From Pseudomonadota bacterium (GTDB lineage: Bacteria; Pseudomonadota; Gammaproteobacteria; Acidiferrobacterales; Acidiferrobacteraceae): 51,987 nt of DNA. The stretch is taken from positions 1 to 51,987 of the forward strand of contig JAKBUS010000010.1 of the NCBI GenBank assembly GCA_021841585.1, written 5' to 3'. Every line of letters starts with the position of its first letter. Positions within the stretch are counted from its first letter, which is position 1. Shown piece by piece: positions 1-51,987 of the stretch. Both the position numbers and the translations under genes were made by a program. The notes below the pieces were generated by a model. That model was given only the letters and a program-made list of their open reading frames with translations, was not told where the DNA came from and did no database searches.

Positions 1-1694
1 CCCAGCTTATCGCCGGGTCGGGGGTGCTCTATGGGCTTGCCAGCAATGGCATCACCACCTTCAGCGCCGGCAGTGGGGTGCCCGCCGAGCTCTCCACCAC
101 CGCCCTGAACAGTATCGTCGCCGGGGCCGCCGATGGCGGCGGGGATTTGTATGTGCTTACGACGGGCGGGGTGTATGGCTTTGCGGCTGCAAGCGGCGGC
201 GCCCTCGATGCGCAAAACTCGCAGCCGCTGCCAAGCGACCTCACCCCGGTCGGCCTGACGACCACCGGGAATGGACTTGCGATCGCCGGGAACACGTCGA
301 GCGGCATCGAGACCGCCTACTATCCGGCAAGCGGCGGGACCATAAGCGGCCCATCTGAGGCCCCCATCACCGGCCGCGGCACCGCCACGGCGATTACGGC
401 ATCTCCAGGCGGCAACTACGTGTTCGTGAGCGACGGGGCCCGCGCCGATCTGCTGGCCTATGCCCTGTCGGCAAGCGCATCGGGGGCCACCCTGACATCA
501 AGCGCGGTGCTGCGTACACGGCTCACACCGGCCGCCGCCCTGAGCGTGCCGGTCACGGTGACCATGCAACCCCAGACCCTCTATGTGGTCAACCAATCCA
601 CGACCTCGATCGCCGCCTACCCCATCCAGTCCGGCGGAACACTGGGGACACCGGCCAGCGCCTACACATGCAATGCCTGCACCACCAATATCGCCGACCA
701 GGGCCCGAGCGCCGCCGCAATTGGCCCCGATGGCCTGCACTTGTACGCCTCCGATTGGGCACAGGCCGGCCAGGGCGATGTCACGACCTTCGCCATGAAC
801 TTCGCCAACGGCCCGCTGGGGGCACCCAATTCGATCCCGGCCGGTCAAAGCCCCATGGGTGTCGCGGTCGATCCCTCGGGCCGTTACCTCTATGTCGCCA
901 ACAGCTACTACGACGACAGCACCGGACAGAGCACGGGCGGCACCATAGATGGCTACCAGCTGAGCCAGGGCATGCCGAGCCCCTTCAGCACGGGATACAG
1001 CACCCAGGTCTATGGCAACTACCCGATGCTGCTTGCTATCGACCCCACGGGCCGCTTCCTCTATTCCTCGGAATTCGCCGGCAGCCTCGTCGACGCCTTC
1101 GCCATAAACCCCGATAACGGCAGCCTCGCGCCAGCGAGCGGCAGCCTCGGGATGGGCTCGGCGGCCGCGACTGGCACCAACCCCTGGACGATCGTCATCG
1201 GTCCGTCCGGCCGCCACCTCTATGTGTCCGATAACGGCAACGGCGGTTCACAGACCTCGGGGGCGGTCTCGATCTTTTCGATCAACGCCCAGAACGGCAG
1301 CCTGACTTCCGATAACGGCGTGGCCACCACCGCCCTCAAGCCCCTCGGGCTTGTCATGGGCCCCAAGGGGCGACGGCTCTATGTCGCCATGCAGAACGGG
1401 GCATTGGATGTGTTCGTGCGCCAGAACCCGCAATCGGCCACGAGCACCTGGAGCTACACGCCGACTGTCATCAGTGGGAACTTTACAAACGCCTACGGGC
1501 TCGCCTTGAGCGCGGACGGCAAGACCCTCTATGTTGTCGACGACTGCACGGCACCCAACTACAACAATGGCAGCATCCAGGCCATTTCCATCCCCACATT
1601 CAGCACCATGACGAGCGCCGGATATACGACTGTAGGCCAATATGCAACTCATGCCTGCACCGTTCAGGCGGTAGCGGCGGGAGGATTCAACTGA
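1..1694 (+). CDS. Lactonase/YncE-like beta-propeller protein (5' truncated)
   Basis: The reading frame is open to the left edge, so the true start and any signal peptide lie outside the window. About 560 residues are visible. They contain repeated blade motifs of the type G-R-x-L-Y-V (for example GRYLYVAN, GRFLYSSE, GRHLYVSD, GRRLYVAM, GKTLYVVD), each followed by a D/S-x-F-x-I-x-x-x-x-G-x-L strand. This spacing is characteristic of seven-bladed propellers of the 6-phosphogluconolactonase/YncE superfamily. The sequence is rich in Ser, Thr, Gly and Ala and poor in charge, as in exported proteins. The substrate cannot be inferred, and many such proteins are surface or periplasmic proteins with no known catalysis. 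No partner gene follows it. Confidence 0.75.
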   Translation, partial: QLIAGSGVLYGLASNGITTFSAGSGVPAELSTTALNSIVAGAADGGGDLYVLTTGGVYGFAAASGGALDAQNSQPLPSDLTPVGLTTTGNGLAIAGNTSSGIETAYYPASGGTISGPSEAPITGRGTATAITASPGGNYVFVSDGARADLLAYALSASASGATLTSSAVLRTRLTPAAALSVPVTVTMQPQTLYVVNQSTTSIAAYPIQSGGTLGTPASAYTCNACTTNIADQGPSAAAIGPDGLHLYASDWAQAGQGDVTTFAMNFANGPLGAPNSIPAGQSPMGVAVDPSGRYLYVANSYYDDSTGQSTGGTIDGYQLSQGMPSPFSTGYSTQVYGNYPMLLAIDPTGRFLYSSEFAGSLVDAFAINPDNGSLAPASGSLGMGSAAATGTNPWTIVIGPSGRHLYVSDNGNGGSQTSGAVSIFSINAQNGSLTSDNGVATTALKPLGLVMGPKGRRLYVAMQNGALDVFVRQNPQSATSTWSYTPTVISGNFTNAYGLALSADGKTLYVVDDCTAPNYNNGSIQAISIPTFSTMTSAGYTTVGQYATHACTVQAVAAGGFN

Positions 1695-2049
1695 TACCCA
1701 TTTTCATGAGAGACGCGCCCGCGGGCGGGCACACCAAGATCTCCCTCACGCGTCGATAAGGACATCAAGGGCGCCGCCCGTGGGTCGTCACCCACACGCC
1801 ATGACGTCCCGAAGCACGCCTGAAATAGGGGTGCCCTGCTGAGCCACATCCCATCCGCGCCTCGCGGGCCGGCTGGAATAAAGGCTTTTCGTGACGGACG
1901 TTCGGGCGGGAATTACCGTCGCGGCACGGGTCCGAGCACCGCGACCCGCTCGGCCCCTTCGTGCTGCCCGCGTTTCCAATCGCGCAAGACTTCGGGCAGC
2001 CTGTTTGCGGCCAGACGGTTCGGGCCGCGAGGCCGGTACCTCCCGGCGT
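1695..2049. other. Intergenic stretch without a recognisable gene
   Basis: About 355 bases separate the propeller gene from the toxin-antitoxin promoter. A GC-rich self-complementary run (GCCCGCGGGC near 1714-1723) lies just after the stop and could form a hairpin, but no T-tract follows. Short open frames on both strands lack ribosome sites and match no family I recognise. Confidence 0.5.
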
Positions 2050-2097
2050 TTGATCGACCGGTCTTACGTGGCTACAATTATGAGTGATGTAGCTACA
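2050..2097 (+). promoter_or_regulatory. Promoter and palindromic operator of a decayed toxin-antitoxin operon
   Basis: A -35 box TTGATC (2050-2055) and a -10 box TACAAT (2073-2078) are spaced 17 bases apart. A perfect 10-bp palindrome TGTAGCTACA (2088-2097) sits at the expected transcription start. Its half-site GCTACA recurs in the -10 region (2071-2076). Palindromes over the start site are the usual autorepressor sites of VapB/Phd-type antitoxins, so the control region appears intact although the genes downstream are broken. Confidence 0.6.
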
Positions 2098-2104
2098 TAG
2101 AGAA

Positions 2105-2393
2105 GCAGCAACGCACATCTCGATCCGCGACATGAAAAACCACCTATCCAAAGTATTCGAAGCTCGTGCGTGCGGGTAAGGAAGTGGTGATTACCGACCG
2201 CGGTAAACCGGTTGCGCAATTAACGCCGATCAAGTCTGGCGCGGAAACTGAGGAGGAAGCCGTCGCCCGCATTAGCGCGTTACCGTGGGTGCGGCCGGGT
2301 GAGGGTGGCAAACCGAAGGGTTTAAGAAAAGGTGTTGCGCTTCGCGGCAAAGGACTTACGGCGGCGGCCATGGTGTTCCAGGACCGGGAATGA
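2105..2393 (+). pseudogene. Antitoxin of the Phd/YefM (VapB) type, frameshifted
   Basis: An N-terminal stretch reading ATHISIRDMKNHLSK (from about 2108) stops in frame. The rest, YSKLVRAGKEVVITDRGKPV and onward, continues one base out of phase to the TGA ending at 2393. Family members read continuously through this junction, so a single extra base near 2153 explains the break. No ATG, GTG or TTG precedes the N-terminal stretch where family members start, so the start codon may also be lost. The downstream piece could initiate at GTG 2166, giving 75 residues, but it would lack the DNA-binding N terminus. In the intact family this protein represses its own operon and neutralises the PIN toxin encoded next. 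Confidence 0.75.
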
Positions 2394-2806
2394 TCTTACA
2401 TGTCGATACCTCGGCATATGTCCGTCTTTATGTTCAAGAAGAAGGCCACGAAATCGTGTCGCAGGCGTAACAGATTGCTGTATACCTGATTGCTTATGCC
2501 GAAATGCGGGCTGCGCTGGCGAAGATGCTTCGCATGGATTGCCTGACCAGGCGGCAAGTCACGTCGATCAAGAAAGTGTTCGAATCCGACTGGAGAAAGA
2601 CACTGCGCATCGTCCTCGATGAGCGCATGATGCGACTGGCGGGCGATCTTTCCGAGCATCACAACTTGCGTGGTTACGGCAACGTGCATTTGGCGGCGGC
2701 GGAATCGCTGATTGTCGGGCATGGAAGCGGCTTCTTGCGTTTTGCCTCTTTCAACCATGCTCTGAATGCCGCCGCCTCCGCAGTCGGGCTTAGATTGCTG
2801 AGTTGA
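2390..2806 (+). pseudogene. PIN-domain (VapC-type) ribonuclease toxin, nonsense-interrupted
   Basis: The gene overlaps the antitoxin end as ATGA. The frame starts MILHVDTSAYVRLYV, with the first catalytic Asp at residue 6, and hits TAA (2468-2470) at codon 27. It then continues in the same frame through AYAEMRAALAKM, containing the conserved Glu, to TGA at 2806, for about 138 residues in all. One base change in a sense codon would create this stop. The acidic residue normally found in the motif GYDAVHLA is also altered here (GYGNVHLAAAE), so even a read-through product should be a poor nuclease. Together with the frameshifted antitoxin, this marks a dead VapBC-like module. Confidence 0.8.
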
Positions 2807-3192
2807 CTTATTGGTTTCTTATGGTTCTCTTTCGTCGGCGATATCGGGCCTATAAGCACGCGCTTTTTGTGACCTTATCGAGATCGAACAGTTTTTTGTG
2901 GAATTCTGTCGCGACTCATTCGTGCATCTCTTTGTGTTTCTCGTAATTCGGGTTGTGTAGCGCGTTGAGCGGTCGGAAGCGACCAGAAACTGCCGACATC
3001 GCCGAGAGAAAGCCGCGCCTGTTAACTTGCGACCTTATGGAGCCATTTCGTTTGCGGCCTAAAGGCGCCAGCCGATTTGCGCCTTGAAGAGGCCACGTCG
3101 AGTTGTCGATTTCCGTTTTTGAGCCCTTAGTGCGTTACCCCCTCGAGGCCTCTTTATCGAGAAAAGACGCGATGAGTAACAGGAGGTTTGAG
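2807..3192. other. Lower-GC intergenic stretch
   Basis: This stretch is visibly richer in A and T than its surroundings (notably 2807-2960). No start site, terminator or known gene is evident. Its position between a dead toxin-antitoxin pair and an IS remnant suggests imported, decaying DNA. Part of it could be the left end of the IS, but I could not identify terminal repeats. Confidence 0.4.
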
Positions 3193-3430
3193 ATGTACAA
3201 GGGCCGACAAGTGATACAACGCCCATGATCGGGCAAATCCGATCGTGATGTGGCCCGCGCCCAGCGGGGGCCACAAGGCCGTCGCTTGGAATGTAACGAC
3301 AGGCCAATGAGCAAGGCTGGCTTGGTCCCAAGGCCCCACCGTTCGAAAACGAAAGCTTACACAGGAGTTCGTTTTGGCGCCTACGAACCAGACGGTGTCT
3401 AGTGCCGCCCCCTTTCGGGAGCGGTGATGG
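3193..3430 (+). pseudogene. IS21-family transposase (istA) N-terminal remnant
   Basis: An AGGAGG-type ribosome site (3180-3185) precedes ATG 3193. The translation, pieced across frames, gives MYKGRQVIQR, then SGKSDRDVARA after an in-frame stop, then ANEQGWLGPKAPPF in another frame, then PTNQTVSSAAPFRER in a third. These blocks follow the order of the N-terminal helix-turn-helix region of IS21-type IstA proteins (a Q-V-I-x-R-x-x-x-G-x-S-D-R-x-V-A-R motif, then E-x-G-W-L-D-P, then a P-F/Y-R-E motif). The catalytic core and istB are absent. The assignment rests on remembered family motifs and should be tested by translated search. Confidence 0.5.
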
Positions 3431-3633
3431 CATACTACGCGCAATGCGGCGGCCCCTCAGGGGCCGGAGTCTTCTGAAACACTTCCTGACGCCCGCCAGT
3501 CATCGGGGATCGTTTCGTCGCGGTCGCGGACATTGGCTTTTTCTGCGGCGCGGTCGCGCCGCGTGGAGGTCGACTCTCTCAGCTGGCCGCCCTTACAATG
3601 CCGATGCGTAGGCTCAGGGCTTGGGAGTAGCTG

Positions 3634-4716
3634 ATGGAGTTTGATCTTTTCTATGAGCTGGCGGTGCCGGATTTCGCGGGACGCAGCGAGCGGCAGGTGT
3701 ACGAGGAGACCCTGGAGGAGATTGCGCTCGCCGATGACCTGGGGTTTGGCGCGGCATGGCTCACCGAACACCACTTCATGCCGCAATATGGTCATAGCTC
3801 GGCCCCCGACCTGTTTCTGGCGGCAGCCGCAGAGAGGACCCGCCGCATCCGCCTGGGTCATGGCATCGTGCCGCTCCCGTACCACCACCCGTTGCATGTC
3901 GCCGAGCGCGCTGCGACCCTCGACATCTTGTCCGGGGGCCGGCTGGAGCTTGGCATCGGCCGGGGCTTCTCCCCCAAGGAGTACGAGGCCTTTGGGGTAC
4001 GCACCGAGGATGGCCGTGCGCTCGTCGATGAGGGCCTGGAGATCCTGATCAAGGCGTTCGCCGAGCCCGGGCCGATCAGCTTCGAGGGGCGTCACTTCCG
4101 GTTCGCGGATATCGCCGTGCGCCCGCGTCCGCTCCAGCAGCCCCACCCGCCCTTGTGGATGGCGGCAGTGAGCCCGGAAAGCTTTGAGCTTGCGGCGCGC
4201 CTGGGCCTCGGGGTGCTGGCCGGCCCCTTCAAGCCGTGGTTCATGGTCAAGGAAGACATCCGCCGGTATCGGGCGGCCTATGCGCGGCACCATGGGGAGC
4301 ATCCCGCGCGAGCGCCGCGCGTGGGTATGACCCTCGGGATCTTTTGTCTCGCCGATGGCAAGCAGGCGCGGGCCATCGCGCGCACCAACATCACGTGGTT
4401 TTATCGGGAACTGTTGCGCCTGACCGCCCCGCTGCTGTCACGGCTCCAGGACGGCTACGAATACTACCGGCGCTTCGGGGCGCTGGCGCCGCTCTTGAAG
4501 GGGGGCGTGAATCTGCCGATCCTCGAGCGCCTCGGCATGGTGGTGGCCGGCGATCCTGAGCACTGCCGTAAGCGGCTACGGACCTATGCCGAGGCCGGCG
4601 TCGATCATCTGCTGTGCGCGGTGGGCGCCGGGGCAAGCCCCACCGACCAGAACCGCCAGGCACTCACGCTCTTGAGCGAGCAGGTCCTTCCGGCGTTCTC
4701 CTCGTGCGCGTCCTGA
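3634..4716 (+). CDS. Luciferase-like (LLM class) flavin-dependent oxidoreductase
   Basis: The product is 360 residues, usual for flavin-dependent monooxygenases of the bacterial luciferase fold, a TIM barrel binding FMN or F420. Typical features are the N-terminal barrel strand (FDLFYELAVPD), AWLTEHHF near residue 45, a G-x-G-I-V-P-L segment (GHGIVPLPYHHP), SGGRLELGIGRGF and a C-terminal EAGVDHLL. GGGAG-type bases lie ahead of the ATG. The next gene starts 13 bases before this stop, so the two are translationally coupled, suggesting that they act on related substrates. The substrate is unknown, and the family ranges from alkanal to sulfonate and dibenzothiophene monooxygenases. Confidence 0.85.
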   Translation: MEFDLFYELAVPDFAGRSERQVYEETLEEIALADDLGFGAAWLTEHHFMPQYGHSSAPDLFLAAAAERTRRIRLGHGIVPLPYHHPLHVAERAATLDILSGGRLELGIGRGFSPKEYEAFGVRTEDGRALVDEGLEILIKAFAEPGPISFEGRHFRFADIAVRPRPLQQPHPPLWMAAVSPESFELAARLGLGVLAGPFKPWFMVKEDIRRYRAAYARHHGEHPARAPRVGMTLGIFCLADGKQARAIARTNITWFYRELLRLTAPLLSRLQDGYEYYRRFGALAPLLKGGVNLPILERLGMVVAGDPEHCRKRLRTYAEAGVDHLLCAVGAGASPTDQNRQALTLLSEQVLPAFSSCAS

Positions 4717-5657
4717 TCACCGGCGCCGCGGGCTGCCTCGGGCAGGTCCTCGTGCCGATGCTGTTGGACGACCCACGTATCACCGAGCTCGTCGTTCACG
4801 ACTGGCGAGCCATCGTCGGCGATCACCCCAAGCTTAAGACCTTGCGCGGCGACATCCGCGACCCCGCCCTGGCTCATGCAATCAAGCATACCCATGCCGT
4901 GGTGCACATGGCATTCGTGGTAATCGAAAGCGACCTCGGCCGCGAGCGAGGCAATCGGGTATTGGCGCGCGCCATCAATATCGACGGCACGCGGGCCGTG
5001 GTCGACGCACTTGCTCCCGGGGCGCGCCTGATCCAGCTCTCGAGCGCCTCGGTATACGGAACGAGCCATGAGGCGATCACCGAATCCGCGGGATTGAAGC
5101 CCCTACCCGGCTTTCGTTACGCCGAGGACAAGGTGCTAGCCGAGGAGGTCGTCATCGCCGCCGAAAGGGAGGGGCTTAGTGCCGTGCGGCTGCGCCCGCA
5201 CATCATCCTCGGGCCTCGGGCTCAGCCCTTTCTGCGGACGGTGCTGAGGCTGCCTTTCTATCCGCGCCTGCCGCCCCCGGCCCCACCCCTGCAGGTCGTC
5301 CACGAACAGGATGTCGCCACGGCCATCCGTGCGGCGCTGTTCTCGCCGGTCACGGGTGCCATCAATCTCGCCTGTGAGGATTCGCTGTCATTCGAGGCCA
5401 TGCAAAGGTCCCTGCACCGTTTCGTGCTTGGCGTGAACCCGGGGCTTGCGCAGGCGGCCGCGCGCGCCGCCTTCCACCTCTTTGGCATCGGCCCCGATCC
5501 GGCATGGAGCGCGGGCCTCGACCGGCCGCTCATCCTGGATAGCGGCCGCGCGCGCCAGGCACTTAGCTGGCGGCCACGCTTCCCGCGGGTCGCAGACGTG
5601 CTCGCCGCGACCTTCGGGCAGCCGCCGGGCGACACCAGCGCCATGACGCGACCGTAG
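4704..5657 (+). CDS. NAD(P)-dependent epimerase/dehydratase (extended SDR)
   Basis: I place the start at GTG 4704, immediately before the Rossmann strand VRVLITGAAGCLGQVL, because extended SDRs begin there. The frame itself is open further upstream. The product is 317 residues. The glycine-rich GAAGCLG is at about residues 7-13. A Ser-rich strand (IQLSSASVYG) and the catalytic Y-x-x-x-K (YAEDK) follow, the standard SDR triad arrangement. The C-terminal part is substrate-binding and not diagnostic, so the sugar or other substrate is unknown. It overlaps the preceding luciferase-like oxidoreductase gene by 13 bases and is convergent with the ABC transporter genes downstream. Confidence 0.85.
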   Translation: MRVLITGAAGCLGQVLVPMLLDDPRITELVVHDWRAIVGDHPKLKTLRGDIRDPALAHAIKHTHAVVHMAFVVIESDLGRERGNRVLARAINIDGTRAVVDALAPGARLIQLSSASVYGTSHEAITESAGLKPLPGFRYAEDKVLAEEVVIAAEREGLSAVRLRPHIILGPRAQPFLRTVLRLPFYPRLPPPAPPLQVVHEQDVATAIRAALFSPVTGAINLACEDSLSFEAMQRSLHRFVLGVNPGLAQAAARAAFHLFGIGPDPAWSAGLDRPLILDSGRARQALSWRPRFPRVADVLAATFGQPPGDTSAMTRP

Positions 5658-5671
5658 GAACGGCGGACGAT

Positions 5672-6481
5672 TTATTCGCCGAGGTTCAACAGTCGCCCGT
5701 GGACACGGGCATCGCGGAAGGTGCGCAGAAAGACCGCCAGACCAAGCCCCAGATAGACGACGTTGATCGCCGCCGCCTTCCACAGTGAGCCGTACAAGAC
5801 CACGTGATGGAACATGAGCGCGCGCATGGCCGAGAACACATAGGCTGCCGGCAGGCCGTGGGCCACGACCTGCAGCGCCCGCGGAAGCACCGAGATCGGA
5901 TAATAGATACCGCTCAACGGTGCGATCGCGAAGATTGCCGCCCACGCCAGATTCTCCGCCCCCAACCCGTAGCGCAATACGAGCCCGGCGACCACGAGCC
6001 CAATCGACCAGCCCATGACGATCAGGTTCATGAAGAGCGCGGCCAACACCACGCCCATCTCCCAGATCGGGAAGTGGTAAAACCAGTAAGCGAACAGTGC
6101 CGCCATGCCGCTGCCCACGAGCGTGCGCAGCAGGCTTATGGTGAAGAGCGCGCCGGCGAGTTCGTAGGCCCGCAGGGGGCTTGCGAACAGATGGCCCAAG
6201 TTACGTGAATAGAGTTCCTCGAAAAACACCACTGATACCCCGAGCTGGCCACGGAACATGACGTCCCACAGCAAGGCCGCGGCCAGCAGCACGCCCGAGG
6301 CCTGCGCCAGGTAGCTGCTGTGGTGAACCAGGTATTCGCTCAAAAAGCCCCATAACACGATCTGCATGGTCGGCCAGTAGGCGAGCTCGATGATGCGCGG
6401 CCACGAGCCCTTCAGGAGGTAGACATAGCGCTCGATCATGGCGCCGATCCGCCGCAGACTACCCATTGCGCCCCCGCTCAT
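5672..6481 (-). CDS. ABC-2 type transporter permease
   Basis: The product is 269 residues with about six hydrophobic segments, among them WPTMQIVLWGFLSEYL, LLAAALLWDVMF, MGVVLAALFMNLIVMGW and VVYLGLGLAVFL, typical of ABC-2 exporter membrane subunits. It starts with ATG overlapping the ATPase stop (ATGA), so one permease pairs with one ATPase, probably as homodimers. Exporters of this kind move polysaccharides, lipids or drugs. No glycosyltransferase or other specificity gene accompanies it, so the cargo is open. Confidence 0.85.
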   Translation of the reverse strand: MSGGAMGSLRRIGAMIERYVYLLKGSWPRIIELAYWPTMQIVLWGFLSEYLVHHSSYLAQASGVLLAAALLWDVMFRGQLGVSVVFFEELYSRNLGHLFASPLRAYELAGALFTISLLRTLVGSGMAALFAYWFYHFPIWEMGVVLAALFMNLIVMGWSIGLVVAGLVLRYGLGAENLAWAAIFAIAPLSGIYYPISVLPRALQVVAHGLPAAYVFSAMRALMFHHVVLYGSLWKAAAINVVYLGLGLAVFLRTFRDARVHGRLLNLGE

Positions 6482-7215
6482 AACTGCGACCGCCCACGCG
6501 CCATGTCCAGGAACACCTCCTCTAGCGTCTCGCGCCCGTACTTGCCGATGAGGTCGGCCGGCGCCCCGCGATCAAAGATCCGTCCATGGCGCAGCATGAT
6601 CACCTCGTGGCACAAGCGCTCGACCTCAAGCATGTTGTGTGAGGCCAGGACCACGCCCGCGCCGCTCGCCTTCTGGTAATTGCGCAGATAGGTCCGCAGC
6701 CGATCGGCGGTGTCCGGGTCGAGGGATGCGGTAGGCTCATCCAACAGCAGCAGGCGGGGATGGTTGATGAGCGCCTTGGCGAGCGAGGCCCGCGTCTTCT
6801 GGCCGGCGGACAACCGTCCATAGGGGCGATCCAGAAGATCAGTAAGATCCAGGTCGCGGGCCAGTTCCTGGATGCGTGCCCGGGAGTTGCGCACCCCATA
6901 GAGCCCGGCATAGACACGCAGGTTCTGATAGACCGTAAGCCTGTGCGGCAGATCGACATAAGGCGAGGAGAAATTGATCCACGGCAGCACCCGGTAGCGG
7001 TGGCGCAGGAGGTCCTCGCCCAACACCCGGATCGATCCTGTGGTCGGCAGCAAGAGGCCCATGAGCATCGAAAGCGTCGTGGTCTTGCCGGCGCCGTTGC
7101 CCCCCAAAAGGCCCAACACCCGACCGCTCGCGAGATCGAAGCTCAGCGACGCGACGGCGGTGACCGTCCCGTAGCGTTTGCTCAAATCCGTCACCGAGAT
7201 GGCGGGGTCGGTCAA
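6478..7215 (-). CDS. ABC transporter ATP-binding protein
   Basis: The 245-residue nucleotide-binding domain is complete: Walker A GGNGAGKT near residue 38, a degenerate signature LSAGQKTR in place of LSGGQ, Walker B LLLLDEPTASLDP and an H-loop ASHNML. The C-terminal extension after the H-loop is short. It lies between a 145-residue unknown protein upstream and the permease downstream, with 4-base ATGA overlaps at both junctions, so the three are expected to be co-translated. Its closest relatives by motif are the DrrA/CcmA-like export ATPases. Confidence 0.9.
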   Translation of the reverse strand: MTDPAISVTDLSKRYGTVTAVASLSFDLASGRVLGLLGGNGAGKTTTLSMLMGLLLPTTGSIRVLGEDLLRHRYRVLPWINFSSPYVDLPHRLTVYQNLRVYAGLYGVRNSRARIQELARDLDLTDLLDRPYGRLSAGQKTRASLAKALINHPRLLLLDEPTASLDPDTADRLRTYLRNYQKASGAGVVLASHNMLEVERLCHEVIMLRHGRIFDRGAPADLIGKYGRETLEEVFLDMARGRSQL

Positions 7216-7649
7216 TGGTTGAGATCCAGGGCCTGGGCCAGTGCCAGGAGGCGGCGGCCGGCGGCGGTATCGGCGCGCGCGGCGCCCGCCACCGCCTCAT
7301 GGTAGCCCGCCAGAAACGCCGGCAAGGCCTGCGCCACGAGCGGCTTGCGCAACCGCGAGACGGCAGCGAGATCCCAGTGGGCGGCGAGCCCCCGGTGGGG
7401 TGCGGCACTGCATACCCGCGCCGCCCATACCGAGGTATTCGGACCTTCTTCGTGGGCCCGGACCGCCAGACAAAAGGCCTCGCGCCCCGCACCGATCCCG
7501 ACGAACGGCCCGCGGTACTCGACCTCGAGGGCCGGCGCGAGCTGCGACAGAATACGGCTCAAGCGCGCCAGGGCGTCGTCCAGGGCCTCGTCCGGTCGCC
7601 GGCTTGGGTCCCGGGCCTGGTCGCGCAACACGATGAGAAAAGATTCCAC
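7212..7649 (-). CDS. Unknown protein, first gene of the ABC exporter operon
   Basis: I do not recognise this 145-residue protein. It is soluble-looking, has no signal peptide or membrane segment, and is rich in Ala, Arg and Leu, with a helical N-terminal part (about residues 15-45) and a helical, Ala-rich C-terminal part. Its stop overlaps the ATPase start (ATGA), a sign of translational coupling, so a regulatory or adaptor role for the exporter is a reasonable guess. Codon use matches the neighbours, which supports it being a real gene. Confidence 0.65.
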   Translation of the reverse strand: MESFLIVLRDQARDPSRRPDEALDDALARLSRILSQLAPALEVEYRGPFVGIGAGREAFCLAVRAHEEGPNTSVWAARVCSAAPHRGLAAHWDLAAVSRLRKPLVAQALPAFLAGYHEAVAGAARADTAAGRRLLALAQALDLNH

Positions 7650-7720
7650 GATACCCCCCGATGCAGCGGGCCATTATAGTCTTTTAGAGGCCGATTGGGG
7701 ATCAGGGCGGCTTTATTCGC

Positions 7721-7733
7721 TATACTTCCGCCA
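7721..7733 (+). promoter_or_regulatory. Candidate -10 element ahead of kdsD
   Basis: TATACT (7721-7726) matches the sigma-70 -10 consensus well but lies only 7 bases before the kdsD ATG, with no Shine-Dalgarno sequence between. No -35 box at 16-18 bases is convincing. If used, the transcript would be leaderless or nearly so. Confidence 0.35.
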
Positions 7734-8735
7734 ATGGCACGCCACAACCCCTTACGACTCGACCCGGACCGGGATTCTCTGATCGCCCTCGGCCGACGGG
7801 TGCTTGCGCTCGAAGCCGAGACCCTGTCGGCCTTGGCCCGCGATCTCGAGGCCGCCTTCGCCGAGGCCTGCCAACTGCTGTTTGCCTGCAGGGGACGCGT
7901 GGTCGTGGTCGGCATGGGCAAATCGGGGCATATCGGCAGCAAGATCGCCGCGACCCTCGCGAGCACCGGCACGCCGGCGTTCTTCGTGCACCCAGGCGAG
8001 GCGAGCCACGGCGATCTCGGCATGATCACCCCCGAGGATGTGGTGCTGGCGATCTCGCATTCCGGCGAGACCGCCGAGATCCTGACGATCTTACCGATCA
8101 TCAAGCGTATGGGCGTCCGGCTTCTGGCGTTGACCGGCGCCCCGGGGTCGAGCCTTGCCTGCCAGGCCGATGTACACCTCCCGGTGAGGGTCGCCAAGGA
8201 GGCCTGCCCACTGGACCTCGCGCCCACCGCCAGCACCACTGCGGCCTTGGCCATGGGGGATGCGCTTGCCATCGCCCTATACGAGACGCGCGGCTTCACG
8301 CCCGAGGACTTCGCGCGCTCGCATCCCGGCGGCCGCCTCGGCCGGCGCCTGCTCGTCTATATCGCCGATATCATGCATACCGGTAAGAAAATACCGAAGG
8401 TGTCGGCGCACGCGCCGCTGCCCGAGGCCCTTATCGAAATGACCAGCAAGGGGCTTGGCATGACCGCGGTGGTCGATGCCGACGAGCGGCTGTGCGGCAT
8501 CTTCACCGACGGCGATCTGCGCCGCGCCTTGAATCGCGGCGTGGATGTCTACAAGGCGCGCATCGACGAGGTCATGACCCGCGATCCCAAGACCGCATCC
8601 GCCGACCATCTGGCCGCGGAACTCGTCCCTTTGCTACGCACTCATAACATCAGCGGCCTGTTCGTGGTCGATTGCAACCATAGGATCGTCGGGGCGCTCA
8701 ACATGCATGACCTCCTGCGGGCGGGCGTGGTATGA
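7734..8735 (+). CDS. kdsD: D-arabinose 5-phosphate isomerase
   Basis: It converts ribulose 5-phosphate to arabinose 5-phosphate, the first step of Kdo synthesis for lipopolysaccharide. The 333-residue protein has an N-terminal SIS domain with VVGMGKSGHIGSKIAATLASTG and FFVHPGEASHGDLGM, a CPLDLAPTASTTAALAMGDAL block, and two C-terminal CBS domains (about 205-333) ending HMHDLLRAGVV, all as in E. coli KdsD. I start at the ATG before ARHNPL because upstream in-frame codons do not match the family. The kdsC ATG overlaps its stop. Confidence 0.95.
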   Translation: MARHNPLRLDPDRDSLIALGRRVLALEAETLSALARDLEAAFAEACQLLFACRGRVVVVGMGKSGHIGSKIAATLASTGTPAFFVHPGEASHGDLGMITPEDVVLAISHSGETAEILTILPIIKRMGVRLLALTGAPGSSLACQADVHLPVRVAKEACPLDLAPTASTTAALAMGDALAIALYETRGFTPEDFARSHPGGRLGRRLLVYIADIMHTGKKIPKVSAHAPLPEALIEMTSKGLGMTAVVDADERLCGIFTDGDLRRALNRGVDVYKARIDEVMTRDPKTASADHLAAELVPLLRTHNISGLFVVDCNHRIVGALNMHDLLRAGVV

Positions 8736-9304
8736 CCGGACAACACAATCCGGGCGCCGTGGAGATCGTGGCGGCGGCCAAGGCCATTCGCCTGCTGCTT
8801 TTGGACGTCGATGGGGTGCTCACCGACGGGCGACTCTTTCTGAGCGACTCCGGCGAGGAGTTCAAGGCCTTCCATAGCCGTGACGGGCATGGCATCAAAA
8901 TGCTGATGGCCACCGGGGTGGGCGTGGGTTTGGTCACCGGCCGGCGCTCGCAAGTCGTGCAACGGCGCGCCGACGACCTTGGTATCGCGCTCGTCGTGCA
9001 GGGCTGCCGCGACAAGCGCGCGGCGGTCCTCGGGCTGCTCGAGGAACAGCGGGTGGCGGCCCACGAGGCGGCGTTCATGGGTGACGACGTCATCGACCTG
9101 CCGGCCATGGAGTCCGTGGGCCTGCCGCTCGCCGTAGCCGACGCCCATCCGCTGGTACGTGCGCGCGCCCGGTGGGTCGCGGAACATAACGGAGGCCAGG
9201 GCGCGGTGCGCGAGGTCTGTGAGTTGCTAATGCGCGCCCAAGGCACGCTGGAGGGGCAGCTCGGGTGCGCCTATCAAGGGGAGTGCTCATGGGCCGGTGG
9301 CTGA
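8732..9304 (+). CDS. kdsC: Kdo 8-phosphate phosphatase (HAD family)
   Basis: It dephosphorylates Kdo 8-phosphate, giving Kdo. The 190-residue protein has the HAD motifs LLLDVDGVLTDG (nucleophile and acid/base Asp, about residues 24-35), LVTGR, and GDDVIDLPAM late in the chain, with no cap domain insert, as in the compact C0-type tetrameric KdsC. The start overlaps kdsD (ATGA). Its C-terminal coding end runs past the lptC start codon, so kdsD-kdsC-lptC-lptA-lptB is one tightly packed operon. Confidence 0.94.
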   Translation: MTGQHNPGAVEIVAAAKAIRLLLLDVDGVLTDGRLFLSDSGEEFKAFHSRDGHGIKMLMATGVGVGLVTGRRSQVVQRRADDLGIALVVQGCRDKRAAVLGLLEEQRVAAHEAAFMGDDVIDLPAMESVGLPLAVADAHPLVRARARWVAEHNGGQGAVREVCELLMRAQGTLEGQLGCAYQGECSWAGG

Positions 9305-9723
9305 GCCGCTTCCTGCTGCTGGCCGGCCTCCTGCTGTTTTCGGGGCTGTTCTGGTGGCTCCCGGAGGCACTTGTGGGTCCGGCTTTGACACTTACCCGAG
9401 TGGCGCCCGCGCGCCCCGATTACTACATCGATCACGCCGAACTCACGGCCATGAATCGCCATGGCCGGCCACGCTTCATACTAACCGCCGTACGGCTGAT
9501 CCATTTCTCGCGAGGCAAACGCACCCTGCTGATCGAACCGCACCTCACCCAGTTCGGCCGGCATGCCATCACCACCACCGTCGCGCGCAGGGGCTACGTA
9601 TCCCCGCACGGACATGTGCTGACTATGCACGGCCATGTACGGGTATTCCGCGGTCGGACCGCGCAACTTGGCCCCACCGTGGTCCATACGCACACCCTGA
9701 CCGTCCGCCTCACCAGGTCATGA
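9289..9723 (+). CDS. lptC: LPS export protein LptC
   Basis: This bitopic inner-membrane protein passes LPS from the LptBFG extractor to LptA. The 144 residues comprise one N-terminal membrane anchor (about 5-25, LLLAGLLLFSGLFWWLP) and a short beta-jellyroll (DYYIDHAELTAMNRHGRPRF, then histidine- and arginine-rich strands). I start at ATG 9289, which has AGGGGAG (9277-9283) ahead of it, rather than at the in-frame GTG 9265 inside kdsC. The protein is short for the family (about 190) and diverged, so the call rests on position between kdsC and lptA as much as on sequence. Confidence 0.85.
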   Translation: MGRWLSRFLLLAGLLLFSGLFWWLPEALVGPALTLTRVAPARPDYYIDHAELTAMNRHGRPRFILTAVRLIHFSRGKRTLLIEPHLTQFGRHAITTTVARRGYVSPHGHVLTMHGHVRVFRGRTAQLGPTVVHTHTLTVRLTRS

Positions 9724-10226
9724 CAAGGCGGCTTACGGTATTATTGGCGCTCTGCCTCGTCGCCTCCGGGGCGATCGCGCGCAATCATCGGCTCGCGCAA
9801 CCCTTAAGCGTGCGCGCGGATAACATCCAGGTGGACGAGCGCACCGGCATGAGCGTATACATAGGCCATGTGCGCATCGTCCAGGACGGACTCACGGTGC
9901 GCGCCGACCGCGTGCGCGTGCACTCGCTGCATGGCCATGTCGTGTCGATCCACGCGCATGGCACGCCCTTGCACATGGAGGACCAAAAGACCGGCGGATT
10001 GCCGCTCTTTGGGACCGCGCTCGCTTTGCATTTCGCGGCGGGGCCCGACGAGGTTACCCTGATCGGGCATGTGGTCTTTCACCAGGGGGTCAATGTCCTG
10101 CACGGCCATATCGTCCACTACTATGTCCGGTCGCAGCGCATAACAGCGCTGCGCGGCCTGCATAAAAGGGTGCGCGCCCGCGTGGTGCCCCACAGCCGCG
10201 CGCCACAGGCGGGGGGTGGACATTGA
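9720..10226 (+). CDS. lptA: Periplasmic LPS transport protein LptA
   Basis: The 168-residue protein has an N-terminal signal peptide ([16 protein letters not shown]) and OstA/LptA jellyroll strands ([39 protein letters not shown]). It forms the periplasmic bridge carrying LPS toward LptDE. The ATG overlaps the lptC stop. The C-terminal tail is His- and Arg-rich. A longer frame covers the same bases from 9297, but only the part after this Met matches the family. Confidence 0.9.
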
Positions 10227-10948
10227 GCACGCTTGCCGCCACGCATCTGTCCAAGGCCTACAAGAAGCGCCAGGTGGTAAAGGACGTGAGCCTCACGGTG
10301 ACGGCCGGCGAGGTGGTCGGACTCCTGGGGCCCAACGGCGCCGGCAAGACGACGTGCTTCTATATGATGATCGGGCTGGTCCACAAGGATCAGGGGCAGA
10401 TCCTCTTGGACGATGTCGATATCGGGAATGCCCCCATGCACAAGCGCGCCAAGCTTGGGGTCGGCTACCTCCCGCAAGAGGCCTCGGTCTTCCGGAAACT
10501 GAGCGTCGAGGAGAACATCCTCGCGATACTCGAGACCATCGAGGGTCTCGACGCCGCCGCCCGCAAGGCGCGGCTCGAGGAGCTCCTCGCGGACCTGCAT
10601 ATCGCCGACCGGCGCGAGACGCTTGGCATGAGCCTGTCGGGTGGCGAGCGCCGCCGCGTCGAGATCGCCCGCGCGCTCGCCACCAAGCCACGTTTCATGC
10701 TCTTGGACGAGCCGTTTGCCGGTGTCGACCCGATCTCGGTCATCGACATCCAGAAACACATCTCCCACTTGCGCAGCCTGGGGATCGGCGTTTTGATCAC
10801 AGACCACAACGTGCGCGAGACCCTGAAGATCTGCGACCGCGCCTACATCATCAACGACGGCCATGTCCTGGCCTCGGGGGCGCCGGCATCCGTGCTTGCC
10901 GATCCCGATGTCAGGCGCGTCTATCTAGGCGAGAATTTCGTCCTCTAA
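10223..10948 (+). CDS. lptB: LPS export ABC transporter ATPase LptB
   Basis: The 241-residue protein starts at TTG 10223, overlapping the lptA stop. It has Walker [10 protein letters not shown] near residue 37, signature [15 protein letters not shown], Walker [14 protein letters not shown] and switch His [10 protein letters not shown], all closely matching LptB. It powers LPS extraction with LptF and LptG, which are not in the window. rpoN follows after about 50 bases. Confidence 0.96.
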
Positions 10949-10970
10949 CCACGGTTTCTGGAAACCGCGG
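10949..10970 (+). promoter_or_regulatory. Small hairpin between lptB and rpoN
   Basis: CGGTTT (10952-10957) and AAACCG (10962-10967) pair around a CTGG loop, extended by an outer CC/GG pair across one mismatch. No T-run follows, so it is more likely an RNA processing or stability element than a terminator. A TAAAAT box (10979-10984) lies between it and the rpoN start. Confidence 0.3.
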
Positions 10971-11000
10971 GAATAGACTAAAATAGGTCTCAAGGATCTT

Positions 11001-12434
11001 ATGAAACAGACACTCGACCTCAGAATCGGGCAACATCTCACCATCACGCCCCAGCTGCAGCAGGCGATCCGCCTGCTGCAGCTGTCGTCGATTGAGCTCG
11101 AGCAGGAGATACGCGAAGTTCTGGAGAAAAACCCGCTCCTGGAAGAAACCGACCACGCCGACGGCGAAGAGACGGCGGCCGAGGAACCAAACGAGGCGGT
11201 GACCGCCGACGAGGTCCGGGATGATGGCGAGGGCGACGCCGACCCCGCCGAGCTCGACTGGGAGGGCGACTATGAAGTCGCGCCAGCGAGTTCCGGCAGC
11301 GGCGATGAGGACAACGACACCAATTTCGAGGCGCGCAACAGCCGCCCGACGAGCCTCAGGGACCACCTCCTCTGGCAACTGCAGATGACACCCTTCTCGG
11401 ACCGCGATCGGCTCGTGGCCATCGCGATCATCGACGCCATCGACGAAGATGGGTATTTCGTGGGGGGCATCGACGATATCCTGGCGACCCTCCCGGATCT
11501 GGAGCTCACCGCAGACGAGGTCGAGGCGGTCTTGCACCAGGTGCAGAACTTCGACCCGGTCGGGGTCGGGGCACGCCACCTGGGTGAATGCCTGGATCTG
11601 CAGCTCCGCCGCCTGGACCCGGCGACACCTTACCGGGATGCCGCGCGCATACTGGCCGATCCCACCCACCTGAAGCTCCTCGGCCAGCGCGATTTCAAGG
11701 AAATAAAGCGCCTGACACACCTCGACACGGATGCGCTGGGGCCGGCCATGGCTTTATTGAAAGGCCTCAATCCGCGGCCGGGATCACATGTCTCGACGGC
11801 CCCCAATGCCTATGTCGTGCCGGAGATCCTGGTGAAGAAGCGGCGCGGGAGCTGGCGCGCCGACCTCAACATTGCCGCCATGCCGAAGCTACGCATCAAT
11901 AGCCACTACGAACGCATGATACAGCGCGGACGCGGATCCGCGCAGGATCGCTTCCTGCACGACCACCTTCAGGAGGCGCGCTGGTTTTTGAAGAGCCTAC
12001 AAAGCCGCAACGAGACCCTGCTCAAGGTGGCGCGCGTGATCGTCGACCGCCAGCGCGGCTTCTTCGATCACGGGCCCGAGGCCATGCGGCCCCTGGTCTT
12101 GCATGACGTCGCGGGCGAGGTCGGCATGCACGAATCCACGGTCTCGCGGGTCACAACCAATAAATACATGATGACGCCGCGCGGCATATTCGAGCTCAAA
12201 TACTTCTTCTCGAGCCACGTCGGCACTGCCGACGGCGGAACCTGCTCGGCGACCGCCATCCGCTCGCTCATTCGCAAGATCATCGAGGCCGAACCGCCTG
12301 ATAGACCCATAAGTGACAGCAAGATCGCCGACCTGCTCTTGGAGCAGGGTATCAATATTGCCAGGAGGACCATCGCAAAGTACCGGGAATCGCTTAGTAT
12401 CCCACCGTCCAGTCAACGAAAATCGCTCGTTTAA
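11001..12434 (+). CDS. rpoN: RNA polymerase sigma-54 factor
   Basis: The 477-residue protein shows the whole sigma-54 layout. Region I (about 1-50) is Gln/Leu-rich, with QHLTITPQLQQAIRLLQLSS and EIREVLEKNPLLEE. An acidic region II covers about 50-110. The core-binding and helix-turn-helix regions follow, with MHESTVSRVTTNKYM. The RpoN box ARRTIAKYRE sits at residues 454-463, ahead of SIPPSSQRK. It directs transcription from -24/-12 promoters with enhancer-binding activators. Its place between lptB and hpf is conserved in gamma- and betaproteobacteria. Confidence 0.98.
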   Translation: MKQTLDLRIGQHLTITPQLQQAIRLLQLSSIELEQEIREVLEKNPLLEETDHADGEETAAEEPNEAVTADEVRDDGEGDADPAELDWEGDYEVAPASSGSGDEDNDTNFEARNSRPTSLRDHLLWQLQMTPFSDRDRLVAIAIIDAIDEDGYFVGGIDDILATLPDLELTADEVEAVLHQVQNFDPVGVGARHLGECLDLQLRRLDPATPYRDAARILADPTHLKLLGQRDFKEIKRLTHLDTDALGPAMALLKGLNPRPGSHVSTAPNAYVVPEILVKKRRGSWRADLNIAAMPKLRINSHYERMIQRGRGSAQDRFLHDHLQEARWFLKSLQSRNETLLKVARVIVDRQRGFFDHGPEAMRPLVLHDVAGEVGMHESTVSRVTTNKYMMTPRGIFELKYFFSSHVGTADGGTCSATAIRSLIRKIIEAEPPDRPISDSKIADLLLEQGINIARRTIAKYRESLSIPPSSQRKSLV

Positions 12435-12455
12435 TCGAAAGAAGAGGGGAATCCG

Positions 12456-12755
12456 ATGGATATCACGGTCAGTGGACAGCAAGTAGAGATCACCCCGCCG
12501 TTACGCGATTATGCCCTCGAGAAGATTGGGCGCATCCAGCGCCATTTCGACCACGCGATCACCGCGGATATCGTATTGCACGTGGAGAAGAAACGTTATA
12601 CCGCGGAGGCCAATGTACGCGCCAAGGGCGCGGTCATCCATGCAGATGCCGCCGGCGAGGACATGTATGCCGCCATCGACCTGCTCACCGACAAGCTGGA
12701 CCGGCAGATTCTCCGTCATAAGGAAAAGGTCATGGATCAGCACCGGTCGGGGTGA
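12456..12755 (+). CDS. hpf: Ribosome hibernation promoting factor (short form)
   Basis: The 99-residue protein of the HPF/YfiA family binds the 30S decoding region and promotes 70S or 100S ribosome storage. It begins MDITVSGQQVEITPPLRDYALEK and has the basic strand VEKKRYTAEANV followed by DMYAAIDLLTDKLDRQI, as expected. A GAGGGG ribosome site lies 7 bases upstream. It lies 21 bases after rpoN and is probably co-transcribed with it. ptsN, the usual next gene in this order, is missing. Confidence 0.95.
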   Translation: MDITVSGQQVEITPPLRDYALEKIGRIQRHFDHAITADIVLHVEKKRYTAEANVRAKGAVIHADAAGEDMYAAIDLLTDKLDRQILRHKEKVMDQHRSG

Positions 12756-12832
12756 GCCTGGGCGGCACCCCGTTCATGGATCAGCCATGAGCGCCTCGCC
12801 CATCCGCGCGCGGGGTTATATACTGGTCGCAA

Positions 12833-12861
12833 CGCCAAGCCCCGGTCCCCGGGGCTTGGCG
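12833..12861 (+). repeat. Perfect 13-bp hairpin in the hpf-hprK gap
   Basis: CGCCAAGCCCCGG (12833-12845) and CCGGGGCTTGGCG (12849-12861) are exact reverse complements around a 3-base loop. No T-tract follows, so a classical terminator is unlikely. It may attenuate or protect the transcript between hpf and hprK. A TATACT box (12819-12824) lies just before it and could make this hairpin part of an hprK leader. Confidence 0.6.
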
Positions 12862-12900
12862 CCACGGGGCAGCGGCGGAGCGGATGGACCATAGGGCGCA

Positions 12901-13848
12901 ATGAGCACCATACTGACGGCGCAAAATGTGTACGAGGCCCAGCGCGAGACCTTGAAGCTCGCCTGGCAGGCCGGAAAGGCTGGCGCCAATCGTCTGCTGG
13001 AGCTCGCCACCGCGCGCTTCCCCGGAATGGCGCTCGTAGGCCACCTGAACTTCGTCCACCCCAACCGCGTGCAGGTCATCGGCACCCACGAGACCGCCTA
13101 CCTCTACGAACACATCACCCCGGAGGCGCGTGAGCTGGCGCTAAAGGAGCTCTTCGGGTCACCGTCATCGGCAATCGTGATCATCGCCAATGGCCAGGAC
13201 ATCCCCGATGAGATGCGTAGCGCCGCCGACGCCGCGTCCATGCCGCTTTTCAGCTCCTCGCTGCCAAGCCCGCGCGTCATCCATGACCTCCAGTACTACC
13301 TCGCGCGCGCGCTTGCCGAACGCGAGATCCTGCACGGCGTGTTCATGGAGGTCATGGGTCTCGGGGTATTCCTGACAGGCGAGAGCGGGATCGGGAAAAG
13401 CGAACTTGCGCTTGAGCTTTTGAGCCGCGGCCATCGGCTGATCGCAGACGACGCCTGTGAATTCTTCCGCATCGGGCCCGACGGCCTTCAGGGCCGCTGC
13501 CCGGATATGCTCTGCGACTTCCTGGAGGTCCGCGGGCTTGGCATCTTGAACATCCGTGCCATGTTCGGCGAGACCGCGGTACGCCATGAAAAGACCCTGC
13601 ACCTGATCGTGCGCCTAAAGGATTACGCATCCAACCCGCAATCCGGGATAGACCGGCTGCAGGCCGAGCAGAAAACCCGGGCAATCCTCGGCATCGAGGT
13701 CGCCGAGGTAGCCTTATTCGTGGCCCCCGGCCGCAATCTCGCGGTGCTCGTCGAGGTCGCGACCCGCGGCCACATCCTGCGGCGCCGGGGCATCAACGCC
13801 CTTGAGGATTTCATGCACCGGCAGAGTCTCGCCATGAAGTCCCCATGA
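12901..13848 (+). CDS. hprK: HPr kinase/phosphorylase
   Basis: The 315-residue protein phosphorylates and dephosphorylates Ser46 of HPr according to energy state. Its N-terminal domain is followed by the conserved His145 (LHGVFMEV), Walker A GESGIGKS at 160-167, IADDACEF, and the family signature RGLGILNIRAMFG. The target serine is present in the HPr encoded downstream. hprK and rapZ overlap by 4 bases. In PTS systems without sugar permeases it is thought to couple metabolic state to regulation. Confidence 0.95.
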   Translation: MSTILTAQNVYEAQRETLKLAWQAGKAGANRLLELATARFPGMALVGHLNFVHPNRVQVIGTHETAYLYEHITPEARELALKELFGSPSSAIVIIANGQDIPDEMRSAADAASMPLFSSSLPSPRVIHDLQYYLARALAEREILHGVFMEVMGLGVFLTGESGIGKSELALELLSRGHRLIADDACEFFRIGPDGLQGRCPDMLCDFLEVRGLGILNIRAMFGETAVRHEKTLHLIVRLKDYASNPQSGIDRLQAEQKTRAILGIEVAEVALFVAPGRNLAVLVEVATRGHILRRRGINALEDFMHRQSLAMKSP

Positions 13849-14720
13849 GCTTTATCATCATAAGCGGCCTATCCGGGTCGGGAAAAAGTATCGCACTCCA
13901 GGCGCTGGAGGATGTCGGCTTCTACTGCATCGACAATCTCCCGGCGGCGCTGCTGCCGCATTTCGCCCACCAAATGGCCGACGTGCGCTCCGAGTTCTCC
14001 GACATCGCGGTCGGCATCGATGCCCGCAATCGCCTGTTCCTCGATACCGCGCCCATGAATCTCGAAAAACTCCGCGCGCTCGGCGTCGATTACCGGATCA
14101 TCTTCCTTGAGGCCGACGAGGCGGTGCTCATGAAGCGCTTCAAGGAGACGCGCCGCAGGCACCCGCTGACGGATACCAAGACCCCGCTTCTCGAAAGCAT
14201 ACGGCTGGAGAAGGCGCGGCTCGAACCCTTGTCGCTATCGTGCACGCGGCGCATCGATACCACCCATACGACGGCCCAACAACTTCGCCAGCTCATCTAT
14301 GAGTTCGCGCGCGGCGCGAGCACGCGCGGCATCATGTTGCTGTTCGAGTCCTTTGGGTTCAAGCACGGGACACCACTTGATGCCGACTACGTCTTCGATG
14401 TCCGCTGCCTGCCCAACCCCTATTGGGAACAGGGCCTGCGCGCACTCACCGGGCGGGACCCGGCGGTTGCGGCGTTTCTAGAGAGCCACCCGGAGGTGGC
14501 GGCGATGCAGGAACACATCGCGGACTTTCTGGCGCGGTGGCTGCCGGGCTTCGAACAGGAGAACCGCAGCTACCTTACGGTCGCGATCGGCTGCACCGGC
14601 GGCCAACATAGGTCGGTGTATCTGGCCGAAAGGCTTGCGGCGCACTTTCGCAAACAAGGCATAAATACCCAGATCCGGCACCGGGAACTCACCGAGGGGA
14701 TTGCCTCGGCGGCACCCTGA
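13845..14720 (+). CDS. rapZ: RNase adapter protein RapZ
   Basis: The 291-residue protein has Walker A GLSGSGKS at 7-14, YCIDNLPAALLP, a FGFKHGTPLDADYVFDVR block and the C-terminal GCTGGQHRSVYLAERLA of the RapZ/YvcJ family. In E. coli it binds GlmZ and GlmY small RNAs and presents GlmZ to RNase E, tuning GlcN-6-P synthesis. In this gene order it is normally next to PTS genes. The C-terminal domain is complete. Confidence 0.95.
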   Translation: MSFIIISGLSGSGKSIALQALEDVGFYCIDNLPAALLPHFAHQMADVRSEFSDIAVGIDARNRLFLDTAPMNLEKLRALGVDYRIIFLEADEAVLMKRFKETRRRHPLTDTKTPLLESIRLEKARLEPLSLSCTRRIDTTHTTAQQLRQLIYEFARGASTRGIMLLFESFGFKHGTPLDADYVFDVRCLPNPYWEQGLRALTGRDPAVAAFLESHPEVAAMQEHIADFLARWLPGFEQENRSYLTVAIGCTGGQHRSVYLAERLAAHFRKQGINTQIRHRELTEGIASAAP

Positions 14721-14824
14721 GGCGCGTTGGCTGCAAGACCGACGAATGCACGAAGGCCGCGCGCCTTGGGACATGCACCGGTGGACAAGGATCATCATGG
14801 CGGTAACGGAGGGCAGAAAGCCTC

Positions 14825-15247
14825 ATGATAGGACTTCTGGTTTTGGCACAAAAAGACGTGGCCTTCGGCCTTCTCGAGGCGGTAGACCATGTCCTGGGCC
14901 AGCGGCCACCCGCGCTTGCGGCCTTCCCTGTGCATTACGAGACCCCGCCGGATGAACTGACCGCGGCGCTCTCCAAGGCGATCCGCGCGATCGATCAGGG
15001 CGAAGGGGTCCTGATCCTCGCCGATATCTATGGGGCCACTCACATCAACGTCGCCTGCCGCCTGCTGGCGCGCCATCGGGTGGAGCTGGTCACCGGCCTC
15101 AATCTACCTATGCTGATTCGCGTATTGAACTATCGCGATCTGCCGCTTGACGACCTTATCGGGAAGGCCTTGAGCGGTGGAATGGAGGGGATCGTCTGTG
15201 CCACGGAATTTTGTCTTCTGGATGACGCCAAGCATGAAGTGCATTGA
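14825..15247 (+). CDS. Mannose-family PTS EIIA protein lacking the phospho-acceptor His
   Basis: The 140-residue EIIA-Man domain starts MIGLLVLAQKDVAFGLLEA. In the family the first strand ends in T-H-G or A-H-G with the phosphorylated His at residue 9 or 10. Here residue 9 is Gln (codon CAA) followed by Lys, so the normal acceptor is lost. The second active-site residue is kept: Asp67 in ADIYGAT. A new His73 (GATHIN, usually GATPSN) lies in the same loop. The rest of the fold looks intact and the frame is undisturbed, so this is a real gene under selection, probably a phosphorylation-independent regulator. It overlaps ptsH by 14 bases. No EIIB or EIIC gene is nearby. Confidence 0.88.
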   Translation: MIGLLVLAQKDVAFGLLEAVDHVLGQRPPALAAFPVHYETPPDELTAALSKAIRAIDQGEGVLILADIYGATHINVACRLLARHRVELVTGLNLPMLIRVLNYRDLPLDDLIGKALSGGMEGIVCATEFCLLDDAKHEVH

Positions 15248-15503
15248 GGTCGCCGTTATCAACAAATTAGGCATGCACGCGCGGGCTTCGGCGAAGCTCG
15301 TGAGTCTTGCCTCGTCATTCGAATCCGCGATCACCGTGACCCGCGAAGGACGCAGCGTCAACGGCAAGAGCATCATGGGCATCATGATGCTGGCGGCCGG
15401 CCAGGGAACAACCCTGAAAATTTGCGCCGAAGGACCCGACGAGGGTGAGGCGAGCCAGGCCTTGTGCCGGCTGATCGAACAGCGATTCGGAGAACAGGCC
15501 TGA
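15234..15503 (+). CDS. ptsH: Phosphocarrier protein HPr
   Basis: The 89-residue HPr has His15 (KLGMHARASAKLV), which receives phosphate from EI, and Ser46 (VNGKSIMGIMML), the HprK target, both at canonical positions when translation starts at ATG 15234. An in-frame ATG at 15222 would add four residues that do not match the family. It overlaps the EIIA gene by 14 bases, and its stop shares one base with the ptsI start. Confidence 0.95.
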   Translation: MKCIEVAVINKLGMHARASAKLVSLASSFESAITVTREGRSVNGKSIMGIMMLAAGQGTTLKICAEGPDEGEASQALCRLIEQRFGEQA

Positions 15504-17248
15504 TGCTCGCGCTTCACGGCAAGGGCGTAAGCAGCGGCATCGCCATAGGCCGCGCTTACGTACTGAAGCGCGAACGCTTGAAGATCCCGGAATACGTCAT
15601 ACCGGCGGCGTTCGTGGAAGACGAGGTACAGCGCTTCCTGGAGGCCGTCGAGACCACGCGCCAGGAGCTGAGCGACATCCGCGACCACATCCCTCCGGAC
15701 GCGCCGGTCGAGGCGGCAAGCTTCCTCGACACCCATCTGCTCATCTTGAATGACACCATGGTCTCGGAAGCGCCCATAAAAGACATCCGCGACAATCAGT
15801 GGAATGCCGAGTTCGCGCTAAAGACCCAGAGCGATCGCCTGGTCGCGGTGTTTGAGGGCATGGAAGACCCCTATCTGCGCAACAAGAAGATCGATGTCGC
15901 GCAGGTGGTCGAGCGCGTTCTTCGCAACCTCCTAAACCCGGATGAAGGCGAGGCCGAGCTGATACCGGATGAATTGGCCGGACGCGTCGTGGTCGCCAAC
16001 GACCTCGCTCCGGCCGATGCCGTCACCCTGAAAAACAAGGGCATCGCGGCGTTTGTCACCAACCTCGGCGGACCGATCTCGCACACCGCCATTCTCTCGC
16101 GCAGTCTCGGGATACCGGCCATTGTTGCGGTTCACGGTGCGACCCGCTACATCGACAATAACGACGAACTCATAGTCGACGGCAAGCGCGGAATCCTGTT
16201 CGTGGCCCCAGACCCGATCGTGATCTCCGAATATGAGAAGCGCGCGCGCAAGATCGAGCGGGTGCAACGCGAGCTCAAGGCCTTGCGCACGAGCGAGGCC
16301 ATAAGCCGCGACGGGGTTACCGTGCAGCTGCTCGCCAACATAGAGCTTCCCGAGGACATGGCCGGCGTTCATCAGGCCTTGGCGAGCGGCATCGGGCTTT
16401 ACCGCACCGAATTCTTGTTCATGAACCGCAAGACGCCGCCCGACGAGGAGGAGCAGTTCGCGGCCTACGTCAAGGTGATACGCGAGCTTCCTGGGCGACC
16501 GGTCACCATCCGCACCCTGGATCTGGGGGCGGACAAGCAGGCCGACATCGACCTGCCGACCACTGCCGTCAATCCCGCGCTCGGGTTGCGCGCCGTGCGC
16601 CTGTGCCTGCAGGAGGTTGGGCTTTTCAAGGTCCAGTTACGCGCCATTCTGCGCGCTTCGGCGTTCGGAACGGTGCGCCTTATGATTCCGATGCTCTCCA
16701 ACATCGACGAGATTGCGCGCGTCATCGAGATCGTGCGCGAGGTCCAGGAGGAACTGCTGCGCATCGGCGTCAATTTTGATACCAACATACCGATAGGGGG
16801 CATGATCGAGGTCCCGGCAGCGGCAGTGTCCGCCGACCTGTTTGCCGCCCACCTCGACTTTCTGTCGATCGGCACCAACGACCTCATTCAGTACACGCTT
16901 GCCATTGACCGCGTCGACGACACCGTGAACTACCTCTACGACCCGCTCCACCCCTCGGTGCTGCGGCTTATCGCCATGACCATCGACGCCGCCGACAAGC
17001 AAGGGATACCGGTGGCCATGTGCGGGGAGATGGCCGGCGACACCCGCTATACGCGGCTTTTACTGGGCCTTGGCCTGCGGGAATTCAGCATGCACCCATC
17101 GGCGCTGCTCGAGATCAAAAAGATTGTCCGCGAGAGCGCGATCGCCGACTTGAAACAGCAGTCCGCCCAAGTCATGGCAGCCCGCGATTCGCGTGTCCTG
17201 CAGCTCCTGGTGGACCGCATGAACGGCGACGGCGACATCAGAGAGTAA
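15503..17248 (+). CDS. ptsI: PTS enzyme I (phosphoenolpyruvate-protein phosphotransferase)
   Basis: The 581-residue protein starts MLALHGKGVSSGIAIGRAY. The active His is His194 in LGGPISHTAILSRSLGIPAIV. The C-terminal PEP-binding barrel has FLFMNRKTPPDEEEQ, RTLDLGADK, IGTNDLIQYTLA and the catalytic Cys VAMCGEMAGD. All functional residues are present, so EI should phosphorylate HPr from PEP even though the adjacent EIIA cannot be phosphorylated at its usual site. I start at ATG 15503 (TGATG with ptsH), because residues encoded upstream are not conserved. Confidence 0.96.
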   Translation: MLALHGKGVSSGIAIGRAYVLKRERLKIPEYVIPAAFVEDEVQRFLEAVETTRQELSDIRDHIPPDAPVEAASFLDTHLLILNDTMVSEAPIKDIRDNQWNAEFALKTQSDRLVAVFEGMEDPYLRNKKIDVAQVVERVLRNLLNPDEGEAELIPDELAGRVVVANDLAPADAVTLKNKGIAAFVTNLGGPISHTAILSRSLGIPAIVAVHGATRYIDNNDELIVDGKRGILFVAPDPIVISEYEKRARKIERVQRELKALRTSEAISRDGVTVQLLANIELPEDMAGVHQALASGIGLYRTEFLFMNRKTPPDEEEQFAAYVKVIRELPGRPVTIRTLDLGADKQADIDLPTTAVNPALGLRAVRLCLQEVGLFKVQLRAILRASAFGTVRLMIPMLSNIDEIARVIEIVREVQEELLRIGVNFDTNIPIGGMIEVPAAAVSADLFAAHLDFLSIGTNDLIQYTLAIDRVDDTVNYLYDPLHPSVLRLIAMTIDAADKQGIPVAMCGEMAGDTRYTRLLLGLGLREFSMHPSALLEIKKIVRESAIADLKQQSAQVMAARDSRVLQLLVDRMNGDGDIRE

Positions 17249-17642
17249 CTTGTAAATATGAAACGCTTGCATCCTGCGGGCCCGCGAAACCCGGGCCTTG
17301 ACATGCAGGCAGGGGCGCCGATGCGCCCATCCCGCGTCGGGGCCCGAGGCACGCGGTTCAGTAACGGGTGATCGTGAGTGATACTGGGCCCTTGCCCTCG
17401 GCAACGAGGGCGATCGGCGTAAGCCGGCCGCGGGACCCGATCACCCCACCGAGGAGATCGTCCGTATGTCGCCCCCATGGGTCATATAACGCCCGGCGTA
17501 CAGATTCTTGCCAGCGGGATCCACGGTCATGACCCGGTACGCAGACAAGCCCCGCCGTCCTTGTAGGCCGCCATGGCCTACCAGGGTGGGGAAGGATCCC
17601 ATAGGGACTTCCTCCGGTCGGAGCGCGCCCGCGGGCGTGACA
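17249..17642. other. Intergenic stretch downstream of ptsI
   Basis: Two small hairpins are visible: GGCCCG/CGGGCC (17279-17297) shortly after the ptsI stop, without a T-tract, and GCCCTCG-GCAA-CGAGGGC (17394-17411), a 7-bp stem with a GNRA-type loop. A minus-strand 53-codon frame (17441-17602) has a GGAGG ribosome site before its ATG and a propeller-like phrase DPAGKNLYAG, but it is too short to call a gene. It may be the tail of a decayed beta-propeller gene. Confidence 0.35.
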
Positions 17643-17966
17643 CTAGGAATGAAATGAATCCCGCGGGATGTTCGGCCGGTCCACACCGTCCACGAACACC
17701 AGCCGGCGCTCAAGCGCGGCGGTCCGCAAGCGCAAGGCCTTGGCATACTCGGGCGACGCGTACCATCGGCGTATAGGCTCCATGGAGTCGAACTCGACGA
17801 CCGCGATGCGAAGGGACGCCGCCTCGCCTTCGGCGACCACGGGCTCGGCGCCACGCACGAGCTAACGACCCCCAGGCGCGGCAATGGGTGCCGCCGCGTG
17901 CTCCCGATACTGAGCAGCTGGGTCCTCGTCTAGAAACGCCACCTCAGAGATGACGAACGCCGACAT
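17643..17966 (-). pseudogene. DUF1330 family protein, nonsense-interrupted
   Basis: The frame from ATG 17966 reads MSAFVISEVAFLDEDPAAQY and reaches TAG at codon 35 (17862-17864). It then continues in the same frame as LVRGAEPVVAEGEAASLRI, VVEFDSMEPIRRWYASPEYAKAL and RRLVFVDGV. This is the complete DUF1330 ferredoxin-like domain, about 107 residues. The family normally has G-G-R-Y-L-x-R-G at this point, so the stop replaces a Tyr codon (TAT or TAC to TAG), a single-base change. A GGGGGA ribosome site precedes the start. Function of the family is unknown. Confidence 0.75.
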
Positions 17967-18085
17967 CGATCGTGTCCCCCAGGATTAACTGGTCCACGCG
18001 AGGGGCGCGGCGCCGTCACTTTTCGCCTATGACGACGAAGATTGGCGCGCATCCCGCTGGATAGGACCGCGATGCAGGGTACGCC

Positions 18086-18493
18086 TCAACGCCGCAGGGT
18101 CTTTGCCGGGCGAAACGGTCCTACCGGCGCGGTGGGCGCGGCAGGGGCGCGCATGGCCGGCGCCCCGGCATCGGAGACCGCGCAGATGAGTCCGTTACGA
18201 TAGCGCGAGCGGGTGGCGCTGAAGCCCTCCGAATGTCGGGGCGCGAATGTCTGTTTCAGTAGTGCCGCGGCGCTGACCTTACGCATGCGAAACGGCCGCC
18301 AAAACGGCGGCGTGCGCCCCGACTCCGAATAACCGCTGATCTGATAGCAATCCACGATGATCTCGCCGCTTGCGTCCTCATACACGGCATGCGGCTCCAC
18401 CACCCGGACCTGGATCTGATCGCGATAACGCAACGCGCAGCAACACCGGGACTGCACGGCCTCTTTGAAAACGCTCAAGACGTCTCCCGCCAT
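18086..18493 (-). CDS. Small WYL-domain-like protein
   Basis: The 135-residue protein begins MAGDVLSVFKEAVQSRCCCALRYRDQ. It continues through VRVVEPHAVYEDASGEIIVDCYQISGYS and PFWRPFRMRKVSAAALL, the strand order of WYL domains, which bind nucleic acid or nucleotide ligands. No helix-turn-helix precedes it, unlike typical WYL regulators. I start at ATG 18493, where GGAGG lies just upstream, though the frame allows a start at 18532. The Arg/Ala/Pro-rich C-terminal tail and the CCC run are unusual. Role unknown. Confidence 0.6.
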   Translation of the reverse strand: MAGDVLSVFKEAVQSRCCCALRYRDQIQVRVVEPHAVYEDASGEIIVDCYQISGYSESGRTPPFWRPFRMRKVSAAALLKQTFAPRHSEGFSATRSRYRNGLICAVSDAGAPAMRAPAAPTAPVGPFRPAKTLRR

Positions 18494-18625
18494 ACCCCCC
18501 TCCCGCAGTTGTTCCAAGTTCGTTCCCGTCATGGTAAAAACAAGCGAATATCACTATGGCCTAAAACCTGCAGGCGCGCAACGACGCCCGACAAAGGCGC
18601 GGGACCGGCCATAAGGATGCCCTGA

Positions 18626-20038
18626 TCAGGACGCGTCTTGGGCACCGTCGCCGACACCGAACACGTACCCCTGGAGATTCCACTTCGCGGCCAAGGTCTC
18701 GACGGCATTCTGGAATTCCTCGCTACGGGAAGGATGATTGAAACCCGCGCCGGCGATGCGTCGCAACGCCCCGAGCGAGGGGCTTGCCGTGAGCATATGG
18801 ATCAACTCGCCGGCATCCGTACCCAGGACCTCGCCCCCGAGCAGCGCGCCACTGTCGAGATCCGCAATGAGCCGCACATAGCCCTCCGGCTCATCCTGGC
18901 CCAGCGCCCGCGGCGAGGTCTCGAACGCCGCGAACCCGACCCCGGGCTCATGGCCTTCGTCCTCGGCCTGCTCCTCGGTAAGACCCACGCGCGCCAGTTC
19001 GATGGCGCTATAGACCGCCTCGGGCACGCGCCTGAGGTCGCGCTTATGACTCCCCGGCGCGAGGATATTGTCGATCGCGACGCCGGCCTCGTAGAGCGCG
19101 CGATTGGCGGTCATGGGACCCGCCACGCAGTCTCCGATGGCATAGATCGCGGTGCCGGCCGCATGCATCTCGGCATCGACCACGATGTAGCCATGGGTAT
19201 CGAGCCGCGCGCCGGCGCGCGCTAGATCGAGACCTTCGGTGACCGGCCGCCGGCCGGTGGCAAGCAACGCCCAATCGGCCGTCAGCACCTCGTTGTCGGT
19301 GGTCGTTACCGACACGCCGGCATCGGTGGCGGCGAGCGTGCGCGCGCCGGCACGGATCGGCGTAAGCCCGGCATCGGCCATAGTGGTCTTCAAAAGCTTC
19401 ATGGCCGGCGTACTGAACTCGCCGCGCGCGAACGGATCCTGGCGCGCCAACCACAGCACCTCGCGACCGAAGGCATGCAGGATATAGGCGAACTCGAGCG
19501 CCACCACCCCGCCCCCCACAATGACCACCCGCGCCCCTTCCGGCACCGGCTCGTCGAACAAGAGATCACTGTGAAGGATGCGTCCTGGCGTCACCACGAG
19601 CCCCTCGGGGATGTGCGGCGCGGAGCCGGTGGCGATGATCACGGCGCGCGGCGAGATAATGCCGCCGCTAGGCTCGACTACGGCCGTGTTTTGATCCTGG
19701 AAGCGCGCGTGCCCCTCGATGGCGGTCACACCCAGGCGCTTCAGATACGATTGGTAGCTTGCGCGCACCGCGGTGACCACCTTGCGCTGATGGCGCCACG
19801 CCTGCGCGAGATCGCCGCGCAAGCCGCCCACGATGCCGCGCTTTTCGAAATGACGCTGGGAATCAAGCACACGCGCGGTATGGTACCAGTCCTTTTTGGG
19901 CACGCACCCGCGGTTCAGACAGCACCCGCCCCATGTGGCCTCTTCGACGATGACGGTGCCAAGCCCGCGCAGCGCCGCCAGTACCGCCGCCCGATAACCA
20001 CCGGGCCCGGATCCGATTACAAGGACATCACATTCCAT
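18626..20038 (-). CDS. FAD-dependent pyridine nucleotide-disulfide oxidoreductase (dihydrolipoamide dehydrogenase-like)
   Basis: The 470-residue protein starts MECDVLVIGSGPGGYRAA, the FAD-binding Rossmann motif. The redox-active disulfide is in GGCCLNRGCVPKK (about residues 39-51). A second NAD-binding GGGVVALEFA and the FAD motif AIGDC follow. The C-terminal catalytic His is kept as NHPSRSEE, replacing the usual HPTLSE. I begin at ATG 20038, with GGAGAGGCGG ahead of it. It is not beside E1/E2 dehydrogenase genes, so it could be lpd or another member such as a mercuric reductase-like or soluble transhydrogenase-like enzyme. Confidence 0.85.
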   Translation of the reverse strand: MECDVLVIGSGPGGYRAAVLAALRGLGTVIVEEATWGGCCLNRGCVPKKDWYHTARVLDSQRHFEKRGIVGGLRGDLAQAWRHQRKVVTAVRASYQSYLKRLGVTAIEGHARFQDQNTAVVEPSGGIISPRAVIIATGSAPHIPEGLVVTPGRILHSDLLFDEPVPEGARVVIVGGGVVALEFAYILHAFGREVLWLARQDPFARGEFSTPAMKLLKTTMADAGLTPIRAGARTLAATDAGVSVTTTDNEVLTADWALLATGRRPVTEGLDLARAGARLDTHGYIVVDAEMHAAGTAIYAIGDCVAGPMTANRALYEAGVAIDNILAPGSHKRDLRRVPEAVYSAIELARVGLTEEQAEDEGHEPGVGFAAFETSPRALGQDEPEGYVRLIADLDSGALLGGEVLGTDAGELIHMLTASPSLGALRRIAGAGFNHPSRSEEFQNAVETLAAKWNLQGYVFGVGDGAQDAS

Positions 20039-20100
20039 CCCGCCTCTCCCCTCTTGCTTTTCCCGGTCGCGCCGGCTTGTGCGGGCGTTGCGACCTTGGC

Positions 20101-20574
20101 ATGATCCGTCGAATGAAGGCCTTGATGCGTATGTTCGCAAGGCGTCGCGACGCGCGCCTGCTCGATCAGTTCTTTGCCCGCTACCAGGGCCGCACCCTCA
20201 TCATCCATCAAGGCCTTACGCTCGACTGGCTGGAGGAGCTCCTGAAGCTCGGGGGCGGGGGTGGACACTTTCGCATAGACACACGCAAGCCCCCTGGGCG
20301 GCACAGCCCGGTGTCGTGGCTTGCGCACCGCTTCATCCTGCCCCTCGATCTTCCGCTGCCGGTCCTGTGCGACGTCGGGCCTACAACCATCGCGATCCGC
20401 CACCTGCATTCCGCGGGCCGGCCATGTCATCCCGCCGATATCGCGTGGATACTCGAGGACATGCGCGTCCGTGCGCGCGTCCATGCGACCCTGTCCCGGC
20501 ACGCGCACGAGCTCGTGGCGGATTTGGACCTCCCCATCAGCGACAACGCCTATGAGATGGACCTTGGCGGCTGA
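20101..20574 (+). CDS. Hypothetical protein between lpd-like gene and pmbA
   Basis: A 157-residue frame starts at ATG 20101 (an upstream GTG at 20077 is possible). It has a basic N terminus, a YQGRTLIIHQGLTLDWLEELLKL segment and VGPTTIAIRHLHSAGRP, with no membrane segment. I do not recognise the family. Its TGA directly abuts the TGA of the convergent pmbA (TGATCA at the junction), with no overlap, which supports the frame being real. Codon use resembles the neighbours. It is transcribed divergently from the lpd-like gene. Confidence 0.55.
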   Translation: MIRRMKALMRMFARRRDARLLDQFFARYQGRTLIIHQGLTLDWLEELLKLGGGGGHFRIDTRKPPGRHSPVSWLAHRFILPLDLPLPVLCDVGPTTIAIRHLHSAGRPCHPADIAWILEDMRVRARVHATLSRHAHELVADLDLPISDNAYEMDLGG

Positions 20575-21924
20575 TCAGCCGCCGGCCACCGTCATCCGCT
20601 CCAAAAGCCACGAGCCCGTGCATACATTGTGGCGGGCGTCGACATCACGTCCCACCGCGACAAGCCCCTTGTACATATCCCGCAGGTTCGAAGCGATGGT
20701 GATCTCCTCGACCGGATAAACGATCTCGCCGCCCTCTACCCAGAAGCCGGCCGCCCCGCGTGAATAATCTCCCGTGACACCGTTGATCCCGAACCCTATG
20801 AGTTCGGTCACGAACAGCCCGCGTCCCATTTGCCGCAAAAGACCGGTCAGATCTTCCTGGCCTGGCGCCACCATCAGGTTATGCACGCCGCCGGCATTGG
20901 CGGTGGTGACAAGCCCAAGCTTGCGCGCCGCGTAACTGTCCAGACAGTAACGGCGCAATACGCCGTCGGTCACGAGATCGCGATAGCGGGTCTCCACACC
21001 CTCGCCATCGAAGGGCGCGCTGCCCATCGCCTTCTTGCGGTGCGGTTCCTCATACAGATGGACCCAGGCCGGAAACAAGGCGCTGCCGACGCTATCGAGG
21101 AGAAAGGACGAGCGCCGGTAAAGGCTTGGGCCGCTGATCGCCGACACCAGGTGCGATACCAGGCTGCGCGCCACCTGCGCCTCGTAGAGGACCGGCACCT
21201 GACAGGTCTTGATTTGGCGGGCGCCGAGCCTACGTATGGTACGCCGCGCGGCGCTCCGCCCGACCTCCTCGGGCGCCGGCAGGTCGCGGGGATCACGCAC
21301 CGCGGCATAGTCGTAATCGCGCTGCATCGAGCCGTTGCCGTCCTCGCCCAAGACCGCGCAGCTGATCCCATGGCGGCTTGCGCGCACGGTCCCAAGAAAA
21401 CCGTCGCTGGTGGCATAGACATCCGTGCCGTCATGGGTGGTGATGCTCGCGCCCTCGGAATTGCGGATGCGGGGATCGGTGGCAAAGGCCGCGTCCTCGC
21501 AGCGCCGGGCGAGATCGATCGCCTCCTCCATCGACAGCGGCCAGGGGTGGTGAAGATCGAGATCGGGGATGTCGCGCGCGAGGTGCGCGGGATCGGCGAG
21601 GCCGTTATAGGGATCGGCGGCCGTATGGCGGGCGATGGCACAGGCCGCCATGACCGCCTCCGACAGGGCCTGCGGACGGAAATCCGCGGTGCTCGCCGAT
21701 CCGCTGCGCTCCCCGAAAAAGACCGTTATGGAAAGGCTCTTGTCGCGGTGATGCTCGACGGTCTCGACCTCGCCCTTGCGGACCGTCACCGAAAGCCCGG
21801 CCCCGAGCCCGGTATTTACCTCCGCGGCGCTCGCCCCCTGGCGGCGGGCGAGATCGAGGGCCTGCGCCGCCAAATCCTGAAGCGAAGGCGCGGTCTTGGC
21901 TGTCGTGATCATGGAATCCATCAT
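20575..21924 (-). CDS. pmbA: Metalloprotease accessory subunit PmbA/TldE
   Basis: The 449-residue protein has the N-terminal [20 protein letters not shown] helix, [19 protein letters not shown], and the C-terminal [34 protein letters not shown]. It lacks the zinc motif found in its partner. In E. coli TldD and TldE form a heterodimer that processes peptides such as microcin B17 precursor and antitoxin CcdA. Its ATG overlaps the tldD stop (ATGA), so the two subunits are co-translated here, whereas in E. coli they are unlinked. Confidence 0.95.
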
Positions 21925-23384
21925 TCCTCCGTTCCGCCCACTGTCATGCCATCTATGCGCAGGGTCGGCTGGCCGACCCCCACCGGCACGCTCTGTCCGT
22001 CCTTGCCGCAGGTCCCGACACCGCTATCGAGGGCCAGGTCGTTGCCGACCATGGCCACGCGCGTCAAGACATCCGGCCCATTGCCAATGATGGTGGCGCC
22101 GCGCACCGGCCGCCCGATCCGGCCGTTCTCGATGAGATAGGCCTCAGACGCCGAGAATACGAACTTGCCGGAGGTGATGTCGACCTGGCCGCCGCCGAAG
22201 TTCACGGCATACAGACCCTTCTTGACCGATGCGATGATCTCCTCGGGCGGCGTCTGTCCGGCCAGCATGTAGGTATTGGTCATGCGCGGCATCGGCAGGT
22301 GGGCATAGGACTCACGGCGCCCGTTGCCGGTGGGCGCCATGCCCATGAGGCGCGCATTCATGCGGTCCTGGATGTAGCCGCGCAGCACGCCCCGCTCGAT
22401 CAGGATGGTGCTTTGGGTCGGAGTCCCCTCGTCATCGATGTTCAGGGAGCCGCGGCGCCCCGGCAAGGTCCCGTCATCGACCACCGTGCAGGTATCGGCC
22501 GCGATCTTGTCACCGAGCCGCCCGGCGAAGGCCGATGTCCCCTTGCGGTTGAAGTCGCCCTCGAGCCCGTGCCCTATAGCCTCATGCAGCAGGATGCCAG
22601 GCCACCCCGGACCGAGCACCACTTGCATGGCCCCGGCCGGCGCCGGCGAGGCCTCGAGGTTCACGAGTGCCTGCCTCACGGCCTCGCGGGCATAGGAGAG
22701 CGCGCGCTCCTCGGTCAGGAAGTAGCCGTAATCGGTGCGTCCGCCGCCCCCCGACGTGCCATGCTCCCGGCGTCCGTCCTGCTCCACGATAACAGTCACG
22801 TTGAGACGCACGAGCGGCCGGACGTCTGCGGCCATGACGCCATCGCTGCGCACGACCAGTATGGTCTCCTGCGATCCGCCCAGACTCGCCATCACCTGCG
22901 TCACGCGCGGATCGAGACGGCGTGCCTCCTGCTCGACGCGCTCGAGCAGCGCCACCTTGGCGGTATCATCGAGACTCAGAAGCGGATCGAGCGGCTGATA
23001 CAAAGACAACGCGCCACCATCGCGCGTGGCCACCGCCGCGGTCTGTTCCCGTCCGTCGCGGGCGATGGCGCGCGCCGCGGTCGCGGCATCGAGGAGTGCC
23101 GGCAGGATAATCTCGTCGGAATACGCGAATCCGGTCTTCTCGCCGGCAATCGCGCGCACCCCGACACCCTGCTCGATGTGCCGGTTACCCGACTTCACCT
23201 GCCCCTCTTCCAGGGACCAGGACTCTTGGCGGCTGTACTGGAAATACAGATCGGCGTAGTCGATCTGGTGGCCAAGCATGCGGCCCATGACCTGATCGAT
23301 CTCGCCCGTGCCGATCCCCGCGGGGGTCAGCAATGCTTCACGGGCGCGGTCCAGGTTGCGGTTATGGAAGGTCTCTGTCGTCAT
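21921..23384 (-). CDS. tldD: Metalloprotease TldD
   Basis: The 487-residue protein starts [19 protein letters not shown]. The zinc ligands are in the H-E-x-x-x-H motif [22 protein letters not shown]. The glycine-rich [13 protein letters not shown] and [12 protein letters not shown] blocks and the closing [27 protein letters not shown] are typical. I start at ATG 23384, which shares one base with the nitrilase stop (TGATG-type junction); the longer frame upstream lies inside the nitrilase gene. It works as a heterodimer with PmbA. Confidence 0.96.
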
Positions 23385-24226
23385 CACAATCTCCGATGCA
23401 TGACACTGGGAAGGCGGCGGCGAACCGCAGCCACGGCTGCCGGATCGATCCGCGCGGTCGCGATCCCGGGACCCTCGGGCCGCTCGGCTTGGATCGTGCC
23501 CCAGGGATCGACGATCAGGCTGTGCCCATAGGTGGCACGGCCGTTGTCGTGTTGCCCGCTTTGCGCCGACGCCACGATATAGCAACTGTTTTCGATAGCC
23601 CGGGCACGCACCAGGACCTCCCAGTGCGCCGCGCCCGTCGGAACCGTGAATGCCGCGGGCAAGGCCACGATTTCCACACCGGCGTCGAGCAGCGCGCGGA
23701 ACAGTTCAGGAAAACGCAGATCGTAGCAGATGGCAAGCCCGAGACGGCCCCACGGCGTGGCCACGCTCACCACCGCGTCGCCGGCCTCGAAGGCGTCGGA
23801 CTCGGCGTAGCGCTCGCCAGGGCCCAGATCCACGTCGAAAAGATGGATCTTATCATAACGCGCGACGCGTTCCCCCCGGTCATTGAACACGAGGCACGCC
23901 GACCGGACCCGGGCGGGATCGCAAGAACGTAGCGCGATGGTCCCGGCCACGACCCACATGGACAGTGTCCGGCTAAGGCGCGCGATGGCGTCTTGGATCG
24001 GTCCACCCTCATCGCCCTCGGCGTGACGCAGGCGCGACTCCGGGGAATCGGCCATAAGCGCAAAGTTCTCCGGCAACACCGCAAGCCGCGTGCCGCTCGC
24101 GTGGGCCGCGCGCAGGCCGGCCTCGGCGGCGGCGAGATTGGCGCCGACATCCCGTCCCGAACTCATCTGCACGGCGGCGGCCGTTAGTCCTTGTCCGCCT
24201 TCTCTTGAACGCTCGGTTTGCTCCAT
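23384..24226 (-). CDS. Carbon-nitrogen hydrolase (Nit1-like)
   Basis: The 280-residue nitrilase-superfamily protein has the catalytic triad: Glu in LPENFAL (about 50), Lys in [11 protein letters not shown], and Cys in [16 protein letters not shown]. That DLRFPE context and GTIALRS point to the Nit1/YafV-like branch, which includes deaminated glutathione amidase. It overlaps the end of yhdP by 43 bases if it begins at ATG 24226; a GTG nearer the first strand (TAAAVQM) is an alternative. A nitrilase gene between yhdP and tldD is common in proteobacteria. Confidence 0.9.
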
Positions 24227-27200
24227 GGTCCCTTGACGTAATAGGTAAGACGCGTCCCCTGATCGATCTCGTGGGCAAATAGCTTCTGCATGAGCAGTAC
24301 CGCCGCGCCCGCGATCGGACCGCCCAGGAGACCGGTGGCGAGCGTGACATTGTTCTGGATATGCGGCTGCACCCGCACCTGCAGATCGAAGGTCTTGGCG
24401 ACAAGGTCGGTCTGGCCGGACACGACCACATTGGCCGACGTCCCCTCGATATCAATGCCGCGGGTCTTGGCCACGCCGCTCTTGGCGATCAGATTGCCAT
24501 CGATGCGACTAAAGGCAAACCCGCGCCCGAAGATGCTGCTGAAATCCAGAGTCAGGTAATGGACAATGGAGTCCACATTGAAGATCCCAAGCAGCTTGCC
24601 GGCCCCTTGCTGCACCTTGACAAAACGGCCATTACGCGCGAGAAAATGGATGTTGGCCTTGAGCGCTTGCACGGCGAAGGCGGCCGGGCTCCCGGGCCAG
24701 CTCAAGGTCCCGTGCGCGGTCAGGGTCCCGCCCGCGACCTGATGGGGCAGTCCCCAGGCGATCATCGTATGTCCTAGATCCTGGCTGTCGAAGGCGAGCG
24801 TGAACGAGGACTCGGGGAGGCCGCCATGCACGGCCCATTGTCCGAATCCGCTCAAGCTCGCATGCGCTCGCACGAGCCCGATGTGCGCAAAGCGAAAGCC
24901 GTGCGCATACGGCGCGCCGTCGATCACGGCGCGGCCGATGTAGTGGCGGCCCACGGTGAGGCTGTTGGCGGTAAAACGGATCGTCGGCAGGTGCTGCGGA
25001 TCGCGGATGGAAGGCCCGCGGCCCGCGGCGGCCGCTTTGTGGGACGGCGCCGGTATGGTCAGGTGCTCGAGCTGCAACACGACGACCGGCCGCGGCCGCG
25101 TATCCCAAATCACCGTCCCGGCGATATCGGGCCCCTCGAGCGCGCCCGTCCACCGCGGGCCTTGGCGCCGGGATCGCGCATGGACGGTCCCAAACAAACG
25201 ACCGGCCCATGCCAATGACCCGACATAGGCCGTGAAGGCACGCGGCCTGACGAACGAGCGCATGGCCGCCTTGGGATGTGTCTGCGCGAGGGTGTCAGCG
25301 AACGCAAGCCACGGCGCGACCGCGAGATAGCCGCTGCGCACACCGATTGCAAGCCCCCGGCCGACCGTCTTGGGGGCCACTGCCGACCCGATCCCGACCC
25401 ATAGACCCCGGTGACCGCCGCTCGGACTGGCATACGCCATGGTCAGGTGGCGCGCCACGCCCCCGCTTGCGAATAGCCCGCGCCGGCCGCTTACCAGCGT
25501 GAAATGCGCCACCGCCGGGACCCCGAGGGCCTTGCCCGCCGGGTAGGGTAGTTGCAGGGCCAACTGGCGCAGATGGGCGGTGACCTGCGCGCGCAGGCGC
25601 CGCCCCTCCCTCACGCGCAGATGCCAGGTCATGGCACCATGGACGTAGCGCCGGACGGGGCCCGCCAGGGCCTTCAGGTGCGCGGCATCGACGAGGCCCG
25701 TGGCCTGCCCCTGTATCCCGCCGTGGCGGCGGGGGGCCAAGGCGAGCGTGAAGGGACCCCCGAGCAGGCGGCCGGAGAGCTGTGCGTGCTCGGGGCCGGC
25801 GTCATTGAACGTGGCCCAACCGGTGAGTGCCCGCCAGTGCAGGACCTTCGATCCCAGCGGATAGTGCAGGGTCGCGTTCGTGAGATCGACACGCCCATGG
25901 AGAAGCGGCCCCTGGCGGCGCGAGAAGGGGATATTGAGAGCGAGCGTGAGATGCGCGCCCCCGGCAGCCGAGATGGTGGTGGGGAGCACGGAACGCAGCC
26001 CGGGGCGGACATGCGGCAGGACGACACGGAGCAGGTCACCCAGGTCGCCTTGCGCATGCACGCGCACGGTGGCTATGCCGGTCGGCGTTCCGAGCGGACC
26101 GGCCTGCACCGTAAGGCGCGGTACCGCGACCCCGCCGAGGACCCCTGATCCCTGCACGGAAAGCTGGGCATCATGGTCGGTCACGGTCACCGCCAGATCG
26201 CGCGCGCTAGGCCACCGGGGCAGAAAACGGTAACGGCCATGCTTGACGTGCAACGTGGCCTTAAACACGCCGCCGCCGTTGCGGAACGGAAAGCCCTTGA
26301 GCGGCCCCTTAAACATGATTTGGCCGTCCGTTACGACACCGCCGCGTAGGGTGCGCGTCAGCCACTGGCGCAGATGACCGCGCAAGGTTCGCGGATACAG
26401 ATCCTTCAGGGCGGCAATGCGGACATTATGCAAGGCCGCCCCAAGCAGCAGGACCCCGCCCTGACCCGCCTCCCGCGCGCCGCTCGCCGCGGCATCAACG
26501 GTCCCGGCATCCGACATAAGGTGCAGGGCGGAAAGGTCCCATGACAGGCCCTGCGGGCTTTTGTGCCAGGAGAGCTCCGCGGTCAGGGCCTGAACGGCGA
26601 GCGGGCCGGGCACCGAGGCTGGTCCGCGAACGGGGCCGTGCAGGCCGCTTATCACGATACGCCCGGAATCCGTGCTGGCGACAAGCCTGCCCGCGGCATG
26701 CGCAAAGAACGGCCCGGACCGGGCGCGTCCCAGACCAAGGCCCGAGAAGCGCGCACGCACATGATAGTGCCAGCGCGCGCCCAGGCGCAGATGCAGGTGC
26801 GTGAGGGTGCCCTTGGGGTGCAAGGCCAGCCACGAGGTCACCTTCGGGTTCGGTGCGCGCAGGCGCGAGGCCACATAGGCGAGCTGAGTGAGGCGCAGGC
26901 GCTCGGTATTCACATCCCACGAGGGGCCTCGGCGCGCGACATAGACGCTGTTCGTGCGCGAACGCACCCCGGCGACCGACGAAAGCAGGTCGGCCGCGTA
27001 AAAGCGGAAACCCTGCTGGCCGATCTTCAGGCTGAAGCGGCCGGAGAGGTCCGCGATCGCCAGCGCGCGAGTGAAACGATTCGCGGGCACGAAGGCCTGT
27101 ACCAGCGCCACATCGCCACCCGCAAATCCGAGATGGCCACGATCCCAGGTGGTCCACAGCTGTCCGCCGACGGTACCCGCCAGGGGACGCAGCCAACGCC

Positions 27201-27942
27201 GCCCGGTCAGGGCCGCGGCGGCGTGCAAATCGAGGGCCGTGGCATGCACGCCGAGCGCGCCGCGGAAATGCGCCGGTGAAAACCCATGACCCGAAAACTG
27301 AACGGTCACCCGGCACCGGCCGCATACCCCCGGGACCGTGGCCACGCCGGTCAAGGTATGATTCTTGATGCCCGCAGCCCAGCTCGCGTCGAGCCCTTGG
27401 AACGAGACGATGCGCCGCGCGGACATGGCCACGGTGACCTGCCCGCCGTGCAGGCTCATGGCATGCATCGCCCCAAGGAATCGGCGCCAATCGAAGGGCC
27501 GCCCCGCATGGTGGACGAGTCCCACGACATGCATGCCGTGCGCGGTCTTGCGGAGATTGAGACGCGCGCCGTCGATGCCAATGAATGCCGGCCACAGGCG
27601 CGCACGCGCCAACGCCAGCCACGACAGATCGACGCGCACGGCGCGCAGCGCCACGGCCGGGCCTGCCCGGCCCATGACCGTGACGCCCCGCAGCACGATA
27701 CCCGGCCGCCAGCTGACCCGCGCCGCGACCGCGCCCACGCGCACCGGCGCGCCTAGGGCATGCGTCAGGGCCGCCTCGATTGCCGGCTTTTCGGTCCGCA
27801 GGAGCGGGGTGAGCCACAACGGGCTCGTAGCGAGCGCCACGGCGAGCACCGCCAGTAGCGCACCCATGGTTGCGAGGGCATAACGCGCGCCGCGGCTTCG
27901 GTTATGCCAGAAGGTATATGCCCGCCGCCTGAGCCCTACCAT
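24184..27942 (-). CDS. yhdP: YhdP-like AsmA/DUF3971 domain protein
   Basis: The 1252-residue protein has a single N-terminal membrane anchor (about 22-45, ATMGALLAVLAVALATSPLWLTPLL), then PAIEAALTHALGAPVRVGAV, the AsmA-type opening. A very long beta-rich periplasmic part ends VQPHIQNNVTLATGLLGGPIAG and a short C-terminal helix. It belongs with the bridge-like proteins (YhdP, TamB, YdbH) that carry phospholipids to the outer membrane. It has many His and Arg residues. Position between rng and tldD matches E. coli yhdP. Confidence 0.9.
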   Translation of the reverse strand: MVGLRRRAYTFWHNRSRGARYALATMGALLAVLAVALATSPLWLTPLLRTEKPAIEAALTHALGAPVRVGAVAARVSWRPGIVLRGVTVMGRAGPAVALRAVRVDLSWLALARARLWPAFIGIDGARLNLRKTAHGMHVVGLVHHAGRPFDWRRFLGAMHAMSLHGGQVTVAMSARRIVSFQGLDASWAAGIKNHTLTGVATVPGVCGRCRVTVQFSGHGFSPAHFRGALGVHATALDLHAAAALTGRRWLRPLAGTVGGQLWTTWDRGHLGFAGGDVALVQAFVPANRFTRALAIADLSGRFSLKIGQQGFRFYAADLLSSVAGVRSRTNSVYVARRGPSWDVNTERLRLTQLAYVASRLRAPNPKVTSWLALHPKGTLTHLHLRLGARWHYHVRARFSGLGLGRARSGPFFAHAAGRLVASTDSGRIVISGLHGPVRGPASVPGPLAVQALTAELSWHKSPQGLSWDLSALHLMSDAGTVDAAASGAREAGQGGVLLLGAALHNVRIAALKDLYPRTLRGHLRQWLTRTLRGGVVTDGQIMFKGPLKGFPFRNGGGVFKATLHVKHGRYRFLPRWPSARDLAVTVTDHDAQLSVQGSGVLGGVAVPRLTVQAGPLGTPTGIATVRVHAQGDLGDLLRVVLPHVRPGLRSVLPTTISAAGGAHLTLALNIPFSRRQGPLLHGRVDLTNATLHYPLGSKVLHWRALTGWATFNDAGPEHAQLSGRLLGGPFTLALAPRRHGGIQGQATGLVDAAHLKALAGPVRRYVHGAMTWHLRVREGRRLRAQVTAHLRQLALQLPYPAGKALGVPAVAHFTLVSGRRGLFASGGVARHLTMAYASPSGGHRGLWVGIGSAVAPKTVGRGLAIGVRSGYLAVAPWLAFADTLAQTHPKAAMRSFVRPRAFTAYVGSLAWAGRLFGTVHARSRRQGPRWTGALEGPDIAGTVIWDTRPRPVVVLQLEHLTIPAPSHKAAAAGRGPSIRDPQHLPTIRFTANSLTVGRHYIGRAVIDGAPYAHGFRFAHIGLVRAHASLSGFGQWAVHGGLPESSFTLAFDSQDLGHTMIAWGLPHQVAGGTLTAHGTLSWPGSPAAFAVQALKANIHFLARNGRFVKVQQGAGKLLGIFNVDSIVHYLTLDFSSIFGRGFAFSRIDGNLIAKSGVAKTRGIDIEGTSANVVVSGQTDLVAKTFDLQVRVQPHIQNNVTLATGLLGGPIAGAAVLLMQKLFAHEIDQGTRLTYYVKGPWSKPSVQEKADKD

Positions 27943-27999
27943 GAAATCACCAACCCAGATTCCTCTCGAGGGCGTCGTCTGTGCATCGCCATCCGCGAC

Positions 28000-29427
28000 T
28001 CAAGTCAGGACGACCTCATACTCCTCTTGATTGTAAAGCGGCTCGACCTGGAGATGAATGGGCTTGCCGATGAACTCCTGCAAGCGCGCCAGGCTCTGCG
28101 CCTGATCGTCTGAAAGCCGATCGACGACCACCTGCGAGGCAACCACCAGGTATTGGTCCGTGCCGAATTGCCGGGCCTCGCGCAGGATCTCCCGGAAGAT
28201 CTCGTAGGTCACGGTCTCGGGGGTCTTCAATACGCCACGCCCCTTGCACGCAGGACAGGTCTCGCACAACAGGTGCTCGAGGCTCTCGCGGGTGCGCTTG
28301 CGCGTGATCTCCACGAGGCCCAAGGCCGACATGTCGGCGATCGAGGCCTTGACGCGGTCGCGGGCCAACGCCCGCTCGAGGGCGCGCAAGACCTGGCGCT
28401 TGTGATCGGGATCCCCCATGTCGATGAAATCCACGATGATCATGCCCCCGAGATTGCGCAATCGCAGCTGGCGGGCGATGGCGTGCGCGGCCTCGAGGTT
28501 GGTCTTGAAAATGGTCTCGGCGAGATTGCGATGCCCGACATAGGTGCCGGTGTTCACGTCCACCGTGGTCATGGCCTCAGTCTGGTCGATGACGAGATAG
28601 CCTCCGGACTTCAACGCCACCCGCCGATCCAGGGCGCGCTTGATCTCGTCTTCCACGGAATAGAGGTCGAAGATCGGGCGCTCGCCCGGGTAATACTCGA
28701 TGCGCGGGGCCACGTCGGGCACGAATTCCAGGGCAAACTCCTGGGCCTTGGTATACATCTCGCGCGAATCGATGCGCACCTTCTCGATATTGTCGCGCAC
28801 GAGATCGCGCATGGCGCGCAGCACGAGCGACAGGTCCTCGTGGACCAGGCCGCGCCGGTCGGGCTCGCGCACATGCTCGGACACACGCGCCCAGAGCTTA
28901 CGCAGGTAGAGGATGTCGCGCTTCAACTCCTCCTCGCTCACCTGCTCGGCCATGGTCCGCAGGATGAAGCCCCCGGGCTCATCGCCCATGGCCGAGCGCA
29001 CCGCCGCGCGCAACCGCTCGCGCTCCTCCTCGTTGTCGATCTTTTGGGAGATGCCGATATGATCGCTGGTCGGCATGTATACGACGTAGCGGGCGGGCAG
29101 GCTGATCTGGGTCGTGAGCCGCGCACCCTTGGTCCCGATCGGGTCCTTGACGACCTGCACGGTCAGGTCCTGACCCTCGATAAGCATGGGGGCACCGTTG
29201 CCGGACTTCATCTCCGCGGTCTGCAAAAACGCCGTGCGCTCGAGCCCGATATCGACGAATGCCGCCTGCATGCCCGGGAGGAAGCGCGATACCCGGCCCT
29301 TGTAGATATTGCCGACCAGACCGCGGTGACTAGCGCGCTCGATATGGACCTCCTGCAACACCCCATTCTCGACGACCGCGACACGGGTCTCCTGGGGCGT
29401 CACATTGATCAGGATCTCCTCGCTCAC
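28000..29427 (-). CDS. rng: Ribonuclease G
   Basis: The 475-residue protein of the RNase E/G family matures 16S rRNA 5' ends. The start is GTG 29427, overlapping the maf stop. The N terminus (SEEILINVTPQETRVAVVENG) is followed by an S1-like segment with GNIYKGRVSRFLPGMQAAFVDIG. The catalytic Asp residues are in VDVNTG and IIVDFIDMGD, and the zinc-link cysteines in CETCPACKGRG. There is no long C-terminal scaffold, which argues for RNase G rather than E. Confidence 0.96.
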   Translation of the reverse strand: MSEEILINVTPQETRVAVVENGVLQEVHIERASHRGLVGNIYKGRVSRFLPGMQAAFVDIGLERTAFLQTAEMKSGNGAPMLIEGQDLTVQVVKDPIGTKGARLTTQISLPARYVVYMPTSDHIGISQKIDNEEERERLRAAVRSAMGDEPGGFILRTMAEQVSEEELKRDILYLRKLWARVSEHVREPDRRGLVHEDLSLVLRAMRDLVRDNIEKVRIDSREMYTKAQEFALEFVPDVAPRIEYYPGERPIFDLYSVEDEIKRALDRRVALKSGGYLVIDQTEAMTTVDVNTGTYVGHRNLAETIFKTNLEAAHAIARQLRLRNLGGMIIVDFIDMGDPDHKRQVLRALERALARDRVKASIADMSALGLVEITRKRTRESLEHLLCETCPACKGRGVLKTPETVTYEIFREILREARQFGTDQYLVVASQVVVDRLSDDQAQSLARLQEFIGKPIHLQVEPLYNQEEYEVVLT

Positions 29428-29993
29428 AAAAGGCCCTCGGCCGCCAGCAACTGGCCGCATTCGTATAATGGCAGACCGACGACCCCTGAATAGCTCCCCA
29501 CGAGACGCGTGACAAATAGCGCCGCGCGCCCCTGGATGGCATAGCCCCCGGCCTTGCCGATCGGCTCCCCGGTCGCGCAATAGGCCTCGATCTCGGATTC
29601 GCGAAGCGTTTTGAAGGTCACGTCGCTACGCGCCACCGCCTCGTGATGCCCTGGGCCCAGCAGGCATAGGGCGGTATAAACGGTATGCTCGGCCCCCGAC
29701 AGGCGGCGCAGGGCCGCGCGGGCCGCCGGGGCGTCGGCGGGCTTATGCAGGATCACGTCCTCGTGCACGACGATGGTGTCGGCGCCCAGCACCGGCGCGC
29801 TGGCGAGCCCCCGGCGGTCGCGCTCGCGTACCCCGGCGGCGGCCTTTTCGTGGGCCATCCGTTGCACATAGGCAAGCGGCGCCTCGCCCGCTTGCGGCGT
29901 CTCGTCGATTGCCGGCGCAAGCGTCACGAACGCCATCGCGATCTGCTTCAAGAGCTCCTGCCGGCGTTCCGAGGCCGAGGCCAGATAAATCAA
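29424..29993 (-). CDS. maf: Maf family nucleotide pyrophosphatase
   Basis: The 189-residue protein has the N-terminal YLASASERRQELLKQI, DETPQAGEAPLAYVQRMAHEKA, VLGADTIVVHEDVILHKP and QGRAALFVTRLVGSYSGVVGLPL, all Maf motifs. The family hydrolyses modified dNTPs/UTP and limits their use; the YhdE subgroup prefers dTTP/UTP. ATG overlaps the end of rlmH and its stop overlaps rng, in the order maf-rng-yhdP seen in E. coli, though mreBCD are not beside it here. Confidence 0.95.
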   Translation of the reverse strand: MIYLASASERRQELLKQIAMAFVTLAPAIDETPQAGEAPLAYVQRMAHEKAAAGVRERDRRGLASAPVLGADTIVVHEDVILHKPADAPAARAALRRLSGAEHTVYTALCLLGPGHHEAVARSDVTFKTLRESEIEAYCATGEPIGKAGGYAIQGRAALFVTRLVGSYSGVVGLPLYECGQLLAAEGLL

Positions 29994-30460
29994 GACGACC
30001 CCCTATGATAAGGCTGCCCGCTCAGGGTGCTGTAGGCGCGGTACAGCTGTTCGGCCAGCATGACCCGCACCAGGGCGTGCGGAAACACGAGCGGCGACAG
30101 TGACCAGCGGTCGCAGGCCGCCTCGAGACAGGCATCCGCCAGCCCCTCCGCGCCCCCGATCAGAAAGGCGAGCGGCCGGCCCGCGGCAAGCCACGTCTCG
30201 AGGTCGCGGGCCAACGCCTCGCTCGTGCGCATGCGCCCCGCGACATCGAGCGCCACGAACAGGGCATGGCGCGGCGCGGCGCCAAGAAGCCGCTCGCCCT
30301 CCTCGCGCCTGAGCCTATCCCGGTCACCCCCGCGCGTCCATCGCGCCGACGCGATCTCGGTCAGCTCCAGGCGGTAGGGGCCAGGCAGGCGACGGGCGTA
30401 GTCCACGAATCCGGCCTGCACCCACGCGGGCACCCGCGTACCGACCGCCAGCAGACGCAT
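29990..30460 (-). CDS. rlmH: 23S rRNA pseudouridine-1915 N3-methyltransferase
   Basis: The 156-residue SPOUT methyltransferase ends with the knot motifs LAFLIGGAEGL, WSLSPLVFPHALVRVMLAEQLYRAYSTLSGQPYHR. It methylates pseudouridine 1915 in helix 69 of 70S ribosomes. I begin at ATG 30460 (MRLLAVGTRVP); an in-frame GTG two codons earlier is unlikely. It sits 9 bases after rsfS, the conserved order. Confidence 0.96.
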   Translation of the reverse strand: MRLLAVGTRVPAWVQAGFVDYARRLPGPYRLELTEIASARWTRGGDRDRLRREEGERLLGAAPRHALFVALDVAGRMRTSEALARDLETWLAAGRPLAFLIGGAEGLADACLEAACDRWSLSPLVFPHALVRVMLAEQLYRAYSTLSGQPYHRGSS

Positions 30461-30469
30461 GGCCACCGG

Positions 30470-30829
30470 TCAACGCCGCGGAGCACGCTCGCGCCGGCCA
30501 TCCTCCCGCGCCCCGAATTCCTCGGACCAGAGCTTCTCCAGGGCGTAGAACGCCCGGGTCTTCGGATGCATGACATGCGTGATGACATCCGCGCAGTCGA
30601 CGAGTACCCATTCGCCGTCGCCCAGCCCCTCGACGCCCTGCGGCTTGTAGCCGGCCTCGCGCAGCGCATCGTCGACCTTGCGGCCGATCGACGTCACATG
30701 GCGAGTGGATGTTCCACTGGCGACGATCATGGTGTCCGTGATGTCGGTCAAGGACCGCACATCGAGGACCACGATATCGTCGGCCTTGGCCTGTTCCAGC
30801 GCCTCTAGTACCCGCTCAACCTTCGTCAT
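30470..30829 (-). CDS. rsfS: Ribosomal silencing factor RsfS
   Basis: The 119-residue protein binds uL14 and blocks subunit joining under starvation. It has [45 protein letters not shown] and GEWVLVDCADVITHVMHPKTRAFYALEKLW, the full family profile. The start ATG 30829 lies inside the end of nadD (14-base overlap). The Arg-rich C-terminal tail is not conserved. Confidence 0.96.
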   Translation of the reverse strand: MTKVERVLEALEQAKADDIVVLDVRSLTDITDTMIVASGTSTRHVTSIGRKVDDALREAGYKPQGVEGLGDGEWVLVDCADVITHVMHPKTRAFYALEKLWSEEFGAREDGRRERAPRR

Positions 30830-31481
30830 GATGCGATGATCTCCGATACAGTCCATGGGCCTCAATATAGGCCGGTACCCCGGGCGGCAGCCACGCCTCG
30901 GGGGCAATGCCGTCGGCCAGCGCCTGGCGCAGGGCGGTGGCGGATTCCGGGCGCGCGCTGGCGGTAAACCGCAAGGCCCGGCCGTGATCGGCGTCCAGCA
31001 GATCCGCCCCGCGGCTTACGAGCCGTGGCCGGACCCACTCCGGAAGCCTGTCGTCGAAACCCGGGCGGCTCACGATGATGATGTGGGCAAGACCCAGGAT
31101 GCGCCGCCAGCGATGCCAGGCCGGCAGACCGATGAAGGCGTCCGCCCCGAGGATCAGGGTCAATGGCCGGCCATGGCGGGCACGCAGGACGGCGAGCGTA
31201 TCGACCATGTAGGAAGGCCCTTCGCGCTCGTACTCGGTCTCGTCGATGCCAAAGCGGGGGTCGTCGGCCAGCGCCAGGCGCAGCATCGCCAGCCGATGGC
31301 GGGCGTCGGCGAACGGCGCGGGCCTGTGCGGCGGACGGGCGGCGGGGACGAACACGATGCGCGACAGCGGTAACTCGCGCATGAGGGCGTCGGCGACCGC
31401 GACATGTCCGCGGTGCACCGGATCGAAGGTCCCGCCGAAAACCCCCACGAGCGCTCGGCTATCGGCGGATATGCCCGTCAC
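30816..31481 (-). CDS. nadD: Nicotinate-nucleotide adenylyltransferase
   Basis: It forms nicotinate adenine dinucleotide in NAD synthesis. [18 protein letters not shown] is the nucleotidyltransferase signature, [21 protein letters not shown] follows, and the late [12 protein letters not shown] replaces the usual I-S-S-T-x-I-R. The start is uncertain: GTG 31481 gives 221 residues, overlapping proA by 23 bases, while GTG 31448 would start right at [10 protein letters not shown]. Neither has a strong ribosome site, so coupling to proA is likely. Confidence 0.93.
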
Positions 31482-32718
31482 CCCAAACCACGAACTTCTG
31501 GGACGTGAGACCCTCGAGTCCGACCGGGCCGCGCGCATGGAGCTTGTCGGTGCTGATACCGATCTCCGCCCCCAGGCCATACTCGAAGCCATCGGCAAAG
31601 CGCGTCGAGGCATTGACCATCACCGAGCTCGAGTCCACCTCGCGCATGAAACGCTGGGCGTGCGTCCAGTTCTCGGTCACGATGGCGTCGGTATGATGAG
31701 AACCATAGCGGCCGATATGGGCAATCGCCTCGTCCACATCGGCCACCACCCGGATCGCGAGGATCGGCGCCAGATACTCGGTCTCCCAATCCTCCTCGGT
31801 GGCCGACACCATGTCTGCCACCCGGTCGCGGGTCTTGGGACAACCGCGCAACTCGACCCCGTGCTCGCGATAGGCGCGGGCAAGCGGCGCCAGCAGCTCG
31901 TCTGCGCGGCGCTCGGCGATCAGCAAGGTCTCCATGGTATTGCACGTCCCATAGCGCTGGGTCTTGGCGTTCACCGCCACCGCCAGCGCCTTGGCGGCGT
32001 CGGCGTCATCGTCGATATAGACATGACATACCCCGTGCAGGTGTTTCAACACCGGCATGCGCGCCTCGCGGGCGACAAGCTCGACCAGCCCCTTGCCGCC
32101 GCGCGGAATGACGAGGTCGACCGCGCCCTCCATATGCAAAAGGTGCGTCACGGCCGCCCGGTCGGTAGTCTCTACGAGCCCCAGGGCCCCTGGCGGAAGG
32201 CCGGCCGCGGCCAAGCCCTCGCGCACATGGCGGCCAATGATGGCATTGGAATGCATGGCCTCGGAGCCCCCGCGCAGGATGACCGCGTTGCCGGACTTGA
32301 GGCACAGCCCGGCGGCATCGGCGGTCACATTGGGCCGCGATTCGTAGATAATGCCGATCACGCCAAGCGGCACGCGCATGCGTCCCACTTGAATACCCGA
32401 GGGCTGCATCGCAAGCCCGGTGATCTCGCCTACCGGATCCGGAAGGGCCGCGATCGCCAATAGCCCCTGGACCATTTGCTCGATGCGCTCCGGGGTGAGC
32501 GTGAGACGGTCGACGAGCGCCGCATCGAGACCGGCTCCACGCGCGGCTGCCACGTCGCGTTCGTTGGCCGCGCGGATCTCGGCGGCATGCGCCCGCATGC
32601 TGTCGGCGGCCACGCAAAGCGCCTTGTTCTTGGCCCCCGTCGACGCGCGCGCCATGGCCGGCGCGGCCTCGCGTGCCGCCCGCCCGAGCGCATCCATATA
32701 AGTCACGATATCCGTCAT
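31459..32718 (-). CDS. proA: Gamma-glutamyl phosphate reductase
   Basis: The 419-residue proline biosynthesis enzyme has [44 protein letters not shown] and [12 protein letters not shown]. The catalytic Cys is in [14 protein letters not shown], and [31 protein letters not shown] is near the end. A purine-rich ribosome site precedes ATG 32718, and holA ends 4 bases upstream. proB is not adjacent. proA between holA and nadD is also seen in several non-enteric proteobacteria. Confidence 0.97.
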
Positions 32719-32722
32719 TACT

Positions 32723-33721
32723 CTACCCCACCCCGCCTTGCATACCCGCAAGCCCCAGGGCCACGCGCTCTATCAAGACCCATGCGTCCCCGTCCGAGCG
32801 TCCCTTGTTGGCACGGTCGAGCTCGGTGCACGCCTGGAGCAAATCGCGCAGACGCGACGCCGAAAGCCGCCGCAGGGCCGCGAGCAGCAACGCCTGACGC
32901 GCCGCCCATACCCGCTCGCTCCGGAAGAGCTCGGCGAGCGGCGCCTTGCGGGCCTGCCGGGAGGCCATGCGGCCGAGCAGACGCACCTCGCGCGCCAGCG
33001 CCCATGATACCAGTATCGGATCGCGGGCCTCCATGCGCAAGCGATTGGCGTAGCGGTGGGTGGCGGCCAGATCGCCCTTCAGGGCGGCATCGGTCACCGC
33101 GAATACATCGAATCGCGCCTCATCGCCCATGATCGCCGCCAGGGCCTCGACACCCGGGTGCGGCTCGGACCGCAGGCGCGCGACGGCATCAGCCGCGGCC
33201 CCCATGTTGCCCTCCGTGAAATAACTGATGCGCCGCGCGAGCTCTTCATCCACGATCCCGGCGTCCGCTAGCCGCTCACGCACCCAAGCCAATAGCGGCT
33301 CACCCGTCAATGGGGTGGCCATCACCACATGGCCCTCACGCGCCACGGCCTCGACCCACGCGGCCTTCTGCGCGGCCCGGTCGAGCGCGCCGGTCACCAC
33401 CAGCAAAATGGCGTCCGGGGCGATCAACGGCAGGCACGCGGGCAACTCGCGGCCCAGACCCTCGCGCGCCTCGCGGGCGCGCAGCTCATAGAGGCTGCGC
33501 GCAGCAAACAGCGAGGGCGAGGCCAGGGCCTCGCGAAACTGCGCCCACGAAAACCCGCTTTCGAGAAAGAAACGCTGACGTTCGCCGACCCCGGCGGTGA
33601 TGGCCGCCTCGACGATGCGCGTTACGGCCTCCTCCACCAGGAATGGCTCGTCCCCGCATACGAGGTAGACGCGACGCAGATCACGCAGCCGCGCGGCCAG
33701 ATCCTCGGCTTTAAGGAGCAT
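32723..33721 (-). CDS. holA: DNA polymerase III delta subunit
   Basis: The 332-residue clamp-loader subunit has [32 protein letters not shown] and [25 protein letters not shown]. The clamp-opening and AAA-like lid regions follow, then a C-terminal collar helix set with [17 protein letters not shown] use ATG 33721, which overlaps the lptE stop; a TTG six codons upstream is possible. Gene order leuS-lptE-holA-nadD is as in E. coli. Confidence 0.95.
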
Positions 33722-34265
33722 GGGATTTGTGATGCGCAAGGGCGGCCGGCGGCGACTTCTGGGCCGGCGGCCCTTTATAGGAGACCAGCGCCCAAACGAT
33801 CTGACGAGCGGCGGATGCGCGCATGCGCCGCTCGAGATAGCTCTGTTCGCGGGCCATCGCCAGCAGGTTCTCGGGATTGAAGCTGTACTCGCGCTGCACG
33901 CGCACCGTGCGCGGCGCCATGAGGAGCCTCCCGCGAGGCCCCACGAGGCTGAAGGTCACGGCATAATCGAGGAGGTAGGCGCTCGCCCCCCCGTTGCTGT
34001 TCAGGGTCACGATCACCGGGTTCATCGTCTCGCCGCCCAGGACCACCGTCGGGGCCTTGCGGTGGTCGACGATCCGCACCCCGCGGCCTTCCAGGGCGTG
34101 ACGCACGACAAGCACGAGCCCGGGATATTTGAGGCCGCTTGAGGGCATGCGCACGCGCAGCACCGATAGCGAGGCCGGCAACGCGAATTCTCGGGCGCCA
34201 CGCAGGTGAAAACCACAGCCCGCGAGGAGCAACGCCGCAATCCCCGCGGCCGCAAGGCGCCTCAT
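33711..34265 (-). CDS. lptE: LPS-assembly lipoprotein LptE
   Basis: The 184-residue outer-membrane lipoprotein plugs the LptD barrel. It has a signal peptide with a lipobox LLLAGC (Cys about residue 17), then [21 protein letters not shown] and a beta-rich domain. The C-terminal tail is rich in His, Ala and Pro and is not conserved. ATG overlaps the leuS stop (ATGA). It completes, with lptA/B/C at 9-11 kb, four of seven Lpt proteins in this window. Confidence 0.92.
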
Positions 34266-36718
34266 GCGCTGACGATATTGACGAGGCGCCCGGGGACCAC
34301 CACCACCTTGGCCACAGATCGGCCCTCGAGATGGCGCACCACAGCCTCATCGCCCAGGGCGCGCGCCTCGATCGTCTCCCGGTCGCAGTCGGCATCGACC
34401 GTGATCTCGGCGCGGCGCTTGCCGTTGACCTGGACGACGAGACGCACGGTAGCACGCTTCAAGGCCTCGGCATCGACGGCCGGCCACGGGGCATCGACGA
34501 TCGCCTCCGGGGCCAATCCCAGGTCCCGCCACAGACGATGGGCGATATGCGGCACGATCGGCGCGAGCAGGCGCAACAAGAGACTCAAACCCTCGTACAA
34601 GAGCCGCGTGCCGGAGTCCGACACCGGTTCATCCAAGAGCCGTTGCAGCATATTGGCAAGGCTCATGCCGGCCGCCACCACGGTATTGAAATGATAGCGT
34701 TCGTAGTCGCGCAGGGCCTGATCGAGCAGGGCCTGCATGTCGGCGCGCAGCGGCCTATGGGCCTCGTCATAGCCCCCATCCGCGGGACGTGGTCGCTGCG
34801 TGGCGGCGCGCGCAAGGCCCCACAGCCGCCGCAGGAACCGGTGGGCACCGGCCACGGCGTCGTCGCTCCACTCCAGGGACTGCTCCGGGGGGGCGGCGAA
34901 CATGATGAAGAGTCGCGCGGTATCGGCGCCGTATTGCTCGATCAGGGCCTGCGGGTCGACCGTATTACCCTTGGATTTGGACATCTTGGTCCCGTCTTTC
35001 AGGACCATGCCCTGGGTGAGCAGGCGGGTGAAGGGCTCGTCGTTGCCCAAAAGCCCCTCGTCGCGCAAAAGCTTGTTGAAAAACCGCGCATAGAGCAGAT
35101 GGAGGATGGCATGCTCTATGCCGCCGATGTACTGATCGACCGGCAACCAATGGCGCACGCGCGCATCGAGCATCTCGCTATCGTTGTCGTGGCAGCAGTA
35201 ACGGGCGTAATACCAGGACGACTCCATGAAGGTGTCGAAGGTGTCGGTCTCGCGCCGCGCCGCGTTACCGCACTGCGGGCAGGCGACGTTTACGAAGTCC
35301 GCGCGCTGGGCGAGCGCCGAGCCGCCCTTGGTGATGACCACATCCTCCGGCAAGCGCACCGGCAGGTCCTGGTCGGGAACCGGCACCACGCCACACGCCT
35401 CGCAATGGATCATCGGGATCGGCGTACCCCAGTAACGCTGCCGCGACACGCCCCAATCACGCAGCCTCAGCTGCACGCGCGGGGCGCCGGCGCCGATCGA
35501 GGCCAGCGCCTCCACGATGCGCGCGCGCGCCGCGTCCGAGGCAAGCCCCGTGAACTCTCCGGAGTCGACGAGGCGCCCGGCGCCGGTGTAGGCCGCATCG
35601 CGCACGAGATCCTTGGCGAGACCCTTATAGTCCTCCGGGACCACCACCGGAACCACCGGCAGATCGTAACGTTGCGCGAACGCGAAATCGCGCTCATCGT
35701 GCGCGGGGACCGCCATCACCGCCCCCTCGCCATAGCCCATGAGCACGAAATTGGCGGCGTAGACCGGCAGGGTGCGGCCGGTGAGGGGGTGGATCGCCCG
35801 CCGGCCGGTGTCGACGCCGCGTTTTTCCATGGTCTCGACGGCCGCCTCGGCGGTCTGCGTCACGCGGCACTCTTCGCGAAACCGCGCCACCTCCGGGTGC
35901 TCGGCGCTGGCCGCCTGCGCCAGCGGGTGCTCGGCGGCCACCGCCAGATAGGTCGCGCCCATGAGCGTGTCAGGCCGCGTCGTGAACACCGTGAGCGTCC
36001 CAAAGCCCTCCACCGCGAACCGGATCTCGGCCCCCTCGGAGCGTCCGATCCAGTTGCGCTGCATGGTCGCGACCCGCTCCGGCCATCCCGGGAGTGCGTC
36101 AAGCCCGGCCAGGAGCTCATCGGCATAGGCGGTGATGCGCAGGAACCACTGTGGGATCTCACGGCGCTCGACTTGGGTATCGCAGCGCCAGCAGCGCCCA
36201 TCGACGACCTGTTCATTGGCGAGCACGGTCTGGTCCTTGGGGCACCAATTGACCGGCGCGGTGGCACGGTAGGCGAGCCCCTTGCGGTAGAGCCGGGTGA
36301 ACAGCCACTGCTCCCAGCGATAATACTCGGGACGGCAGGTGGCGATCTCGCGCCGCCAGTCATAGGCGAGGCCCAGGCGCTTTAGCTGATCGCGCATGGC
36401 GGAGATATTGTCATAGGTCCATTGCGCGGGCGGCACCCCGTTGCGCTCGGCGGCGCCCTCGGCGGGCAGCCCGAAGGCGTCCCAACCCATCGGCTGCAGG
36501 ACATTCATGCCCTGCATGCGCCGCCAGCGGCTGATCACGTCCCCGAGCGTGTAGTTGCGCACGTGCCCCATGTGCAGCCGCCCGGACGGGTAGGGAAACA
36601 TGGACAGGCAATAGAACTTCGGGCGCGCGTCATCCTCGGTCACCTCGAAACTCCGGGCCTGCGCCCAGAACGCCTGGGCCTCGCGCTCTACATCGATCGG
36701 GGAATAACGGTCGTCCAT
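34262..36718 (-). CDS. leuS: Leucyl-tRNA synthetase
   Basis: The 818-residue class I synthetase has the HIGH motif as [16 protein letters not shown] (His-Met-Gly-His) and the KMSKS loop as [10 protein letters not shown]. An editing domain (CP1) with the T-rich region is present, as are zinc-like motifs CWRC and CPQC. I start at [21 protein letters not shown] 36718, the family start; the 26 extra codons upstream in frame are not conserved. Confidence 0.98.
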
Positions 36719-37019
36719 CGAACCTTGGGCTCGCTTCACTTTGGCAAGGCCCTTATTATCCATGGATTCGCCCGGCGCGTCTTGGGGGAGGCGCACCGCT
36801 TTGGGCCGCCCACCCTCGGGCCTCCCGGCCTTTGGCGCCGCCGCCGTGGCGGGCGATGAAACCGGTCACGAAGTCGCGCAATCGGGGCAGACCCTGGTCG
36901 CGGAAACCGCGGTGCCCGGCCTTCCGATCAACCTCCGGGAGGCCCCAACAGCAACCGAGCGCGGCCTGCATGACAGACATCGCCTTGGCCGATTTCGCCA
37001 TGAGCGGTGAACGGACCGT

Positions 37020-37055
37020 GACACTCTTAACCCGCTTTAGTGGGTTGAGAGTGTC
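37020..37055. repeat. 17-bp hairpin-forming inverted repeat upstream of fic
   Basis: Left arm 37020-37036 (GACACTCTTAACCCGCT) pairs with 37039-37055 around a 2-base turn, with two G-U pairs if in RNA. No T-tract follows on either strand. It could be an IS or MITE end, a recombination site, or a transcript-end structure. Confidence 0.55.
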
Positions 37056-37236
37056 AGGAGAGACGGCACAGACGAAATTCTGTTGTTTTCGCGCCAGCGT
37101 TCACAAGGCCCTCTCACGGGTCCCACGGTAAAAAGGGCAAAGGCCCGGTGACCCCCCCATAACGGGTGCAGGGCGTCAGGAACGCCAGACTTCAAGGGGG
37201 CGCACACCTTGCGACTGCCTCTAAAGTCTCCTTTCG

Positions 37237-37293
37237 TGTCGCAGTAACGGCATCTCGACAACACGTCATCTTGACGTGTTGTCTCTTGCGACA
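37237..37293. promoter_or_regulatory. Nested palindrome ahead of fic (candidate operator)
   Basis: GACAACACGTCA (37257-37268) and TGACGTGTTGTC (37272-37283) are perfect inverted repeats with a 3-base spacer. They are flanked by an outer pair TGTCGCA (37237-37243) and TGCGACA (37287-37293). The centre is 63 bases before ATG 37333. The form suits a dimeric repressor site controlling fic, though a cruciform or terminator-like RNA role is possible. Confidence 0.5.
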
Positions 37294-37332
37294 TACCCTG
37301 CGGACGTGGTGCAAAAAAGGCTATTCAATAAC

Positions 37333-38463
37333 ATGACAATCGCCTCGAACTGGGCACCGAACAGGGCCTACAACGACCTACCCCCCCTACCTCCCGGCGT
37401 GGAGCTTGAGACGAGAACGGTCCTAAAGCAATGCCTCGCGGCGCGAGTCGCCTTGGCCGAATTGAACCAGGCCGCGGAGCGGATTCCTAACCCCGCGATG
37501 CTGATAAATATCCTCCCTCTGCTGGAGGCGCAGGCCAGCTCGGAAATCGAGAATATCGTCACCACCGCCGACACCCTGTTTCGGCACCTGCAGGCTGACG
37601 GGGGCGCCGATAGCGCTACCAAGGAGGCTTTGCGTTATCGACACGCCCTGCTCGAGGGGGTTGCAGCCCTGAAGATCCAACCTCTCACGACGCGCACGGC
37701 CGAATCAATCTGTACGCAAATCAAAGGCGTGGCGATGCACGTGCGCAGGGTGCCCGGCACCACGCTCGCCAACGGTGCCACCGGCGAAACGATCTACACG
37801 CCGCCCGAGGGCGAAACCCGTATCCGCGATTTACTCGCAAACTGGGAACGGTTCCTGCACGAGGAAGACACAATCGACCCGCTCATCCGGATGGCTGCGG
37901 CCCATTACCAGTTCGAAGCGATCCACCCCTTTACCGACGGCAATGGGCGCACCGGCCGCATACTGAACAGCCTGTTCCTGGTCGACCAAGGCCTGCTATC
38001 GCTTCCCATCCTCTATTTGAGCCGCTACATTATCGCCAACAAGACGGATTATTATCGCCTTCTGCTGGCGGTGACGCGCGACGGGGCCTGGGAACCCTGG
38101 CTACTGTATATGCTGCGCGCCGTCGCAGAGACTGCGGCTTGGACCAAAGCCAAGATCGGAGCGGTGCGCGCCCTGGCCCACGAGACCCGCGACTATGTGC
38201 GCGAACGACTTCCCAAAATCTACAGTCGCGAATTGGTGGATCTCATCTTCGAACAACCCTACTGCCGGATCACAAACCTCGTACAGGCCCAAATCGCTGG
38301 ACGCCAGGCTGCGTCGCGCTACCTTAAAGCGTTTGTTTCTCTAAAAATATTAGATGAGCACGTCCTCGGGAAGGAGAAACTCTTTGTTCATCCGAAGCTC
38401 ATGAAGCTCCTTACCCACGACAACAACGCCTTTGAGCCGTACCCAAAGGGAAAAGACCGCTAG
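37333..38463 (+). CDS. Fic family protein (AMP-transferase type)
   Basis: The 376-residue protein has an N-terminal inhibitory helix with SSEIEN (69-74), so it is self-inhibited (class II Fic). The core motif [12 protein letters not shown] at 198-209 has every catalytic residue, including His198. A C-terminal winged-helix-like domain ([20 protein letters not shown]) follows. This layout matches the SoFic-type proteins that AMPylate target proteins. I begin at ATG 37333; an upstream TTG (37276) in frame lies inside the palindrome. It interrupts otherwise conserved gene clusters and is next to an IS200 remnant, suggesting horizontal gain. Confidence 0.9.
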
Positions 38464-38814
38464 CCGGCTTTAGGCTTCTGTCCTGCCGCATATGTTCCGT
38501 CTGTCGGGTTTCTCGGTGATCTTTAGGGCGTTTTTGCAGGGCCTCGATGGCTACGGCTTATGGCCCTGTCGCGCCGTCTGGTGGAGGTCTCGACAGGCAT
38601 CCAGACCGTGCCTTGACCGGTGCGAATCAGGGCGGATGACCGCTTACGGATGCCCTCGCGTGAGGCTATACGAACACGCCCCTTGGCGGATATTGTGTCC
38701 GCATAAACATTAAACCAAACAGGAAAACCTCGGTAGGTACGACCCGATTTCTTATCATTTCGTAAGGATCCCGAGATATCGGGGGTTGGATTCCCACCGG
38801 GGAGGTGGAGGCGG
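38464..38814. other. Gap downstream of fic
   Basis: No gene is recognisable. On the minus strand the codons near 38523-38600 give VETSTRRRDRAISRSH, which could be degraded transposase accessory sequence, but this is too weak to call. No terminator after fic is clear. Confidence 0.35.
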
Positions 38815-39110
38815 CCTGCACAAAGACTCATCGAAGAATGTTGCGCTCGGCGCGGATTCGTCGCGCCGGACCCAGAAACGGACACAGACGACGTGCATTG
38901 TGTCGTATCCGCGCAGCCGAGATGATCTTCGCCCGTGATGGTCGCGTTACTCAAGGGGATTACTTCGCGCAGGCCGCGCGCGCAGTTCCCGGGGTTCAAG
39001 CGATTATGCGGGAAAGAACCGTATGGACGCAGGCCTACTACGTTGGCGCGGCCGGGGGCGTTTCCGCCGAGGTGAGCCGCCGATACATACAAGAGGGCCG
39101 GGGCTTCATC
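38815..39110 (+). pseudogene. IS200/IS605-family transposase (tnpA) remnant
   Basis: Segments in two frames follow the TnpA (Y1/HUH) order: RLIEECCARRGF, then TDTDDVHCVVSAQP, a stop, then VMVALLKGITSRRPRAQFPGFKR. After a shift near 39010 come RTVWTQAYYVGAAGG and VSAEVSRRYIQE. Known proteins read D-H-V-H-x-x-V, L-K-G-x-x-S-R, Y-F-V, and finally a helix with the nucleophilic Tyr in Y-I-x-x-Q. The first His of the HUH pair is Asp here, so even the motif is lost. It has an internal TGA and a frameshift and is dead. Confidence 0.6.
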
Positions 39111-39123
39111 CCGAAATCCGGCC

Positions 39124-40632
39124 TCAGCCCGAAGACACCGACCTTGCGCGGTATCGCCGCCATCCGGCCACGGCCACAATCAGTGAAAGCACCGCCAGGA
39201 CGCCGGTGTTGCCGAAACGGTCATAGGGCGTGAGCCCCGCGTAGGGCTGGGCGACCACCGTCAAGACGCCCTCGCGGAACGGGGCGAGCCGGGCACGGAT
39301 CTGCCCGGTGTGGCCGACAAGCGCGGTGATGCCGTCATTGGTCGCGATCATCATGTCGCGCCCGGCCTCGGCGGCGCGCATCTGCGCGATCTGGAACTGC
39401 TGGGCGGCCTCGTTCGAATGCCCATACCACGAGTCATCGCTGGCATTCACGAGCAGGGTCGCGCCCGGCAGGCTTTGGGTGACCAGGGGGCCATAGGCAA
39501 CCTCGTAACAGATCGTCACACCGACGCGTGCGTGCGCGACCGGCAAGGGGGCCTCCGCGCCATGCCACGGGGTAAAGCTTGCCATCGGGATGTGCAGGAT
39601 ATCGAGGACCGGATTCAAGAGTGCCGGCCACGGCAGATACTCGCCGAACGGTACTAGGTGGCGCTTGCGGTAAAAGCCGTCATGGCGTCCGATACTCATG
39701 ACCGCGTTGTAGATGGGCCCGTTCGGATCGTTGGCATTGCCCTCGATGAGGCCGAACAGGAAGTGACGGCCGCCGACGCGCGCCAGGCGTTGCATGTAGG
39801 GTATGAACCGCCGCCGCAGCTGATGCGAATAGGCGGGAATCGCGGTCTCGGGCCACACGACCAGGCGGCCGTCGCTCTTGGCGGTCAGGCGCAGATAGCG
39901 CCGTACGATCATGCGCAACGTGCCTGGATGCCATTTGACGGTGGGCAAGACATCGCCCTGCACCAGCGAGGCGGTAATCGGCGCGCCGACGCGATACACG
40001 AAGGAGAGCCCCGCAAGCGCCGGCGTCACACCCATCATGAGCAGCACCGGCAAGAGGCTGCGCCGACGCCCGCGCAGGGCTTCCACCGCCAGCGCGCCTG
40101 ATGCGGTCAGAAGGAATGACAGGCCAAGGACGCCCACGAGCGGCGCCCAGGCCGTGAGCGGCGGCAGGCTCGCGGCATAACCGACATCAAGCCACGGAAA
40201 CCCGGTGAGGAATACCCCGCGCACCCATTCGCCGAGCACCCAGATCGCGGCAAAGAGCCACGGATCGAGGGCGTCGCGGCCATGCAGGCGCGCAAAGGCC
40301 GCGCACGCAAGTCCCGCATAGGAGGCCAATATGGCGATGAACAGGGCACAGGCAAGCGCCGCCAGGGGGGCTGGCATGCCACCGAAACGCGCAAGCGTCA
40401 AATAGACCCATGGCACGCCGAAGGCAAAGAGCCCCGCGCCGAAGCCAAACCCGCGGCCGAAGGCGGGACGCGCCGGCGTGGCCTTGAGGAGTGCATAAAG
40501 GATCCCCAGGGCGAGCGGCGCGACCCACGGCTGACGGTAGGGGGCAAAGGCCAGATTCAAGGCCGCGCCCGCCAGGAACGCCGCCAGCCACCGCGGAAAT
40601 CCGCTAGCTGGCCACTTCGCTTTCTTCAGCAA
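39124..40632 (-). CDS. lnt: Apolipoprotein N-acyltransferase
   Basis: The 502-residue integral inner-membrane enzyme adds the third acyl chain to lipoproteins. Several membrane helices are followed by a nitrilase-type domain with Glu (VVWPETAIPAY), Lys (YRKRHLVPFGEYLP) and Cys (VTICYEVAYGP), the complete triad. The start is uncertain: TTG 40632 (LLKKAKWPASGFPRW) overlaps corC by 29 bases, and the frame extends further into corC without conserved residues. Order miaB-phoH-ybeY-corC-lnt is as in E. coli. Confidence 0.94.
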   Translation of the reverse strand: MLKKAKWPASGFPRWLAAFLAGAALNLAFAPYRQPWVAPLALGILYALLKATPARPAFGRGFGFGAGLFAFGVPWVYLTLARFGGMPAPLAALACALFIAILASYAGLACAAFARLHGRDALDPWLFAAIWVLGEWVRGVFLTGFPWLDVGYAASLPPLTAWAPLVGVLGLSFLLTASGALAVEALRGRRRSLLPVLLMMGVTPALAGLSFVYRVGAPITASLVQGDVLPTVKWHPGTLRMIVRRYLRLTAKSDGRLVVWPETAIPAYSHQLRRRFIPYMQRLARVGGRHFLFGLIEGNANDPNGPIYNAVMSIGRHDGFYRKRHLVPFGEYLPWPALLNPVLDILHIPMASFTPWHGAEAPLPVAHARVGVTICYEVAYGPLVTQSLPGATLLVNASDDSWYGHSNEAAQQFQIAQMRAAEAGRDMMIATNDGITALVGHTGQIRARLAPFREGVLTVVAQPYAGLTPYDRFGNTGVLAVLSLIVAVAGWRRYRARSVSSG

Positions 40633-41467
40633 TCGGAACGACTTTGAGGAGATGGACCCGGCGCGAATCGGCGCGCAGCACTTCAAGCCGCAGGCCGCCG
40701 ATCTCGAGGCGCTCACCGCGCTTGGGCACGCGGCCGAGCGTGGTCATGACGAGGCCGCCGATGGTATCGACCTCCTCGTCACCGTAATGAGTGCCAAAGT
40801 ATTCGTTGAACTCCTTGATGGGCGTGAGGGCCTTGGCCACAAACTCGTGTTCGGCGCGCTGCATGATCATGACGTCATCGGCGTCGAGGTCGTGCTCGTC
40901 CTCGATGTCGCCCACGATCTGCTCCAAGACGTCCTCGATCGTGACCAGACCCGCCACGCCGCCGTACTCATCGACGACGATGGCCATATGATTGCGGCTG
41001 GACCGGAAGTCACGCAGCAGGACGTCGAGGCGCTTGCTCTCCGGCACGAATACCGCCGGCCGTAGCAAATCATAGACATTGAACGACGCGCGCTGCTCGC
41101 CATGGAAATACCGCAGCAGATCCTTCGCCAAAAGGATCCCCACCACCTTGTCCTTGTCCCCGTCGATGACCGGGAAGCGCGAATGACCGGTCTCGATCAC
41201 CCGTGGAAGGTAGCTCTCGGGCGGGTCCTCGCGATCGATCACATCCATCTGCGCGCGCGGGACCATGATGTCGCGGACCCGCATCTCGGCAACCTGGAAC
41301 ACCCCCTCGATCATGTCAAGGGCGTCGCTTCCGATCAGCCCGCGCTCGTGCGCCTCGCGCAACGTCTCGCGCAGCGCGTCACGGTCCTCCGGCGCCCCCC
41401 ATAAGACGTGCCCCAAGCGGTCGAGAAACGACCGTCCAGATCCGTGGCCATTATCGTCCTGACCCAT
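40604..41467 (-). CDS. corC: CorC/HlyC-type CBS-domain protein (YbeX)
   Basis: The 287-residue soluble protein starts MGQDDNGHGSGRSFLDRL. Two CBS repeats (RVRDIMVPRAQMDVI, then LLRPAVFVPESKRLDVLLRDF) and VVDEYGGVAGLVTIEDVLEQIVGDIEDEHD are followed by a C-terminal CorC_HlyC/TerC transporter-associated domain (VDTIGGLVMTTLGRVPKRGE). It is linked to magnesium/cobalt efflux and, in recent work on YbeX, to ribosome metabolism. Located between ybeY and lnt. Confidence 0.95.
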   Translation of the reverse strand: MGQDDNGHGSGRSFLDRLGHVLWGAPEDRDALRETLREAHERGLIGSDALDMIEGVFQVAEMRVRDIMVPRAQMDVIDREDPPESYLPRVIETGHSRFPVIDGDKDKVVGILLAKDLLRYFHGEQRASFNVYDLLRPAVFVPESKRLDVLLRDFRSSRNHMAIVVDEYGGVAGLVTIEDVLEQIVGDIEDEHDLDADDVMIMQRAEHEFVAKALTPIKEFNEYFGTHYGDEEVDTIGGLVMTTLGRVPKRGERLEIGGLRLEVLRADSRRVHLLKVVPIAEESEVAS

Positions 41468-41470
41468 GGC

Positions 41471-41923
41471 TCAACGATAAGGGTCCGTAAACCCCAAACC
41501 CGTCAATATGCGTGTTTCCCGCGCTTCCATTACCCGTGCATCCTGATCTGTCTCGTGGTCGAGCCCTTGAAGGTGCAGTATACCGTGAATGACGAGATGC
41601 GCCCAATGGGCGTTTTCCGGGCACCCGGCCCGCGCCGCCTCGGCCGTCACGAGCGGGGCGCAAATGACGATGTCACCGAGAAAGCGGGTCTTGCCGAGCG
41701 GCGCGTCATCATAAGGGAAGGACAGCACATTGGTCGGTCCGGTCCGGCCCCGAAAGCGCCCATTCAGCTCCGCAGCCTCCGGTTCGGCGACCACGCGCAG
41801 CCCCACGCGCACGCTGCCCTCGATCTCCGTGAGCGCCGCCTTGCACCAGCGGACCAGCGCCGGGCGTGACGGAACGGCATGGTCGTCGCAGGCCACGGCG
41901 AGATCGATATGCACACGGCGCAC
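41471..41923 (-). CDS. ybeY: Endoribonuclease YbeY
   Basis: The 150-residue zinc metalloprotein takes part in 16S rRNA 3' maturation and ribosome quality control. It has TNVLSFPYDD, LGDIVICAPLV and the H-x-x-x-H-x-x-x-x-x-H zinc site HLVIHGILHLQGLDHE. It lies 3 bases after phoH and 3 bases before corC, so it is part of one operon. Confidence 0.97.
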   Translation of the reverse strand: MRRVHIDLAVACDDHAVPSRPALVRWCKAALTEIEGSVRVGLRVVAEPEAAELNGRFRGRTGPTNVLSFPYDDAPLGKTRFLGDIVICAPLVTAEAARAGCPENAHWAHLVIHGILHLQGLDHETDQDARVMEARETRILTGLGFTDPYR

Positions 41924-41925
41924 GC

Positions 41926-42897
41926 CTAGGACAGGTCCTGTACGCCGTGCTCGCGCGCCTCATAGGCCTCGACGATACGCTGGACCAACGGGTGGCGCAC
42001 AACGTCGGCGCTGGCGAAATGCGTGAACGCTATCCCTTCCACATCCTTCAGGATATTCAAGGCCTGGCGTAAGCCGGACATCTCGGGACGCGGAAGATCG
42101 ATCTGCGTGACATCACCCGTAACCACCGCGGTGGCCCCGAAACCCAGGCGCGTCAGGAACATCTTCATCTGCTCGGCGGTGGTGTTTTGCGCCTCATCCA
42201 GGATGATGAACGATTCGTTCAACGTCCGTCCACGCATGAACGCCAGCGGCGCAATCTCGATCACGCCTTTTTCGACCAGCTTGGCGACACGCTCGGGGCC
42301 GAGCATGTCATGCAATGCGTCATAGAGTGGCCGCAGATAAGGGTCGACCTTCTGTTCGAGATCGCCCGGCAGGAATCCCAGGCGCTCGCCGGCCTCCACC
42401 GCCGGACGGACCAGGACCACGCGCTGCGCGCGCCCGGTCTCCAGGGCATCCACGGCGCAGGCGACCGCCAGGAAGGTCTTGCCGGTACCGGCAGGCCCCA
42501 CCCCAAAGGTCACGTCGTGGGTGAGGATCTTGCGAATGTAATCGCGCTGCGCATCGGTGCGCCCATAGACGCGCTGCTTGGGCATGCGCAACTCGGTGGG
42601 CGGTTCGCGGTCGTCGCGCGTCCTCGATACCTCTTTCAGTGCCATATTGACCCCCGAAGGTGTGATGGCCTGGGATTGACCCGTAACCGCATAGAGGGCG
42701 GTGATCAGACGTTGGGCGTGGCGGGCTTGATCATGGTGACCGGTTATGCGGAACTGATTGCCGCGGTTCGCGATTTCCACCCCAAGACTGCCTTCGATCT
42801 GGCGCAGATGCTCGTCGAGTTGACCACAAAGACGGGACAGCCGTTCGCTGTCTGGGGGTTGGACGGAAAACTGTATCGCCTGGGGCTTTGTGCTCAA
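41926..42897 (-). CDS. ybeZ: PhoH-like ATPase (YbeZ)
   Basis: The 323-residue protein has an N-terminal extension, Walker [18 protein letters not shown] (about residues 132-148) and Walker [23 protein letters not shown] follows, as expected for PhoH-type ATPases related to helicases. In this operon order it partners YbeY in RNA metabolism. Its ATG overlaps the miaB stop (ATGA). Confidence 0.95.
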
Positions 42898-44273
42898 GGA
42901 ATGGCGGCCTCCCTTTGCTTCACTGTCATTGATGGAACATCGGTTTCGACCCCCACGAGGCGGCCGCGCAAGGAATTGGGCCGCGCCTCCAGGATCTCAA
43001 CCGTGGCGAAACGGCCGACCAGGTCCTCGCCGCCGCCTGGAAAATTCACCACGCGATTATTCGCGGTCCGTCCCGAGAGATCGCCGCGTCCGCGTGGGGC
43101 ATGCCGGTCGATCAGCACCCGTTCGATGCGCCCGATCATGCCGCGGCTGATGGCGGCGGCGTGCTCGAGATTGAGCGACTGCACGCGTGCCAAGCGCTCG
43201 GCCTTCACCGGCGCCGATACGTCGTCCAGAAGCGAGGCAGCCGGCGTACCCGGCCGCTGACTATAGGCAAAACTATAGGACAAATCGAATCTCATTTCCT
43301 CGATCAACGCCATAGTGGCGGCGAAATCCTCGTCGGTCTCACCCGGGAAGCCCACGATAATGTCGGTCGAGAGGCTGATGTCGGGACGCACGCACCTCAA
43401 CCTTTCAATCTTGTCGCGATATTCGGCCACGGTATACCCGCGCTTCATGCGCGCGAGAATCTTGTCCGACCCGCTTTGCACCGGCAGATGGAGGTGGCTT
43501 ACGAGCTTGTCCTCGGCGGCAAAGGCATCGAGCAAGGTGTCCCCGAACTCCAGCGGGTGGGAGGTCGTGAAGCGAATGCGCCCGATCTCGTCGATGTGCG
43601 CGACATAGCTTATGAGGGTCGCGAGATCGGCTGTGCCTTTGTCGCGGCGGCGGCCCTGGTAGGCATTGACGTTCTGGCCGAGCAGCGTGACTTCGCGCAC
43701 GCCTTGCTCGGCGAGCGCGGCAATCTCCGCCAGGACGTCGTCAAACGGGCGGCTGAACTCCTGGCCGCGGGTGTAGGGCACTACGCAAAAACTGCAGTAC
43801 TTGCTGCACCCTTCCATGATCGAGACAAACGCCCGCGGCCCGTCGGCGCGTGGTTCTGGGAGACTGTCGAACTTCTCCATCTCCACAAACGCAACGTCGA
43901 CACGCGGGTTCTTGGCGCGCGCGTCGGCAAGCAGTGCCGGCACGCGATGGAGCGTCTGGGGACCGAACACGAGATCGACATAGGGCGCGCGGCGGCGAAT
44001 CTCCTCGCCCTCTTGACTCGCCACGCACCCACCGACGCCGATCACGACCCCGGGACGCGCCGCCTTCCATTCGTTCAGGCGGCCGAGGTCGGAGAACAGC
44101 TTTTCCTGGGCCTTCTCACGCACCGAACAGCTGTTCACGAGCAGGACGTCGGCTTGCGCCGGATCGTCCACGCGCTCAAGCCCATGGGTCTCCCGCAGAA
44201 GGTCCGCAAGCCGGGCCGAGTCGTACTCGTTCATCTGACAACCGTAGGTCTTGATATAGACAGCGCCCGCCAT
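42894..44273 (-). CDS. miaB: tRNA-2-methylthio-N6-dimethylallyladenosine synthase
   Basis: The 459-residue radical-SAM methylthiotransferase starts [15 protein letters not shown]. The auxiliary cluster cysteines include [13 protein letters not shown] and GVGGCVASQ. The radical-SAM C-x-x-x-C-x-x-C is CSKYCSFC, and the C-terminal TRAM domain includes the phrase [13 protein letters not shown]. It converts i6A37 to ms2i6A37 in tRNA. A promoter-like TATTGT and AAGGAG lie ahead of ATG 44273; this is the first gene of the operon. Confidence 0.97.
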
Positions 44274-44423
44274 TCCCGCTCCTTGAAGTGGGATTTACAA
44301 TACCGACCTTCCGAGGGAATTACCACCACGAAGACGATAGGGGGAAAGCTGGGTACGGCCGGGCTCGGTGATCGTGAGTGGGGGCGCCGACATCGCGGAC
44401 AAGGGACCATGAGCGCCCCTAGA

Positions 44424-45842
44424 TCAGAGTATAGGTCCCGTGGATCTCGGGACGCAGGACACGACGGCTTTCAGCATACTCACAAAGCACATCGCCGCCC
44501 CCAGACCCAAGGCATGGCGGTTCTCCCCGATCCCCCTGGGGACCGCCTGCTCGGTCAGGAAACAGGCCTCGTAGCGGGCCTCGTCGCGCACCGGCTTAGC
44601 GCTCACGAATAGCACCGCAAGCCGCGACCCGCACGGATTCTCGAGCTTCACATAGGCGCGCAGCCCGAGGGCGCGCTTCACGTAGCCGCCCATCTGCCGA
44701 AAGGGGTCAGCGGCAAAGGTGCGCTCCAGGTTTTGCTCCAGGAGCGCGCGCAATTCGGCGCCGGTGATGGTGACCGCGGAGACCGGCGGGTTCATGGGGA
44801 CCCAGTCGCGCAAGGCACCGCGCGTGACCGGACCGGATGAAATCGGTGCGCCATAACACGAGGCGTTGGTGAAGGCGAGCGGGATCCCGGTCTTGGCGCG
44901 AATCGCCGCCAAAAGGAGATTGTCGGCAGTCGACTCCCACATGGCAAAACGATCGAAGCCGCCCTCGGCCTCACTCAGCACGGCATCACGCTCGGACGCA
45001 GGGCCTCGCTCACGGCGTCCGCCATGGCGGCATCCGGGGCGATCCCGGCCGCCACCTCGACGAGCTCGTAGTGGTAGGCCCTCATCTTCCCGCCCTCCCC
45101 GCTCGGGTCCAGGCGCCCCAAAAACACGCCTTGCGCGCCCGACTGGATGACGAGCGCGCCGCCGGCGCGCATCGGCGCGAATAACTGGTTGTGGGTATGC
45201 CCGCTCAGGCACACATCGATACCCGGGGTCATGCCCAAAAGCTTGAGATCCTGCGGCAGGCCTAGGTGCGACAACAACACCACGAGGTCGACCCCGTCAT
45301 CGCGCCTCAGGCGCGCGGCGAGCGGCGCTATGACCTCCATACCCAAGGTAAAAAACACGCCCTCGCTGAAGGACTTCGGCATGGTCTTGTCGACGATATT
45401 GCAGGCCACGCCGATGACCCCCACCCGGCAGCCGCCGACCTCGAAGATCTCGCAGGGGGAAAACAGAGGGGCCCCGGAGCGTTCATCGTAGACGTTACAG
45501 GCCAATACCGGGTAGTCCAAGGGCGCGTGCCCGGTCCCGAAACCCCCTCGGGCCATAGGCGAACTCCCAGTGGCCGGTCATGGCGGCGATCCCGAGGCGA
45601 TTCAAGAGCGGGGGCAGGAGCGCGCCCTGAGTCGCCACCACCGGCCATGTACCGTGCAGGGTATCGCCCCAATCAAGAAACAAGACCGGCGCCCCCTGCC
45701 GCCACGTCGCAAGCAGCGTAGCCAGACGCGCGTAGCCGCCGGCATTGCGGTACACCGTGCCGCCGGCGCTCGCGAACGCCTCGGGGTGCTCATACAGATA
45801 GGCGTGGCTGTCGTTGATCTGTACCAGGGTCATCTCGGGCAT
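44424..45842 (-). pseudogene. Metallophosphatase/5'-nucleotidase (SoxB-related), two frameshifts
   Basis: Three overlapping frames together give one COG0737-type protein of about 470 residues. Frame 1 starts MPEMTLVQINDSHAYLYE at ATG 45842 and includes LDWGDTLHG and TGHWEFAYGP. Frame 2 has LDYPVLACNVYDERSG, VDKTMPKSFSEGVFFTLG, VVLLSHLGLPQDLKL and LSGHTHNQL. Frame 3 has AMWESTADNLLLAAIRAKTG and the C-terminal nucleotidase-like domain to 44424. An extra base near 45520 breaks frame 1 into frame 2; a missing base near 44985-45000 breaks 2 into 3. Metal-binding motifs (D-x-H, G-D-T, G-H-T-H) survive. Family role: phosphoester or thiosulfate-ester hydrolysis; this copy is probably dead unless the shifts are sequencing errors. 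Confidence 0.75.
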
Positions 45843-45902
45843 GGGCCCATATTGCCCCGCACCGACATCCGCGCCATCGGCCTTTACACCGAGCTTAGGG
45901 GA

Positions 45903-46490
45903 TCAGGAGGCGGCGGCGCCCTTCAGGGTGACGCGCCGCACCTCCACCGGTGCCCCGCTGCCGGTATCGAAGGTCACGGCGGCCTCGAGGCCGGCGCGCG
46001 CGATTTGCTCCGGGTCGGTCTCGCGGTCGTAGGCCGCGTGCATGGCCCCGAGGGCGTACTGTTCCCCGGAACCAAAGGCATAGAACTTGGTGTATTCGAG
46101 GACCGTGCGCTTGGAGCAGACCCCGAAAATCCCATGGGCATTGGCGATCAGAAGGCTCACCTGCATGGATTCAAAGGCCTCCTCGCCATTGTCCCCGTCG
46201 AGTCTCAGGAAATAATGGTCCTTCAACATCGCATGCAGCTGCAGGCTCGTCTTATAGATGTCGTTCACATCCTTGAACGAGCGCCGGCAGGAGGTCTCCT
46301 GAAAGATGTTGCGTAGCGCCATGTCCATGGCTGCGTGCCCGGTCACGGCAAGCCAGCTATGATCGACGCGGATGAGCTTGCTGGCATTCTTGATGAAGTC
46401 CGCCGATTCGCGCTGGTCACCATACGTACCCAGGGTATCGGCGCCGATCACCGCCGTATCGCCCTTGCGCACCACCACTATCGTCGTCAT
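45903..46490 (-). CDS. Proteasome-like Ntn hydrolase (HslV/BPH-like)
   Basis: From ATG 46490 the product is 195 residues. After removal of Met it starts TTIVVVRKGDTAVIGADTLG. Counting from that Thr as residue 1, Asp17 (GADTL) and Lys33 (DFIKNASKLI) fall exactly at the catalytic positions of proteasome beta subunits and HslV. WLAVTGHAAMDMA, GSGEQYALGAMHAAY and a C-terminal strand fit the same fold. The extra upstream codons in frame (to 46631) would bury the N-terminal Thr and are not used. It is probably a self-compartmentalising peptidase related to betaproteobacterial proteasome homologues. No HslU or other unfoldase gene is adjacent. Confidence 0.75.
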   Translation of the reverse strand: MTTIVVVRKGDTAVIGADTLGTYGDQRESADFIKNASKLIRVDHSWLAVTGHAAMDMALRNIFQETSCRRSFKDVNDIYKTSLQLHAMLKDHYFLRLDGDNGEEAFESMQVSLLIANAHGIFGVCSKRTVLEYTKFYAFGSGEQYALGAMHAAYDRETDPEQIARAGLEAAVTFDTGSGAPVEVRRVTLKGAAAS

Positions 46491-46610
46491 AACCCGTCCC
46501 GCGAAAACCGTTAGCGCGATCATTGGGCGCGCCCCCACGCGCCGCAAATCATTTTGACCCGGCGCCGGGCCCCCTTTACTATGGACCCAGTATACGGTCG
46601 CCTTCAGCCC

Positions 46611-47831
46611 ATGAGCAATCCATCGAACCACCCGATCGCCCCGCCGCCCGAGGACCGCGCCCGTCGCGCCCTGGAACTATTGCGCGCCTGCGTGCACTGC
46701 GGTTTTTGCAACGCCACATGCCCGACCTACACCTTGACCGGTGATGAGCGCGAGGGTCCGCGTGGCCGTCTCTACCTCATGAAAGACCTGCTTTCGGGCC
46801 ACGCAGATGGTGCCGATCTCAAACCGCTCAGCCATTGCCTGAGCTGCCGGTCCTGCGAGACCACCTGTCCTGCCGGGGTCCGTTACAGCGAGATCCTGGA
46901 CACGGTGCGCGAGCGCACCCAGGAGGACCGGCCGAGGAGACAGCGCGTCCTGGACCAGCTCTCGTTGGTGGCGCTGTCGGCGCGCCGGCCGCTGGCGGCG
47001 ATCATGGGCGGCGCGCGGCGCCTGCGGCCATTCGCCCCCAAGGGCTTGAGGCAGCGCGTTTTGCCGAGCACCACAGGGCTCGAGTGGCCGGCGGCGCGCC
47101 ACACCCGCCGCGTCGGGCTGCTCATCGGCTGTGTTCAACCCGCGCTGCGTCCGGACCTCGACATCAAGGCGGCGCTCGTCCTGGATCAGCTCGGCATCAG
47201 CACAGAGCCGGTAGGGCCGGGCTGCTGCGGCGCACTCCCCTACCATCTTCACGCCCATGACGAGGGTCGATCGACGGCGCGGGCGACACTGGGGCTGGCC
47301 GAGGCCGGGAATTGGGAGGGCCTGACCAGCACCGCCAGCGGATGCACGGCGTTTCTGAAGGATTACACACGGCTCTTCCAGGACACGGATGCCGCGGGAC
47401 GGGCCCAGACATTCGCCGCCACCGTGACCGATATCGCCGCGTGGATCGATCCAGCGCGCCTCCCTCGCGTCCCGGAACAAGAGCAGCGGCGCCTCGCCTG
47501 GCATGCCCCGTGCAGCCTGCAGCATGCCCTAAAGGAGACTGAACGCGTGGAGGCTATTCTGCGGGCGCTGGGCCACACGCTCGTCCCGATCACCGACAGC
47601 GCCCTGTGCTGCGGCTCAGCGGGACCCTATTCCGTGCGTCATCCGCGCCTGGCCACGGCCCTCGGCCGGCGTAAATGGCGCACCTTGACCGGCGCCGACC
47701 CGGAGATAGTCGTGACCGCCAACATCGGCTGCCAGCAGCATCTGGCGCGACACGGCGACCGCCCCGTCCACCATTGGCTGGACCTCGTCTACGACGCGCT
47801 CACCAATCGGGATAGAGCCGACCGCGATTAA
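46611..47831 (+). CDS. glcF: Glycolate oxidase iron-sulfur subunit
   Basis: The 406-residue protein has two 4Fe-4S motifs near the N terminus, CVHCGFCNATCPTY and CLSCRSCETTCPAGV, and two CCG (DUF224) domains later (GCCGALPYH, then LCCGSAGPYS). It passes electrons from the flavin subunits to the respiratory chain. ATG 46611 is the likely start because the frame upstream has no conserved residues. It is divergent from the proteasome-like gene and runs into the convergent glcE, overlapping by 32 bases, an arrangement unlike the collinear glcDEF operon of E. coli. Confidence 0.93.
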   Translation: MSNPSNHPIAPPPEDRARRALELLRACVHCGFCNATCPTYTLTGDEREGPRGRLYLMKDLLSGHADGADLKPLSHCLSCRSCETTCPAGVRYSEILDTVRERTQEDRPRRQRVLDQLSLVALSARRPLAAIMGGARRLRPFAPKGLRQRVLPSTTGLEWPAARHTRRVGLLIGCVQPALRPDLDIKAALVLDQLGISTEPVGPGCCGALPYHLHAHDEGRSTARATLGLAEAGNWEGLTSTASGCTAFLKDYTRLFQDTDAAGRAQTFAATVTDIAAWIDPARLPRVPEQEQRRLAWHAPCSLQHALKETERVEAILRALGHTLVPITDSALCCGSAGPYSVRHPRLATALGRRKWRTLTGADPEIVVTANIGCQQHLARHGDRPVHHWLDLVYDALTNRDRADRD

Positions 47832-48849
47832 AGATGGCGCGCGGATCCATGGCCGCCTTGATGCGCCCCATGAGCGCCATGGTCGCGGGCGCACTCGGTG
47901 CCCACGGGCCCTGACTGCGATCGGCCCCCATGAGGCGCATGGCCTGCCCACGCCAGCGCGTGGCGTATTCGAAGACCGGCCCGGGGTCCCCCGAAAGCCG
48001 CCAGAAGCGCTGCGCGCCCGCCCAATCGATCAAGGTCTCCCGGGGCTCCCAGGGCGCATCCGACGGCACCAGTAGGCGCCACAGATCGCCCGGTCGCGCG
48101 AAGAACGACCCGCGCAGATCCCGCAGATCATCGAAAAGCGCGGGCTCCCCGGTCTCCCCGCCGACGACCCGGCGGGCCGCAGCCACCCGCTCCTCGCGCC
48201 CCGCCAGGCGCACATGCAAGGCCCCGTCGGCATAACAGGCCCCGGTCACCGGCAAGGCGCCTTCCCAGCGCCGCAAGGCGGCGTGCGCCGCGCGCCAATC
48301 GACGGCGAGGTCGCGCACCTCCTCGACCTCGGCGCGCCGGGCCAGGCGCAGACTGACATCCAGCAAAAGCCCCAGCGTGCCATACGCCCCGACCATGAGC
48401 CGCGCGACATCGAAGCCGGCGACATTCTTCAGGACCTGCCCACCGAACCGCAGGATCTCGCCGGTTCCCGACACGATGCGCACGCCGAGGACGGCATCGC
48501 GCAACGCCCCGCCATAGGGGCGCGAAGGACCGGTGAGCCCGACGGCAAGCGCCCCGCCGATAGTAGAGGCCGCGCCCAGGCGCGGAACATCGACCGTCAG
48601 GGTCTGCCGCTCGCGGCCCAGAAGCTCGTCGAGGGCGGCGACGGGCGTGCCGGCGCGAACCGTCACCACGAACTCCGCGGGATCGTACTCCACGATCCCG
48701 GTATGCGCCGCCACCGAAAGCGGCTGCCCGGCCGGTTCCCGTCCAAACGCCCTGCGCGTCCCGCCGCCAATGATCTCCAAGGGGGTGTCGGCGTCGTAGG
48801 CGGCGCGTACCGCCGCGGCAAACGCCTGAGCGCTGTCGTTGTCTTTCAT
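47800..48849 (-). CDS. glcE: Glycolate oxidase FAD-binding subunit
   Basis: The 349-residue FAD_binding_4 protein (VAO-type fold) has IIGGGTRRAFGREPAGQPL, DVPRLGAASTIGGALAVGLTGPSRPYGGALRDAVLGV, and VLKNVAGFDVARLMVGAYGTLGLLLDVSLRL. The last is typical of GlcE rather than the longer GlcD. It lies 36 bases downstream of glcD on the same strand, so the two are co-transcribed. Confidence 0.93.
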   Translation of the reverse strand: MKDNDSAQAFAAAVRAAYDADTPLEIIGGGTRRAFGREPAGQPLSVAAHTGIVEYDPAEFVVTVRAGTPVAALDELLGRERQTLTVDVPRLGAASTIGGALAVGLTGPSRPYGGALRDAVLGVRIVSGTGEILRFGGQVLKNVAGFDVARLMVGAYGTLGLLLDVSLRLARRAEVEEVRDLAVDWRAAHAALRRWEGALPVTGACYADGALHVRLAGREERVAAARRVVGGETGEPALFDDLRDLRGSFFARPGDLWRLLVPSDAPWEPRETLIDWAGAQRFWRLSGDPGPVFEYATRWRGQAMRLMGADRSQGPWAPSAPATMALMGRIKAAMDPRAIFNRGRLYPDW

Positions 48850-48885
48850 GCGCCCCTCGTACCCACATTGGTTATGAACGTCATC

Positions 48886-50367
48886 TTAAAACCGTTCGAG
48901 GCGCGAGAACGGCAGGCGCCCCCCATGGACATGCATGCCGCCGGGCTCCACGCACCGCGCCGGCGTGGGCACCGCCTTGCCCGGATTCAGCAAATGATGC
49001 GGATCGAATGCCGACTTCAGGGCATGGAAGGCCGCAAGCTCGGCTGCCGAGAACTGTGCGCACATGCCGTCGAGTTTTTCGACGCCGACCCCGTGCTCGC
49101 CGCTGATCGTGCCCCCATGCCGCAGGCACAGCCGCAGGATCTCGGCACCCAGGGCCTCGACTTGCTCGAGTTGGCCGGGGACCGCGGCGTCGTACAGGAT
49201 CAAGGGATGGAGATTCCCATCGCCGGCATGAAAGACATTCGCGACCGGCCGCCCATAGCTGCGCGAAAGCGCCGCGATCTCGGTCAATACCGACACCAGG
49301 GACCGGCGCGGGATCGTGCCATCCATGCAGTAATAATCGGGCGCCAGCCGCCCCACCGCGGGGAACGCCGATTTACGCCCCAGCCACAACCGGCGCCGGT
49401 CCTCGTCGCGCGATGCCTGCTGCAGGGCAAATGCCCCATGGGCGGCGAAGATCGCGCGCAGCCGCTCCCCGTCCAAGGCCACCGCTAGATCGTCACCATC
49501 GACCTCCGCCAACACCACCGCCGCCGACCCCTCGGGATAGCGGATGCCGGTATAGTCCTGGGCGGCCGATAGCGCCAGACCATCCATGAGCTCGAGCCCT
49601 GCCGGGACGATGCCCTCGGAGACCACCTGGCTTACGCTTGCCGCCGCCGCCTCGAGCGACCGGAAGGCGGCGAGCCATGCCACTGTCGTGAGCGGCCGGG
49701 ACCACAGTCGCACCGTGACCTCGACCACCACCCCCAGCAAGCCCTCGGAGCCTGTCAACAGGGCGCAAAGGTCCAGGGGCGCCTCGCCGGTCGGCCCGCC
49801 GATCTCGTGGAGGGTGCCATCCGCGGTGAAAAACTTGAGCGCGAGGATATTGTGCGTGGTCAGCCCATATTTGAGGCAGTGCACGCCGCCGGCATTCTCG
49901 GCGACGTTGCCGCCGATCGTGCACGCGATCTGCGAGGACGGGTCTGGGGCATAAAAAAGACCAAAAGATCGCGCGGCCTCGGAGATCGCCAGATTGCGGA
50001 CCCCAGGCTCGACGCGCGCCAATCGGTTGTCCGGATCTATCGCCACGATGCGATCGAGGCGCGCAAGCCCGAGAACGATCCCCTCTGGGTGAGGAAGGGC
50101 GCCGCCGGACAGGCCGGTGCCGGCGCCGCGCGCCACGATCGGGACATCGTACTCCGTGCACAAGGCCAGTACCTGCCCGACCTCGGCCGCGGTCCGTGGC
50201 AAGGCTACCGCCAACGGCCGCGCCCGGTAGACCGGTAGGCCGTCGCACTCGTATACCGTCACATCCGAGGATTTTTGGAGAAGGCCGTCGGCTGGCAAGA
50301 TACGTTTCAGGCGTCGCATGAAGGCCGCGGGCCACGGACACCGGTTGGACTCTGCAATATCGTTCAT
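48886..50367 (-). CDS. glcD: Glycolate oxidase FAD subunit
   Basis: The 493-residue GlcD oxidises glycolate (or D-lactate) to glyoxylate. It has PIVARGAGTGLSGGALPHPEGIVLGLARLDRI, ACTIGGNVAENAGGVHCLKYGLT, TGSEGLLGVVVEVTVRLW and a C-terminal FAD-oxidase domain with NVFHAGDGNLHPL and SGEHGVGVEKL. I start at ATG 50367, MNDIAESNRC, since the longer frame reaches into the promoter region of osmC. It could equally be a D-lactate dehydrogenase subunit, but glcE and glcF neighbours favour glycolate. Confidence 0.93.
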   Translation of the reverse strand: MNDIAESNRCPWPAAFMRRLKRILPADGLLQKSSDVTVYECDGLPVYRARPLAVALPRTAAEVGQVLALCTEYDVPIVARGAGTGLSGGALPHPEGIVLGLARLDRIVAIDPDNRLARVEPGVRNLAISEAARSFGLFYAPDPSSQIACTIGGNVAENAGGVHCLKYGLTTHNILALKFFTADGTLHEIGGPTGEAPLDLCALLTGSEGLLGVVVEVTVRLWSRPLTTVAWLAAFRSLEAAAASVSQVVSEGIVPAGLELMDGLALSAAQDYTGIRYPEGSAAVVLAEVDGDDLAVALDGERLRAIFAAHGAFALQQASRDEDRRRLWLGRKSAFPAVGRLAPDYYCMDGTIPRRSLVSVLTEIAALSRSYGRPVANVFHAGDGNLHPLILYDAAVPGQLEQVEALGAEILRLCLRHGGTISGEHGVGVEKLDGMCAQFSAAELAAFHALKSAFDPHHLLNPGKAVPTPARCVEPGGMHVHGGRLPFSRLERF

Positions 50368-50420
50368 GGGACCTATACTGCCGAGCAAAGCCTCAACGGG
50401 CAAGCCCAGGAGATCATGTC

Positions 50421-50873
50421 ATGGCGCAAGACGGATTGGTCGTGGAAATCACGCAGACCGAGGATTTCCGGTTTACGGTGCACTTCCCGCAAGCGGACCT
50501 GATGACCGACGAGCCGCCGCCCACGGGCGCCGGCAGCGGGCCACAACCGTCCGAGCTTCTGGCCGCCGCGGTCGCGAATTGCCTGATGGCAAGCCTACTC
50601 TTTTGTCTGAACAAATCCCATGTCACATCCGCACCGCTCAGGGCCCGCGCCGAGGGGCACACCGGGCGCGATGCCGCCGGCCGGTTGCGCCTCACGGGCA
50701 TCGACGTAACGCTGACCGCGCCGGCCGCGACACCAAGATGCCTCAGCCTCTTTGAAAACTACTGCACGGTCACGCAAAGCGTCAGGGCCGGAATTCCGAT
50801 CAAGGTAGCGGTCACCGACGAGCAGGGCCGGGTGATTTACGAAGATCATCCGTCATCGCCGAGTCCTTCCTAA
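50421..50873 (+). CDS. OsmC-family protein
   Basis: The 150-residue OsmC/Ohr-like protein has [23 protein letters not shown] with the first conserved Cys and [17 protein letters not shown] with the second. Members of this fold reduce organic hydroperoxides, so a peroxidase role is plausible. The spacing of the cysteines and the short N-terminal part resemble general OsmC more than Ohr. It is transcribed divergently from glcD, with 53 bases between starts. TATACT at 50374-50379 could be its -10 box. Confidence 0.85.
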
Positions 50874-50929
50874 CATTCCAAGCCTCTCGGACTTTCGCTG
50901 GTACCGGGGGTTAGGACCGCGGGATAAAG

Positions 50930-50935
50930 TATTAT
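50930..50935 (+). promoter_or_regulatory. Possible -10 box for the cold-shock gene
   Basis: TATTAT at 50930-50935 stands out in a GC-rich context 59 bases before the csp start. A convincing -35 partner is not seen. The resulting leader of about 50 bases would be shorter than that of E. coli cspA. Confidence 0.3.
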
Positions 50936-50994
50936 GGTCCAGGCGGCCCACCCGTTACGGACACTTCAATCTTCACGAAAAGAGGCGGACGCAG

Positions 50995-51201
50995 ATGCGA
51001 ATGGGAACAGTAAAGTGGTTCAACGAGGCCAAGGGCTTCGGTTTCATAGCACCCCAGGACGGGAGCCCGGATGTGTTCGTGCATTATTCCGCCATCCAGG
51101 GCGACGGGTTTCGGAATCTCTCCGAAGGGCAGGCGGTCGAGTTCGAGAGCACCAGGAGCCAGAAGGGAATGCAGGCGACTCATGTGCGACCGATGCGCTA
51201 G
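50995..51201 (+). CDS. Cold-shock domain RNA chaperone
   Basis: The 68-residue protein is a single cold-shock domain: [17 protein letters not shown] (RNP1 as KGFGFI) and [17 protein letters not shown] (RNP2 as VFVHY). It is of the CspA/CspE type, binding single-stranded nucleic acid. AGAGG (50981-50985) precedes ATG 50995; the ATG two codons later is an alternative start matching the usual family N terminus. Confidence 0.96.
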
Positions 51202-51239
51202 ACCGAGTCCCGGACGATACCGGTACCCGAGATGACAAA

Positions 51240-51268
51240 AAATAGGGGCCCCAGAGGGGCCCCTATTT
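51240..51268. terminator. Bidirectional rho-independent terminator
   Basis: AAATAGGGGCCCC (51240-51252) and GGGGCCCCTATTT (51256-51268) form a perfect 13-bp stem with a 3-base AGA loop. A and T runs flank the stem on either side, so it can work in both directions. It lies between the cold-shock gene and the convergent fklB-like gene. Confidence 0.85.
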
Positions 51269-51291
51269 CACGCTTGTAGCAGCGCTTCCGG

Positions 51292-51972
51292 CTACTTCGC
51301 GATACCCAAAAGATGCATGGTGAACACCAGCGTGGTGTTGGGCGGGATGCCCGGACGCCCTTGTGGTCCGTAAGCCAGATGACCCGGCACCACGATCTGC
51401 CAAGTGGACCCCGTGGGCATCAGGACCAAGGCCTCCTTCAGGCCAGCGATGAGACCATTCAGCGGAAACACCGCCGGCTTGCCGGTCTTCTGATTCGTCG
51501 CAAACAGCCGGCCATTGATGAAGCGGCCCCAGTAGTCGGCCTTGATCGTATCCTGCAAGGTCGGTCGCGGCCCGCGACCCTCGGTCAGCACCTTATACTC
51601 GACGCCGCCGGGAAGCATTTTCACGCCCGGCTTTTTCGCATATTTCGCGCGGAACGCCCGGCCCGCGGCCTGCTCGCGCGCGCCCAGGGCCTTCAACATC
51701 GCGATGTTGTGGGCCTGCATCTGTTTTTGGAACTTGGCCACCACCGACGCCATCTGCGCCGGCGGCAAAAGCGGCTTCGCACCCTTCAGGGCGTCGCTAA
51801 TGGCGCGTGTGAAGATGTCAGGCTCGACGGGAATGCCGTTATTGCGCAGGTTCTCACCGAACTGATAGCCGAGGCTGTAACTCAACTGTGCCTTGGGTGA
51901 GAGGCCCTTGGCCATGACGGGGGCCGCCAACAGGCAGCCTATAGCCGCCAACGCGGCGTACCTCTTATGCAT
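51292..51972 (-). CDS. Exported FKBP-type peptidyl-prolyl isomerase (Mip/FkpA-like)
   Basis: The 226-residue protein has a signal peptide (LAAIGCLLAAPVMA, cleavage near residue 21), an N-terminal dimerisation helix region (QLSYSLGYQFGENLRNNG, then a long helix with FQKQMQAHNIAMLKALG) and a C-terminal FKBP domain (KADYWGRFINGRLFATN, LAYGPQGRPGIPPNTTLVFTMHLLGI). Two active-site positions look altered: the usual F-D-S is F-A-T and the V-I-P-G-W Trp is Leu (LIAGL). It may fold-assist without strong prolyl isomerase activity. AGGAG precedes ATG 51972. Confidence 0.9.
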   Translation of the reverse strand: MHKRYAALAAIGCLLAAPVMAKGLSPKAQLSYSLGYQFGENLRNNGIPVEPDIFTRAISDALKGAKPLLPPAQMASVVAKFQKQMQAHNIAMLKALGAREQAAGRAFRAKYAKKPGVKMLPGGVEYKVLTEGRGPRPTLQDTIKADYWGRFINGRLFATNQKTGKPAVFPLNGLIAGLKEALVLMPTGSTWQIVVPGHLAYGPQGRPGIPPNTTLVFTMHLLGIAK

Positions 51973-51987
51973 GTAAGCTCCTAGTCG

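Follow-up and report, generated by a model that had tools for sequence, protein, structure and literature searches.

A mannose-type EIIA homologue whose phospho-acceptor histidine may have moved within the active site

Background

The closest described relatives of the protein studied here are the mannose-type EIIA proteins (EIIA-Man). In solved EIIA-Man, as presented in PMC7587183, the ring of His10 is enclosed by Gly71, Ser72, Pro73 and Phe36, the phosphoryl group is held by Ser72, and Met23 extends into the active site of the neighbouring protomer. Proteins of this type also occur in permease-free relays. The EIIA-Man-like PtsM of Brucella is reported to receive phosphate from NPr and to bind SucA (PMC2937029), the genes for EI, HPr, EIIA-Man, EIIA-Ntr and HprK are described as lying in one cluster in Xanthomonas (PMC6916182), and in alpha-proteobacteria ManX appears to act as a terminal acceptor (PMC13104625). 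The cluster, and the fact that most gamma-proteobacteria have lost it, are treated in an evolutionary study (PMC2405797). We found no report of a displaced EIIA histidine in the open-licence PMC literature.

Here we describe an EIIA-Man homologue in which the canonical histidine is replaced by Gln and a proline of the same active site by His. It is encoded in a stretch of 51,987 nucleotides (contig JAKBUS010000010.1), and by the window we mean this whole stretch of DNA that was analysed. The original prediction, made from the window sequence, offered two readings, namely that the EIIA is fixed in an unphosphorylated-like state or that the phosphate has moved to another residue. The patterns reported below favour the second and disfavour the first, and suggest that the phospho-acceptor moved from residue 9, in strand 1, to residue 73, a reading to which we assign a probability of roughly 0.6.

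Results

The EIIA gene lies in a cluster with the order rpoN-hpf-hprK-rapZ-EIIA-HPr-EI:

11001..12434, forward strand: RpoN (sigma-54), upstream in the cluster; NF004595, 653.2 bits
12456..12755, forward strand: HPF, ribosome hibernation factor; TIGR00741, 105.9 bits
12901..13848, forward strand: HprK; TIGR00679, 321.7 bits; intact Walker A motif GESGIGKS
13845..14720, forward strand: RapZ; NF003828, 356.2 bits; motif GLSGSGKS
14825..15247, forward strand: EIIA-Man homologue of 140 aa; Gln9, Asp67, Thr72, His73, Asn75; PF03610, 53.8 bits (cut-off 21.4)
15234..15503 (if started at this ATG), forward strand: HPr; PF00381, 99.3 bits; His15 and Ser46 intact
15503..17248, forward strand: Enzyme I (EI); TIGR01417, 551.4 bits; GGPISHT with His194

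With the starts used here, HPr overlaps the end of EIIA by 14 bases and EI overlaps the HPr stop. The motifs read in the window agree with the original prediction that HPr, EI and HprK look intact, and the EIIA frame is undisturbed, as it had stated, with an open reading frame over the full length. The same gene order was present in 13 of the 18 longer loci that we inspected; three of the remaining five are truncated where the contig ends (L330, L334, L335), and two have no hprK match (L331 of genome G383 and L343 of genome G055). In the window, ptsN is absent between hpf and hprK (12756-12900). PADLOC returned no match, leaving a defence role unsupported, and a promoter scan found 1 promoter where 1.7 were expected. 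On the reverse strand (17640-17969) lies a DUF1330 gene that an in-frame stop divides; its portion downstream of the stop still matches PF07045 (57.4 bits).

Four codons of the EIIA gene are central to the comparison:

14849..14851, forward strand: codon 9, CAA, Gln; canonical phospho-His position, variable across the window's order
14888..14890, forward strand: codon 22, CAT, His; aligns to Met23 of solved EIIA-Man, a residue that comes from the adjacent protomer
15023..15025, forward strand: codon 67, GAT, Asp; the His-activating Asp
15041..15043, forward strand: codon 73, CAC, His; Pro in relatives, proposed relocated phospho-acceptor

Codon 72 is ACT (Thr). The codons, the translation and an alignment to the Streptococcus pneumoniae EIIA-Man (6fmg) all confirm the residues on which the original prediction was built: Gln9 falls on the histidine of 6fmg, Asp67 is kept, and His73 falls on the proline of a later loop. 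A monomer model of the window EIIA, built with a 43-row alignment, has a pLDDT of 90.4 and a pTM of 0.84, and its best 11 structural matches are all mannose-family EIIA proteins or derived from one by design (Z 15.1-19.4), with solved matches to 1pdo at Z 19.0 and rmsd 1.6 A and to 6fmg at Z 17.9. In this model, residues 72-78 form the helix that follows the Asp67 loop. All 43 members of homologue set A1 match PF03610 (E <= 0.001). The sequence, the fold, Asp67, Ser/Thr72 and Asn75 thus place the protein in PF03610, while the strand-1 phospho-His (E. coli His10) is missing. Because this defining residue is absent despite the homology and the fold, the window protein is a variant EIIA-Man-like PF03610 homologue and not a canonical His10 EIIA-Man.

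Scoring residues 9 and 73 by lineage, as had been proposed, revealed a pattern wider than the one first seen: His73 is near-universal across the window's order, and residue 9 varies. We sampled the order as 57 genomes and found the gene in 52 of them (the misses are G011, G027, G031, G048 and G056). It is present in 13 of 14 genomes of the genus, the source genome included, and in 17 of 18 genomes of the family, and the combination Gln9/His73 occurs in 13/13 and 17/17 of these, respectively. According to the original prediction, close relatives with His9 would have made the change strain-specific or a sequencing error; none was found in the genus or the family, and with Gln9/His73 in every family genome that has the gene, among them the single-contig G004, an error or a strain-specific change is refuted and has practically no probability left.

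Over the 52 genomes of the order, Gln9/His73 is found in 32, Glu9/His73 in seven, Tyr9/His73 in four, His9/His73 in three and Phe9/His73 in two, with one genome each for Asp9, Thr9 and Leu9 together with His73, and one, G052, carrying His9/Pro73. In total, His73 is present in 51/52 and His9 is missing in 48/52; these counts include one fragment with an in-frame stop (L135 of G035), which was excluded from the unique-row counts and trees. The same residue was found in a second order, that of G281, all four genomes of which (f116) carry His73, with residue 9 being His in L145 and L249 and Pro in L143 and L144. Taken over both orders, His9 is missing in 50/56 genomes, Gln being the commonest substitute, and both histidines are present together in five genomes (L024, L031, L123, L145 and L249) that are spread over the two orders. 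Both the window's family and family f5 (7/7) have Gln9 without exception. A subclade of f7 (L019, L020, L025, L027, L029, L030 and L114) has an acidic residue, Glu or Asp, at position 9 and keeps His73.

Outside the two orders, we observed the canonical pair almost without exception. In a class sample of 369 genomes, 217 had a match, 210 of these outside both orders, and His9/Pro73 was found in 104 of the 105 for which residues were read, the exception being Tyr9/Ser73 in G383 (L219). In a phylum sample of 299 genomes, 192 had a match, and all 69 loci read, representing 66 further genomes, have His9/Pro73. Together this gives His9/Pro73 in 170/171 genomes read outside both orders, in samples whose reading was weighted to better-scoring matches and was non-random. 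Over the grand total of 227 genomes (161 + 66), Asp67 is present in 227/227 and a histidine at residue 9 or 73 in 226, so that 50 of the 51 genomes without His9 carry His73. A further 18 named records (13 with His9/Pro73 and five with His73) were kept out of these genome counts, some of them being the same genomes.

To compare the two forms, we collapsed identical rows, leaving 54 unique rows with His73 and 185 others (119 others in an earlier column comparison), with a minimum of 80 aligned residues set for rows in the 54-versus-185 comparison and in the 239-row tree. The non-His73 rows are His9/Pro73 in 184/185 cases. Among 126 columns, residue 73 is the best separator of the two sets (54 versus 119 rows), and because the sets were sorted by residue 73 itself, the weight of the comparison rests on residue 9 and on the tree. 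Residue 9 ranks only 94th of 126 in conservation within the His73 rows versus 7th in the others, and it is occupied by nine different amino acids, His included. The rest of the pocket is retained: Asp67, Gly70, Asn75, Gly91 and Thr/Ser at 72 are invariant in 54/54 His73 rows and Asn93 is found in 52/54, and at some residues near the site the most frequent amino acid differs between the sets: Thr66 becomes Ala, Ser/Gly71 Ala and Ser74 Thr or Ile. His73 itself is encoded by CAC in 36 and by CAT in 19 of 55 genomes; the use of both codons indicates that silent changes occur while the amino acid stays the same. We obtained dN/dS values of 0.01-0.09 against eight relatives (rough for the two with dS > 1.4). 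The EIIA gene is under strong purifying selection, and these values reject a decaying gene.

Another histidine near the site is His22, which aligns to Met23, described as extending into the neighbouring protomer's active site (PMC7587183). His22 of the neighbouring protomer, alone or paired with His73, might therefore be the acceptor in place of His73 alone, and it is indeed His in 51/54 His73 rows. However, His22 also occurs often alongside a retained His9 (72/185 other rows), which led us to reject it as a novelty of the His73 clade, and in three His73 rows (L113, L125, L127) both His9 and His22 are absent, so that His73 is the sole histidine at these three positions. We consider an acceptor role for His22 quite improbable; it may still be a helper.

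The phylogenies bear on the history of the two residues. In a FastTree phylogeny of 239 rows, inferred with columns 9 and 73 masked, the 54 His73 rows form one clade with one change at residue 73, and an IQ-TREE phylogeny of 99 rows, which includes 45 of the 119 non-His73 rows (those most like the window protein), has two changes at residue 73; the trees rest on about 126 columns and many of their forks are unresolved. On the 239-row tree, residue 9 switches between His and another residue five times inside the His73 clade (total branch length 18.0) and once elsewhere (83.2). The five consist of one loss on the branch where residue 73 changes, followed by four regains of His9; when regain is disallowed, the clade requires 13 losses. 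The count is thus 5 or 13 depending on whether His9 can return, and the polarity may run either way. From these trees, change at residue 9 goes with His73, while the sequence of steps and how often His9 was lost depend on the assumption made. In the 99-row tree the f116 rows sit among rows of the window's order, and gene transfer between the two orders is possible.

Three genomes depart from the general pattern. G052 (L330, contig 402) has its His9/Pro73 EIIA within an otherwise typical cluster. For HprK, RapZ, HPr and EI the best scores come from G050, a same-family genome with both histidines, at 71.7-73.9% identity (EI tied with G023). The EIIA is likewise nearest to that of G050, but here the identity is only 52.6%. 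Contamination as an explanation is unsupported, because the cluster proteins and the EIIA all score best against this same-family genome. Either His73 would have reverted to Pro while His9 remained, or the single gene would have been replaced; both routes fit a rule in which one of the two histidines is retained.

In G383 (L331, contig 154) the EIIA has Tyr9, Ala72 and Ser73 and, alone among those read, has no histidine at 9 or 73. In this genome HPr retains His15/Ser46 and EI its histidine, no hprK match lies between hpf and rapZ, and there is a second EIIA match beyond the one read. Phosphorylation of an EIIA therefore does not follow from intact EI and HPr encoded beside it. We considered a relay in disuse for G383, given the missing hprK, and dropped it, as the HPr and EI histidines are intact and the two-histidine G055 likewise has no hprK match. 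The latter genome (L343, contig 1; a single contig, 63% complete) has just the last 62 RapZ residues matched upstream of its EIIA, and no hprK, hpf or rpoN match in the 8 kb read.

For the partners of the EIIA, we find that HPr His15/Ser46 and the active EI histidine are intact in all loci of the two orders in which these proteins were read. The source genome has one PF03610 match and one HPr match, and no match to the EIIA classes PF00359, PF00358 and PF02255, to PF03830 or to PF02378. Mannose-type EIIB (PF03830) has no match in any genome of the order (0/57). A cluster of hprK-rapZ-EIIA-HPr-EI beside rpoN, with no PF03830 in 57 genomes and no PF02378 in the source genome, is the composition of a permease-free regulatory PTS, the absence of EIIB and EIIC being judged on these two families. 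The original prediction had further proposed that the PTS relay reports differently to HprK and RapZ; this is unsupported: Ser46 of HPr, the target of HprK, is intact, and we saw nothing that connects EIIA-Man with RapZ. PtsN (EIIA-Ntr, PF00359) has no match in 18/18 genomes of the family, the source genome included, which leaves no PtsN to act as receiver there. It is matched in 19/57 genomes of the order, where it is a possible alternative receiver, and this counts against a moved acceptor. A link of His73 to the loss of PtsN was rejected for want of a clean pattern, His73 being seen with and without PtsN. As the source genome has no other receiver for EI and HPr among the searched families, phosphorylation of its EIIA is the easier explanation, for which G383 cautions against any claim of proof.

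Discussion

The move of the acceptor to residue 73 is suggested by several lines of evidence. His73 is nearly fixed in the window's order, from which His9 is mostly missing, and is found in all four genomes of f116, whereas 170/171 genomes outside carry His9/Pro73 and the conservation of residue 9 drops in the His73 rows. The five two-histidine genomes are the expected intermediate and form a natural bridge between the two states. The pocket residues Asp67, Thr/Ser72 and Asn75 persist, as do the EI and HPr histidines, and selection on the gene is purifying. In the published EIIA-Man structure, as described, residue 73 lies against the ring of the canonical histidine (PMC7587183), and His73 would thus occupy the place where Pro touched the old ring, from which we infer that it can reach the phosphoryl group. 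What favours the moved phosphate is that 50/51 genomes without His9 have His73, that residue 9 varies across families, and that the relay and pocket residues are maintained.

The main rival, which we regard as unlikely, is that the EIIA is no longer phosphorylated and now serves for docking or as a scaffold, with His73 fixed in the vacated pocket for some other task, for instance the binding of metals, metabolites or partners; a fixed His73 could indeed serve another purpose. The loss of His9 in 50/56 genomes of the two orders, mostly to Gln, is in line with this, as are the eight genomes with Glu or Asp at residue 9, which could mimic the charge, and G383, in which EI and HPr are intact beside an EIIA with neither histidine. 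There is also an analogy in Crh, an HPr-like regulator in which Gln replaces His15. However, a scaffold gives no reason to expect that His73 accompanies the loss of His9 in 50/51 genomes, that five genomes carry both histidines, or that Asp67, Thr/Ser72 and Asn75 persist in 54/54 rows, and it would leave EI and HPr of the source genome without a receiver among the families searched. Other observations count against a moved acceptor: Gln9, constant in the window's family (17/17) and in f5, may have a role of its own, His22 of the neighbouring protomer lies near the site, either polarity is possible, as is transfer with f116, G052 has His9/Pro73, and G383 has neither histidine.

If the acceptor did move to His73, the EIIA would be the end of a transport-free relay in which phosphate passes from PEP to His194 of EI, on to His15 of HPr and then to EIIA. 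HPr would dock as usual, Thr72 would hold the phosphoryl group as in known EIIA-Man, Asp67 would still serve the pocket, and His73, positioned against the place of the old ring, would take the phosphoryl group. The phospho-state would then probably control partner proteins, by analogy with what has been proposed for the EIIA-Man of other permease-free relays. It is also conceivable that His73 takes phosphate from HPr and quickly loses it to water, so that the EIIA resets HPr and stores no signal. The retained HPr-facing residues would suit such a sink, which sequence does not tell from storage; we consider it very improbable.

A likely route for the move to His73 begins with the change of Pro73 to His, which takes one base and yields a two-histidine protein from which His9 could be lost. 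The acceptor would then have moved within the same active site in a single lineage, with His9 lost possibly many times and to eight different residues, and with G052 perhaps reverted. We give this whole sequence of steps slightly better than even odds.

Nearly a whole order thus departs from the canonical phospho-His rule, apparently by supplying a histidine from elsewhere in the pocket. If this is true, it implies that the acceptor of a phosphorelay can relocate with donor and docking unchanged, and the extant proteins would show naturally occurring states from before, during and after the move, of which the living two-histidine forms make each step testable. It also warns that a missing histidine alone is insufficient to call such proteins dead or unphosphorylatable.

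Comparison with known systems

Similar to the EIIA-Man of E. coli and S. pneumoniae (1pdo, 6fmg), the window protein has the same fold, Asp67, Ser/Thr72, Asn75 and the HPr-facing Gly and Asn (Gly91 and Asn93 here), but those proteins have phospho-His10 and Pro73 where the window protein has Gln9 and His73, and no genome of its order has a mannose-type EIIB. Like Brucella PtsM, as that system is described, it is a soluble EIIA whose relay includes HPr/NPr and HprK but no permease; PtsM keeps the conserved histidine, whereas the window protein lacks it and has His73 in place of Pro (PMC2937029). The relay of Xanthomonas, compared at the level of the cluster, is likewise presented as permease-free with a soluble EIIA beside HPr and HprK (PMC6916182). 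Among enzymes of another kind, WNK kinases are described as having a catalytic residue supplied from elsewhere in the same active site. That residue is a kinase lysine and not a phospho-carrying histidine, and in the present family forms with both residues survive. In Crh, as in the window EIIA, a PTS protein has had its phospho-His exchanged for Gln. We know of no compensating histidine in Crh, whereas the EIIA described here has an invariant new histidine in the same pocket.
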